NCBI GenBank assembly: GCA_020152595.1
Contig: JAIGNY010003204.1
Location: 55,001-119,000 of the forward strand
Source: Chiridota heheva
Lineage: Eukaryota > Echinodermata > Holothuroidea > Apodida > Chiridotidae
DNA: 64,000 nucleotides
Direction of reading: 5' to 3'
Shown: positions 1 to 64,000 of the stretch, piece after piece
Layout: every line of letters begins with the position of its first letter
Numbering within the stretch: position 1 is the first letter of the stretch
The notes under the pieces: model-generated
Database searches by the model: none
Told to the model about the DNA's origin: nothing
What the model saw: the letters and a program-made list of their open reading frames with translations, nothing else
Translations under genes and position numbers: made by a program

Positions 1-576
1 AGAGCTGGTTGATTACATTTTTTGTTTATGAATTTAAATTATTTGTTCTTCAAGATTTTAATCAAAATATTGTCCTATTGTGATGGCCAAATTGATGTTT
101 ACAAAGAGTAAAATGAAATTGAAAGATGAAAACATATTACAAATTGGCAAATTTTTTACTAATAGCATTAGCTCTTATATTTCAAGAAACATGCAATATC
201 GCTTTGCTGTAAACATGGATGCATAACGATTAAGTAAGATTTGAAGTTGGTAACTAACATGAAGATATTTATTTGTAAATGTTTATTGTTGGAGGTTACA
301 TGTATGTGTCAACCAGTGGTGGCACAGATGGGTATTAAAGATATTCACAGAATACCTACCTATCTATTTTCAAAGCATAATTTTTTTTCACCTCTATACT
401 AAAAGTATATTTGAGAATAGAAATACTGGAGAATATGTATGTTTACATTGTACAAAATAATTGGCGCTCGTGTATTTTTACTTGACGTAATTATATTCAG
501 AGATAATTACCATTAATTTGAGATCTGCACTATATATAACAGGCTATAAACGTAAACCTTTTACATTAGTTTTACC
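1..576. other. AT-rich non-coding stretch
   Basis: Nothing recognisable: no open frame with protein character, no tandem structure and no tRNA-like box. It lies upstream of the visible TAF10 exons, so it could be TAF10 intron or 5' flank. Confidence 0.5.
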
Positions 577-814
577 CAGTGGCGCAGCCAAGCCCCCCTT
601 CACCCTCCTCCCCTCCTCCCCCCGCACACACACACACACACACACTGTTTTGAGAAAATTTCCACAAATTGGGGAAAACATATTTTTTTTATATATATAT
701 TTTTGCTTTACAAAATAAAAAATGCCCTTAGGTTCAGAAGTGGGCTAAATTTGATCACTTATGGGAGGGGGTCTAGGACCTTTTCGGACTTGTTTAATGC
801 TGGCTACGCCACTG
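577..814. mobile_element. hAT-like MITE with CAGTGGCG termini
   Basis: The left end reads CAGTGGCGCAGCCA and the right end, reverse-complemented, reads CAGTGGCGTAGCCAG, so the element has imperfect terminal inverted repeats starting with CAG. Termini of this type are common on non-autonomous hAT transposons. The flanking octamers (gttttacc and gttacact) agree at 5 of 8 positions, which fits an eroded 8-bp target duplication but does not prove it. Inside are a C-rich stretch and a (CA)n run at about 624-645. There is no coding capacity. Confidence 0.65.
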
Positions 815-890
815 GTTACACTAGGGAATTTTTGATTCTGATGCAATAGTATCAGGAACCTATGATGGCATACAGTGTTTGTGTACAGTA

Positions 891-1150
891 TGTGTGTGTG
901 TGTGTGTGTGATGCTCAGCTCAAAAATGATGTCTCAAGAACGATATACTGGATTCATGTCATATGGGGTACACAGATAGCCCATGGTCCGTAGATGTGCC
1001 TTATTCTTTTTAAGGATGATGTCATGCATATTAATGAGTAGGCGGGGCTTAGTGTAAAACATTTAAATTGCTTATATTTGAACAATCACATATTTGGTAT
1101 AATTGTGATGTTAGCTAATGTAGTGTGTTGGTATGACATGACAGGTAATA
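891..1150 (-). repeat. Solo copy of the 46.5-47.4 kb satellite family
   Basis: After a (TG)n run at 891-910, the reverse complement of this stretch matches the repeat units at 46.5-47.4 kb, including the blocks AAGCCCCGCCTACTCATTAA, ATATGCATGACAT and CCATGGGCTATCTGTGT. It is one unit outside the tandem array, in inverted orientation. No termini could be defined. Confidence 0.6.
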
Positions 1151-1803
1151 CAAAACTTACAAATCAATCAGAATATATGAAAAAAAGTATTGGAACCTCA
1201 AAACCTTTTGGTTGTGGTCGTACTCCCTAGTTGCACTAGTTACTGCAAGTTTTGCACTGGAGGTATTCAAAATCAGATTACCTACCTACGGTACCAATAC
1301 TTTTGCCTCACTTTGTAGTACTGAGCATTGAGAAGTTAAAAGTTATATATGAAAATAAATTTCTGAAATTGAGAAAACATATACTCATATATTTACCAAG
1401 ATTGAAGTGAAAAGAGTTACTTCCCGAAATACCGATCATCTAATACAGAACAATATTTAGAGGGGAGGGCAGGTTGTTTTTTTTAATTTGAATGATAGAA
1501 AAATTCAAAAATACCTAATAGATTTAACTCAAGTTGGTTGATATTCGTGAAAGAAGGTATACAAACCAAGGTTCTAAAGCACTGGGGCTTAGCTTTTGCT
1601 CAACTTTTATTTTTAAAATGAACCGTAAGCTAGCAGAATATAGGTGGGATGTTTCTCATATCTTTCGGATCCAGGCGCAAAAAGGAAATATCACATAATG
1701 AATGACTTTAGTGCAAAAGGGGCCAAAAAAGGGGACATTGCCTCTCAAGCCTCATTGAGGCTCAGCCTTATATAGGCAGACCCGGTTCTTGAACACTGTC
1801 ACA
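1151..1803. other. Unassigned AT-rich stretch
   Basis: No gene or tandem structure seen. Several frames are closed by frequent stops. It ends against the LINE tail at 1804. Confidence 0.45.
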
Positions 1804-1870
1804 AGACCTCTCAGGCACAATTTGACCTTAGTTGTTGTGGTGCCGTTAAGCCATCATCAAACAAACAAAC
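1804..1870 (+). mobile_element. 3' tail of RNase-H-type LINE
   Basis: The sequence starting GACCTCTCAGGCACAATTTG and ending GTTAAGCCATCATCAAAC plus a (CAAA)n tail is the same 3' terminus found on the LINE copies at 6.2-7.1, 36.7-38.0 and 41.8-42.1 kb. Only the last ~65 bp are present, an extreme 5' truncation of the kind produced by target-primed reverse transcription. Confidence 0.75.
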
Positions 1871-2545
1871 CTACATGACGTCATTATCTCTAACTATCTT
1901 TCTAGCATTAATTACCCCCATACCTTATGCAAAACCCCATATTTAGATTGTACAAAAGTTACTCACGGAATAATGAAAACGGGATGTTTTTTATGCTTTG
2001 CCCGGGTTATACGTCCTCAACGACGAAATTACAAAATACTCAAAAATTACTCATTTTGAGTCCTCAATGGAAGAAATGGCGAACTTTATGTCCTCAATGA
2101 CATTATATTAATGTGCCCCCAATGACACAATTATCCTATCACGGACTAAATTAATTTTGTACCTCACCTGGACAGAAAGGATGTACAATGCTAGAGTATA
2201 AGCAATGGGTATATTGCAAAGAATAAATTGCTTCTTATAAAAAACTATTAAACAACAGTAGACAATAATACTTTTTAGGCAAAGCTTGACTTGAAAATGT
2301 CAACTTCCCATTTCATCTTCCTTTGATATCATGCTTTGAACTTTTTGGTTATAAAGTTGAGCTTCAACATCATTGATGTTCTAGTTTGAGTTTGTATTTT
2401 TTTTCTTCTTGTGAATAATAAAAATGGAAGATTTTTTGTACATATTTAAATTGTATATGAAATTTTATTTCCTTTGATACCAGACTAATTTTTTTTTCTG
2501 AAAGCAAAACAAAAAATAATCACTGCTTTAATTACTTGAGAAAAG
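1871..2545. other. Unassigned stretch
   Basis: AT-rich DNA with no gene or repeat recognised. A loose internal repetition around 2000-2110 (three variants of a 'tcctcaatg' motif) is too irregular to call. Confidence 0.4.
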
Positions 2546-2549
2546 GTAA

Positions 2550-2640
2550 AGCCGCGCATCCAACTCAGTTTTTGAATTCGGGTTGCTGACATGAAGCCCA
2601 CACATATTACCGCTACACCACACTGCCCACGAGTAGAATT
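2550..2640 (-). mobile_element. Possible tRNA-like SINE head fragment
   Basis: On the minus strand the stretch contains GTGTGGTGTAGCGGTAATAT, close to the box A region of the SINE copies near 44 and 58 kb (GTGGTGTAGCGGTTATCAT). The expected box B (GGTTCAAGCC in the good copies) is not clearly present, so this is either a strongly decayed SINE head or a chance match to a tRNA-like sequence. Confidence 0.3.
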
Positions 2641-2765
2641 TGGATTTGTTTCAAAACTTAATATTTTGGTGTGGATAAAGAGGGGGTAGTTGCTCTTTTT
2701 TATTTTAATCAAAAATATGTGAAATTATGATTCTAATGATATTTTTTGCATTGAGCACTTGTGCT

Positions 2766-2870
2766 GTGATCCGGAACTATGTGATCCGGAACTACGTGAT
2801 CCGGAACTATGTGGTCCGGAACTACGTGGTCCGGAATTAAGTGATCCAGAACTACATGATCCGGACTATG
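2766..2870. repeat. 15-bp minisatellite, 7 copies
   Basis: Seven consecutive 15-bp units of the type GTGATCCGGAACTAT, with alternating TAT/TAC endings and a GTGGTCC variant. The regular spacing (2766, 2781, 2796 and so on) makes the call certain. No coding meaning is suggested. Confidence 0.9.
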
Positions 2871-3275
2871 ATTTGTTTTTCAAAAATTGGTCTCAAAAAG
2901 GATACAAATCATGAAAGTTTGCACAAATTTTGCCAAAAAAGATTTGATGATAGGGGCAGTTAAAATTTGACCGGAATGGGATGCATTGATATCCTTGACA
3001 GTTTCTCACGGGCTTTGAGGCCAAAGTAAGGTCTGGAAGTATATTGCAAGTAAGTTTTTGAGGAAAACCAGTAAGTTGTATGAGGCTCAACTCCCTGTCT
3101 GAAGTAACACAATTCTTTGAAAACAAAAGTAACTCAAGTAAACTACAGTACTGTGTTTTTTTTAACAAATCAAACATTTAACAATAGGTACAAAAAAAAA
3201 AAAAAAAACAATATACTGTACTCAAAATGGAATATGTTATCTGGAATTGGTATTTACATACAGTTTTATATTTGA

Positions 3276-4110
3276 AGTGGCAAACTGTGCTTCTGTAAGT
3301 TGCAAACTGTGCATCTGTAAGTGGCAAACTGTGCATCTGTAAGTGGCAAACTGTGCATCTGTAAGTGGCAAACTGCATCTGTAAGTGGCAAACTGCATCT
3401 GCAAGTGGCAAACTGCATCTGCAAGTGGCCCGCATCTGCAAGTGGCCCGCATCTGCAAGTGGCCCGCATCTGCAAGTGGCCCGCATCTGCAAGTAGCAAG
3501 CTGTGTACCTGTAAGTGGCAAACTGCATCTGTAAGTGGCAAACTGTACATCTGTAAGTGGCAAACTGCATCTGCAAGTGGCAAATTACATCTGCAAAGTG
3601 GCAAACTGCATCTGCAAGTGGCAAACTGCATCTGTAAGTGGCAAACTGCATCTGCAAGTGGCAAATTACATCTGCAAAGTGGCAAACTGCATCTGCAAGT
3701 GGCAAACTGTGCATCTGCAAGTGGCAAACTGCATCTGTAAGTGGCAAACTGCATCTGCAAGTGGCAAACTGCATCTGCAAGTGGCAAACTGCATCTGCAA
3801 GTGGCAAAATGTGCATCTGTAAGTGCAAACTGCATCTGCAAGTGGCAAACTGTATCTGCAAGTGGCAAACTGCATCTGCAAGTGGCAAACTGCATCTGCA
3901 AGTGGCAAACTGCATCTGCAAGTTGCAAACTGTGCATCTGTAAGTGGCAAACTATCTGCAAGTGGCAAACTGCATCTGCAAGTGGCAAAGTGCATCTGTA
4001 AGTGGCAAACTGTGCATCTGCTTGTGGCAAACTGCATCTGTAAGTGGCAAACTGCATCTGTAAGTGGCAAACTGTGCATCTGTAAGTGGCAAACTGTGCA
4101 TCTGTAAGTG
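3276..4110. repeat. 20-bp minisatellite upstream of first visible TAF10 exon
   Basis: About 40 units of GTGGCAAACTGCATCTGCAA, mostly 20 bp, mixed with 22-bp units (extra TG) and 17-bp units (GTGGCCCGCATCTGCAA at about 3420-3490). Because the unit length is not a multiple of three and no frame contains a stop, long open frames appear on both strands; they are artefacts. Many units carry CTGTAAGT, a near-perfect 5' splice-site hexamer, and the array ends about 110 bp before the TAF10 exon at 4224. A run of 13 C residues (4111-4123) follows. Confidence 0.95.
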
Positions 4111-4223
4111 CCCCCCCCCCCCCAACTTACGTGTGTCATTCAAGTACTCCAAACCTCACCCAAGTTACAACCCTGGAAATGAGAGAGTTGTGACTTTTTT
4201 TCCTTATTTTGTCCTTTCTTCAG

Positions 4224-4402
4224 AAAATGGCACAGGTGTAAACCTTGAGTCCTCAGCTGGGTTAGTCAGCCAGACGTCAACAGGAACATCAAACTCTAGC
4301 AGCATTTCATCAGAGACAGAAGACAGGCAACTTGAAAATGTCCAGTTAGCAGGAGATGCCCTGGAAGACCTACTCAACCATATGGAAGACTATGCCCCAA
4401 CA
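4224..4402 (+). CDS. TAF10: TAF10 coding exon a (first visible)
   Basis: A pyrimidine-rich acceptor (tttgtcctttcttcag) precedes 4224 and a GTATGT donor follows 4402. The exon starts with two bases of a split codon and ends at a codon boundary, giving 59 full codons. The first ~45 residues are Ser/Thr/Glu-rich linker (SSAGLVSQTSTGTSNSSS), typical of the variable TAF10 N-terminus. The last ~14 (ALEDLLNHMEDYAPT) match the start of the conserved core (LEDY-TPT in vertebrate TAF10). The open frame runs upstream into the minisatellite only because that repeat lacks stops, and the ATG at 4064 lies in the array, so it is not the start. Confidence 0.88.
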
Positions 4403-4519
4403 GTATGTTTTAAACTTGTCCATTAGTTGAGTTAGCTGTTTAGACATGTCCTCTCTCTGACACTTGATGTAAGCCATGGCATGCTATTAAACAACATGAA
4501 TATATCAATTATTGTGATA

Positions 4520-4950
4520 TTGCTTTTAGACCCTTAGCTTGATTTTAAACGGGGCAGGGTGGGGCACATTATTGCGCGCGCGAAACGCTGTGTCTTTTTG
4601 GCATGGAGTCCAGAGGCGCCCTTAAGGCTCAATCCTCTAGTAAAGAAGCTTTGGGATTTTAGCTCTAATCATACATCTGAGTATGAAGCTAGTCTGACTG
4701 ATAAGGAAGAGTTTATCATTCTGTTTTCTGTATCTGTGTAAAGAGGCTAATTTAGATTATTAAGTAAAAATAATAATTTATTCTAAAAACAAAACCATTT
4801 TTTTTTCATGAGGGGCAGAGCGGACCCCAAAGGGGCAGGGCAGACACCAGGGGGGCAGGGCGGGCCCGCAGAGGGGCAGGGCGGGCCCACAGAGGAGCAA
4901 GGCGGGCTGCCCCTGTGAAACAGCAAAGCCAGGGGTCTGCTTTTACCATG
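4520..4950. mobile_element. Non-autonomous element with GC-rich core (inverted partner at 39.1-39.6 kb)
   Basis: The sequence from AGACCCTTAGCTTGAT to GCCAGGGGTCTGC matches, in reverse complement, 39095-39610. Shared blocks include the GGGGCAGGG core, 'aagctttgggattttagct' against its 39.4-kb counterpart, and the terminal AGACCCCTAGCTT-like ends. The ends are inverted relative to each other (AGACCC..AGCTT and its complement), suggesting a non-autonomous DNA transposon, possibly hAT-like. A GC-rich tandem of GAGGGGCAGGGCGGGCC-type units occupies about 4806-4915. No target duplication was identified. Confidence 0.6.
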
Positions 4951-4990
4951 ATATCAAAAATACCCTGACCAACATATAGTGATATGTCGA

Positions 4991-5071
4991 TTATTACATG
5001 CGCATATTCAAACAGCATTATTACATGCGCATATTCAAACAGCATTATTACATGCGCATATTCAAACAGCA
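4991..5071. repeat. 27-bp tandem repeat, 3 perfect copies
   Basis: Three exact copies of a 27-bp unit beginning TTATTACATGCGCATATTCA at 4991, 5018 and 5045. The identity of the copies indicates recent duplication. Confidence 0.95.
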
Positions 5072-5552
5072 TTTTGTTCAGCAGAAATTTCAGAACATTG
5101 TGATGGAATGGCAGAATATATAGTTGCAGTCATTAAGTCTAAACCTTGCAATACATTTTGTGTCTTAAACCCCGACAAAATATAAAATCTGTCGGGGTCT
5201 ATATTGCTCACAACAGAAACCACATTCCAGTACAAGCAATTAGCAATTATACCATGGGTGTCCACACACTTCACCTCAATTTCCATGGTCATAATCTGAC
5301 ATTGATAGTAAACAAATTTCACTGCAGCTGCACTGACTTTCACACTCAACACATTTTCCTTTTTTTCATTCCAAAATTTTCAACATAATTCTAGGTACTG
5401 TAACCCCCGTTGCAATTTGATATCAATGTTCCCAAAATCAGTTCATTAAACAAACGATTCAGCTTGTTTACACATTTGTAGAAAGTGCAGGGGTAGTGCA
5501 GTAATAGCTTAAAGTCAACACGTCAAATTAGCGGACATATTCGCTCACAGTC
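5072..5552. other. Unassigned intronic stretch
   Basis: Within the TAF10 intron; no gene, tRNA-like box or tandem structure recognised. Short open frames here are not supported by any protein character. Confidence 0.4.
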
Positions 5553-5554
5553 TG

Positions 5555-5730
5555 TAGTGTGCGATTGGGCTGGTTAGATTTATCCGCCCACAATCAGTAG
5601 TGGGTTTTTAAGCTTAGATTTGACCCATATGTATTATGGTTGAAATTATTGTTAAGACTCAAACCTGGAACCTCCAGCATTCTAGTCGTACTTCCAACCA
5701 ATTAGAACACCTGTTTCCTTAGCTGTACCA
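5555..5730 (-). mobile_element. Decayed tRNA-derived SINE (family B)
   Basis: On the minus strand, about 5715-5653 reads like a tRNA: an A-box-like GTTCTAATTGGTTGGA, then ACGACTAGAATGCTGGAGG and a B-box-like CCAGGTTTGAGTC. The middle matches the SINE heads at 55.33-55.41 kb and 62.25-62.31 kb (ACACGACTGAGATGCTGGAGG). The downstream body is too diverged to align by eye. Confidence 0.5.
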
Positions 5731-5759
5731 CAGATCCTGTTTCCTTAAGGTATCACAGG

Positions 5760-6150
5760 CATAGACTGCAATCCTGGGGAAACGAGGGGAACATGTCCCC
5801 CTCCCAAATTATTTTGTTGGGGAAGAAATATGCTTTTGTCCCCCCTCCCCTAAAAAATGAAACCTAATATAAAGCCTATTTGCTGGCACACCACTGTCTG
5901 TCTTGGTCCACCCCCTTCCCTTCCCCTCCCCATTGTTGAAAAGAAATGGCCGCCACTGATCACAGACCTACAGGTACATTATTCTTGTTTCATTGAAAAG
6001 CTTATTAAGTTTCACACTGAAGATTATTTATGTTTCAAATGATAATTGAGATAAAGTATACATGATTAGTAAAGGCTGTTAGGCTCTGTGTTGAAAATAG
6101 TTATACAGGAAAATGTATAGTATAGTATAGTAATTATTTTATATAGTGCC
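5760..6150. other. Unassigned intronic stretch with C-rich patches
   Basis: Contains CCCCTCCC-rich segments around 5800-5930 of the kind seen in dispersed repeats, and a short (TATAG)n run near 6116-6132. No gene seen. Confidence 0.4.
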
Positions 6151-6154
6151 CTTT

Positions 6155-7141
6155 CTATACAAGTGGCTGCAGTCATCCAAGACATCACCCTCAGTAGCAG
6201 ATTTCCGACTACTCATCCATCTTTTCAGCAGAGGCTAAGGCCATTCTCCTTGCCCTCAACTTTATTGAGTACTCCCCGCTCAGCCACTTTGTTATTTTCT
6301 CCGACTCAAAGGCTGTTCTTACTTCTTTACTCAATCTTAAATGGGATAACCTCACATGCCACCTCCTCCTCTGCAAACTCTTTTCTCCCACCCTCTGCAG
6401 GAAAAGTATTCTTTTCTTCTAAATACCCAGCCATGTTGGCATCCCGGGTAATGACAGGGCTGATGCAGCCGCTAAGCTTGCCCTCACCCTCCTCCCTGCC
6501 CCTTTTCCCAAAACCCTCTCTGACATCAAACCGCTTATCGCTTCCCTTGTTCGGGACTGCTGGCAAACCTCATGGAAGTCCCAAGTTGATAACAAACTCC
6601 ATGTCATCCAGCCCACAATTCCGATCAAAGCCATCATCAACAACCTCTCTCGTATTGACAGCGTTCATATTACCCGTCTTAGAATTGGTCACACTCATAA
6701 CACCCACCCCCACCTCCTTATTGGCTCCCCCCAACCCCTTTGCAACAATTGCCATTGCACCCTCACAATCCATCACGTTTTCCTTGCTTGCCCCCTGTAC
6801 AACCTTCCCGGAGCTTTCCTCGCTCCCTACAACTCAATTGCTGAGTTCTTCCAGAAAAATCCTCCAGATAAAATTATCTCCTTCCTTCATCATGCCTCCC
6901 TCTACGACCATATTTAATTCTCCTCTTTCACCCCACTCTACTTTGTTTTTGTTTCAACCATGCACCTCCCCTCACGATCACAGCTTTTTGACCTTCTGTC
7001 CTTAAATTTCTCTCATTCTCCCCCTGTTTCCTTTACTTCCTACCTCTAGAATGATCTGACCTCTCAGGCACAATTTGACCTTAGTTGTTGTGGTGCCGTT
7101 AAGCCATCATCAAACAAACAAATCAAACAAACTATACAAGT
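6155..7141 (+). mobile_element. RNase-H-type LINE, 5'-truncated, with target-site duplication
   Basis: A 10-bp direct repeat CTATACAAGT flanks the insertion (6155-6164 and 7132-7141). The body enters the element in the RNase H region (the VIQDITLSSRF stretch) and continues through a decayed frame containing a C-terminal Cys/His knuckle (CNNCHCTL..HHV). It ends in the family 3' terminus GACCTCTCAGGCACAATTTG at about 7060 and a (CAAA)n-like tail. Clade assignment (I/Nimb-like) rests on RNase H plus the Cys/His knuckle and is tentative. The target is itself a dispersed repeat: joining the flanks restores TATAGTGCCCTTTC...CAAGAGCGCTTTACA-type sequence. Not intact; several frame changes. Confidence 0.85.
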
Positions 7142-7194
7142 ATATTCAAGAGCGCTTTACAAACATCGGAGCTTTAGCATAGGGGAGAGCCGCC

Positions 7195-7455
7195 CAAACG
7201 GCGCATCATCCATCCATTAGCTCAGGGAAGTGAATGAACACAGCGTTTTCATGCTTCTCTTCTCAAGTAGTGTTCAGAGAAACAGATAGGGTGTGACTGT
7301 CTTACCATCGGGACCAAAGGCTTAATGTACCCTCTGAAGGACAGAGAGCGCCACTTAAGCATTGCCACTTCTCTCAACAGCTGAATGGGAGCATAAGCTG
7401 CAAACAACGTACTTTTGCTTTGATGATCGGCGCATCTGTCTGCATAGCTCTATCA
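7195..7455 (-). mobile_element. SINE family B body
   Basis: Shares a ~250-bp conserved body with 50930-51200 and 55060-55315: TACCATCGGGACC..GGCTTAA, CTGAAGGACAG, GCCACTTCTCTCAACAGCTG and TGATGATCGGCGCATCTGTC. In the 55-kb copy this body follows a tRNA-like head on the minus strand, so this copy is drawn on that strand. The head is not recognisable here. Confidence 0.6.
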
Positions 7456-8475
7456 GCATATCTGTCTGCAAAATGTGCATCAAGTAAAAGTAAAGGTAGT
7501 CACGCATGCTCATTCCAGCCAAATCACTTAGCTCTAAATTATTTAAACAGGAAACTATTCTTTCTCAGCTAATTCAAGTAAGCTTTCTGCTCCACCATTC
7601 TGCACTAATTTATATATACTACACTTGTGTGATGAAGCAGGTTAACAATATAATGTCCTTTCAGTAAATCAGCAGAGCAGAAAGTTCAGACATGGCTGGT
7701 ATCATTAAATGTTTGTGATTTTTGACACTGGAAGATAAGTTTTCTTAAATCTGCCATACAGCAAATATTTTGATAAATTGTTGCGGCATTTACACGGCAT
7801 GAAAACACATTACACAGTTATTCAAATTTTAGAGACTGAACCATCTCATGCTACAGCAATCTTCTGTATAATGTACAGTACCTTACATTATATGGTATGG
7901 CAAAAAATGTTGTCAAATTTGTTGGTGAAATTGATATTATTTTATATGAAAATATGGGAACTTACAAAAATTTGATATTAAGTTTCCACGCTTGGTGTTT
8001 CTTTCCCAAATTAAAACTGTTTGTGAGAAGTTTTGTTTAAAATCTTCATTTTCATGACCTTCAATTCTTTTTGGAAATTAGATTTCATTAGGAAATTGCA
8101 ATAAACCTTCAAGTGTACTATCAAAAGATCTGATGAGTAGAAGATTAGTATATACATGATTTAAAAGCAATTTTTTTCGGACAAAATAGTGGTTTGGCTT
8201 TTCATCAGTTTTGAAGAGAGAAATAAACAAGTTGTTCTTTTTTTGTGAAAGACAAGATATTTTTCATTTCTATGGCTTTAGAATATGTTAAAAGAACATT
8301 ATGTAGATACTGTAGCTACAAAAGTGAGCCGTTTAGTTTCCTTTTAGAGGTAACAACTACAAACGTGACCTGTAAAGTATGAATGTTCAAATGCACATAA
8401 CATTCATTGAAAAATGTCCTATTGGTGAAATAGTGATATATTTTAGAACTATGTCCAGTACAGCTGATCAAAATT
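7456..8475. other. Unassigned intronic stretch
   Basis: AT-rich, no repeat structure or convincing reading frame. The short open frame near 7778-7975 has no recognisable protein features. Confidence 0.45.
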
Positions 8476-8479
8476 TGAC

Positions 8480-8702
8480 AATCATGCCGAAAAGTTACTC
8501 TTTAAGCCTACCTGAACCTGACACCTGAGTTATTTATGAAAACTCAGGTGTGACAAGTACCAACCCGACTTCCTGTTCAGTGTAATTTGTTTTCACTCCA
8601 AACAATGATTGTTGATCTGCCATTCCCATGCACACCACAGCCAAGCAGCCTAAGGTTATTTGTGTGTGTAAGCTTACAGAAGCCAGTGCTGAGTAATCAG
8701 GG
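8480..8702 (+). repeat. Dispersed repeat, inverted partner at 45.89-46.11 kb
   Basis: The reverse complement of 45890-46110 aligns here: shared blocks include AAGCCTACCTGAACCTGACA, CAACCCGACTTCCTGTTCAG, CAATGATTGTTGATCTGCC, AGGTTATTTGTGTGTGTAAG and GTGCTGAGTAATCAGG. It ends immediately before the polymerase remnant. Its nature (MITE or terminal region of a larger element) is unknown. Confidence 0.65.
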
Positions 8703-8705
8703 CAC

Positions 8706-11215
8706 TTTTGCATCGTGGAGACCAGAAGACGCCAGATTCCCAGGCACAACTCAGAGGCAAATGAGCACGTTGTGCGGTTCGACGAGGAGAGAATTGGTCA
8801 ACTAGTCAATCAAGAGGAGGATGTCATCAACAGATTGCATGCTGTTTTGAAAGAATCATCAAACGACTGGTGGAAGGTTTTGCTGTTCAAGATCGTGTGG
8901 GTTTCGAGATTCATGCACCCAGTCTGAAGTATCCAATATGGGTTCAACTTATGCGGAGAGATCAAGTGAGCCTGCAGCATCTTGTAACTGCTATTTTTTT
9001 AGTTTTACAATCAAAGACTGCCTTTGTGCTCAACAGAGACATTGAATCAGAGTGATCCACATCGAGATGCCTCAAGAAAGTGGATGTGCCAATATAAAAA
9101 ACTGAACCCTGAAATAACGCTCTATCATCCATATCACAAACAAAAACCACCCGTTTAGACCAAGCTCTCGTGACCACAAAAGCCCCCATCCACAAAGAGA
9201 AAGACAACTCCATCAACTGGGAAAACATTCGTCAAGGTTTATGTGAGCAAAGAATACTCGCCAGAGAGTTACTTGAACAAGCTGGTGTTTCCATGGCTCC
9301 CTGTGGATTGGAAGTAGTAGTATGTTTTCAAGCCATGTTACCCAATTACCAAGTGAAAGTTGTTACAACCCACAAATGACTTGATTCTATTCAGAGGACC
9401 TCCCGTGCAAAAAAATCATCTTTTCTACCATGACAATCATTTCGAGGTGGTCACTTTACATTTCTGGGACTACTGGATACCCATTACTTCTGTGACATTT
9501 GTAATAAAAGCCACAAAGTCTTTGACCACCATCGCTGCCACAAGATTTGCAAATCTTTTTTTAATGCAACAAAAGAGGAATGTCAGTGGACCGAATGGAT
9601 ACAATGTGAAGATTGCAACCGATCCTTCAAGAGTCTGAATAGTTTTGCAATTCACAAGAGGATCCTAACAGAAGTAAAGTCACGATCAAACCTAAAACCA
9701 ATTCAACACCACGCACGATTTGCCAACGCATCCGTCATTGCACTACTTGTGGAGCATCCGTCAAAGGTCAACACAAATGTGGTCAACATTACTGCAGAAA
9801 GTGTGAGTCACCAACCGTACGACCATCTTTGTTACATGCAAACGATCAAAGGAGGAAGAGGAGGAGGTGGAGGAGAGGTACTTGTGAGAGGTACTTGTCG
9901 ATGACGAAGAAACTCGTTATTATCTCGGCCAAGAAGACGAGCTGATGAAAGAAAAGAGCCTTCCTCTGAAATACATCTTTTTCGATTTTGAATGTATGCA
10001 GGAAGACAAACTTGACAAAGAGGATATTTGCACATGCCAAACTATTGTGTAGCACATTGTGTTTGTGTTTGTTTGAACTGTATCCAAAACGAAGTTATCC
10101 ATCAAGATTGTGCATCATGTGGTACATAAGAACACGTCTTCTTGGGAAGAAACACTCAAAAAGATTTTTGCAGTTGGTTGCTTTCTCCAGAAAACTTTTG
10201 GAGCACCGCCATTGCTCACAAGATAAAAAGATACGACGGTCATTTTAGTCTAAACCACATGAATAACATCGGAATGTACCCCAACGTTTTGATGAACAGA
10301 GCCAAGCTGATGAGCATTGACTTGAAAGAAAAAGCCAGGAACAAAAAAAGAAATGTGTCACGACCCTGTAAATCATTGATTCGTACAACTTCATTCCGAC
10401 TTCTCTCTCTTCTTTTCCAAAGACGTTTGGGTTGACAGAAAAGAAGAAGAGTTATTTCCCATACTTTTTACTACACAGCTTTACAAAAAATTTGTCAGTC
10501 CTTGGCCTGCAGCTGAAAACTACAATCCTGATCACATGAAACCTGCTCAATGCAAAGCTTTTTCTTAAGGTACAAAGGACAGAAGAACAAGACTTTTAAC
10601 ATGGCTCATGAAATGTACCAGTACTGTTGTAGCGATGTAGAACTACTCCAGCTAGGATGTTTGCTTTCCAAAAAGAGTTTGTTGAAACTACAGGCGTAAG
10701 ATCCCTTCAAAAAATGTGTCACTATTTCCATGGCCTGCATGCGCATGTTTCGACGTAAAGTTCCTTTGTACCGATACGATCGCTCTGGTTTCTTATTCAG
10801 GATACGAGAATGACATCCAATCTGTAAAAGCCCTTTAATGGTTGAAATGGATCAAGGCTACGAGAGGGTCGGCAACTGCAACATGCCTGATCTCCTGGAG
10901 GAGAAAAGCACATCGGTCCTTACAAAGTAGGCGGGTTGGATGAGTTGTCAAAGACAGCCTACAAGTTCTACAGTTGTTTGTGGCACAGTTGTCCTCCCTG
11001 CTACCCGCACAGAGAACACAAGCCGCCGAGGGTCAAAACAACAGTGGAACATGTTCATGTCAAGCTTACCGGAAACAAGACTGGTTAAACAACGAAGGTC
11101 TTCAACAAGGCTGGCAACTAGTGGAAATCTTGGAATGCGAGTTCCGAGACTAGCTGGAAAGAAACCCACAGATGAAAGACTTTGTTGATAACCTGGAACT
11201 AGAGCTGTGAACATT
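8706..11215 (+). pseudogene. Decayed protein-primed DNA polymerase B (Polinton/Maverick-like)
   Basis: Several reading frames in order carry hallmarks of the family B polymerase of Polinton/Maverick-type elements and related viruses. They are: an N-terminal region with a LKYPIW-type motif (~8920-8945); a Cys/His-rich segment (~9480-9830, CDICNKSH and HKCGQHYCRKC); exonuclease motif I (FFDFE, ~9978-9992); an exo II-like RYDGHF (~10231-10248) in which the usual AHN is AHK; SLSSFPKTFG (~10400); exo III (YCCSDVELL, ~10622-10648); and a WHSCPPCY motif (~10986-11010). At least six frame changes and internal stops break it, and the catalytic palm and thumb domains that should follow are absent after ~11215. 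It is a dead 5' two-thirds copy lying in a TAF10 intron. No capsid, integrase or terminal inverted repeats were seen nearby. Confidence 0.82.
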
Positions 11216-12185
11216 TAGGGATTTTAGTAAACGTGTACACGTGAAAAAAAGCGAGCGTGTATCGTGTACACACGTTTAGTACCGTAATTTTCGGAAATAC
11301 ACCAAAATTGCTCCAAAACTACCAGGCGAAGTAAAAAAAATCGCGCAACCAGTATGGCAAAAGTACTGACTCCAGTGCCCAAATAGACGCTTGAATTTTG
11401 CTTTCCAAATCGTAAAAAGTTTACTTCTACAGTATAAATCATCATTTTTATGGAAAATATGCATGGAAATTCAGTTTAGAAAGAACAGATAACTTCCTTT
11501 CAATGTCATTTAAATTCAACATCACGTAACTTTTTTGTCCTATTCACTACGGCTTTCAAAGTTCTTCTGTGAAAATCGTGTGATGTACCATGCATGTAAT
11601 GTGGGGCTGAAGATTTATTTGGACTTTTCAAAGGATGATTTCATCAGTGAGTTTTAAACACTCTGGTGAATCTGGATTTATTGGACTGAAAATTTACAGC
11701 CGGACTTATTCATCATGTCTCTTAGCTTTCATTGGAAAGAGATTGAGGCTGGGTTAGGTATGGGATTTCTGACTTAAGGCCATGATACACTGAACTTGAC
11801 GCGGAGAGCGATTTAAAAAAAAAATTGTGAAACATTGTGACCTCTTGTTTTTATAGATGGATCGTCATCGCATTGCTATTCAGATGATAACTGAAAATTG
11901 ATCGAACGGGCGTTTCTATGCCCATTATGGCAAAATTTGCGTCGCGACAGAAAATTGCGCCCACTAAAGCGAATTTCTCCACAGCTTGAACAAAAAAGCA
12001 TTTCTAGCAAATTTTTCAGTATCACCAGAAAGCCTCAATTATAAACTTTATTGTGTGTAAACAAAAAAGCAAAGCATCTTATAATATTTGTTTCCTGTAT
12101 GATTATCTAAAATATCCCTCTCTGCGTTGCATTTGGTGTGTTATGGCCATTAGCCTGAAGGGAAGAATGTTAGGTAGATTACGAG
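11216..12185. other. Unassigned stretch after polymerase remnant
   Basis: No gene seen. An imperfect inverted repeat lies at 11229-11241 and 11263-11277 (AAACGTGTACACG and its near complement). Confidence 0.4.
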
Positions 12186-12189
12186 TAAA

Positions 12190-14407
12190 AGATGGTGAAA
12201 CTGGTAGAAGATGAAAGGATTGGTAGTAGATAGAAGGATTGGTAGTAGATGGCAGGATTGGTAGTAGATGGCAGGATTGGTAGTAGATGGAAGGACTGGT
12301 AGTAGATGGAAGGACTGGTAGAAGATGGAAGGATTGGTAGCAGATGGAAGGACTGGTAGAAGATGGAAGGATTGGTAGTAGATGGAAGGATTGGTAGTAG
12401 ATGGAGGGATTGGTAGTAGATGGAAGGATTGGTAGTAGATGGAAGGACTGGTAGTAGATAGAAGGACTGGTAGAAGATGGAAGGATTGGTAGCAGATGGA
12501 AGGACTGGTAGAAGATGGAAGGATTGGTAGCAGATGGAAGGATTGGTAGTAGATGGAAGGATTGGTAGTAGATGGAAGGATTGGTAGTAGATGGAAGGAT
12601 TGGTAGTAGATGGAAGGATTGGTAGTAGATGGAAGGATTGGTAGTAGATGAAAGGATTGGTAGTAGATGGAAGGATTGGTAGTAGATGGAAGGATTGGTA
12701 GTAGATGGAAGGATTGGTAGAAGATGGAAGGATTGGTAGTAGATGGAAGGATTGGTAGTAGATGGAAGGATTGGTAGTAGATGGAAGGATTGGTAGTAGA
12801 TGGAAGGATTGGTAGTAGATGGAAGGATTGGTAGTAGATGGAAGGACTGGTAGTAGATGGAAGGATTGGTAGAAGATGGAAGGATTGGTAGAAGATGGAA
12901 GGATTGGTAGTAGATGAAAGGACTGGTAGTAGATGGAAGGACTGGTAGAAGATGGAAGGATTGGTAGAAGATGGAAGGATTGGTAGATGATGGAAGGATT
13001 GGTAGAAGATGGAAGGATTGGTAGTAGATGGAAGGATTGGTAGTAGATGGAAGGATTGGTAGTAGATGGAAAGATTGGTAGTAGATGGAAGGATTGGTAG
13101 TAGATGGAAGGATTGGTAGTAGATGGAAGGATTGGTAGTAGATGGAAGGATTGGTAGTAGATGGAAGGATTGGTAGTAGATGGAAGGATTGGTAGTAGAT
13201 GGAAGGATTGGTAGATGATGGAAGGATTGGTAGAAGATGGAAGGATTGGTAGTAGATGGAAGGATTGGTAGTAGATGGAAGGATTGTAGTAGATGGAAAG
13301 ATTGGTAGTAGATGGAAGGATTGGTAGTAGATGGAAGGATTGGTAGTAGATGGAAGGATTGGTAGATGGAAGGATTGGTAGTAGATGGAAGGATTTAGAT
13401 AGTAGATGGAAGGATTGGTAGTAGATGGAAGGATTGGTAGTAGATGGAAGGATTGGTAGTAGATGGAAGGATTGGTAGTAGATGGAAGGATTGGTAGTGA
13501 TGGAAGGATTGGTAGTAGATGGAAGGATTGGTAGTAGATGGAAGGATTGTAGTAGTAGATGGAAGGATTGGTAGTAGATGGAAGGATTGGTAGTAGATGG
13601 AAGGATTGAAGATAGTAGATGGAAGGATTGGTAGTAGATGGAAGGATTGGTAGATAGATGGAATGGATTGGTAGAAGATGGAAGGATTGGTAGTAGATGG
13701 AAGGATTGGTAGTAGATGATGGTAGTAGATGGAAGGATTGGTAGTAGATGGAAGGATTGGGATAGATTGTAGTAGATGGAAGGATTGGTAGATGGAGTAG
13801 AAGGAGTAGATAGATTGGGAGATGGAGATGGAAGGATTGGTAGTAGATGGAAGGATTGGTAGTAGATGGAAGGATGGAAGGATTGGTAGTAGATGGAAGG
13901 ATTGGTAGTAGATGGAAGGATTGGTAGTAGATGGAAGGATTGGTAGTAGATGGAAGGATTGGTAGTAGATGGAAGGATTGGTAGAAGATGGAAGGATTGG
14001 TAGTAGATGGAAAGGATTGGTAGTAGATGGAAGGATTGGTAGATGGAAGGATAGAAGATGGAAGGATTGGTAGTAGATGGAAGGATTGGTAGTAGATGGA
14101 AGGATTGGTAGTAGATAGATGGAAGATGGAAGGATTGGTAGTAGATGGAAGGATTGGTAGTAGATGGAAGGATTGGTAGTAGATGGAAGGATTGGTAGTA
14201 GATGGAAGGATTGGTAGTAGATGGAAGGATTGGATGGAAGGAGTAGATGGAAGGATTGGTAGTAGATGGAAGGATTGGTAGTAGATGGAAGGATTGGTAG
14301 TAGATGGAAGGATTGGTAGTAGATGGAAGGATTGGTAGAAGATGGAAGGATTGGTAGTAGATGGAAGGATTGGTAGTGGATGGAAGGATTGGTAGTAGAT
14401 GAAGTAG
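12190..14407. repeat. 19-bp minisatellite array, about 2.2 kb
   Basis: About 115 units of GGATTGGTAGTAGATGGAA (19 bp), with point variants (GAAGA for GTAGA, GGACT for GGATT) and many indels in the distal half (13.4-14.3 kb). The minus strand stays open for 757 codons because no frame of the complementary unit contains a stop; three units make a 57-nt, 19-residue Pro/Ser/Tyr/His-rich repeat. Indels do not close it for the same reason. The + strand is stop-rich (TAGTAG). This is satellite DNA in a TAF10 intron, not a gene. Confidence 0.95.
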
Positions 14408-14507
14408 AAAGTGAGAGATTGAAAAGTATTTACTTTGTGCTGAAGGTTCCAACCAGCAAGCTCATTTCAAAATGACTGCTTTTGAAAGGTTCTGAAATCT
14501 GGTGATT

Positions 14508-15082
14508 TTAAAGGATTAGTTAATAGGTCAAGTAAGTTGATCTTATACCAAAGAGGACTTCAAAAGAAAGAAAATGGTGAAGAAAGTATTCACAAATCTT
14601 ATTCCGTTAAGGAGTTATTCAAGTTTGAAGTTTGGTATCATTTGTGTTAAAACGACTGATATCAGACTAGTTGTGAGGTCACATCCTCACATTCCTCAGT
14701 CTTGATGTATTCTTTCATATTTATTTCCTACAGTTTGTTAATTGCCTAAACGCCATTGGATATGTCAGGAAAGTAGCAAAATAGAATCTAGTATGGGTAA
14801 TTATAATTTACCAATGGAAAGTTCAAGGAAAAATAATTTAAACTGTCAAAATGATCAATCAATTTTCTTTAATTTACATTAAGAACTGTAAAGAATGTGA
14901 TTATGAGGGCACCAACCTTTTATAGTAGACTTACTGCACCAGTCATTTCTACACAAATAAGACAGCTCGAGTTAAACTTGAATGTCTCCTTAAAGGAATA
15001 AGTAATTGTTCAGTAGTTCCTTCACCATTGTGCTGCTTTTAAAGTCTTCTTTCATATTTAGATAAACTTGCTTGACCACCAC
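14508..15082. mobile_element. Long-inverted-repeat MITE (family P), copy 1
   Basis: The left arm (~14508-14630, AAAGGATTAGTTAATAGG through AATCTTATTCCGTTAAGG to CAAGTTTGAAG) is complementary, imperfectly, to the right arm (~14970-15082, AAACTTGAATGTCTCCTTAA through CTTCACCATTGTG to AACTTGCTTGACCACC). The middle is unique AT-rich DNA. Related copies lie at 38050-38770 and 43440-43890. There is no coding capacity; it is a non-autonomous palindromic element. Confidence 0.7.
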
Positions 15083-17467
15083 AGGCTTCGCGTTAATGAC
15101 AAATTTGTCATATATTACGCTATGACTGAAATTTCTTACGACACAGGTTGTACCTGCGTTGTAAGATTTAGCATGTGAAATATTAAGCCAGAATTTGTTA
15201 TTAACTTAAATGAAAATCATGAACATCTTACCTCTCTGATGCGATTGAAAGTTTTATTTCACACAAAAATGATTTTGAATTACTCATAAATAAAAGAAAA
15301 ATCACACAACTACGAGACTAGCACCTGATCGATTCAACATGCCCATAGAAGTACTGTACATAAATACATATAGGCTAGTACTGTACATAGGCCCTATACA
15401 CGGTGTACATGAAAGTTTTGATGCTGTTTTGAATGCAGGCTGTCAATTGTCAACGATATTATTAGCTAGGATTCTACTTTCCTCCTGTATTGTGTAAAAC
15501 AAGTATCTGTGAAGTGATCACAATCTGCAAGTCAAGTTACTATACTGTAAAGATGTTGGGGTGTTCGAGATCTCAATAGTATATTATTGTTGACAATTGG
15601 TCAAAAAAAACCTCATGAAAGTTTGGATAAACAAAAGTAAACAAAAAACAAAAGTATTTTTCTATTTTATTTTAGATTGTTAAGCCAAATTTCTAATTCA
15701 ACAATCAACAATATACTAGGATTGGGTATGAACTTTTTCTTAATATTTTGTATGATAATAATAGTCAGATTTTTAAATGTTTTTGGTATTTTAAGCGCAA
15801 TTTTCATTCATTTTAGTGAGGCAAGGCCTACACACGTGTGTGTGTTTTAACAATATTTGCAAGCTTTGCTTGCGCGCAGTGCTCTGTACATAACGCAGTG
15901 ACCTGTACATGTACATACTGTACAATAGAAAATTTACAAAATACGCCGAACATCAAGGACTTGTCATAAGCAAATACACCAGACAAAAAATTATAACGCA
16001 ACCTCTAAGCTAATCCTTTAAGCAAGCCTTTCATTTTAATAAAGGCTAGTATTTGTACAACATGTACAAGTACCGTTTACTTCATGTTCATTAGAGTTGC
16101 TGTACATTATTAACAGATAAGACGATACTATATAACGATAATAAGATTCCAAATTTGTTTTTGTCTGTGATATATCTTAAAGGAAATGATATGTATGGTA
16201 TACCCTAGGCGCTGTGTAACAGAATGTTTAGGAATGTGGCTGCTTTGCTTGAATACTGGAGCACTTTTGTCAAGATTACTGGAAGCCTAGGGGTAAACAA
16301 AATCATTTTTGATGTTGTTTTTATGAATTCCATATATTTATAAATATTAATTAATACCTCCACCAACGAAGTAGCAAAGCTATGGCACTGAAATCTTTGA
16401 AATGTAAGAACTGAACTTCAAAGCGGAATAAGATTATGGTTTTTACACAATTGTTTTTCTTTTGGCCTTCATCATATGCAAATGAAAATTCATGGATTAT
16501 TCCCTTAAAATATACAGTCTTGCATCTTTTTAGGTAAAGGAATATATAAATGCCGATTCTCCTTTCATCTTGTACTTTGAGAATGAAGTATGACGCCATT
16601 ATACAGTAGATTACACATGCATACTTTATTGAACAACGATGCGCATTGTCAGGATTTAGAATTCAAATCACCCTGTACTGTAATCAATATATGAAATATA
16701 TTTTTGTTAAATCTAAAATGCACTTTTTGTCATTATAGGTAATTAAGGTAAAAACAACCCAGTGCTAAATGGATAGAATGAACCCTAAAGTTATAGGCAA
16801 GTAAAAAGTACAGTGCTTTAATTCTGGCATACACTCTAATTTGAGATTGGTCAAATTTAACATGGAAATGGTCAAATTTCAACACAGAAAAAAAGTCAGC
16901 GGGGAACCAATTATTGATCAAATTGACACAGAAAACTTTGTCAAATGTAATGACACAGAAATTGATGACAAAATAATTAAAAACTGTGTCAATCTGACAT
17001 TTATAGACAATGAGGAAATACTTCAAGACCAAAATGTATATTCTGGAGATTATCTGCTAGTTTAGGCCTTAGCTTTAGGACTTAAATATGATCTGAGTGA
17101 ATGTGAAAACTTGTTCCTGTTTGTGTGTATGTGTATTCATTTTTCCTTTTGAATGTTTCATTGATAATTTCTGTTAACAAAATTTAAGTGGCACTAAATA
17201 TATTCATGTGTAGGCCTACCTTGCATGGGGATTGTTTTAAATGAAATTTAAGTCGTGATTTTTTTTATTATTGTCTGGAACAGTTGAAGAACAAGGGTAT
17301 ATAAATAGTCAATATTAGAAGTATATCAAATGTTAAAGAAAAAGTTGTCTTTCTCCTTATAATAGAATTATTGATTTTCATTGTTGCAAGTTCATGCCAT
17401 TGTGCAAGTATGGAAAGGCCTATATAAAACCTGGGAGAAGTGTACATGTGGTCCTTTTATAGAATAC
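15083..17467. other. Unassigned intronic stretch
   Basis: AT-rich TAF10 intron sequence without a recognised gene or repeat. A 74-codon open frame at 16841-17065 was examined and not accepted. Confidence 0.45.
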
Positions 17468-18082
17468 CATTATATGCCATACAACTAGGCTATTCTACAT
17501 ATTCATACAACCATTATATGCCATACAACTAGGCTATTCTACATATTCATACAACCATTATATGCCATACAACTAGGCTATTCTACATATTCATACAACC
17601 ATTATATGCCATACAACTAGGCTATTCTACATATTCATACAACCATTATATGCCATACAACTAGGCTATTCTACATATTCATACAACCATTATATGCCAT
17701 ACAACTAGGCTATTCTACATATTCATACAACCATTATATGCCATACAACTAGGCTATTCTACATATTCATACAACCATTATATGCCATACAACTAGGCTA
17801 TTCTACATATTCATACAACCATTATATGCCATACAACTAGGCTATTCTACATATTCATACAACCATTATATGCCATACAACTAGGCTATTCTACATATTC
17901 ATACAACCATTATATGCCATACAACTAGGCTATTCTACATATTCATACAACCATTATATGCCATACAACTAGGCTATTCTACATATTCATACAACCATTA
18001 TATGCCATACAACTAGGCTATTCTACATATTCATACAACCATTATATGCCATACAACTAGGCTATTCTACATATTCATACAA
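17468..18082. repeat. 44-bp satellite, 14 near-identical copies
   Basis: Fourteen head-to-tail 44-bp units beginning CATTATATGCCATACAACTA, starting at 17468, 17512 and so on to 18040. The last unit is one base short. By eye the units are identical, in contrast to every other array in the window. There are no spacers between units, so it is not CRISPR-like. It lies in a TAF10 intron. Confidence 0.97.
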
Positions 18083-19508
18083 GGGGTACATGATTATTAA
18101 CTGCTGTTATGCAAAGTTTTAGACTATTTTGTGAATTATGTGATTTTCCAGGGCAATATTTATTTTAGTGTTTGGGTTTAGAGGTCATTCTCACACTACA
18201 AGTCAGTGTTTTTCTGACCCATCTAAATGTGATTTCCTGCCAGATTCATTCTTAGATCCATAAAAACAAATTGAATAGCTTTTGCTATGTTTGAATCTGT
18301 GTAAATTTAATTTGCATAATTAATTAAATTGCTATCATAGTAAATTACCAAAATAATCTCAACTTAAACTTTTGTCAGAGGAGGCAGAGTCCAATCCATA
18401 GTTCATGCTGATGAAAATTCATACAAATACAGGTACAGTAGGCCTACAAAGCAACAATATGTTTACAGGAAGTACATGAAATCAGGGATTTGTTATTTGG
18501 GATAAGTGAAATGGTATTCAGCAGTATAAGCAAAAATAAATGTATTAATTTAACCCTATGATTTATAGCTAAAGCATAGTGAAAATACTACTGCACAGGC
18601 TGAATTTGAGAAAATCAGTATTGACACTGCATTATGCATACACCAAGGTTCTAATTATCAAAACCCTACAAACACTGAGTGTTACACTGAGTGTATTCAG
18701 TTGCCTCAAGAAGCTCTGTTGTTACTAAATATTATTCATTTTATTCTGAATTTGATATGCAATTAAGATTCCAATGTAATCTGAAGTATATACTGTTTGT
18801 TATTTCAAAGAAACTTGTTATCAGGAGATTACGAAGGGTTTATGGGTATTGAAGGGTTTATGGGTATTTTGTGTGAACGCCATTTCACCCTGTATGTATA
18901 CGGCATGCACATGCTGATATGCGAGATTACAATACGTAAACAACACTACGTGACTGCACATTAACCAATCATGATATGGATCGTACAATATTAGCAAAAT
19001 CAACATGGTTCCTCTGGAACAGGTGCAAAACTTGTGGGCCCCTGACTGGATTCCTCTGATTTTCATGCTTATTTTCATAGATTTAAATGGAAAAGTTTTA
19101 TCACTTATGTAAAGATCGTATGGGCCCAAGACTGGAAATGTGGTTTGTGACCACGTTTTTTGGTACCCGTTTTTTCCAAATATTAAATCATTTTAAATCC
19201 CTCCGATTTTCATTAGTTTTTGCTCGAATTATTTCTTTAAATGATGAATAGTATTTTCAACCCTTTAACTGCCTAAATTTCATGTAATGATAACTTTTTT
19301 TGTCGTAGCAAAGCTCCTTCGAAAAACAGCATGTTTCAGCTCATTGTATATTCATAAATCTGAGTGGGCGGAATGCGTACAAAAGATAATAAGCGACTTT
19401 TTGCCAGGCTGGGAACTGACTATCTAAATTTCACAAATCCACACACAAAAAAACAAAAACATTTCAATGGCCAAAATGTAAAGATAACTTTTTACCTATG
19501 TGAATACC
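18083..19508. other. Unassigned intronic stretch
   Basis: No gene. A small local duplication (GAAGGGTTTATGGGTATT twice) occurs at about 18834-18867. Otherwise nothing recognised. Confidence 0.4.
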
Positions 19509-19509
19509 T

Positions 19510-20075
19510 TTAAAGGAATATTCCCATGTTTTTACATAACCTTTTATAAGAAAGAGAACAATTTTAGAAACAATTAAGTACAAATATCATGTTGATATGT
19601 TATTTCTACCAGGAAATATTCAGATTGTAAGCTTCATAAAAAATGCCAATAAACGAATAGGACAAGGCTCAGTATGACATCACAGCAACACATTCTCCCA
19701 CAAAGTTGATATATTTCATTAAAATCTATCATCCTTTTTTTATTAGTAAAACCATGCTAGAAAAATAAATTGATGAGAGTTAGGTATTTATATACATTGC
19801 CAAATATACCCTACTTCAATAACTTTTGGAAAATTGTTTCTAATCATAGAGAAACAACCAATTAACATTCAAAGAAATACATAAACATTTGCAATGGAAA
19901 GTGTCTCTATGACATCATCAAACCTGAATTCATCATACTGTACAAAAACTTCAAAATGCAATTGGGAAATCTTTAAAAATCCATATCTCCTGAACGGAAT
20001 ATAATATCAAGCTGATTTTTGTACCAAATTGGCTCTTAAAGTATGCTCTTTCAAATACAATTTTACAAAAAAACC
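19510..20075 (+). mobile_element. TTAA-flanked MITE (family T), copy 1
   Basis: Starts at TTAA (19510-19513) followed by AGGAATATTCCCATG. The next ~550 bp match 26988-27591 almost throughout (shared blocks AGTATGACATCACAGCAACA, CATATCTCCTGAACGGAATA, ATGCAATTGGGAAATCTTTA). Copy 2 ends with CATGGGAATAATCCT followed by TTAA, the inverted complement of the start. TTAA targets with such termini are seen on piggyBac-type elements; that assignment is an inference. The right end of this copy dissolves into the 21-bp array that follows. Confidence 0.7.
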
Positions 20076-20467
20076 ATGGGAATATTACAAAAAAAACCAT
20101 GGAAATATTACAAAAACCATGGTAATATTACAATAAACCATGGGAATATTACAATAAACCATGGAAATATTACAATAAACCATGGGAATATTACAATAAA
20201 CCATGGGAATATTACAATAAATTATAGGAATTTTACAATAAACAATGGGAATATTACAATAAGTCATGGGAATATTACAATAAGCCATGGGAATATTACA
20301 ATAAGTCATGGGAATATTACAATAAGCCATGGGAATATTACAATAAGTCATGGGAATATTACAATAAGCCATGGGAATATTACAATAAGTCATGGGAATA
20401 TTACAATAAGCCATGGGAATATTACAATAAGTCATGGGAATATTACAATAAGTCATGGGAATATTAC
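20076..20467. repeat. 21-bp array grown from a MITE end
   Basis: About 18 units of 21 bp (CCATGGGAATATTACAATAAG and a TCATGG variant). The distal half alternates GCCATGG and GTCATGG units, giving a 42-bp higher-order repeat. The unit core, ACCATGGGAATATT, equals the terminal inverted repeat of the adjoining MITE. The 7-codon frames (HGNITIS on +, and the CNIPM-type frame on -) are by-products of a 21-bp unit without stops. Confidence 0.92.
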
Positions 20468-22160
20468 ATCCTAAAACTATGGTTTATGGAGTAATGGTAC
20501 TATATATCAAATATCAGAGCTGTAGATTGGATACTTGATTGAAAAGCATTTTTAATATGTCATTTTGTGACGCTATGTATAAAACAATGGAAAAATGTTT
20601 AGTTAGTGCAGGGATCAAGGGGGGAAATGATGAAAATTCATGGGAACATTTCTTAAATAAGGTGTTAATTGACACACAATACACTACTGATTTAGCATAC
20701 ATAGCATTGCTAGGTCTAACGTCCCGAAAGCATCCAGTGCTGGACATTATATTAAGACGGTGATTTGTATTAAAATCTCTGAATTGCTGCTTCTGCAAAA
20801 CTATTTCTTGCGAGCTAGATTTAGAAGTTTAGTTGAAGTCTTTTGAAGAAAGTCAAAATTGGAGAAAGAAGTATTATGAATGTTTTGCATATTTCTAAAC
20901 CAAATTCGTTGCAAACTAGCACATTACTGTACTGTACCTATAATTTCTCGTAGGCCTACATGTACTTTATTTTGTGAGGTGGATTAGGCCAGGGTTCCAT
21001 AAAATTGTATAAATTTCCTTACACTTCTGGTGTTAAATGTGTCAGTTTACTGTCAAGTGCATGATTGGAGGAAAATTAGGGGGAAATATTTTGTGAAATT
21101 TTATTAATTTGTTAGAGGTTGTTTCATATGATCAATGCATAGGTCATCAATAACCAGCGATGTGCAAAGATACAGTATCATGCATATGTCAGCATTCAAC
21201 AAATTGCCTGTCCGGATGCCCAGGACAACTAATATTTATGTCCAGGCAAGTTGATTGACAAGTCGATATGCCCGCCGGGCAACCACAACATAACGAAAGG
21301 CATGACTGAGTGCAGCCGAATAAAATACTAGGACACATGTTAGCATGCAGTAAATCAGTACAACACAACGGAAGGCATGACTGAGGGCAGCCGGATATTT
21401 ATTTCAAAATCGTGAAGGTTTTTTTGAGGGGCAAGTGGATTTTGACCATGGACAACCATTTTTGTATATTTGTCTACCTGGCGGGCAAGTGAATTTTCGG
21501 GTGATTTGTTGAATGTTGGCATACAGTATGTATATATACATGTTTTAAGTGGGAATATTAAAAGCAAGACCCCTAAGGAGCCCTCTCTTTTGAAGGTATA
21601 TGGACAGGTGGCAACCACTTTGCATAAATTGATACAAATGCCCTTCATAAACACTCACCATAAACATTTTCTTACAAAATCAAACCCAAAATGTGAAAAA
21701 TCCGGCTTATTTTTAGGTCTCCAAACATACTGTACGCTCATTATGTATTGGTTTTTTTGTGACATAAGGTACAACACTAATGTTATGTGAAAGTTTCAAT
21801 GAACCATACAGTAATACATGTACTTACAGCCTAACGTAATGAGTGAAGTTTGCCAATCATAAAGACATAATGCATGGAACTGAACTAATTGAGACCATTT
21901 CTCCTCTATCCACAAGAAAATGTAAAAAAATAACTTACAAATTTAAATTTAAGCGATATTCTGATACAATGAGACTTGATGTTTTTCCGAAGCATAGATC
22001 AATGTGACACAGTGAGAGCTATGCATTGTAGGGCTCACTGTGTCCTTATTCTTACGTCATATGCCTTTTTTAATAGTGGAAGTCCAGCTGTATCTTGGGG
22101 CTTAACTTTTTACTTTTTGCAAGTACTGTATATCTCAGAAACGAGTGGAAAGTTTTGATA
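20468..22160. other. Intronic stretch with a small direct duplication
   Basis: No gene recognised. A ~30-bp sequence of the type AAGGCATGACTGAGTGCAGC occurs at ~21297 and again at ~21371, and GGGCAAGT-type motifs recur at 21430 and 21483, suggesting a decayed repeat at 21230-21520. Confidence 0.4.
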
Positions 22161-22164
22161 GATA

Positions 22165-22660
22165 TATGTTAATGAAATGTTCAGAATATTAAAAGGAACA
22201 TATTTATGGCAAAATCTCTACTTGTCCATATATAACTTTAATGAAATGTTCAGAATATTAAAAGGAGCATATTGATGGCAAAATCTCTACCTGTCCATAT
22301 ACCTTGATTAGAATTTTCAGAATATTAAAAGGAACATATTGATGGCAAAATCTGTACCTGTCCATATACCTTTAATGAAATGTTTAGAATATTAAAAGGA
22401 ACTTATTCATGGCAAAATCTCTACCTGCCCATATACCTATAATGAAATATTCAGAATATTGAAAGGAACATATTTATGGCAAAAACTTTACCTGTCCATA
22501 TATATACTGTATATATACCTTGAATGAAATGTTCAGAATATCAAAAGGAACATATCGATGGCAAAATCTCTACCTGTCCATACCTTTAACGAAATCTTCA
22601 GAATATTAAAAGGAAGATATTTATGACAAAATCTCCGACTTGTCGATATACCTTTAAAAC
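22165..22660. repeat. About 72-bp diverged tandem repeat, ~7 copies
   Basis: Seven units built on AATGAAATGTTCAGAATATT, AAAAGGAACATATTGATGGC and AAAATCTCTACCTGTCCATA, with 70-90 bp spacing and substantial divergence. A related fragment (CTGTCCATATGCCTTTAAAG) sits at ~25888. No coding content. Confidence 0.85.
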
Positions 22661-23429
22661 AAACTTACACCAATTTTTATAGGGGATTTATTTTCAAAAT
22701 TGGTAAAAATGCAACATTTGCCGCCAACTAATGCATCTATGTAATTAGAATTCAGCAAGAAAATTTGAGCTACATATATGGCATTATGGTATTATTATAT
22801 ATGGCTGTAATATTAGTAATTGATGAAATGTGTCAGAAAGGAAGCTTGCTTGTTTTAGTGTTTATAGATGGTTTTCTCACTCCGTGTTTTTTAAGAGATT
22901 GCAAAGATTCTGCCCTAGTTTTGCAATAACGTTATCACATTTCCACGTCCACAGTAGGCAAAATACATATTTTATTTGTTGAAACAGTTTGATAAGAAGA
23001 ACTTGTTATTTTCTATAACTTTTTGTTTATAATTGTGTTTGTGATGTGTGTTGAATCTTTGATATCTAGAGTAATGCAAACTTCAAGGCAAAGTTGAGTA
23101 TAATTTGCAGAATACGTCTAGTAGATCTGTGTTAATAAGGCCACACATTTCCTTTGCGTCTGTTATGTCTTCATTTTCTTGTTCTTACGGTAGATGTTAT
23201 AGCTAGGCCTGTATACTGTATATGTAATAGTATAAATATGGAGCAAATTAGATCAATATTGTCAGAAGTGAATTTATTTGCTGGAGGCTTATGAAAGGTA
23301 CTGCATATATGCAGTGGCTCAGTTAAGACTTTGTTTGGAACGATAACTTTACATAACAAGATTACGGACTAAGAAGGGTTTAATAGTCACCCCATAAAAA
23401 TTCAAACTAATATCACCACCACCACCACA
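22661..23429. other. Unassigned intronic stretch
   Basis: AT-rich, no gene or repeat recognised. Confidence 0.4.
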
Positions 23430-23825
23430 ATTTTTTTTTTTAAAGACGCCCAGAGTTATTAATGAAGTTAACAATGTTGACTTTGAAATTATGAACAGAA
23501 TTGGAGCTAACTACCCCACTCAGGCAAACCATTCCAGTCATTAACAACTCTTTGCAAAAAGCTCAAATGCTGAATATCTATCCATGAGAAATCTTTGGTC
23601 AACTTCAAACTGTTACAACCTGTCACATGAGGATTAGCTGAAACATGCAAGAAATAACAGGAAGTCAAAGCATCACCACCAAATAGGAATTAAAAAACCT
23701 GAATTATATCGCCACATACTCTTCTTAACTCAAGCATGGTCAAACCAAGAATTCGCAACCTAGATTCATAAGAGAGATTTCTTTCTTCGGGAATAAGTCT
23801 AGTGGCTAATAAGTCTAGTGGCTGA
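23430..23825 (-). pseudogene. CR1-type LINE reverse transcriptase C-terminal remnant
   Basis: The minus strand encodes the typical post-RT region of CR1-clade elements: ATRLIPEERNLSYESRLRIL, then GLTMLELRRVCGDIIQVF, then a broken stretch with FSWIDIQHLSFLQRVVNDWN and GLPE. The usual order (RATRLIPE..L.YEERL..L.L.TLE.RR.RGD.I.VFK..., then RVV..WN.LP) is preserved, with stops after the IIQVF block. Only the last ~130 residues survive. Confidence 0.75.
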
Positions 23826-24632
23826 TAAAAACTGAGGTTGATTTTTGCATGAGCAGCTTTTGTGCAAGGCACTTTATCCTGCTTGCCTCGGTTCCATTCC
23901 GCCTGTGAAAGTAAGTACCAGCATTCACTGGGGACCTCACCTGTGATGGACTGGCTTTCCGTCCAGATCGAGTCATATACTGTATGCTCTCATCCACTTG
24001 CGCCATGAAAACCGGGGATACATGTACATGCAATGCCTTAGTGCCTCGGATGAATTTAACTTATTATTAAAGGTATATAGGAAGTTAGGAACAGAATGAG
24101 CTGAAAGGGTTTCAAATGTACTCAAAACTACTTCTGTCATGACATGATGATTATCAAGATATTTCTTTTCCCACAACATGAAATATGCCTCTCGCGACAT
24201 ATGACAATACCAAAAACTAATACTCAACTAAGAAATTTTCGCGCAACTAGCTATGCTACTTCGTACGTTACAATTCTAACATTACGGGATTAAATCTAAA
24301 GTCAAGTTTAGGCCATTAAAAATGTGCAAAAATAGCGTGAAACAGAGAAAAAGGCTAAATAGTGCTCCTTCACCCCACACTGGCACTTTCCGATGTAAGT
24401 TGGCAAAAAGAATGAAAAATTGGCCCAGAACATGCCTCTCAGGCTCTCACTTCGATGATTCATGGTCACGTTGGCTGAATTACGAAACACGTGCTGATGT
24501 GTGATGAATGTAATAGACACGTGATCATATCGTCTGCTAGATGTGCAAATTTTTTTTTCTTGTGTTTATCATAATAGAAGTAACGTTAGTGATATTTGCA
24601 ATTTGTATCGTGAGTCACGTTTTCTTGAAAAG
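23826..24632. other. Unassigned intronic stretch
   Basis: Begins with a small duplication (AAGTCTAGTGGCT twice). No gene recognised. Confidence 0.4.
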
Positions 24633-24752
24633 TATCGCGATATACCAATATATCGCGATATACCAATATATCGCGATATACCAATATATCGCGATATACC
24701 AATATATCGCAATATACCAATATATCGCGATATACCAATATATCGCGATATT
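24633..24752. repeat. 18-bp palindromic minisatellite
   Basis: Six and a half units of TATCGCGATATACCAATA (18 bp) with one CGCG to CGCA variant. Each unit holds the palindrome TATCGCGATA. Open frames in several phases arise only because 18 is a multiple of three and the unit lacks stops. Confidence 0.93.
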
Positions 24753-25218
24753 TTTCTCCACGATAATCGCTACGTAATAGAGCCATGTCGTGACAGCACT
24801 GCTAAAAACTATAAACAGCAAGTCCCATTAAATTCAGCTAGAAATTGACCATTTTACAGCATTTTAATTACTGTATATATACCTATGTTTTAGCAAAACC
24901 TCCACAATTTTTTGTGATCTCAGAATTGGACAACTATATGTTTGCCTAAATGAATAATTAACTCTTATTTGGTCCTTCCCCCAAATAGTCTGAATGGGAG
25001 AAGTTGGCTATAGTGAATAAGATACTGTAATAACCTTGACCCAGATTTAATGTTTGATGTTTGAAATTTAGGAGAAAAATATAAAGGATTACATGAATTT
25101 GAGCTGCATTTAGAACATTGTCACTATTGAGAACACTGTCACTTATGTGCCTGCTGAAAATCATCACCTACTTTGATTTGTCATAACTTAAAAACTATAA
25201 GTGCTATATTGACCATCT
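24753..25218. other. Unassigned intronic stretch
   Basis: No gene or repeat recognised. Confidence 0.4.
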
Positions 25219-25856
25219 GGGCCATTCCACAGTCTGTGACTTAAGTGACGGACTGCGGAATGGCCCTAGCAGACCCTTAGGGTCTTCAAGGGGTCTGCTA
25301 GGGCTATTTCACAGTCTGTGACTAACGTGATAGACTGCGGAATGGCTCTAGCAGACTCATAGGGTCTTCAAGGGGTCTGCTAGGGCCATTCCACAGTCTG
25401 TGACTAACGTGATAGACTGCGGAATGGCTCTAGCAGACTCATAGGGTCTTCAAGGGGTCTGCTAGGGCCATTCCACAGTCTGTGACTAACGTGATAGACT
25501 GCGGAATGGCTCTAGCAGACTCATAGGGTCTTCAAGGGGTCTGCTAGGGCCATTCCACAGTCTGTGACTTACGTGATGGACAGCGGAATGTGACGGACTG
25601 CGGAATGGCCCTAGCAGACCCATAGGGTCTTCAAGGGGTCTGCTAGGGCCATTCCACAGTCTGTGACTAACGTGATAGACTGCGGAATGGCCTAGCAGAC
25701 CCCTAGGATCTCCAAGGGGTCTGCTAGGGCCATTCCACAGTCTGTGACTTACGTGATGGACAGCGGAATGGCTCTAGCAGACTCATAGGGTCTCCAAGGG
25801 GTCTTCTAAGGCCATTCCACAGTCTGTGACTAACGTGACGGACTGCGGAATGGCCC
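25219..25856. repeat. 82-bp satellite of double hairpins, 8 copies
   Basis: Eight units with a spacing of about 82 bp, each beginning GGCCATTCCACAGTCTGTGA. Each unit is two adjacent inverted repeats: GCCATTCCACAGTCT pairs with AGACTGCGGAATGGC, and CTAGCAGAC pairs with GTCTGCTAG. One unit near 25575-25605 has an extra partial duplication. GC content is well above the surroundings. No reading frame is conserved. Confidence 0.93.
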
Positions 25857-25960
25857 ATCCATTAAAGACTCTTCTACTCTACATGTACCTGTCCATATGC
25901 CTTTAAAGGCAGGTCATAAAATTCCCGAGGGCAGCACAAATACATTTTCAATTACTTTTA

Positions 25961-26609
25961 AATAATAATAATAATAATGAATACGTGTTATGCGCCAGTA
26001 TCCATCAAAAGTGATGCTCATGGCGCAGCGACACAACAATTAATGCAAAACAATGTGAACAAAAAAGAAATAATATTTAAGAATACTGCAAAATACATAC
26101 ATACAAGAAGTAATATAAGCTTAAAACTGAACAGAATCAGAACACATGAGGAATGTCTTTAATGATGATTAAAAAGAATTGAAGGAAGGACTAAGTTTGA
26201 TGTTGTCTGGAAGTCTGTTCCATAAAAAGGAAGCAGCAGAAGAAAATGAACGTTTTAATACCCCATGTTCTAGAAGTACGTGGAATAGCTAATTGAAGTT
26301 TGAAATTAGAACGCATGAACTGGGGGGGAGATTTGTATGGAATTAAAAGATCAGAAATATATGTGGGAGACAATGCATGAGTAGACTTATACACAAAAAC
26401 AAGTATTTCAAAAACAATTCTATGATGAATTGGTAGCCAGTGTAAATTCCTTAAAATGGGAGTAATGTGTTCATTTGGTTTACTTAGGGTAACAATCCTG
26501 GCAGCAATATTTTGTAAGCGGAAGAGGCGTTTGATTTGATTAGCTGGTAGACCATATAAAAAAGAGTTACCCATATCAAGGCGGGAAAAGACAAAAGCAT
26601 GAACTAGTT
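25961..26609 (-). pseudogene. CR1/L2-like LINE 3' end with (ATT)n tail
   Basis: On the minus strand the reading frame LVHAFVFSRLDMGNSFLYGL continues with RLFRLQNIAARIVTLSKPN and ITPILRNLHWLPIHHRIVFE, the conserved C-terminal region of L2/CR1-like reverse transcriptases. A frame change falls near 26270 (after TSRTWG). The 3' untranslated part runs down to a (AAT)n run on the + strand at 25961-25978, the element's microsatellite tail. It is strongly 5'-truncated and lies in a TAF10 intron. Confidence 0.82.
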
Positions 26610-26747
26610 ATTAAACACATTATTTATCTTCACGTAATTAAAATTCCAACAAATTTTCATAGTTTTTACAATTAATTTAGTCAGTTTTATCTCAATGATG
26701 CAATATACTGTACCTATGCATGATTTAAAGACTTTGTTGAGGCAGAG

Positions 26748-26870
26748 TAGTTATATGCATATCTAATGCATGGGGCAAAGGACTTTGACACGAGTGGAAT
26801 GGACTGACTTTAGGGGTATCATTCAGGAGTGCAAAGTCCTTTGAAGCGTGCACAAAATATGCATATAAAC
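26748..26870. repeat. Nested inverted repeat / small palindromic element
   Basis: TTATATGCATAT at 26751 pairs with ATATGCATATAA at 26857, and inside it CAAAGGACTTTG (~26776) pairs with CAAAGTCCTTTG (~26832). A foldback of ~120 bp results. It could be a tiny MITE or a hairpin-forming relic. Confidence 0.55.
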
Positions 26871-26987
26871 ACCATGCCAAAACATTAATTTCCTAATAAC
26901 ATTTTTGTGAAAGCAAATAATGATGGTCGTGCATTAATGGTATTTAATGCAAATACTTTATATAAATTTTATAACCTCTCTTGAAGA

Positions 26988-27595
26988 AAAATATTCCCAT
27001 GTTTTTAAAGGAATATTTCCATGTTTTTAAATAAATATTCCCATGTTTTTTGTAACCTTTCATAAGAAAGAGAAAAAATTTAGAAACAATTTAGTACAAA
27101 AATCATGTTGATATGTTTTTCCTACCAGGAGATATTCAAATTTTAAGGTTCACTAAAAAAATGCCAATAAACGAATAGGAAAAGGCTCTGTATGACATCA
27201 CAGCAACACACTCTCTTACAAAGTTGATGTATTTCATTCAAATCTATTATCTCTTTTTATTAGTAAATCCTGCTAGAAAAATAAATTGATGGAAGTTCAG
27301 TATTTATGTAAATAGTCAAATATACCCTACTTCAATTACTTTTGGAAAATTGTTTCTTATCAAACAGAAACAATCAATTAACGTTCAAAGAAATACATCA
27401 ACATTTGTAATGGAATTGTCTCTATGACATCATCAAACACGAATTCATTATACTGTACAAAAACATCAAAATGCAATTGGGAAATCTTTAAAACTCCATA
27501 TCTCCTGAACGGAATATGATACCAACCTGATTTGTGTACCAAATACGCTCTTTCAGATAAAATTTTGCAAAAAAACCATGGGAATAATCCTTTAA
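26988..27595 (+). mobile_element. TTAA-flanked MITE (family T), copy 2
   Basis: A direct copy of 19510-20075 about 7.5 kb away in the same intron. The left end is triplicated (AATATTCCCATGTTTTTAAA three times at ~26990-27050). The right end reads CATGGGAATAATCCT then TTAA (27592-27595). The two ends are inverted complements (AGGAATATTCCCATG against AGGATTATTCCCATG). Confidence 0.72.
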
Positions 27596-28155
27596 TCTTA
27601 TTTTCAAGGTTTTATGTCAAAATTGTTTAAATTAGGTCAGCTAGTGACTACTTTTCCCTTCTATTGAACATGAATATTTAAGAATAGATGCATCAATATT
27701 TGTGTTTTTGCAAGTGTTTATACTGCAAAATAACCTTGAATATATGTGTTTATACTGCAAAATAACGTGGAATATATGTATTTCAAATATGAATTAATTC
27801 ATTTTACTCACTTAATATATGAGATATAGTGCTAAGAATTACAGCATGTATATTTAAAGAAATGTTGACTTTCAATCTTCTATTATGAGTTATTGAGAAT
27901 TTGAAGTGACAAATTTATTGTGCGTGATATCGAAGCATTATTTATGAGCTAATGTACTGTACGTTACTAAGAAAATATAATTCAAAGACTCATACATGCA
28001 AAGAAATTACTCTCTCGATTTTGAACTTTAAGCTGGAAGATGAGTGGGCATGTCAGGCCGGCATTTCCTAGGGGGTTGGTAGAGAGGAGTTATAGGGAAA
28101 TTCATTTGCCCAGATATATTTGTCTTGTTTTTACACAAATTATAAAAACATATTT
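27596..28155. other. Unassigned intronic stretch
   Basis: Contains one ~33-bp local duplication (TGTTTATACTGCAAAATAAC twice at ~27716-27765). Nothing else recognised. Confidence 0.4.
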
Positions 28156-28344
28156 AGTTTTCATTCAAAATAGATCAGTTTTCATTCAAAATAGATCAGT
28201 CTTTATTCAAAATAGATCAGTTTTCATTCAAAATAGATCAGTTTTCATTCAAAATAGATCAGTTTTCATTCAAAATAGATCAGTTTTTATTCAAAATAGA
28301 GCAATTTTCTTTTAAAATTGGTCAGTTTTCATTCAAAATTGATT
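28156..28344. repeat. 21-bp minisatellite, 9 copies
   Basis: Nine units of AGTTTTCATTCAAAATAGATC with minor variants (CTTTATTC, TTTTTATTC). The repeated heptapeptide frame follows from 21 being a multiple of three. It lies ~400 bp upstream of TAF10 exon b. Confidence 0.93.
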
Positions 28345-28738
28345 ATGCTGAAGACTTTCCAAACACGTACAGTTATATCAAAAAAAATATAAAAAATCAA
28401 AAGGGTAAGAGATAGCCTTTATTGCTGATGTGTTACAGTACCAGTGTACGTGTAACTAGCAAAGGAGAGGTTTAGCAATTAAATTATGAGTAGAACAGTC
28501 TTTCCAAGAATTCTGAACATATACTGTAGGCATATGCATGCATTGTGACTTAGTTCAAAACATACAGTACCCTAAATATTTATACATTTCAATTTTGGTC
28601 CAATTCCCCCTCCTCCCCCCCCCCCCCTTCATCCCCCTACCTCCCCTCCTTCTTCCCTTCCCCTAATCCAGTCCCAGCTTAGCAACAGCACAAAATGTCA
28701 TTATTTGCATCAAAATTGTTTTCTTTCTTTTTTTACAG

Positions 28739-28803
28739 ATTCCAGATGCTGTGACAGCATACTATCTCAACAGATCTGGCTTAGACTCAGCAGATCCTAG
28801 ATT
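28739..28803 (+). CDS. TAF10: TAF10 coding exon b
   Basis: Acceptor ttctttttttacag and donor GTAAGT bound a 65-nt exon. It begins at a codon boundary and ends two bases into a codon. It encodes IPDAVTAYYLNRSG followed by LDSADPR, nearly the vertebrate TAF10 sequence at the start of the histone fold (IPDAVTGYYLNRAG). The split codon is completed by the first base of the exon at 36498. Confidence 0.95.
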
Positions 28804-28926
28804 GTAAGTTCACTATCAGCAGTCCTTTGTCATTGAATTCCTTCAAAAACCAGTCCTGCAAAGTGATGGTTGAAAACAGAAACCATGTGAAAGCTTAGCT
28901 AAAAGTGCAAACATTTTCAGAGCTTT

Positions 28927-29369
28927 TCCATACCTTTCACAGGTTTTTCAGACCTGCCAGAAGTTTCCCCATACCTGTCAGTAGTTTCCCATACCTGTCA
29001 GGAGTTTCCCATACCTGTCAGGAGTTTCACATACCTGTCGGGAGTTTCCATACTGTACCTGTCAGGAGCTTCCCATACCTGTCAGGAGTTTCCCATACCT
29101 GTCAGGAGTTTCCCATACCTGTCAGGAGTTTCCCATACCTGTCAGGAGTTTCCCATACCTGTCAGGAGTTTCCCATACCTGTCAGGAGTTTCCCATACCT
29201 GTCAGGAGTTTCCCATACCTGTCAGGAGTTTCCCATACCTGTCAGGAGTTTCCCATACCTGTCAGGAGTTTCCCACACCTGTCAGGAGTTTCCCATACCT
29301 GTCAGGAGTTTCCATACTGTACCTGTTAGGAGTTTTCCATACCTGTCAGGAGTTTCCCATACCTGTCAT
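28927..29369. repeat. 20-bp minisatellite downstream of exon b
   Basis: About 21 units of CATACCTGTCAGGAGTTTCC; the central 13 are almost identical and the flanking units diverge. A 224-codon open frame covers it and is a by-product (20 codons per three units, no stops). It starts ~120 bp after the TAF10 exon b donor. Confidence 0.95.
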
Positions 29370-29708
29370 GGAACAGGGCCATACATCAAAGTAGCCTACT
29401 GTAGCTATCTTGCATGCCAACTAACTGCTTGCCTTTATGACACTAAGCATATTCATCTTTACCATTCTGCAGGGTCTAATAACAGCATTAACACTGTCAA
29501 TGGGATGAAGAGTTGCTTCTTGTACAATGCTGTCATTCTGAGGCAGAGCCAAGAGGGTGTATTAGGGTGTTTCAGCTGACATCATGATGCCACGTGACTT
29601 TGTTTACATCGCCATTTTGTTGGGCGAGAATGATCGTCTGCTGTACACTTATTTTAGACTTACAAACGCTTGCATGTTGTTATATAAGATAATTTTTGTA
29701 AGAAAATT
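29370..29708. other. Non-coding stretch before THAP fragment
   Basis: No repeat seen. The last ~130 bp may be the 5' untranslated region of the element or gene that carries the THAP segment at 29709. Confidence 0.4.
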
Positions 29709-29809
29709 ATGGCGGAGTCTTGCTGTGCAGTTAGTTGCACTAATAGACGTGTGCCGTGGAATATAAAGACGTTTTCTCGATTTCCATCTGATCCTCATCG
29801 ACGTTCGAA
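29709..29809 (+). pseudogene. THAP-domain first-exon fragment
   Basis: An ATG at 29709 opens MAESCCAVSCTNRR followed by FSRFPSDPHRRSK, the N-terminal half of a THAP zinc finger (C-x4-C, then an F-x-RFP motif). GTGAGT at 29810 would act as a 5' splice site. The second half (Trp, C-x2-H pair, AVPTIF-like box) was not found downstream, so this is probably an orphan exon of a THAP-type DNA transposon or of a captured gene. It lies on the same strand as TAF10, inside its intron. Confidence 0.6.
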
Positions 29810-30330
29810 GTGAGTTTCTGCTGTACGACGCAAGGTCTTTCAACCTTCGGTATAGGATTTGCTGTGAGCACTTTAGGCCTGGTATGTAGGCTTTGTCTGC
29901 GTATAACGAACACTTAGATGGCGTTCACGTAAAAGTTACTCTTCGTGTAGTGGTGAATATATCGAGTTAGGAAAATATGAAATAAAATCGCTACCGCGAA
30001 CAAAAACAATAAAATTCGCTGAACTGGTAGGTAGGTTAGCAGGCAGTATGTTTGTTGTACGTGTGATGTGACTGATCTGTGTAAAAACTTGTGAAATGCA
30101 ATGACGCTTGCCTGGCAAAATGGTTTCCAAATGAGTTACGAGTCAAGTGATGAAATCCCTCTGTACTGTGAAATTAGTTTCGTGCAGGCAGCTTTGTGTA
30201 TCTATCATTAGATACAGTACATATCACAGTGAACCCATTCGTCAGAAGGCTAAATTACTTTCCTCTTATGTAACCTTGTCCATGTTTGACTGATATCTGT
30301 ATGAAAATACGTCATTACAGCTGGTCATGA
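29810..30330. other. Unassigned intronic stretch
   Basis: Searched for the remaining THAP exon (W..., C-x2-H) without success. No repeat recognised. Confidence 0.35.
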
Positions 30331-30334
30331 ACAC

Positions 30335-31010
30335 AATTCTAAGGCTTGTGATGATCACTATAATGAGGCTGACTTTGATCACCACAATGAGGCTCTCATG
30401 ATCAGCTGCGTTAGTAGACCAATTTAAATGGGGTGTAAAATTTAAGATTTACCGATGGCCTCAAATTAGCATACCATGTGAAAAAACTGCCTCCCTGGAA
30501 AAAAGTTAGTAGTCAAAATCAATATTTTTACTGACCTGATATCAGATAATACTAATGAAGATCACCATGCAGCTAGTAATGCATATGATCACTTAAAGAG
30601 GATGACAATGAGTATTTTAAGGATAATAGTCACCATGAGGCAATATTGTTTATCACTTTAATGAATAATGAGGCTAATGGTGATCACTATGCAGCTAATA
30701 ATGATCACTTATAGAAGATGATGATCATATTAAGGAAAGTAGTCACCATGAGGCAATTGTTGTGATCACCCTGAGGCTAATGATGATCACCATGAGACTG
30801 ATTTCATCACTTTAATGAAGTTAATGAGCCTAATAGTGATCACTATGCAACTAATAATGATCACTTAAAGAGGATGATGATCATATTAAGGAAAATAGTC
30901 ACCATGAGGCAATTGTTGTAATCACCTTGAGACTAATGATGATCACCATGAGACTGATGAAGGTAATGATGATCACCATGAGACTGATTTCATCAGTTTA
31001 ATGAAACTTA
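30335..31010. repeat. Irregular GATCACCATGAGGC-type repeat
   Basis: Variants of GATGATCACCATGAGACTGA and CACTTAAAGAGGATGATGA recur with irregular spacing (for example starts at ~30593, 30707 and 30862). It is an old, complex tandem repeat rich in GATC palindromes. Confidence 0.75.
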
Positions 31011-32023
31011 ATCATCTTCATTACTATCTTAACATTGATGTTGCATTGTTTCTCTACGTTATGTAACTATAGTTTTCTATACACTTTACAGTAGATTTCT
31101 GTGAAGCGGACTGATAGGTCACATCCATTATCCACAAAAGATCATTCCCCGATCTTCCTTCAATAAAGAAAATCCCAAACTTTAAAATATTTAAGGCATG
31201 GATCCTTGAAATAAACATAAGATTGCATATTTGCCAAATCTGTTGATTACTTAACACCTCAAACTGTGAAGTTTAATGCTGCGGTTGGAGCCTAGCATGA
31301 AATCCCAAGATGGGACAGTGTAGCCAGTGAACTTCCTATGTGAGGTATAACAGTAATTATATACAGTAGTGATACGTTATTTTTAGCAAGCCAATCAAAA
31401 GGCCCCACAAGAGGGAGGAACAAAATCTCAGCCAATTAAAAGCATGATGGAACTTTGCAAGTTTTGATTATTTTTTGTAATATTTAGTGATGTGATTCCT
31501 TTGTGGGGGTGCACTCTGATTGAAAGCCATCACTCTTTATTTGGTGTAAAGCTTGTAACGAAAATAATTTCAGGTGTGAAATCGGTCATCATCGTCTCCT
31601 CAGCTTTTACTGAAGGGAAATAGATTAAAGGTTGTACAGACACTGAGGAGAATGTTTTTTGATTACCTGACGGTAGAAAGAGAAAATTTGAAATTCTTGA
31701 ATATAAACAGGGCTTTTTTTTTTTTTTTTTGCAGACACATGTAAAAGTTCTCAAATAAAATGAGGTTATTCAATTTGTATGATAAACTTGTCCCACCTAA
31801 AAGTGTAGTTAAGATTATGTTGTGTAGCCAACCTCTCTGATATTGGTTTTAAACAGAATTGCTGCTGATGACACAAAACATTTATGAAATTTGGCAAAAA
31901 AGCAGTGTACAAAGTTTGGAAGGTAAATATTTGGGAAAAATTGCCGCAGTCTGTAACTTTTTACAGATTCCTCAAACTCTACTCTATTTGACTTATTTTT
32001 CATCCAGCCAAATCTCAACACAC
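31011..32023. other. Unassigned intronic stretch
   Basis: No gene or repeat recognised; includes an A/T homopolymer run near 31713. Confidence 0.4.
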
Positions 32024-35000
32024 CTATTTTGACAAACTGTCAAGATACTGTATAGCCATACCACCTGTCTAAAAGTGGATTATTTTGACAAACTGTCAAG
32101 ATATACTGTAGCCATGCCTTCTGTCTAAAAGTGGATTATTTTGACAAACTGTCAAGATATAGCCATGCCTCCTGTCTAAAAGTGAATTATTTTGACAAAC
32201 TGTCAAGATATAGTCATGCCTCCTGTCTAAAAGTGGATTATTTTGACAAACTGTCAAGATATAGCCGTACCTCCTGTCTAAAAGTGGATTATTTTGACAA
32301 TCTGTCAGGTATAGCCGTACCTCCTGTCTAAAAGTGGATTATTTTGACAAACTGTCAAGATATAGCCGTACCTCCTGTCTAAAAGTGGATTATTTTGACA
32401 AACTGTCAAGATATAGCCGTACCTCCTGTCTAAAAGTGGATTATTTTGACAAAGTGTCAAGATATAGTCATACCTCCTGTCTAAAAGTGGATTATTTTGA
32501 CAAACTGTCAAGATATAGCCGTACTTCCTGTCTAAAAGTGGATTATTTTGACAAACTGTCAAGATATAGCCGTACCTCCTGTCTAAAAGTGGATTATTTT
32601 GACAATCTGTCAGGTATAGCCTTGCCTCCTGTGTAAAAGTGGATTATTTTGACAAACTGTCAAGATATAGCCATACCTCCTGTCTAAAAGTGGATTATTT
32701 TGACAAACTGTCAAGATATAGCCGTACCTCCTGTCTAAAAGTGGATTATTTTGACAAACTGTCAAGATATAGTCATACCTCCTGTCTAAAAGTGGATTAT
32801 TTTGACAAACTGTCAAGATATAGCCGTACCTCCTGTCTAAAAGTGGATTATTTTGACAAACTGTCAAGATATAGCCATACCTCCTGTCTAAAAGTGGATT
32901 ATTTTGACAAACTGTCAAGATATAGTCATACCTCCTGTCTAAAAGTGGATTATTTTGACAAACTGTCAAGATATAGCCGTACCTCCTGTCTAAAAGTGGA
33001 TTATTTTGACAAACTGTCAAGATATAGCCATACCTTCTGTCTAAAAGTGGATTATTTTGACAAACTGTCAAGATATAGTCATACCTCCTGTCTAAAAGTG
33101 GATTATTTTGACAAACTGTCAAGATATAGCCGTACCTCCTGTCTAAAAGTGGATTATTTTGACAATCTGTCAAGATATAGCCGTACCTCCTGTCTAAAAG
33201 TGGATTATTTTGACAAACTGTCAAGATATAGTCATACCTCCTGTCTAAAAGTGGATTATTTTGACAATCTGTCAAGATATAGCCGTACCTCCTGTCTAAA
33301 AGTGGATTATTTTGACAAACTGTCAAGATATAGCCGTACCTCCTGTCTAAAAGTGGATTATTTTGACAAACTGTCAAGATATAGCCGTACCTCCTGTCTA
33401 AAAGTGGATTATTTTGACAAACTGTCAAGATATAGCCATACCTCCTGTCTAAAAGTGGATTATTTTGACAAACTGTCAAGATATAGTCATACCTCCTGTC
33501 TAAAAGTGGATTATTTTGACAATCTCTCAGGTATAGCCTTGCCTCCTGTCTAAAAGTGGATTATTTTGACAAACTGTCAAGATATAGCCATACCTCCTGT
33601 CTAAAAGTGGATTATTTTGACAAATTGTTAAGATATAGCCATACCTCCTGTCTAAAAGTGGATTATTTTGACAAACTGTCAAGATATAGCCATACCTCCT
33701 GTCTAAAAGTGGATTATTTTGACAAACTGTCAAGATATAGTCATACCTCCTGTCTAAAAGTGGATTATTTTGACAAACTGTCAAGATATAGCCGTACCTC
33801 CTGTCTAAAAGTGGATTATTTTGACAATCTGTCAGGTATAGCTGTACCTCCTGTCTAAAAGTGGATTATTTTGACAAACTGTCAAGATATAGCCATGCCT
33901 CCTGTCTAAAAGTGGATTATTTTGACAAACTGTCAAGATATAGCCGTACCTCCTGTCTAAAAGTGGATTATTTTGACAATCTGTCAGGTATAGCCTTGCC
34001 TCCTGTCTAAAAGTGGATTATTTTGACAAACTGTCAAGATATAGCCATACCTCCTGTCTAAAAGTGGATTATTTTGACAAATTGTTAAGATATAGCCATA
34101 CCTCCTGTCTAAAAGTGGATTATTTTGACAAACTGTCAAGATATAGCCATACCTCCTGTCTAAAAGTGGATTATTTTGACAAATTGTTAAGATATAGCCA
34201 TACCTCCTGTCTAAAAGTGGATTATTTTGACAAACTGTCAAGATATAGTCATACCTCCTGTCTAAAAGTGGATTATTTTGACAAACTGTCAAGATATAGC
34301 CGTACCTCCTGTCTAAAAGTGGATTATTTTGACAAACTGTCAAGATATAGCCATACAGTACCTCCTGTCTAAAAGTGGATTCTTTTGACAAACTGTCAAG
34401 ATATAGCCGTACCTCCTGTCTAAAAGTGGATTATTTTGACAAACTGTCAAGATATAGTCATACCTCCTGTCTAAAAGTGGATTATTTTGACAAACTGTCA
34501 AGATATAGCCGTACCTCCTGTCTAAAAGTGGATTATTTTGACAATCTGTCAAGATATAGCCATACCTCCTGTCTAAAAGTGGATTATTTTGACAAACTGT
34601 CAAGATGTAGCCATGCCGCCTGTCTAAAAGTGGATTATTTTGACAAACTGTCAAGATATAGTCATATCTCCTGTCTAAAAGTGGATTATTTTGACAAACT
34701 GTCAAGATATAGCCATACCTCCTGTCTAAAAGTGGATTATTTTGACAAACTGTCAAGATATAGTCATACCTCCTGTCTAAAAGTGGATTATTTTGACAAA
34801 CTGTCAAGATATAGCCGTACCTCCTGTCTAAAAGTGGATTATTTTGACAAACTGTCAAGATGTAGCCATGCCGCCTGTCTAAAAGTGGATTATTTTGACA
34901 AACTGTCAAGATATAGTCATATCTCCTGTCTAAAAGTGGATTATTTTGACAAACTGTCAAGATATAGCCATACCTCCTGTCTAAAAGTGGATTATTTTGA

Positions 35001-35861
35001 CAAACTGTCAAGATATAGTCATACCTCCTGTCTAAAAGTGGATTATTTTGACAAACTGTCAAGATATAGCCGTACCTCCTGTCTAAAAGTGGATTATTTT
35101 GACAAACTGTCAAGATATAGCCGTACCTCCTGTCTAAAAGTGGATTATTTTGACAAACTGTCAAGATATAGTCATGCCTCCTGTCTAAAAGTGGATTATT
35201 TTGACAAACTGTCAAGATATAGTCATACCTCCTGTCTAAAAGTGGATTATTTTGACAAACTGTCAAGATATAGCCGTACCTCCTGTCTAAAAGTGGATTA
35301 TTTTGACAATCTGTCAAGATATAGCCATACCTCCTGTCTAAAAGTGGATTATTTTGACAAACTGTCAAGATGTAGCCATACCTCCTGTCTAAAAGTGGAT
35401 TATTTTGACAAACTGTCAAGATATAGTCATACCTCCTGTCTAAAAGTGGATTATTTTGACAAACTGTCAAGATATAGCCGTACCTCCTGTCTAAAAGTGG
35501 ATTATTTTGACAATCTGTCAAGATATAGCCACACCTCCTGTCTAAAAGTGGATTATTTTGACAAACTGTCAAGATATAGCCATACCTCCTGTCTAAAAGT
35601 GGATTATTTTGACAAACTGTCAAGATATAGCCGTACCTCCTGTCTAAAAGTGGATTATTTTGACAATCTGTCAAGATATAGCCATACCTCCTGTCTAAAA
35701 GTGGATTATTTTGACAAACTGTCAAGATATAGCCATACCTCCTGTCTAAAAGTGGATTATTTTGACAAATTGTTAAGATATAGCCATACCTCCTGTCTAA
35801 AAGTGGATTATTTTGACAAACTCTCAAGATATAGTCATGCCTCCTGTCTAAAATTGGATTC
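32024..35861. repeat. 51-bp satellite array, about 75 copies, with higher-order repeats
   Basis: A 3.8-kb head-to-tail array. The 51-bp unit contains GTGGATTATTTTGACAAACT, GTCAAGATATAGCC and CCTCCTGTCTAAAA. As 51 is 17 codons and the unit lacks stops in one frame of each strand, frames of ~508 codons on + (unit VDYFDKLSRYSRTSCLK) and ~507 on - (unit NNPLLDRRYGYILTVCQ) run through it. A shortened variant (CTGTCAGGTATAGCC, one base less) at ~32306, 32612, 33529, 33833 and 33986 shifts the frame and cuts the open frames into blocks. A five-unit block recurs exactly 255 bp apart (34601 and 34856). It lies in a TAF10 intron. Confidence 0.97.
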
Positions 35862-36039
35862 AACTATGGCACCCAATTTTGTTAAAACTTTGTATTCTTA
35901 GCTGTGGGAAATTTTCAGCAGATTTTGATCAAAGACATCAACAAGTGTGTTAAAAAGTGATCTTACTGTGCAAAGTTTGATGTCATGCAGTACTTGCAGA
36001 TTTAAGTTTTGTATGTACTTCTTTAAAAAATGATATACA

Positions 36040-36378
36040 TTTTTCATTTATTTGGAGTGTAAGGGTCATGAGCAGTGGGCACATCATATTCCTGGCAAAT
36101 GCATGTTATACCCCATCTCAATAATTACAAAATAATAATATTTTCAATTATTTAGAATGAGGCAACTAATTTTCAAAGAAATAAATAAACATTTATCTTA
36201 GATCTGCAGTTTATGACATCACACTTTACACTGCTAGGTCACTTTTCAACACACTTGCGCAATCTTTGAAATGTAATAACTCCAAAGAGGAATAAGATAT
36301 TAACATGATCTCTAATGTGTTCCTTAATTAGTCTTCTTTCAGGCATAAGAAAATAAACTCCACGGGAATATTCCTTTA
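36040..36378 (+). mobile_element. Diverged relative of TTAA-flanked MITE (family T)
   Basis: Shares CAAAGAAATA..AAACATTT, TATGACATCA and the terminal ACGGGAATATTCCTTTAA with the copies at 19.5 and 27 kb. The left end is not defined. The final 120 bp before TAF10 exon c (to 36497) show only a short pyrimidine tract. Confidence 0.45.
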
Positions 36379-36497
36379 ACGGATTGTAACAGAATATGTT
36401 TTTATTTACATAGTTTGAACTGGGTTTTTCAGCAATTTAGATAATGTTGCACCTCTCCATAGACCTTACCATGCACCTTTCTTTTCATCTGCTTCAG

Positions 36498-36609
36498 GGT
36501 CAGGATTATTTCTCTCTCAGCTCAAAAGTTCATTTCTGATATTGTGAATGATGCACTGCAGCATTGCAAGATGAAAGGATCAGTCCAAACTTCAAGAAGA
36601 CCAGGAAAG
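36498..36609 (+). CDS. TAF10: TAF10 coding exon c
   Basis: Acceptor tcatctgcttcag and donor GTACAC bound 112 nt. The first base completes the split codon from exon b. The exon then encodes VRIISLSAQKFISDIVNDAL and QHCKMKGSVQTSRRPGK, the central histone-fold helix region of TAF10 and the basic linker, and ends at a codon boundary. The residues are almost identical to vertebrate TAF10 (ISLAAQKFISDIANDALQHC). The donor lies only 43 bp before a LINE target duplication. Confidence 0.95.
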
Positions 36610-36651
36610 GTACACTTTCTTTTCGTTCATTTTTCTCTCAATATCTCAATT

Positions 36652-37990
36652 TCTAAATACCTGATTGAATGAAACCCTCAGGATTTGCTTGGGTGCCTAC
36701 ATGACCTCCCCCATCACCAGCCTTCACATTGAAGCCAATGAACCCCTGTTCTGCTAAGATGTAGAAAGCTTAGCCTTTCCTACGCTTTTAGAGCCCTCAC
36801 CAACACTTGAACCCTGTTTACAACCTCATTAGGTATCCCAATTTCTCCACCCTCTTTGATAGGACTAAAAGCCTACCCTTCAGCTTACGCAACAAACCTG
36901 ACCTCCATCATCTCAAGATCAGCCCCGCCACTCTTGGCACCTTCTCCTGGCCCACTTTTCCTCTCTAGGCCTACCTCCTTCTGTCCACCTGGGCCTTTCC
37001 ACTCATCACAAAGCCCAAACCCACCCCAACCTTTTATCAACTTTCACAACCAAATTAAAGACCAACTATCCAACTACACCTCCATCTATACTGATGGCTC
37101 CAAGGAAGGCAACAAGACAACTGCTGTTGTCATCATTCAAGACATCACCCTCAGTAGCAGGCTTCCTAACTACTCGGCCATCTTCTTGACCAATACCAAG
37201 CCATCCTGCTCACCCTCAACTATCTTGTGTACTCCCCGCTCAGACACTTCGCCATCTTCTCAGACTCCAAGTCTGTCCTTACTTCTTTACTCAACCGTAA
37301 GTGGGATAACCTTCACATACCACCTTCTCCTCCGTAAACTCCTTTCGAGACCCCCTTCTGTAGGAAAAGTATTTTCTTAAGGATACCCAGCCATGTTGGC
37401 ATCCCCGAAAATGACAAAGCTGATTCAGATGATTAGCTTGCCCTCAACTTCCCCCTACCCCCTCTCCAAAAACCCATTCTGACATTAAACCACATATCGC
37501 TTTCCTTGTTCGTGACCCCTGGCAAACCTCATGGAAATCCCAAAGAGATAACAAACTCCACAACATCCAGCCCACCATTCCGACCAAACCCACCATCCAC
37601 AATCTCATCCATATAGACAACGTCCACCACTCCTTGCCTGCCCTCTGTACAACCTCCCCAGAGCTTCATTCCCCCTCACAACGCCATAACCAAGCTCTTC
37701 CAGAATAAGCCTCCGGATAAAATCATCTTCTTCCTTCATCATACCTCCCCCTACAACCATATTTAGTCCTCCTCTCCCATCCCCCCTACCTACTTTTACC
37801 TTTTTCCATTTTTTCTAAACCCCTGCACTTCCTCTTTCGATCCTAGCTTCCTGGCTATTAGCCCCTTTACTTCTCTCAAGACTCCTCCTAGTATCTTTTT
37901 TTTCTTACCTCTGGAATGATCTCACCTCTCAGGCACAATTTGACCCTCACTGTCATGGTGCCATTAAGCCTTCATCAAATCTAAATACCT
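36652..37990 (+). mobile_element. RNase-H-type LINE with 11-bp target-site duplication
   Basis: An 11-bp direct repeat TCTAAATACCT lies at 36652-36662 and 37980-37990. Inside, a decayed frame starts with the connector region (LGAYMTSPITSLHIEANEP), followed by the RNase H opening (SIYTDGSKEGNKTTAVVI), a broken RNase H body, and the family 3' terminus (CACCTCTCAGGCACAATTTG). Stops and frameshifts make it inactive. It is in the same orientation as TAF10 and begins 43 bp into the intron. Confidence 0.88.
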
Positions 37991-38049
37991 TTATACTAGT
38001 ATTGCCGGTGTTTACTGTGTGCATATCAAAGGTTACTGTGTGTACGTTA

Positions 38050-38770
38050 GTTCAGAGTTCAAGCAAGTCCATCTTACATGAAAGAGGACTTCAAAAGAAT
38101 CAAGATGGTGAAGAAATCATTCAAAAAAGTTATTCCGTCATTTGCGTAGAAACAATTGAAATCAGACTAGTTGTGATATATTTATGCATGACCAAGACTG
38201 AGCCTCTTATCCACTGTGTAAGGAACTGAGATTCTTGGTACACATCCTTCGTTTCCCAGAGCCTGCTAAAAGATATGCTCTCTACATACCAACTCATGGC
38301 AGAAGAAGACCGGGATCCCACGCACCTCTTATGTTAACTACATTCAATGTATGTTAGGGTGTTATGAAGACATCCAAGCAAAACAGATAGCCACACTCGC
38401 CAAAGATCGCTATGCATGGAGAAATCTTGTTGTCACTTGCTCCGCAACCAAAGGATGATGATGATGAGATGCCATAGCCTCAGATTCTTCAAAGTCTTTA
38501 TGTATTCAATTATATTTTGTCCTGCGATTTTATCGCTTAAAAAACTATGGGATATGACAAAAAAGTAGTAAAACTGAATCTAGGAAGGGAATTTATAATA
38601 TACCACTTAAAAAAAGTTCACATGAGGAAAATTATTTTAAAAATTGAAAAAAGTATAATACATTAACAATTGTTAAGAATGTACGGATGACAATGCCAAC
38701 TTTCCACAGTAAACTTCACCAGTCATTTCTACACAGATAAGACAGAGCTTTAAACTTGGAAATCTCCAAT
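38050..38770. mobile_element. Long-inverted-repeat MITE (family P), copy 2, with nested LINE
   Basis: The left part (CAAGTCCATCTTACATGAAA, GAGGACTTCAAAAGAATC, ATCAGACTAGTTGTGA) matches 14.53-14.69 kb. The right part (CCAGTCATTTCTACACAGAT, TTTAAACTTGGAAATCTCC) matches 14.94-14.99 kb and, inverted, 43.47 kb. The middle is replaced by the LINE fragment at 38225-38470. Confidence 0.6.
38225..38470 (+). pseudogene. LINE reverse transcriptase C-terminal remnant
   Basis: Encodes, with one frame change near 38318, LRFLVHILRFPEPAKRYALY, HGRRRPGS, PRTSYVNYIQCMLG and LAKDRYAWRNLVVTCSATKG, ending in TGA at 38456. This matches the carboxy-terminal block of endonuclease/reverse-transcriptase LINEs (LGHVLR...P..GRR.PGRP.T.Y..., LA.DR..WR..V..CSA). 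A short (GAT)n tail follows. It is a different lineage from the CR1- and RNase-H-type copies in the window. Confidence 0.75.
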
Positions 38771-38819
38771 TTTTTACTGATTTTGGAGAAGCATTTTGCT
38801 ATTTTCTTGGTTTATTGCA

Positions 38820-39065
38820 TATTTTCTTCCATTTAAAGGGGCAACTAGACCAAAATGTATGGGCGTATTTTTAGGGGGTCCCCGAAAATCAAATGCTTAT
38901 CTAGCATGCAACGGTACAGCAATTTTCTGGTTAATATGAATATTCAAGAGACCCTTTCCCTCACGTTGTCTGTGGGCTATGGAGGCATGAAGTTTATCGA
39001 TTTGTTGTGGATATGAAATTTACAAAACCAAGCACCCTCACTTTTCGGCTTAGTACTAATTTAAG
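38820..39065 (+). repeat. Dispersed repeat, inverted partner at 44.5-45.03 kb
   Basis: GGGCGTATTTTTAGGGGGTC, CTTATCTAGCATGCAACGGT and GGAGGCATGAAGTTTATCGA recur in reverse complement at 44.55-45.03 kb, where the copy is interrupted by a SINE-bearing insertion. Termini are not defined. Confidence 0.65.
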
Positions 39066-39094
39066 TTTAAATTGTTGCTAACTTTCCATTGATA

Positions 39095-39610
39095 TTTAAA
39101 GGTTGTGCAAACCCCAAGCTTTGTTGTATTGCAGGGGCCATGCCCCTCTGTGGGCCTGCCCTGCCCCTCTGGGGTCTGCCCTTCCCCATGGGGTCTTCCC
39201 TTCCCCCTGGGATCTGCCCTTCCCCCTGGGGTCTGCCCTTTTCCCTGGGATAAAAAAAATGTATTTTTTATTTTTTATTATTTTAGATAAACATTTTTTT
39301 AACTTTATCTTAATCAATTTCATAAATGAAATACCTTACATGGATAACACAGAATGACAGCATAGTAAGCAATTGTCCTGTTTGGTTCATGAATTGTCCT
39401 CATCAATATTAGTCAGAATAGTTTAATTCTGAGGTATGATTATAGCGAAAATCCCAGAGCTTCTTCACCATGGGATTGAACTTTACCGACGCCCTTGAAC
39501 TCTACGCCGAAAAGGCGCAGTGCTTAACGCAATCGCGAACGCATTAATGTGCCCCTCAACAATTCTAGCACCCTGCCCCTTTTAAATCAAGCTAGGGGTC
39601 TGGTCGTGGA
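39095..39610. mobile_element. Non-autonomous element with GC-rich core, copy 2
   Basis: The reverse complement matches 4520-4950. The G/C-rich tandem (CTGCCCTTCCCCCTGGGGT-type units) is at ~39130-39245 and the AGACCCCTAGCTTGATTT-type end at ~39600. The two copies are inverted relative to each other, 34.5 kb apart within TAF10 introns. The frames through the core (on both strands) are low-complexity and not genes. Confidence 0.6.
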
Positions 39611-39990
39611 ATTTACAATTGTACATGTCAAAAAACAAATATATTCCTTTCATTTGTCTGATAGGGTAAATTGAATAAAGTGCTATGTTTTTATTTCAAG
39701 ATAATGTACCTGGGTGAAGAAAAAAATGGGTGGGTTTTATGCTGGGGTTGAGAGAATAATTTATTTTACAGGCAATGGTAATATTGAATGGTACCAATTA
39801 ACTGATTAATTGTACCACTGATGTTCTGTTAGCAAGAGCTGATATGAAGAACCGTCTCAAGTTGTATTTTATTCAATTAGTCTATTTTGTTGAGGTTTTC
39901 TTTTTAGATTATATATAAAAATGACATATATTATTATATATTACATTTTGATGTTTTATTAATCTTGTTTTTTTCTGTTCTTTTTAATAG

Positions 39991-40080
39991 GACAAGAGAT
40001 ACACTTTATCTATGGAGGACCTCAGTTCCGCACTGTTTGATCATGGAATCAACGTAAAGAAGCCAATGTACTTTTCCTGA
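39991..40080 (+). CDS. TAF10: TAF10 terminal coding exon d
   Basis: Acceptor ttctttttaatag precedes DKRYTLSMEDLSSALFDHGI and NVKKPMYFS, then TGA at 40078-40080. This is the C-terminal end of TAF10 ([26 protein letters not shown] in vertebrates), including the invariant INVKKP motif, and closes the histone fold. It starts at a codon boundary, in phase with exon c. Confidence 0.95.
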   Translation, partial: DKRYTLSMEDLSSALFDHGINVKKPMYFS

Positions 40081-40326
40081 TGTTTCCGACCGACAATGTT
40101 TCACCTGGTTAGGATTAGCTAGTCACCATCTGACATAAATTTACATTCAACCAGGGCGGAATTCAAGTGAATTGAGGCATAATGAACAATGCATGTGTAA
40201 TGTGGGGAAAAAGAGAACCTTGTTCCACCCAAGGCTGTATTCCATGCATTGATTATGTTTGGCTTGGAAAATCCCTTTAGAGGATAAGTATATAACATGA
40301 TGGGGTAATTAAAGTATACCATTCAT

Positions 40327-40801
40327 GGTAGCACGGAACTAATAAAGTATCACTCCGCCATCCAAAAATGAGAACTCTCAGAGAAAAGGCTAATAAAAAT
40401 ATTTTTAAGAGGTCTCATGTCATGGGACAAGAAGCTGAGATGTTGAAAATTTCAGGAATGGTAGAGAAAGGATAGTTCTTTACTGTGCATATCCAAACTT
40501 GACGAGATTTGTTTCATTAAAAGTTTCATGGGGAACTATTTTACCATGGATCCATTCCCAAATTGAAGTGATTTGGTGAGGGTATAAAACACCTCTTCAC
40601 TTTAGCCAAAAAAAAAAAAGCCAAAACCTCTGGTGACCCCCTATTGAAAGTACCCTCTATGATCCGAGAGATATTAGATGGTACTTTTTGGAAAACATCA
40701 CAAAAGATACCACATCTATAAAATTCTGGTACAAAAAGGACCCTGAACTTGACTCTTTCATCATAGGCTTCAATGGGGCAAATAATTAGTTCCGTGCTAC
40801 C
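40327..40801. mobile_element. MITE in the TAF10 3' flank
   Basis: Perfect 17-bp terminal inverted repeats GGTAGCACGGAACTAAT (40327-40343) and ATTAGTTCCGTGCTACC (40785-40801), flanked by TCAT on both sides (40323-40326 and 40802-40805). No coding capacity. It starts 247 bp after the TAF10 stop codon and its left end contains AATAAA at 40341-40346 in the sense direction of TAF10. Confidence 0.82.
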
Positions 40802-41001
40802 TCATGTCATAAAACGCCCATAATGTATTTTGCATGGGATGGTACTTGTTTGCAAACAAATGTAAATATGGAAGTAAAGTGTCAGAGAGATTGAACAAAA
40901 CTATTTCCTTTTTAAGATATTAATATATATTGATCTTTGATAAGTTTTTTTGTGAGGTGCAAGTCTGATATATTTGTGTCTTCAGATAAAATGTTTTGAC
41001 C

Positions 41002-41145
41002 TTTGAAATATCAATCAAAGTAAGCAAGTCATTTTTCCTTTGAAATAACAATCAAAGTAAGCAAGTCATTTTACTTTGAAATATCTATCAAAGTAAGCAA
41101 GTCATTTTACTTTGAAATATCATTCAAAGTAAGCAAGTCATTTTT
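41002..41145. repeat. About 37-bp tandem repeat in TAF10 3' region
   Basis: Four units of TTTGAAATATCAATCAAAGT plus AAGCAAGTCATTTT with small substitutions. If the TAF10 transcript ends near 41345, these units are in its 3' untranslated region. Confidence 0.9.
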
Positions 41146-41321
41146 GTTTTATGATGTTTTGTTACGTGGCGGAATTTGGATTAAAGGTTACAGTGAACCA
41201 CACAATTGTGAACAAGGAATATGTATTGCAGATGATGGAGGATGTAGCAATTGATAATTTGTGCTCAAATTTTGGAATATCTGATATTTGACTAGTATAT
41301 CTTCTTTATGTGTTCACATTA

Positions 41322-41327
41322 AATAAA
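41322..41327 (+). terminator. TAF10: Candidate TAF10 polyadenylation signal
   Basis: AATAAA in the context ACATTAAATAAACTATG, 1.24 kb after the stop codon, followed within 35 bp by GT- and T-rich sequence. The earlier AATAAA at 40341 (inside the MITE) is an alternative. No transcript data are available to choose. Confidence 0.45.
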
Positions 41328-41716
41328 CTATGTGACCATTTAATGTTTATAAAATTCTTTGTATTGTCACGACCCATGCATTAAATCCCTGAAAAATGCA
41401 CGACCTTGAGTATTTGGTTTAGTCCATTGTTACAGCAGGTAAATTTCTTAACAAAGCAAAAGAATGTATGTAAACTTTTCTCGTTTTTCATTCTTTTTTG
41501 TTATTATCTCATCACCCACATATCATATACATATATGTGGGGATGAGATATTGTAGTCACTTTACTGTATAGGCAAATAACTGCCTATACCTCCTACACT
41601 ACATGGCCACCCAAGTTGATATTAGGGGGCTGTTGCGGTCCACTAGGGGGTCTCATATGATGACCTCATATTAGGGGTTAGTGGTTATAAGTTTTTGGAA
41701 TGGGACAAAATTTGGT

Positions 41717-41829
41717 GATTTTTGCATCTGTCTTTGTGTGCGTGTGCAACAATTAATTTTGTATCACTTATAACTCAAGCGATACAAAATTAATTGTTGC
41801 GTACGCACACACAGACAGATGCAAAAATC
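41717..41829. repeat. 49-bp inverted repeat abutting a LINE tail
   Basis: The left arm 41717-41765 (GATTTTTGCATCTGTCTTTG to TTTTGTATC) and the right arm 41781-41829 (GATACAAAATTAATTGTTGC to GCAAAAATC) are nearly perfect complements around a 15-base loop. The right arm stops exactly where the LINE 3' fragment begins. Confidence 0.9.
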
Positions 41830-42062
41830 ATGCTTCCCTCTACAACCATATTTAGTCCTCCTCTCTCACCCCCGTCTCTCTACTTTTTTTTCTTCACCCA
41901 TGCACCTTCTCTCTCGATCCCAGCTTTCTGGATTTTAGTTCCTGTGTTTCTCTCAACCTCCCCCTGTTTTCTTTCCTTCCTACCTCTGAAATGATCTAAC
42001 TTCTCAGGCATAATTTGACCCTTGCTGTCGTAGTGCCATTAAGCCCTCATCAAACAAACAAG
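41830..42062 (+). mobile_element. RNase-H-type LINE, 3' end only
   Basis: Starts at the last coding region of the family (CTCTACAACCATATTTAGTC, as in 6.9 and 37.7 kb) and runs through ACTTCTCAGGCATAATTTGA to a (CAAA)n tail. About 230 bp long, extremely 5'-truncated. Confidence 0.8.
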
Positions 42063-42309
42063 CACAATTACAATCAAAAACTTTGATACACACATGAACC
42101 AAAATTGGTGGATGGGTACCTCTGGCCTGGTACTTATGTCTCCAATATTTTGGGGTACAAAGGTAAAAATGTCACAGGTCAAATGAAACAAGCATTTGGT
42201 GATGGCTGTATCTTTTGAAGGAATTTCTTGGTATCTTTACAAATTGCATAGGTGGGTAGAGTTTAACATTCTAACAAAAATTAAGAGTAATTGAAGGTCA
42301 AAAGTCAAA

Positions 42310-42945
42310 GGTCAATTAAGTGCTTTTTATGCAAAATTTTGCACCATTTTAAACTCAAAAAGTACAAGACCTATACCAAACCTATGTTGTACCATGATAC
42401 CAGAATTTGTGCCTATAGACTCTGGAGTCAAAAGATCCAAGTCACAGAGCTATTGACCACTTTTAAGCATTTCCCCCTATAGTTATGGAATGGTAAGTGT
42501 GACGTGAGCATGAATGGTGTCATACAGTAGGGTATGATAAATGTGAAAAATTTCAGAAGTTGTTTCAGTGATTAGGGTCAGGTGAAATATATGATTTTAG
42601 GAGGTAATTATGTTCTAATTTGTACATTTTTGTGCCACTTTAAATTCTAAAAGTGCAAGACCTATATCAATCCTATGTTAGTATCATGATACTGTGCTAC
42701 ATTAAGTTGTGTCCCATAAACTCTGGGGTTAAAAGTTCACAGGTCACAGAGCTAGTGACCCCTTTTAACCATTTCCCCCATAGTTTTGGAATGGTAAGTG
42801 ATCTGATCATGGGTGGTGTCATATAGTAGGATAAGATTAATGCCAAAACATTTCAGATGTTGTTTTGGTGGTTAGGGTTAAAGATCAAATATGCGATTTT
42901 AGGGGGTAATTATGTGGTAATTTGTACAATTTAGTACCACGAATG
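42310..42945. repeat. About 300-bp tandem duplication
   Basis: A unit from GCACCATTTTAAACTC (42341) recurs diverged at 42633 (GCCACTTTAAATTC), and a third start is visible at ~42935. Shared blocks: AAGTGCAAGACCTATA, CACAGAGCTA, TTTCCCCCATAGTT and GGTGTCATA. It probably represents an old satellite or element duplicated in tandem. Confidence 0.75.
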
Positions 42946-43007
42946 AAAGTCAAGAAATCGCACTGAGTACTGTTCAATTCATTTCAATTTATTTGCAAAG
43001 TCCTCCA

Positions 43008-43292
43008 GGCCCTAGTCACGAGGGGCCCTAGTCACGAGGGGCCCTAGTCACGAGGGGCCTCAGTCACGAGGGGCCATAGTCACGAGGGGCCCTAGTCACG
43101 AGAGACCCTAGTCACCAGGGGCCCTAGGTACCAGGGGCCCTAGTCACAAGGGGCCCTAGTCACCAGGGGCCCTAGTCACCAGGGGCCCTAGGCACCAGGG
43201 GCCCTAGGCACCAGGGGCCCTAGGCACCAGGGGCCCTAGGCACCAGGGGCCCTAGGCACCAGGGGCCCTAGGCACCAGGGGCCCTAGGCACA
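43008..43292. repeat. 16-bp GC-rich minisatellite, ~18 copies
   Basis: Units of GTCACGAGGGGCCCTA grade along the array from CACGAG through CACCAG to GGCACCAG forms, each homogenised in a block. Contains GGGCCC palindromes. GC content is much higher than in the flanks. Confidence 0.95.
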
Positions 43293-43439
43293 ATATACAT
43301 AAACAAGAAAAGTATTTAAATACAAGATTACAATATACATATATACAAAATAAACACAAACATCACAAAACAAATGTTCAAATGATATGAGAACAGAGCA
43401 ATTTTGCATATAATATTTTAATGTACCTACTGTACAGTA

Positions 43440-44480
43440 TGACAGCTGATTATAATTTTGTCTTTGTAGAAATGACTGGTGTATTAAGTCTACTATGGAA
43501 GCTTGGGGTATTTATCCTCACATTAACAATTGTTAATGTATTTTAAACAAAATATATTTAACTTTTCTCCTATTCTAAGTATTTTCCCTCAAACTTTTCT
43601 TCAAGTGGTATATTATTATTATCCTTGCAAGATTCTGTTTTACTACTTTTCTGGCATGTAATGGTTTTTAAGCCAAAACATCGCAGGAAAAAATTTGATA
43701 GATTATATAAAAACTGAGAAATCTGAGGCAGTGACAACTAGTCTGAATTCAGTCGTTTCTATACAAAACTTCAAACTTGAATATCTCCTTAACGGAATAA
43801 GATTTTGTAAATGCTTTCTTCACCATTTTGTTTCCCTTGAAGTCCTCTTTTATGCAAAATGGACTCGCTTGACCACTGAACTAATCCTTTAACGAAATAA
43901 ACATTTTTAATGCTCTCTTCACTTTTGTTTCCTTTGAAGTCCTCTTTCGTATAAGATAGACTTGCTTGACCACTAAACTAATCCTTTAACGGAATAAGAT
44001 TTATGAATGCTTTCTTCACTATTTTATTTCCGACGACGACGAGTGAACACACAATTACAATGACGGGGTCGTCGCCTGCGTATTCGGTTATGATAGTAAC
44101 ACTGCTATCACGAAACGCTTAATACGACCCGGACGAGAACACAGGTACGACGTACGGACAGACATAACATCGACAACCAAGTCAATGTCCACGGCCTTTG
44201 ATAACCAGTTGTGGTGCACTGGCGTGTCTACCCAACCCAGGCTCGAACCCAGGGCCTCGTGGTCTGTAGACAGGTATGATAACCGCTACACCACAGTTAG
44301 TAGACAATATTTTATTTCCTTTGAAGTCCTCTTTTATATACGATGGACATGCTTGACCACTGAACTAATTCTTTAACGGAATAAGATTTATAAATGCTTT
44401 CTTCACTATTTCATTTCCTTTGAAGTCCTCTTTCATATACGATGGACATGCTTGACCCCTGAACTAGTTCTTTAATCTTT
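43440..44480 (-). mobile_element. MITE family P, copy 3, with its end amplified as a ~98-bp satellite
   Basis: 43440-43890 is the inverted counterpart of the 38.05-38.77 and 14.5-15.08 kb copies (AGAAATGACTGGTGTATTAA, CTTCAAACTTGAATATCTCC). Its terminal segment (AACGGAATAAGATTT...TTTGAAGTCCTCTTT...CTTGACCACTGAACTAATC) is then repeated four times at ~98-bp spacing (43790, 43889, 43987, 44374). Unit three is split by the SINE at 44032-44307. The nearby open frames are not protein-like. Confidence 0.75.
44020..44319 (-). mobile_element. tRNA-derived SINE (family A), full length, with 12-bp TSD
   Basis: SINE body 44032-44307 is flanked by the 12-bp duplication TATTTTATTTCC (44020-44031, 44308-44319). 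On the minus strand the head reads GTGGTGTAGCGGTTATCATA (box A region) and CTGGGTTCGAGCCTGGGTTG (box B GGTTCGAGCC). A body of ~190 bp follows with CGTGGACATTGACTTGGTTG and CGAATACGCAGGCGACGACC, ending in a (CGT)n tail. About 276 bp. It is inserted within one unit of the surrounding satellite. Confidence 0.93.
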
Positions 44481-45035
44481 GAAAATGGAGATCTACCTTT
44501 TACACTTTAAAAAAAAACACGCTAGACTGAAATGTGAGGGCGCTTGTTTTTTTTTGTGTGCGAATTTTACAGATAAATCATGCACAAAAGATCGATAAAC
44601 TTCATGCCCCCATAGTAATAATAATAAGTATTATTTATATAGCATTCAGTGTACCTACTGTGGTGTAGCGGTTATCATACATGTCAACAGACCACGAGGC
44701 CCTGGGTTCAAGCCTGGGTTGGGTAGACACGCCAGTGCACCGCAACTGGTTATCAAAGGCCGTGGACATTGACTTGATTGTCGATGTTATGTCTGTCCGT
44801 ACGTCGAACCTGTGTTCTCGTGATAGATAGCATTGTCAATATCATAACCGAATACTCCAGCGATGACCCCGTCATTGTAATTGTATGTTCACTCGTCGTC
44901 ATAGCGCTCACTTCTACGTAGTCCACTGACGACGTGAGGGCAAAGGTCACTTGAATATTAATATGAACTAGAAATTAGACCGTTGCGTGCTAGATAAGCA
45001 TGTAATTTGTGGGGGACCCCTAAAAATACGCCCTC
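44481..45035 (-). repeat. Dispersed repeat (partner 38.8-39.07 kb) interrupted by nested insertions
   Basis: AAACTTCATGCCCCCATAG (44600-44615) and the downstream GTGAGGGCAAAGG..ACCGTTGCGTGCTAGATAAG (44935-45000) are adjacent in the 38.8-kb copy but separated here by ~310 bp. The inserted DNA carries TAATAATAATAAGTATTATT and the SINE at 44649-44900. Confidence 0.6.
44639..44910 (+). mobile_element. tRNA-derived SINE (family A), internal deletion
   Basis: SINE 44649-44900 in + orientation: CTACTGTGGTGTAGCGGTTA (box A), CTGGGTTCAAGCCTGGG (box B), body, and tail CACTCGTCGTC. It is flanked by ATAGCATTCA (44639-44648) and ATAGCGCTCA (44901-44910), a 10-bp target duplication with two mismatches. 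It lacks a ~20-bp body segment (GGGTCGTATTAAGCG) present in the other copies. Confidence 0.85.
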
Positions 45036-45885
45036 ACTTTCGGTCTAATGCTCCTTCTAATTTTGATTGGTGGTTCAGCGAAGAAGATTGATCTCCCAAA
45101 AAATGTTTACAGAATCAGTTACTCCCATTAAAAAAATTACGTATAACAGATTAACATACAAAATGAGAGAGGTGTGCAAATCACACACCACAAATTTTCA
45201 ATTTTTTTTGCAAGTGGCCTAAGACCGGAAAACTAAAAGTGAATTTTGTGAATTTTGAAGCAATAGAACTACTACCTTCCAATATACCTACATGTATAAT
45301 GGGCTTGAATGATCAAGTTTTTACTTGAATACATAAGAAGGCTCTGAATTAATCGCTGAACTATCACTGAAGCTTTGTGGTGATCGCTGGAAACAAGACT
45401 CTCCAAAATGACGTCATTGTACGTATTAAATGGAACAACAACATGATTGTTAAACATGCATGAAGATAAACAAAGGATGTCAAATGGAAATCTTTATGGC
45501 TGAAAATCGCATTTAGAGGAAACACCAAAATTGTTGTTCTTAAATTTAGAAAGATATCCTATCATAAGTATGGTCTGACTATTTTTAGTTTTTAGAATTT
45601 TCAGGCGTACTTTTCATTTAAGTCTTGGAATGCAGAGACTGGTCAGTTTGAGTCTTAGGTGAAAAAATAAACAGAACTGTATCAACCTCAGGAAAATGAA
45701 CAGAATAATTGTCTGACCATTTTGAAGCTTCAAGCCCCATGAAGCAATATTTATCCTTAAAGGCAACGGTCAGTCAATCATGCACAGTTAATGACTCACA
45801 TCCGGCATATAATACACAACTATTTTTATCACCAGTTTGCAAACAAATTTCTCCCACTAAGACACTTAACACGGATGAGTGATTT
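45036..45885. other. Unassigned stretch
   Basis: No gene or repeat recognised. Confidence 0.4.
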
Positions 45886-45889
45886 CAAT

Positions 45890-46110
45890 CACAAAAAGTT
45901 TCCTGATTACTCAGCACTTTACTTTCTGTAGTCTTATACACACAAATAACCTTGGGACTACTTAGCTGTGGTTTGCTTGGGAATGGCAGATAAGCAATCA
46001 TTGTTTTCAGTTGAAACAATACACTGAAGAAGAAGTCAGGTTGGTAATCGCCATTCCTGAGTTTGCAGGATTAACTCAGGTGTCGTGTGCGGGTAGGCTT
46101 AAAGAGAAAC
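45890..46110 (-). repeat. Dispersed repeat, inverted partner of 8480-8702
   Basis: Reverse complement of the 8.5-kb copy, with moderate divergence (TCCTGATTACTCAGCACTTT, ACAAATAACCTT, AGTCAGGTTGGTAATC). Not adjacent to any polymerase sequence, so the repeat is independent of that remnant. Confidence 0.65.
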
Positions 46111-46539
46111 TTTGGCATTTAGAATTTTCAGTCATAGTTGTATGAGAATTCACTTCTTTTTTTTTCCCCCTTTTTTTTTTAATTATTAAGTGAGGGAGCT
46201 GTTGCTATAAAAATACTGCAAAATCTTCCTGCTTTTCAAAATTTCCTAGAAGAAAAACAAATAAAATTTCAAAGAATTTGCAGGAATAAAACAAGGAAGC
46301 CAACAACCAGAGCCAAAAGGTTTTGTGGTTCCGGTACTTTTTCTTTTCTTCATAAGTTGATTGATTTGCAAAATTTGTATTAACTGTCGTGTCATTGCAT
46401 ATGCGGAAATATTTGTTCCATGATATTTGTTCATAGGCCACACCCGCCATGTGATCAATACAAATGTTGACAACATTAGCATTTGCACAATGATTGACAT
46501 TATTATAGCAAGTATGATGCCAAAACGGTTGCTAACTTA

Positions 46540-47430
46540 TCCTATTTCAACTTAAGCCCCGCCTACTTATTATTATTCAGGACATCGTGTGACCACAACA
46601 TTAGAACATAATGCAGATCATGACCCATCCATGTACCACACATAGCATGCATCTGATACATACTGAGTGAGATACAGAATGGTGTTTACATTATTTAACA
46701 ATTTCAAACTAAGCCATGCCAACCATGCATATTAATGACATCTGTTGATAACATAAGCATGTACACAATAACCAACAAAATTAATATACCCAATATGATG
46801 CAAAACGGACATACAGTTGCTCATTTATTACTTTCAAAATTTTCACTTTAAGCCCCACCCACTTGTTGATATGTATGAAATCACCACCAAATATATTAGG
46901 GCTCTCTGTGCACCCCACATGGCGTGAATCCAGTATATAGTTTTTGAGACATCGTGTTAATAAGCTTTTTGTTTACAAAATCATATTAAGCACGCCGCAA
47001 CAACGCATATTAATGAGAGTCAACGTTTTAACATCATGAACATGTACACACCAGCTAACATAATTATACCAAATATGAAACAAAACATGCGATTGTTAAA
47101 GTATGAACATTTCCAGATTTTTACATTAAGCCCCGCCTTCTCATTAATATGCATGACATTACACCAAAATTAATAGGGCACATCTACAAGCCATGGGCTA
47201 TCTGTGTGCCAAATGTGACATGAATCCAGTTTACCGTCCTTAAGATACCGTGTTTACAAGCTCTTTTCAGAAAAAAACAGATTAAACCTGGCACACTATG
47301 CATATTAATGAAAGTCAACGTTTTTACATCATACACATGTACATACCAGCTAACATAATAATTTTACCGAATATGAAACAAAACAGACATGCGGTTGTTA
47401 AAATATGAACGCTTCCAGATTTTTATCTGA
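46540..47430 (+). repeat. About 280-300-bp satellite, three diverged copies
   Basis: Three head-to-tail units are marked by AAGCCCCGCCTACTTATT (46554), AAGCCCCACCCACTTGTT (46852) and AAGCCCCGCCTTCTCATT (47129), each followed by ATGCATATTAATGA-type and CATGTACACA-type blocks. A single inverted unit lies at 0.9-1.15 kb. No coding potential seen. Confidence 0.85.
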
Positions 47431-47960
47431 GGGCGTATTTTCTCGGAGTCTCAGAGAAAGTCCAGTGCGTGTCTTGTATGTGAGATATACAAGCTAGCAT
47501 AGTCTCTCTAGATTTAAATATTCATAGATTTGCTCGAATCGCGTCGAGTTTAAGTCGGAAATTCGTTGGAGGAGATGCATTTATTTGTGCTTTGAATAGT
47601 TTCTTCTTCATTACAATCCCGTAGGAAATGAGTCTCTTTTTCTTTGCAGCGTCCAAAATGAGTCTGCTTTTATTTTCTGAAATCTAAGTGCGTCCCCGTC
47701 CAGCAGAATGATCAACTGAACATGTAATTTAGTAATAATGACATGGTGGTATCACCTGCTTCATGGGTGATCAATGCAAGTGGTGTCTTTCTAACAATGT
47801 ACGTTCTTCGTGCCTGCTTGCTTTTACTAAAATATCTTCTTCTTTCACTGTACAGCCATCATGCTCTCAGTTCTATTTTTATGAATTATAGACGCATTAT
47901 TCTGTTATTGTATATAATCACCCAAGATTGCCATTATGGGTTGGATACTCATTCATACAT
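47431..47960. other. Unassigned stretch
   Basis: No repeat and no supported gene before the (TA)n region. Confidence 0.4.
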
Positions 47961-47962
47961 TT

Positions 47963-48720
<758 letters not shown>

Positions 48721-48829
48721 TAAATCCATATATATATGTATATATATAAATATATGATATATGTTATGTTGATAAATTATATTATATATAATATGTTAAT
48801 AAATGCAAATAACTTTGCATTTATCAACA

Positions 48830-49930
48830 TGAATGACATCTGCCATGTTTGGGACCAAAAAACTAACTTATCCAGATCAGTTTGCAAATATGAAGAATTC
48901 CTGGCATCATCAACACCCTGTACAGCTTAGTGTCATCAGCAAATCTACAAATCCTGGAGCCATGGGATACATCAATATCATTAATGAAGATTAAGAAAAA
49001 AATCGGACCTAACACAGAACCCTGAGGAACACCACTTGTAGCCTTCTTCCATGGAGATACTTCACCATTAACAACAACTCTTTGTAAACTAACCAAGATT
49101 TTATCCAACTGGCACACTTTCTCTCCACACCAAGCGCTCTTGTTTTCAACATGAGCCTACCCAATGGAACCTTATCAAATGCTTTAATTGGAAATCTAAA
49201 TACATGATATCCACATTATGACATGAATCAGCTAGTTTTAGTAACACCGTTAAGAAACTCCAATAAATGAGAAACACAAGACCTCTTAAGTAAGAACCCA
49301 TGCTGGGACAAATTCAACAAACCATTGACCAGTAAATGATCTAGTACAACATCATTAGCAATGGACACCATGACATTGTACACAGCACTAGTAAGATTCA
49401 CTGGCTTATAATTACAGGGCAAACTGTGGTCACCTTTTTTTTTATATAGGAGTGACATCAGCAATTCTCAAATCATTAGGAAGAACACCAATATCAGCGC
49501 ACTTTGAAAAGATAATACTCAGGGGAACAGAAAGAGTACCAGAACACTCATCAGACAGCAGGGTGTATACCGTCTAGACCAGGTGCTTTCTTTACATTTA
49601 AACCCTTTAAATTCTTAGACACAACATCAACTGAAAAATCAACATCCTTAACTCTGTTAACTGGAGAGCTTACACTAAGATAATCCCCAACATCATCAGC
49701 AAGGAACTCCTTAGTAAAAACAGACACAATGCACTAGTCAATCCTCATCCATATCCTCTTACTACTATTGACAGATTGATAGTAGCAACATCATTACCCT
49801 GATGAGCACCAAGAACCTTCTTGGTCAGTTGGTTGCTTGCTTTGAGCAAACATAAGAATGAAACGATTATCTTAACCTCTTGGACAAACGTTTTCCAAAA
49901 AGAACTTTAGTATTTTTTATCAAACTCATT
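48830..49930 (-). pseudogene. CR1/Jockey-like LINE reverse transcriptase remnant
   Basis: On the minus strand, in order from 49.9 to 48.85 kb: linker (NQLTKKVLGAHQGNDVA); RT block KKKGDHSLPCNYKPVNLTSA and LLNLSQHGFLLKRSCVSHLL (49464-49228); a broken motif-A region (VDIMYLDF, ~49195); then SGVPQGSVLGPIFFLIFIND and CRFADDTKLYR (49117-48890). The FADD catalytic pair is intact, but stops and frameshifts separate the blocks and the C-terminal region is lost against the AT-rich tract. No endonuclease domain was found. Confidence 0.85.
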
Positions 49931-50495
49931 GCGAGAAGCAATCTGTTTTGTCCATCGTGGTTTTCAACGTGAAAACTTCAAGTACTGCGCTAAAGAGAAT
50001 ACAGGATCCAAACTCAATAACAATTGAGTCCATGGGATCTATTTTTTGCATTGCAAAGACGGGAAATATCCATTTTAAGGCGATGCTCCCACAACAAACG
50101 AAATAGCATACGGCATCGAGTCGAGTGTAATCATCGGCCACCCTCCACTTGATGAAAGGGTATGATATAATTATTTTGAATACACATCTGGGTAAATGAT
50201 ACTCCATGCTGACGTTGAGTTGACAACAATCTTCAGTGGGAAGACTGAAATTACAAGTAGCAGTGCGAAGAGCAGAGCAAACCCAAAACCCTTCCTTGCA
50301 TTGAAATATTGGTATGTCGCGTTCCACATTTCTAAAGTCAAAAAGTATAAGAGATAAAACACACTTCATAAAAGTCACCGTCTTATTCCATGTAGTTTTC
50401 AATGCTTGTCTTACGCAGGAATGTCTGCAATATTGGCTGATGTTGACCGTGTGAGTCTTCGTCAGCTTTACGTAGTTTGAATTAATTTGATCCAT
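49926..50495 (-). CDS. Unrecognised 189-codon open frame
   Basis: An uninterrupted frame from ATG (50495) to stop in non-repetitive DNA, long for this AT-rich sequence. It is Cys-rich (about 17 Cys) with hydrophobic stretches (FMKCVLSLILFDF, YFVCCGSIALKWIFPVFAM) but no signal peptide, motif or family that I recognise. It lies directly upstream, on the same strand, of the LINE remnant ending near 49930, so it may be part of that element, a pseudogene, or chance. No flanking splice sites or promoter were established. Confidence 0.2.
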   Translation of the reverse strand: MDQINSNYVKLTKTHTVNISQYCRHSCVRQALKTTWNKTVTFMKCVLSLILFDFRNVERDIPIFQCKEGFWVCSALRTATCNFSLPTEDCCQLNVSMEYHLPRCVFKIIISYPFIKWRVADDYTRLDAVCYFVCCGSIALKWIFPVFAMQKIDPMDSIVIEFGSCILFSAVLEVFTLKTTMDKTDCFSQ

Positions 50496-50925
50496 TCTGT
50501 ATTTTCATATGATTCGCAAAAGTTTTTCCTACAGCCCTATAAAGCCCAGTAACATGAGGTTGGTATATTATGATTGAATTATTGCACGTAGCCATACATT
50601 CAACTTACTTCAGTGCAGTAATCCAGTAATCACACGAGAACAAAATAATACGTCATGATGTCCGAGTGAAGCAACCAACTGCTGGGTGTTGAAATACTGC
50701 AATGAGGTATTTGTAAGGTTAGGCAAGGTTCAGTATAAGGATTTAAAGCATAACAATGAGGATTCATACTGTCATATGGCTCTTTGTAGGCTATAGGCTT
50801 TAAGGGTAACAATGATGATTTTATGTTGGGTTTACTAAAAAGGGAATGCATGGAAAGGCAGCTGCAGTACGGAGAACAATAACAAAGATTAAAAGCGCTT
50901 TGTAATTTAGTCAGTCCCAATTCTT
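50496..50925. other. Unassigned stretch
   Basis: Nothing recognised. Confidence 0.4.
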
Positions 50926-50929
50926 TAGG

Positions 50930-51200
50930 CCGCAGCTCTAGATCAGCATCTTGAATTTGACTGGAAATGAATAAACACCACGTTTTCACGCTTTTCTTCT
51001 CGAAGAGCGCAGAACCAGATATGATGTTGCCGTCCTACCATCGGGACCGACGGCTTAACGTCTCCGAAGGACAGTGTGCACCATTCAACCATCGCCACTT
51101 CTCTCAACGGCTGAATGAGGAGTAGAAGCTGCAGATAAAATGCTTTCGTTTTGATGATCGGCGTACTAAATCTGTTTGCATAGCCAAATAGCCGAATTCA
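50930..51200 (-). mobile_element. SINE family B body
   Basis: Shares CCTACCATCGGGACCGACGG, CTTAACGTCTCCGAAGGACA, CCACTTCTCTCAACGGCTGA and TGATGATCGGCGTA with the copies at 7.2 and 55.1 kb. The tRNA-like head is absent or too decayed to see. Confidence 0.65.
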
Positions 51201-52156
51201 ACCAAATTGTTCTGGTTACTTGAAACATACCCTTGATAGGAAGACGTTAGTTATGATTAGACCACTTTATATGTATACGAACAAGACCAGCGGCGTGTCC
51301 ACAAGGGCTGTTCCGTCCAGTGGTATTATAGATGAAAGAACATAAAGAATGTAGCGCAAGGCCCAAAAAGGAGAGACGGAACGCACAGTTTTAATAAAGC
51401 TTCTGAAATATATTGTAAACTGGTTTATACTCCAACTCTGACTATGACTATAACTTTCTCTTGCTATCTCTAACTGACAGACTCAATCTAAACGATTGCA
51501 ACTGTTTCTGACCTCTTATAAAAGAACCTTCTAGTTTAAATACAAAAAGAAGCACGTCATAAAACTTCATGGAAAAATCATCTTACTCATGATTGGCAAA
51601 TTCTACGTCTAGGAAAACCACCAACCAAGATAATGACTTAACGCCCTGAGGTACCAATACCGAGAAAAGCGATGACGTTATCTAAGGTCCACAGATTTAA
51701 TGGCAATAGAGCAAAAGGTCTGGCCTCTTATAAATGTGCAAACCGTAGCAAATTGAAAGTGATATACTTAGATTTCCATGAAGACTTATACGTAAACAAT
51801 GATAAAGAAAGTTCATGAAAAATGATATCGTGAATTTAAAAATGTAAATAATGATGAAAATTGAAGCAAAAGTTATTTTCAAGTGCTCGTTTGAACTCGT
51901 TTGAACTGCCTTTGTTCCAGTCTTTTTTTGTGTGGGTAGTTTGAATCATACATGTTTGTTTAATTTGATACCCTTCAGCACTTTAATTTGCTATATAGTG
52001 GTAAAAATTCAAAGTTAATGGTCAAAATACCAATATACGGGAATATATATAAAGCTATTAAAACAAAATAAAAAAAATAATTCTTTATTTTTCATTTTTC
52101 AAAACTTGCACATACGAAAGTACTGTAGATATAACCACACATCAACACTTGGATTT
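51201..52156. other. Unassigned stretch
   Basis: No gene recognised. Around 51290-51410 a stretch ending in TTTTAATAAAGCTTCTG resembles a polyadenylation region of a retroelement, but no second copy was found in the window. Confidence 0.35.
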
Positions 52157-52505
52157 TTAATAAAATATTAATTCAAAACAGGTCAAATTTGTGTGTATTT
52201 TCCTCTCCAGATGAAAAAGTATATGGTTTTGCCATTGTTGGGGATTTTTTTTTACTTGCTTTTCAATTAATGGTGCAAAATCCCCGAGATATTCTTGTTG
52301 CAAGGTAGTAACTGTACGTCTTTTTGCTTCCGCATTATGAAAACATATGTATAACATTTTGACAGAAATATCACTTCTGTTTAGTTTTAACAGTAATAAT
52401 TTGATTTGTAATTTTTCAGTTTTACAGTCTTCAAAGCATTTTTGCTGCCCACCTGAGGATAGCCCGGTATTTTGTATTTGAGCCATATGATTCAACCAGG
52501 GAATT
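52157..52505 (-). other. Open frame of unknown origin
   Basis: A 151-codon frame (52157-52612) is open on the minus strand, but its first ~35 codons lie in the MITE at 52511-52819, so the ATG is not ancestral. The rest (KLNRSDISVKMLYICFHNAE, RRTVTTLQQEYLGDFAPLIE) has a plausible protein composition but matches nothing I recognise. It may be a pseudogene fragment. Confidence 0.2.
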
Positions 52506-52824
52506 ATTATGCACTTGTCAATTGTGTGACTCACCCCTACACCCCGGACAAGGTGAGTCATTGCACCAAAGTGGGTGGACAAAACATGTATACTGACGCA
52601 CCCCTTAGTCACTTAAGTAACTGGCATTTTTTGTAAAATGACTAACCCCAAACAGATCACCTCTGTGCAAAGTCAATGGAGCTGAAGTAAATTGACCCAC
52701 CCCAGAGTCACTCTGGTGACTGACAATTCGGTAAAATGTCGCACATGTGAGTCACAATGACTCACCTTTGACTGATATTGTCGGGGGTAGTAGGGGTGAG
52801 TTATACAACTGACAAGTGCATTAT
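52506..52824. mobile_element. MITE with 30-bp TIRs and ATTAT target duplication
   Basis: The element 52511-52819 begins GCACTTGTCAATTGTGTGAC TCACC and its other end, reverse-complemented, begins GCACTTGTCAGTTGTATAAC TCACC; 27 of the first 30 positions agree. ATTAT flanks both sides (52506-52510, 52820-52824). The interior holds several TGAGTCA/TGACTCA-like palindromes (GTGAGTCATTG, GTGACTCACC). Non-coding. Confidence 0.88.
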
Positions 52825-53041
52825 TTCTTTATGATTTGTAAGATTAAATTATTCACATCGTAAGTTCAAGAGTCGGGAGGGTTTTTTTTGAGAGTGAACC
52901 TGCATTTTATAGTTACTCCTTATTTTTCAATCATAAATTCTCTACAAGTTGTAGATTTTCAAAAATAGGAATTGTATACCAGCTACAGTACAACAATCCT
53001 CGTATGGCAATCCCAATGTCAACAGTACTGAGGGATGTGAA

Positions 53042-53303
<262 letters not shown>

Positions 53304-53447
53304 TGACAACTTTCCTCACCTCAAGCTGTCTTCGTACTGAAAATACCCAAGCCTATCATCTGCCCCATGTCTTTCTTTCCCCGCACTGCCCGTGATTGTA
53401 AATAAACGTCGTTATCTTGCTAGGAAACAGATTTCTTGACGTACTAG

Positions 53448-54287
53448 TTAGCCCTACAGTGGAAAGTTTGTTTTCTCCACGCTGAAGATTTACAACATAA
53501 TTTATACCTAGCAAAATACTATACTTCAATTTTCGTTTATACCACTATAATTTTAATGCATTTCTTTATAAATCTGAGAGAGAAATTATGCCAAACTTCG
53601 TCAAACTAGCTAAGCTCCACGCCAAAGATCATTGGCATGACATACATCCAGACTGGATCAGTGCACAGACTTTCAGCAGGGAGTTGTGATCTCCCGGCTT
53701 TCAGCCACATGATTGAACTTGGTTGACACTTTACTGGAAGAAGATTTTGATTTGAACGTAGGCCTAGTAAATAGATATAAACTGCCATGGCATGTAGCAG
53801 GTTTTTTTAAATATATTTTGTTATCACAACTTCCAATGCAAGTTAAACACAGCTAAGGTTAAACTTTAGCTCATTAACACCAACACTTTACAGCAGAACT
53901 AACGTTAGGACCCTAGCAATCATTCAATTTCAACCAACAGCTAAAAACACTAAGTGATCTTGGCTCCAAATCGAAGCTCTTGAGTTCATGAAGCATAACA
54001 GTTGATACCACCATGGTCCTCTAGATTGTTTTTGTTTTAAAACTCTTCACTCTCAGACTGTAGACTAATCAAACCTCTTCCAAACGGCCGTGAACGTGAT
54101 CTCACAGTCAGACAATCCCACGTGTGTGCACATCTGCCCTTGCACGAAATCAAAAGTAAAAAGCGATCCTTCAGTCCTAACTCCTTGTTTACATAGTAAA
54201 AGGATCAGCTGTGCCGAACTTATCAAGTACATTATGGCCCAAAATAAACAAGATCCGACGCGCACCAACAGCGCGTTTGCGTACTAG
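53448..54287 (+). repeat. 0.8-kb direct duplication, copy 1
   Basis: Aligns over its length with 61478-62243 at high identity with small indels: ACAGTGGAAAGTTTGTTTTC, GCTAAGCTCCACGCCAAAGA, GGGAGTTGTGATCTCCCGGC and AATAAACAAGATCCGACGCG in both. Copy 1 has ~40 bp extra near 53775-53820. Both end in GCGTACTAG. No open frame is conserved between the copies. It could be a dispersed non-autonomous element. Confidence 0.85.
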
Positions 54288-55055
54288 TTGTATGCAAACT
54301 TTTCAAGAAACGAATAATTGCAGAGTGACGTCCTTAGAATAGACATCTTGGATTTTCTTTGACTTCAGAATAAACAGACAAGTTGAGACAACAGATACCT
54401 ATTATTTAACTTTTAAGCGAAGCAAATCATTTTGTAATGTTATTCACTTGATAACGGTTAGTGTCATGATTTACAAATTATACCTGCATCAGGCATAAGC
54501 AAGCAATCAGCAAAAATAGAGCCAAAGTTACGTTGAACTCTACGTTACAACTTGACTAACGTTGGGCTAGCCTAAATTAGCCCTACCTTAAGTTAATTAA
54601 CGTTGTTCTGTTGTTACAGAGCTGCAGACTGACAGATAACGGAACTAAGATACATTTCACAATACACTGACTAAAACAGAAACTTAAACTTGAATTTGTA
54701 AGAGTAAGTAACTACAGTATAGAATACAGGCTCACTTCGAAGAGTGTTGGAGAGCGTAACACTTGTTGAGTATAGACGTATTTTCACAACTTACGTTTAT
54801 TACTTGGAAATTTTACCTTTAGCTGTGGATTTTTTACCCTCACGTGGATATACATTATTTTGTTTACCTGTCTGAAGGCTATTTGTGCTTTTTTTTGTAT
54901 TGTTTAATTGTTCATTCTTGTTTACTTTAGTGCATTTTCCGTGTCTGTTATTTTCGCGTAGCGTGAACCTAATGTTATTTAGCCTTGTTTGTATATGATC
55001 CTCCCTTACGGGAACTCGGCAAGACTCCTATATGAAGCATAGACGCCAAGCTATA
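54288..55055. other. Unassigned stretch
   Basis: No gene or repeat recognised. Confidence 0.4.
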
Positions 55056-55059
55056 GCCT

Positions 55060-55420
55060 GCATAGCAGATGCCAGTCTCGTGCGACCAGGACGGAAGTGG
55101 ATGAACACCGGGTTTTCACCATACTCTTTTCGAGAAGTGTTCAGAGTACCAGGTAGGGTGTGACTGTCCTACCATCGGGACCGATGGCTTAACGTCCCCT
55201 CCGAAGGACGGCGAGCACCATTCAACCATTGCCACTTTTCTCAACAGCTGAATGAGGAGCAGGAGCTGTACGACGTACTTCCGCTTTGATGATCGGCGTA
55301 TCTGTCTGCATAGCTGTGGAAAAACTGCTTAGGCCTGTTTGAGGCTTGAATCGGGTACCTCCAGCATCTCAGTCGTGTGTTCTACCAACTGAGCTACCTG
55401 ACTCCTAGCCTAAGGCCTAG
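55060..55420 (-). mobile_element. tRNA-derived SINE (family B), near full length
   Basis: On the minus strand the head at ~55412-55335 reads GTCAGGTAGCTCAGTTGGTA (box A), ACACGACTGAGATGCTGGAG and CCCGATTCAAGCCTC (box B). The body follows at 55315-55060 with CGCCGATCATCAAAGCGGAA, CAGCTGTTGAGAAAAGTGGC and GGTCCCGATGGTAGGACAGT. This copy links the tRNA-like head to the body also seen at 7.2 and 50.9 kb. No target duplication was defined. Confidence 0.75.
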
Positions 55421-55858
55421 GCCTACACACTATTTGTATTGACAACAATTTCCGCTATTTTCTTTTTTTCGGTGATCGGAAGTTAAGACCAATTTAAGTC
55501 CTGAGTAAGTTTATTGTTTGCCTTCTTACATCATTTCATTCATTTTCATTTCCTTATCTTCCTATTGCTACTGTATAAGTGTCCATTGCAGCCTTTAGCT
55601 GTTATTTTTCCAGTTGTCAAGTAAAACGCCTATATTAGGTAGTATCGTTAGACCTAGGCCTATTTTATTTGTTTACAGATTCTTCAATCATGTTTATTCT
55701 AACTCACAACCTATTTTTCCCTGTATCGTTCTTGGTAACATACTCTAGAGCCTCCGACTCTCTGAACTCCTTACGTACGTCACAACCCCACTTGTCTCAG
55801 GCCTCAAATGTGCCTCTAAATGCCCCACAAACTGGCTACCTTGTCTTGTTTGGTCTGA

Positions 55859-56236
55859 GTGATTATTCAAATCACACACTCACAACTTATCTATGTATCG
55901 ATGGGCAATTACATTCGTATATACAGATCAAGTTGGAAATTGTCAAAATTTAAATTACACAAGAGAAAATTACTCCTCTTATTCCTTACCCTTTCTGGTG
56001 ATATCGAAAGCAATCCTGGACCCTCCCCAAAATTTCCTTGCAAACAATGCAACAAATCTTTCAAAATAACCAGAAAGGTATCTGTTGCGATGACTACTCG
56101 TGGATTCATAATAAGTGTGCAAGCAATAGTAATGCAGCTTACAACACCCTCGCATCATCAACCGATGATTGGTTTTGTTCGAACTGTTTGGCTCCTTGTG
56201 GCCTGTGTGGACTCCAGTGTAGGAGATCTGATATAG
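55859..56236 (+). pseudogene. LINE ORF 5' segment carrying a 2A-like motif
   Basis: The frame reads hydrophobic KLLLLFLTLS directly before GDIESNPGP (55997-56023), followed by SPKFPCKQCNKSFKIT, the start of a Cys-rich finger. The correct finger frame is lost after ~56075, and the remaining codons are out of frame. D-I-E-x-N-P-G-P is the exact active consensus of 2A ribosome-skipping peptides, and the hydrophobic upstream context is also typical. In other echinoderm CR1-type LINEs 2A-like sequences sit at this N-terminal position (recalled knowledge). Confidence 0.85.
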
Positions 56237-56574
56237 CAGTACAGTGTGACAATTGTGATCAATGGATCCACTATAAGTGCTGCAACATTGATGACTCACA
56301 ATACAGCGACCTTATGCATTCTAGCTGTGCCTGGATATGTTATACTTGTGACTTCATAAAAAAATTCTCCGATTCTTTCTTCTCAACTAACAATTCCATC
56401 AACTGTACCAACTCATATGAAGCACTTCAAAGTTATTTTTCCGGTTTTAACTCAGGGTCCAACGACGATCCCGATGTCAAATTGAAAACTAATCCAAAAA
56501 AAGGAAAAAAGGAAGGTTCTAAAATTTCTTGTTATCAACTTTCAAAGTGTTCGAAACAAGAAAGCCTCCACTGA
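56038..56574 (+). pseudogene. LINE PHD-like zinc-finger segment
   Basis: The frame holds WIHNKCASN...WFCSNC and then CGLCGLQCRRSDIAVQCDNC, DQWIHYKC and WICYTC, i.e. the second half of one and a complete second Cys4-His-Cys3 (PHD-type) finger. The first half of finger one lies in the frame ending near 56075, so a 1-base frameshift separates them. At ~56515 the frame leaves the element's coding path and the endonuclease continues in another frame. PHD fingers N-terminal to the endonuclease are known in CR1-clade elements. Confidence 0.8.
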
Positions 56575-57216
56575 AAGTCTTATAAAAGACAAAGACCCAG
56601 ATGTCATCATTGGCACTAAAACCTGGCTAAATTCCGAAATCAACAACTCTGAAAATTTTCCCCACAACTATACAGTCATTCGCAAAGATAGAAGTACAAA
56701 TGGTTATGGTGGTGTATTACAGGCAATACAAAATGACCTGATTTTCACTGAGCTCACTAAACTAGACTGACTGTGAGATCATCTGAACTAAATTCCAATT
56801 CCCTATGGAAAAGAGCATGTATGTAGGAACTTTTTACAGGCCCAGTCACAATGACCTTACTAGCCTTTTTGAGTTGTGTCAAAATCACTACAAAAGATAG
56901 GGAAAAATGCTGACAAAAACAATGTTATTCTTACCAGTGATATCAATCAACCTAACATTGACCGGAGCCAAAACATTATTTCAGGCACTAACGCTTTCTC
57001 CGAAGCGGTCAAAATGCTTCTTGAAGTGGCCGATTCATTCAACCTCACTCAAATGGTGCAGTTTCCTACCAGAGATAACAACATTCTTGATCTTGTATTT
57101 ACTAACAACTCACCAGCTGTTAACTCAGCTAACATCATACCCGGTATAAGTGACCATGATATTGTTGAAATGACCCTATTCATCTCCCCATCTCGTAAAA
57201 AGTTGCCTAAACGTTA
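56515..57216 (+). pseudogene. LINE AP-type endonuclease segment (catalytic Glu lost)
   Basis: Reads NFQSVRNKK (motif I), then DPDVIIGTKTWLNSEINN, where the usual catalytic Glu of ETWL is Lys (56618-56620), then a stop near 56768. It resumes at 56876 with VILTSDINQPNID (normally GDFN), FNLTQMVQFPTRDNNILDLV and PGISDHDIV (SDH at 57149-57157). The domain order fits non-LTR endonucleases. Both the Glu and the GDFN changes would abolish activity. Confidence 0.85.
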
Positions 57217-57914
57217 AATCTATCTAAGGAAAAAATGTAACACAAAACGCATAAAAGAAGACCTGTCTAAACTTAAACTGCGATATTATTCTAAATTCAA
57301 TAAGTCATCCATTAATGTTGATGAAAAATGGAATATCTTTGAAAAGGAAATTAAACTGATTATTGAAGAAGAAAAAAAACAACTCACAAATTCACCTTAA
57401 CTAAACTATATCTACCTTGCTTCACCCATATCCAACGCCGTCTCTGCAAGAAAAAAACAGAAACTGTTCAAAAAAGCTAAGAAAACTCAACAAATCCATG
57501 ACTGGAATACATATAAAAGCTTTAGGAAATCTGTCTGTAAAAATATTAAAGAAGCTAGAAACAAGTTCATCTGTAATAAACTTAAAAATTCCCTAACTGA
57601 AAGCCCTAAGGCATGTTTGTCCTACGTCAAAGACTTAAAAGTAATTTCGTGGGTGTGTTAGACCTTATGAACAACGGTAAACTTTGTAGTGACAGTATGA
57701 CTGAAGCTAACATTCTAAACAGCCACTCTTTCAGCGTTTTCACAGAAGATACCTCTCAAATCCCTGTAACTAAACCACTCACCACCAACAAAATAAACCA
57801 ATTCATAATCAATCCAGAAGGTGTCAAAAAGCTACTGCAAAACCTAAACCCAAACAAAGCCTCAGGTCCTGACCATATACCACCATTGTTCTTAAAAACA
57901 CATGCGGAAGAAGA

Positions 57915-58130
57915 CCTTTATGAAACGCCAGTGCACCACAACTGGTTATCAAAGGCCGTGGACATTGACTTGGTTGTCGATGTTATGTCTGTCCGTACGT
58001 CGTACTTGTGTTCTCGTCTGGGTCGTATTAAGCGTTTCGAGATAGCATTTGTACTATCATAAGCGAATACGCAGGCGACGACCCCGTCATCGTAATTGTG
58101 TGTTCAACTCTCTCTCTCTCCTTTATGAAA
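57915..58130 (+). mobile_element. tRNA-derived SINE (family A), 5'-truncated, inserted in the LINE
   Basis: SINE 57926-58119 lies between two copies of CCTTTATGAAA (57915-57925 and 58120-58130). It begins at CGCCAGTGCACCACAACTGG, so the tRNA-like head is missing, and ends with a (CT)n run at ~58108-58119. Removing the insert and one duplication rejoins the LINE frame (EEDLYEI then LTDLFQ). It has the same orientation as the LINE. Confidence 0.93.
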
Positions 58131-58639
58131 TCCTAACTGATCTCTTCCAAACATCTGTGGATAACGGTACAATCCCAAACAAGTGGAAGGAAGCAACCAT
58201 ATGTAGCGTTTTTAAGAAAAGGTGATAAACACGACTCAGCTAATTATAGACCAGTTTCTTTTACCTGCGTGTGTAGTAAAATCCTTGAGCATATAATCCA
58301 CTCAGATGTGATGAAATTCCTTGATGAGCATAATATCTTAACTGATCTCCATCATTGCTTTCGTACAAAAATATCAACTGAAACACAACTTTTCTAAACA
58401 ATAAATGATATTTCTAAACAAATTGACCAAAACAGTACCATCTCTATGGCTATACTCAACTTCTCAAAAGCGTTTGATAAAGTCCCACACCAACGTCTGT
58501 TATCCAAACTTTACGCATATGGCATTGATGGAAATCTACTGGCCTGGTTTGCATCCTTCCCCAGCAGCCGCATTCAGCGTGTTGTCTGTGATGGTGAAAT
58601 CTCATATCCTAAACAAGTTCTATCTAGTGTACCACAAGG

Positions 58640-58940
58640 TACCGTTTTAGGCGACGACGACAACGAGTGAACACACAATTACAATGACGGGGTCATCGCC
58701 TACGTATTTGGTTATGATAGTAACAATGCTATCACGAAACGCTTAATACGACCCAGACGAGAACACAGGTACGACGTACGGACAGACATAACATCGACAA
58801 CCAAGTCAATGTCCACGGCCTTTGATAACCAGTTGTGGTACACTGGCGTGTCTACCCAACCCAGGCTTGAACCCAGGGCCTCGTGGTCTGTGGACAGGTA
58901 TGATGACCGCTACACCACAGTAGGTAGATACCGTTTTAGG
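58640..58940 (-). mobile_element. tRNA-derived SINE (family A), full length, inserted in the LINE
   Basis: SINE 58652-58928 is flanked by the perfect 12-bp duplication TACCGTTTTAGG (58640-58651, 58929-58940). It is on the minus strand, with the tRNA-like head at the right end (minus-strand GTGGTGTAGCGGTCATCATA and CCTGGGTTCAAGCCTGG) and the (CGT)n tail at the left. It splits the RT motif PQGTVLG from PLLFLFYVND. Confidence 0.95.
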
Positions 58941-59166
58941 TCCTTTACTCTTCCTTTTTTATGTCAATGACATCCCTGATAATATAAACAGCACGGTTAG
59001 ACTGTTTGCTGATGATTGTCTTGTGTATAGAACAACTGATAAGCCCTTTAAACTAACAAATCCTCCAAGATAATCTAAATAAATTTAAACAATGGCAAAT
59101 GAATTTCAACTCTTCTAAATGCTACACCCTCTCAATATCTCCTAGAAAATGCTATAAATCACCAGT

Positions 59167-59796
59167 TTATACCTTGTGACACCAGCCGCTAAAACGTGTC
59201 AACTCCCACCTGTACCTAGGTGTTGAAATCGTTAATAAACTCAGATGGGATAAACATATAAACAACATCACCAACAAAGCAAACTCTGTACTTGGCATAT
59301 TAAGACGTAACCTCCCAAACTGTCCCGCTGACGTTAAAAACACTGCATATAAAGCTCCAGTTAGGCCAGTACTTGAGTATGCATCAGCAGTTTGGGACCC
59401 CATCACAAGTGCGATGTAGATAAGCTTGAATCAATTCAACGGAGAGCAGCCAGGTTCTGTATGGCAGACTACTCTTATAAATCCAGTGTCACTAGCATGC
59501 TGTATAAATTAGATTGGCCCCTGCTAATAACAAGAAGGAACACCCGTCTAAAAATGCTATATAAAAGCAATAATAGTCTTGTTGCCATTGATAATGATAA
59601 CCTGATCCCAAACGCAAGAATTGATACAAGAAATAACCATGAGTTGAATTTCCACGTTCCTTATGCTCAAAAGAATGTTTATAAATACTCCTTCTTTCCT
59701 CAAACACTAAAAGATTGGAATGCTTTACCATCGGACATATTACATGCACCAAGTCTAAACTGTTTCAGAGCTAAACTTGCTAAGCTTAATGATTGA
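59167..59796 (+). pseudogene. LINE C-terminal domain
   Basis: Two frames encode the CR1-type C-terminus: YLGVEIVNKLRWDKHINNIT to APVRPVLEYASAVWDP, then after a 1-2 base change at ~59398 CDVDKLESIQRRAARFCMAD to FRAKLAKLND and a stop at 59794. The block shows the usual E-x2-QRRAARF signature. It is followed by ~95 bp of 3' UTR shared with the inverted copies at 62.3 and 63.8 kb. Confidence 0.85.
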
Positions 59797-59890
59797 TTTT
59801 TCTTCTTCATACTTTTGCTCCGCTCTGTTGGCGTTTATGTCCTCTGGAAGGATTTTTGCCGACTTAACCTATTCAGATTCAGATAGACCT

Positions 59891-60395
59891 CGCTGCCGAC
59901 AGCGAAAGTCACTTTCCAATGATCATCATACATGAATATGCATCATTCTTTAATTAAGATTAGTAGGCCTACAATCCCCGCCACCACACTACCCAGCCGA
60001 GGATATGCCAAAGTTTTGACTTCAAATATGTAAAAGTTCTTCCAAGATGAATATGCATCGTTTTTTTAATTAAAGTGGTCCTGCTATGGGGGTCGGAACT
60101 TAAATCAGATATGTTGATTGGATTACGCCTAATTGATTAGCAAAAGTATATCTTTTTCTGCACAAAACCCAATCGATTGCGAGAAATTCACATAAGGAAA
60201 GTGCATTTTACGTCACCTTGACAACAAATAAACCAGAATAAGACTCATTATGTAATGACGTCATTTTGGGAACGCCTGTATGTTGACACTGTATCTATGC
60301 CACGTATAATGTGTGTCTGCCATTGAAATTTCACAACTAGTATCGAAAGCATCTCTGTTTGTTCTTCTAAAACATTACATTTTCCAAGCAAATAT
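59891..60395. other. Unassigned stretch
   Basis: Contains a diverged ~35-bp duplication (GAATATGCATC..TTAATTAA at ~59933 and 60049). The last part may be the 5' UTR of the THAP-type element that follows. Confidence 0.4.
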
Positions 60396-60403
60396 TCAAC
60401 AAA

Positions 60404-60640
60404 ATGCCGCAGCGTTGTGTAGTTGGAGGATGCAGTAATATTAATTCTCAAACTAAAAGTCGTTTATCAATGGCAAAGGGCAACAAAACGAGACAATTCT
60501 GGATGTGTTTTGTGCGCTTGACATCAATCAAGTTTTCGGGGCTTACCGGGTACAATGTCATATTCAGCTCATGCCAGATTGTTACCCTTGTTCTGTTCAA
60601 TTTAAATAGTAGCTTGACCGCATCATCCCTGACATGAAAT
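60404..60640 (+). pseudogene. Decayed THAP-domain fragment
   Basis: ATG at 60404 opens MPQRCVVGGCSN (C-x4-C), then the frame drifts. QFWMCFVRL supplies the conserved Trp, and SSC..., with PDCYPCSVQF in another frame, resembles the C-x2-H..F/DCY end of a THAP zinc finger. At least two frame changes are needed, so it is a pseudogene, probably of a P-type or other THAP-encoding transposon. Confidence 0.55.
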
Positions 60641-60707
60641 TTTTACTCTTTCGCTAGTAATACAAATTAAAATGAAAGACTGAAACAGAGGAAGAAAAAA
60701 AACAATA

Positions 60708-60785
60708 AGACGGTGAGATTCGAACTCAAAACTTCTCGCTCTAAAGCCGAAGACGTAATCGCGTGGGCTACTTAATCAGTTCAAA
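60708..60785 (-). repeat. tRNA-like sequence
   Basis: The minus strand reads TAGCCCACGCGATTACGTC, then CTTCGGCTTTAGAGCGAGAA and a perfect B box in TTGAGTTCGAATCTCA, followed within ~10 bases by a T-rich stretch. The acceptor ends do not pair well, so it is more likely a tRNA pseudogene or SINE head than a functional tRNA. Confidence 0.45.
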
Positions 60786-61050
60786 ATTTGTATAATTTAT
60801 TGTATATATTGTTTGAAATTAACTGAAGGAAGACAAATCGATAAAATATAAGTGAATTGTAATTATTGTGTCCATATGCCAAGCCGTTCAACTAACAACA
60901 TTTTCACAATTTCTTCAAAAACGTTCAATTCAAGTGCAAAAACGCAAACAGATTGCGTGAATGAACTATTCTGATCACGTAATATCAAGCGACAGAGACT
61001 TGAACATTGATAAATACATTTTATATTTCCATTAGACCTCCTTTTTTCTT
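60786..61050. other. Unassigned stretch
   Basis: Nothing recognised. Confidence 0.4.
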
Positions 61051-61200
61051 TTCTTTCTGCGTTTCCCTCTTTTCTCCCTTAGGCTACAAACCTTTCATCT
61101 CCTCACTATCCTAATTCTTACACCATAATTCATTAACACCCTCTTGGCACATTTGACCCTGACTGTCGCGGTACCCGTTTAATATCAACAAACCAAACGT
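61051..61200 (+). mobile_element. Old 3' tail of RNase-H-type LINE
   Basis: CTTGGCACATTTGACCCTGACTGTCGCGGTACC corresponds to the family terminus (CAGGCACAATTTGACCC..CTGTCATGGTGCC), preceded by the typical pyrimidine-rich last segment. More diverged than the other four copies. Confidence 0.5.
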
Positions 61201-61477
61201 AAAAAAAGAAAACAGTAGATGTTGTTGCAAACCTTAAATTTGATTATTTTTAACAAAATATTACTTGTGAAAGAGTAAGAATTTCATGCCGACTACACAA
61301 GCTTTGTACTGTAGGACCGTGTAAGGGCCCGTGTAAGGGTTGTAAGCCTGATCTTTCTTTCTTGTCTGCAAGCGGTTCAAATTCAAAAGGAACGACATCC
61401 CTTTATTATGAGAATGTTCTTCATTTATTTCAAAATTATTTTCATCATAGTTTGAACATGAAGATAACAAATTAAGA
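61201..61477. other. Unassigned stretch
   Basis: No gene or repeat recognised. Confidence 0.35.
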
Positions 61478-62243
61478 TTAGCTAGTCCCACAGTGGAAAG
61501 TTTGTTTTCTCCACGCTGAAGATTTACAACTTAATTTATACCTAGCAAAGTACTATACGTCAGTTTTCGTTGATAGCACCAAAATTTTAATGCATTTCTT
61601 TATAAATCTGAGAGAGAAATTATGCCAAACTTCGTCAAACTAGCTAAGCTCCACGCCAAAGATCATTGGCATAACATACATCCAGACTGGATCAGTGCAC
61701 AGGCTTTCAGCAGGGAGTTGTGATCTCCCGGCTTTCAGCCACATGATTGAACTTGGTTGGCACTTAATTGGGAGAAGATTTTAATTTGAACGTAGGCCTA
61801 GTAAATGCAAGTTGCACACAGCTTAGGTTAAACTTTAGCTCATTAACACCAACATTTTACAGCAGAACTAACGTTAGGACCCCAGCAATCATTCAATTTC
61901 AACCAACAGCTAAAACTGATCTTGGCACCAAATCGAAGCTCTTGAGTTCATGAAGCATAACAGTTGATACCACCATGGTCCTCTAGGTTTTGTTGTTATA
62001 AAATTCTTCACTGTCAGACTGTAGACTAGTTAAACCTCTTTCAAACAACCGTGAACGTGGTCTCACAGTCAGACAATCCCACGTGTGTGCACCCCTGCCC
62101 TGCACGAAGTCAAAATTAAAAAGCGATCTTTCATCAGTCCTGACTTACAAAATAAAAGGATCAGCTGTGCCAAACTTACCAACTACGTAATGGCCCAAAA
62201 TAAACAAGATCCGACGCGCACCAAAAGTGCGCCTGCGTACTAG
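61478..62243 (+). repeat. 0.8-kb direct duplication, copy 2
   Basis: Second copy of 53448-54287, ~8 kb downstream in the same orientation. It is shorter by several small deletions. It ends at GCGTACTAG, where a SINE B head follows instead of the sequence after copy 1. Confidence 0.85.
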
Positions 62244-62245
62244 GA

Positions 62246-62315
62246 GTCAGGTAGCTTAGTCGGTAGAGCACACGACTGAGATGCTGAAAATACCCGGTTC
62301 AAGCAGGGAGCTGGT
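62246..62315 (+). mobile_element. tRNA-like SINE head (family B)
   Basis: GAGTCAGGTAGCTTAGTCGG (box A), ACACGACTGAGATGCTG and CCCGGTTCAAGCAGGG (box B) match the head of the 55.4-kb SINE. No SINE body follows; the sequence passes directly into an inverted LINE tail. Confidence 0.65.
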
Positions 62316-62321
62316 TCAAGC

Positions 62322-62400
62322 CTCTGAATCTGAATAAATTAAGTCGGCAAAAATCCTTTTAGAGGACATCAACGCCAACGGAGCGTAGCAAAAGTATGAG
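62322..62400 (-). mobile_element. CR1-type LINE 3' UTR fragment
   Basis: The reverse complement of the LINE end at 59797-59880 (GTCGGCAAAAATCC, GAGGACATCAACGCCAACGG, AAAAGTATGA). Only the 3' UTR is present, and it starts with the CTGAATCTGAAT tail. Confidence 0.8.
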
Positions 62401-62439
62401 GATTTAAAAAAAATAATTAATCAATTAATAAGCTCCGTA

Positions 62440-62530
62440 GACTAACGGTAGTACCGTCGGACTGACGTCAGCCGTGTTGGTATGGCTGCCGTTAGCGATG
62501 GCTGGCCGTCCGAGGGTACTACACAAATCT
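62440..62530. repeat. Inverted repeat with tRNA-like look
   Basis: GTAGTACCGTCGGAC (~62449) pairs with GTCCGAGGGTACTAC (~62508), enclosing ~45 bases. GC-rich against an AT-rich background. Function unknown. Confidence 0.6.
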
Positions 62531-63755
62531 CTACCCTGCTGTACTCTCTTAGCCTTGTGTTTAAACATTGGAAAATCTCAGTTTTAAGATCTTTGTGAAA
62601 ACGAAACCATTTTACCCCTTTTTTCGCCCACAATGCTTATTCATGATGTTTTAGGCTATCCATGTCTTCAAAACCTGTTTTTACGGTGATTTTAGTTACT
62701 TTCATCAAAGTATTTTCGGGACTACTTTTCAATCCGTAAAAATTGTCTGACCAGCTCTCCAAAGTACGGTCAAAGTTCAAAACTTTGCTATCTCGGCTAT
62801 AAGATTTTATTGGGGATAATATGTTTTAGATTATTTGAAGGAAACAAATTAGGATAATACTTATAAAGTACAATTTTATAATTTAAACATTTCTTGGTGT
62901 TTTTATTTATCTGTTTTTTTACACATCTTTTATGCTAAAATTATTTAATAAAATTATATGAACCAAAAAAAAGTTGTTAGGAAAAAATCAACCTGCAATT
63001 TAGTGAAACATCCTAAAACTTTTTTGCGCCATTTTGAATAGTTGATCACAAACGTGTAGTGACTAAAAAGATGGTGACCTAAACATTGAAACGAAGAACT
63101 TTATCCCGTCATGGTAGGCTACTAGGCTAAATAGGTAAAGATTTAGGATGTATTTTTTGGGAAAAGTGTGTTGTTTAGACCTAATTGGTACAAGAATATC
63201 CAAAAAGTAAGTTACATTTTAATCATCAATTTTCTACAACGTGTGGAAAACAGGAATTGTATTACAATCAACAACCCTCGGACTCCCGGTCGGAGTCGTA
63301 CGGAAATCTCAATGTCAACCGTACTGTGGAATGCGTTATAACTAGGGGCCCAGTGGCTTTAACACCACCTGTCTCAGATTTTGCTCAACTATGGTGTGAG
63401 GGTAAAGACTATTAAGGGAAGATTCCATGCCAAATTGTATTGCAAAATATTAATCGGTTTCTGAAACCTGAGATATCTGTCTTTAAAATTGGCCAAAATT
63501 AGGCCCACAATTTAAAAAAAGCAGCCATTTTGAATATCTCTAAAAGTCACTAAAGGCATATACCAGTGATAGCCTACTGATAGGCTCATTAATTTTCTCT
63601 TAAATTAACTTATAGACAACCTACAGACTTGAAATTTGGTATGTAAGTATTTTGCAAAATCCAATTATAATGTCCAATTTCCCAACAGGAAATTCTAAAG
63701 CAGGTTAAATAGCGAATATGTAGATCAAAGAAAAATTTGTGGCAAATAAAGTTGA
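62531..63755. other. Unassigned stretch with a weak repeat
   Basis: No gene recognised. 63225-63340 resembles 52940-53040 (AGGAATTGTAT, CAACAA.CCTCG, AATGTCAAC.GTACTG), suggesting a shared dispersed repeat that in the earlier copy leads into the (TA)n tract. Confidence 0.35.
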
Positions 63756-63761
63756 TATTTC

Positions 63762-64000
63762 TGAATCTGAATCGGTTAAGTCGGCAAAAATCCTTCAAGA
63801 GGACATGAACGCCAACCGAGCGTAAAAAGTATGAGTAAAAAAATATAAAAAATATAAAAAAACTAGTTAGCAATACAAGTGTTAGTAAGTTTAGCTTTGA
63901 AACAGTTGAGACTTGGTGCATGTACAATGTCTGACAGTAAAGTATTCCAATCCTTTAGTGTGTGAGGGAAGAACGAGTGTTTATATAGGCCTACATTCTT
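63762..64000 (-). pseudogene. CR1-type LINE 3' end, running off the window
   Basis: On the minus strand the right edge encodes the same C-terminus as 59700-59796 (reverse complement of TTGGAATACTTTACTGTCAG and CACCAAGTCTCAACTGTTTC), then a stop, 3' UTR and CTGAATCTGAAT tail at 63762. It is oriented tail-to-tail with the 55.7-59.9 kb copy. The 5' part lies beyond the window. Confidence 0.85.

Follow-up and report, generated by a model that had tools for sequence, protein, structure and literature searches.

A 2A-type motif ahead of the zinc finger in a decayed APE-endonuclease LINE from Chiridota heheva

The window analysed here is a stretch of 64,000 nucleotides from contig JAIGNY010003204.1 of the Chiridota heheva assembly GCA_020152595.1, and it encodes the 2A-type motif GDIESNPGP on the plus strand at 55997-56023. 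To judge from the sequence, the site is very probably the 5′ coding part of a decayed, apparently single-ORF APE-endonuclease LINE, whose ancestral polyprotein began with a 2A/StopGo element. The initial annotation had read a full 2A consensus at these positions, preceded by the Leu-rich stretch LLLLFLTLS, in what it took for a CR1-type LINE. Translation of 55901-57100 confirmed the motif and its coordinates, and the Leu-rich stretch was likewise correct. The frame from 55901 reads MGNYIRIYRSSWKLSKFKLHKRKLLLLFLTLS-GDIESNPGP-SPKFPCKQCNKSFKITRK, with GGTGATATCGAAAGCAATCCTGGACCC as the motif DNA, and the octapeptide DIESNPGP, which agrees with D(V/I)ExNPGP, occupies 56000-56023. The motif lies 32 residues behind an in-frame ATG at 55901, the sole ATG available after the upstream stop (T at −3), and 5 residues ahead of the first Cys of the zinc finger. 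The skip point is predicted between the Gly codon 56018-56020 and the Pro codon 56021-56023. The features of the element, including similarities to two LINE loci retrieved by motif scan (L014 and L040, described below), are as follows.

55901..55996, plus strand: leader MGNYIRIYRSSWKLSKFKLHKRKLLLLFLTLS of 32 residues, basic (8 Lys/Arg, acidic residues absent) and leading into a Leu-rich core (translation)
55997..56023, plus strand: 2A/StopGo motif GDIESNPGP (translation, chance tests)
56024..56074, plus strand: SPKFPCKQCNKSFKITR, opening the first zinc finger, still in the 2A frame (translation; L040 alignment across the 2A and the finger start)
56038..56571, plus strand: shifted-frame ORF that by eye completes finger 1 and then holds PHD finger 2 (residues 54-104; Pfam PF00628, E 1.3e-6)
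56486-56767, plus strand: APE-type endonuclease piece without Pfam match, similar to L040 (E 8.6e-9)
56876-57214, plus strand: APE-type endonuclease piece, Exo_endo_phos_2 (Pfam PF14529, E 1.1e-6, above its cut-off)
57926..58119, plus strand: SINE within the LINE, lacking the first part of the unit; flanks CCTTTATGAAA at 57915-57925 and 58120-58130 (boundaries by eye)
58137-58394, plus strand: RT piece without Pfam match, similar to L014 (E 1.4e-8)
58398-58649 and 58930-59070, plus strand: RT pieces (Pfam RVT_1), split by a SINE
58652..58928, minus strand: second SINE copy within the LINE; flanks TACCGTTTTAGG at 58640-58651 and 58929-58940 (boundaries by eye)
59180..59796, plus strand: C-terminal part with the final stop, without Pfam match, closest to L014 among the compared loci
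59797..59883, plus strand: 3′ UTR, closing with the 3′ end ATTCAGATTCAGA; the final base is shared by two other partial copies

In the mechanism that we propose, a ribosome translating the ancestral element would make a 40-residue leader ending in ...GDIESNPG, the Gly-Pro bond would not be formed and the leader would be released. Translation would then resume at Pro to give a finger-endonuclease-RT protein starting P-SPKFPCKQC. Upon failed skipping, the fusion would keep the basic, Leu-rich N-terminus.

The coding region behind the motif was assigned piece by piece. The 2A frame runs into the CKQC of finger 1 and then breaks at ~56075-56085 (site read by eye); the rest of finger 1, CCDDYSWIHNKC, was located by eye in the shifted frame. 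BLASTP matched the peptide of the 2A frame to L040's open LINE frame in a single alignment that spans both the 2A and the finger start, with 14 of 38 columns identical (E 9e-4). Finger 2 of the window aligns to the same L040 region at E 4e-8, and the rest of finger 1 aligns to L040 weakly (E 0.055). These alignments place the motif directly before the finger in both the window LINE and L040. The PF14529 match identifies the endonuclease as AP-type. RVT_1 (PF00078) was matched by the two RT pieces at E 5.8e-5 and 9.8e-4, each piece being below the Pfam gathering score, and the region also matches the RT of L014 (E 6e-15). The C-terminal pieces 59180-59416 and 59377-59793 match L014 at E 6e-12 and 2e-13, respectively. 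A CBM_3 Pfam match on 57218-57397 (E 0.019) was below cut-off and was dismissed as noise.

The motif was sought in viral_contigs and genome_contigs with the codon pattern GGNGAYRTNGARNNNAAYCCNGGNCC, in which the residue after Asp may be Val, Ile or Met. Matches numbered 2 stretches in the former collection and 43 in the latter. Requiring Val or Ile after Asp excluded L028, L037 and the second L041 row and reduced the 47 motif rows to 44. LINE sequence surrounds the motif in six of the 44 rows, all in genome_contigs. An RT was recognized by Pfam in L014, L030 and L040 and by tblastn with L014 in L013 and L032 (E 1.6e-43 and 2.3e-68), while L015 was assigned by a Pfam endonuclease alone. The L014 record is titled gill symbiont of Bathymodiolus. 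The six LINE loci, which stand in records titled as bacteria or archaea, probably represent eukaryotic contamination from the host or another eukaryote. At E 1e-4, none of the six LINE proteins matched the loci of another 34 of the 44 rows.

The first LINE frame has its 2A in the N-terminal part in all six records, at a distance of 29-101 residues from the upstream stop or the end of the contig. The same N-terminal placing supports what the initial annotation had proposed for the window, namely a 2A-type motif before the finger of a finger-endonuclease-RT LINE, from which skipping could release a short leader. Since the search that brought up the six records used the motif as its query, they speak to its position and context rather than to its conservation. 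Behind the 2A, an endonuclease follows in L015 and L030 (Pfam) and in L014 (similarity to L015, no Pfam match). L040 continues in one frame with a finger (similarity to the window, no Pfam match), an endonuclease and an RT. In L032 and L013, the 2A is followed by an ORF that lies upstream of the RT frame and matches no Pfam model; by eye, this ORF contains a finger in L032 (weak BLAST, E 0.017) and a coiled-coil ORF1-like stretch in L013.

Three other loci from the scan were kept apart from the LINE set. L033 (NZ_JABBPG010000020.1) and L044 (NZ_JAFNJU010000023.1) come from different bacterial genera and have the same printed translation around the 2A, followed by antibody-chain-like sequence. 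By eye, both look like laboratory vector contamination and were set aside as relatives. L007, a Planctomycetota record (VGXS01000063.1), has an open frame of 2462 residues that contains GDVEPNPGP twice, each time behind a Leu-containing stretch. It may be eukaryotic or viral, and its two rows were left out.

The residues ahead of the motif were compared with published StopGo classes and across the motif rows. The upstream hexapeptides of viral StopGo elements were grouped into classes in a 2026 study (PNAS, PMC12846837), the relevant passages of which describe an LLLLSG-like class as Leu-rich, with (A/S/C)G before p12 and associated with D at p12 and S at p15. Motif 6 of this Leu-rich (A/S/C)G class is given there as active in vitro. 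In the window, FLTLSG precedes D at p12, and p15 is S; by eye, this upstream sequence resembles the LLLLSG-like class and offers a suitable same-frame context for a 2A/StopGo element. Hydrophobic hexapeptides ending in (S/C)G were also present in L013, L014, L015, L030 and L032. Six of the 44 rows have hydrophobic residues at p7 and p9 with A/S/C at p10. One of them is an L007 motif, the other L007 motif lacking the pattern, and five are LINEs; the sixth LINE, L040, fails because it has Lys at p9. No in-frame Met precedes the motif in L015 or L040 (the L040 frame is open at the contig end), and leader length in L013, L014, L030 and L032 varies with the Met chosen. The best hydropathy was 1.41-3.51 for the window and the six LINEs, and 35 other rows had a median of 0.56 and a maximum of 2.57, although the leader lengths scored differ (≤40 versus ≤20 residues). 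The 35 control rows include the two vector-like ones; the six LINEs, L007 and L005, whose leader is too short, are left out.

Several alternatives to an ancestral skipping leader were weighed. That the octapeptide arose by chance in decayed sequence is highly improbable. D[VI]ExNPGP occurs once across the six frames of the window, and six-frame residue frequencies predict 3.6e-5 octapeptides per window, or 1.4e-6 with the preceding Gly (p11). No octapeptide appeared in 300 simulated windows (first-order Markov), in which NPGP appeared 0.4 times per simulation. The tetrapeptide NPGP by itself was rejected as an informative signal, as three of the four in the window (44246, 44697 and 58870) each lie inside a copy of one SINE. 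The bare motif also occurs without a LINE in very large collections, which is in favor of chance and makes context matter; here the context fits, as the motif is in frame with the finger, stands directly ahead of it and follows a hexapeptide of a fitting upstream class, and the distant LINE relative L040 has the motif at the same place. The octapeptide could instead be genuine but inactive, simply part of the N-terminus with no skipping, a reading that we consider distinctly unlikely. Some D(V/I)ExNPGP sequences are indeed reported as inactive (Viruses 2024, PMC11512398), and the Phe at p6 and Thr at p8 of the window's 2A are not among the substitutions tested in the published passages. The residues at the F2A-tested positions argue for activity: in the published F2A passages, activity was abolished by D12A and N16A and reduced to 34% by L7A and 82% by L9A, and the window has D12, N16, L7 and L9 together with the fitting class noted above by eye.

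A further possibility concerns the fate of the leader rather than the motif. By analogy with the sea urchin leaders, the window's leader might combine StopGo activity with that of an ER signal sequence and thereby send a fraction of the LINE protein to membranes; we regard this as unlikely. LINE proteins are expected to work in the cytoplasm and nucleus. The basic segment free of acidic residues, followed by a Leu-rich core with a best 9-residue hydropathy of 2.68 immediately ahead of the 2A motif, speaks for dual targeting, and both activities were shown for SpNLR2A6 in the passages of Roulston 2016 (PMC4981915). However, a Leu-rich stretch is also used by this StopGo class in the exit tunnel, which explains the core equally well, so the core need not mean targeting. 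Hydropathy also fails to separate the LINE leaders cleanly from the other motif rows. Extending the idea, hydrophobic 2A leaders ending in (S/C)G could be a recurrent targeting-capable LINE leader in distant lineages, which we think quite doubtful; what such leaders precede, here and in other records, is a finger, endonuclease or ORF1-type protein. If true, a retrotransposon protein would be made partly with and partly without a membrane-targeting N-terminus, in a ratio set by skipping efficiency.

With a skipping leader as the preferred reading, the window LINE is one more example of 2A-bearing LINEs, which are already known: 2A in non-LTR elements has been published (FEMS 2017, PMC5972666; Viruses 2024, PMC11512398; Roulston 2016, PMC4981915). 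The 2As of non-LTR elements are described as internal sites in passages of Roulston 2016 (PMC4981915), whereas those in the window and the six records are N-terminal; this may be a matter of wording or a difference between elements. The SpNLR2A leaders of sea urchin NLRs, as described in the same source (PMC4981915), are also N-terminal, with a hydrophobic stretch ending in the 2A, and the window shares the N-terminal position and the hydrophobic core adjoining the 2A. SpNLR2A precedes an NLR, whereas the window 2A precedes PHD-EN-RT and has no NLR downstream. The 2A of the trypanosome LINEs L1Tc and Ingi receives a passing mention in PMC4981915 and PMC5972666. These protist elements resemble the window in having an in-frame LINE 2A. 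Comparable in layout is L040 (record title Thiotrichales bacterium BB2), whose 1365-residue LINE frame, open at the 5′ end, has the 2A, finger, EN and RT as in the window; it is distant (27-40% over the pieces aligned at E < 0.01) and has the hexapeptide LLLKAG. The trypanosome L1Tc/Ingi 2A is said to have been described by Heras in 2006 as in frame and N-terminal, and to our knowledge these elements have no PHD finger. Odon reportedly found 2A in the Rex1, Crack, L2, L2A, CR1 and Ingi clades in 2013; those elements are said to carry a virus-like 2A in frame with an endonuclease and RT ORF, as in the window, where the copy is decayed. The present LINE adds a finger-endonuclease-RT element to those apparently starting their polyprotein with a ribosome-skipping leader, and such LINEs can be retrieved from contaminated prokaryote assemblies by motif scan. 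The exit tunnel, targeting and a Pro-started protein are candidate reasons for a hydrophobic 2A leader in differently built LINEs.

The window copy is dead. By eye, about 8 frame changes and no fewer than 4 in-frame stops disrupt its coding region, which 2 SINEs also interrupt, so no full protein can now come from it. The initial annotation had stressed that the motif stayed intact while the rest of the element decayed. This says nothing on selection: the survival probability of the octapeptide at 5-10% random substitution is 0.44-0.19, and an intact motif in one decayed copy was therefore rejected as a sign of selection. Two further 3′ fragments of the family lie on the minus strand at 62323-62420 and 63760-64000, the latter running to the window's end. 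Where their 3′ parts overlap with the window LINE, identity is 77% and 86%, compatible with a per-copy divergence of around 5-10%. Coding sequence stops at 59796 and the LINE itself at 59883; ATTCAGATTCAGA is the end of all three copies (shared end base at 62323 and 63760 in the fragments). The 5′ end of the LINE was not found in the window.

The two SINE copies that interrupt the LINE have 11-12 bp flanking duplications and are among four in the window, in both orientations (44031-44304, 44652-44900, 57926-58119 and 58652-58928). The SINE head GGTTCAAGCC appears tRNA-like, a judgment made by eye because Rfam at the gathering threshold gave no match on 40000-64000. ARAGORN detected no tRNA in the window.

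Relatives were also sought by finger or RT instead of by motif. With the finger ORF as the query, 13 stretches of viral_contigs were pattern-matched and none confirmed. The RT piece gave 103 stretches in genome_contigs, none confirmed, and 17 in viral_contigs, one confirmed (L003); L003 was rejected by eye as a relative, its 142-residue frame not being RT-like. RT alignment A1 gave 55 stretches in viral_contigs with none confirmed, and RT alignment A2 gave 57 with one confirmed (L047), the match lying at the very end of its contig. These finger and RT scans (viral_contigs, and for RT also genome_contigs) yielded no LINE with a readable 5′ part, and tblastn of L014 against plasmids gave no match at E 1e-15.

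Other repeats surround the element. Direct repeats of ~290 bp at 54000-54287 and 61962-62243, 83-89% identical and ~7.96 kb apart, flank the LINE, 1.6 kb upstream of the leader ATG and 2.1 kb downstream of the LINE 3′ end. We tentatively take them for a dispersed repeat rather than LTRs, since copies elsewhere share the LINE 3′ end. A 65-nt neighbor (62240-62304) of the second repeat copy recurs inverted at 55344-55408. A second decayed LINE fragment lies on the minus strand at 48866-49467 (RVT_1, E 6.1e-7 on 48866-49156); it is distant from the 2A LINE (27-59% in short tblastn pieces) and adjoins a long TA array at 47962-48794. Large tandem arrays were found at 12202-14401 (19-bp unit x 117), 32025-35860 (51-bp unit x 75) and 3275-4110 (20-bp unit x 41).
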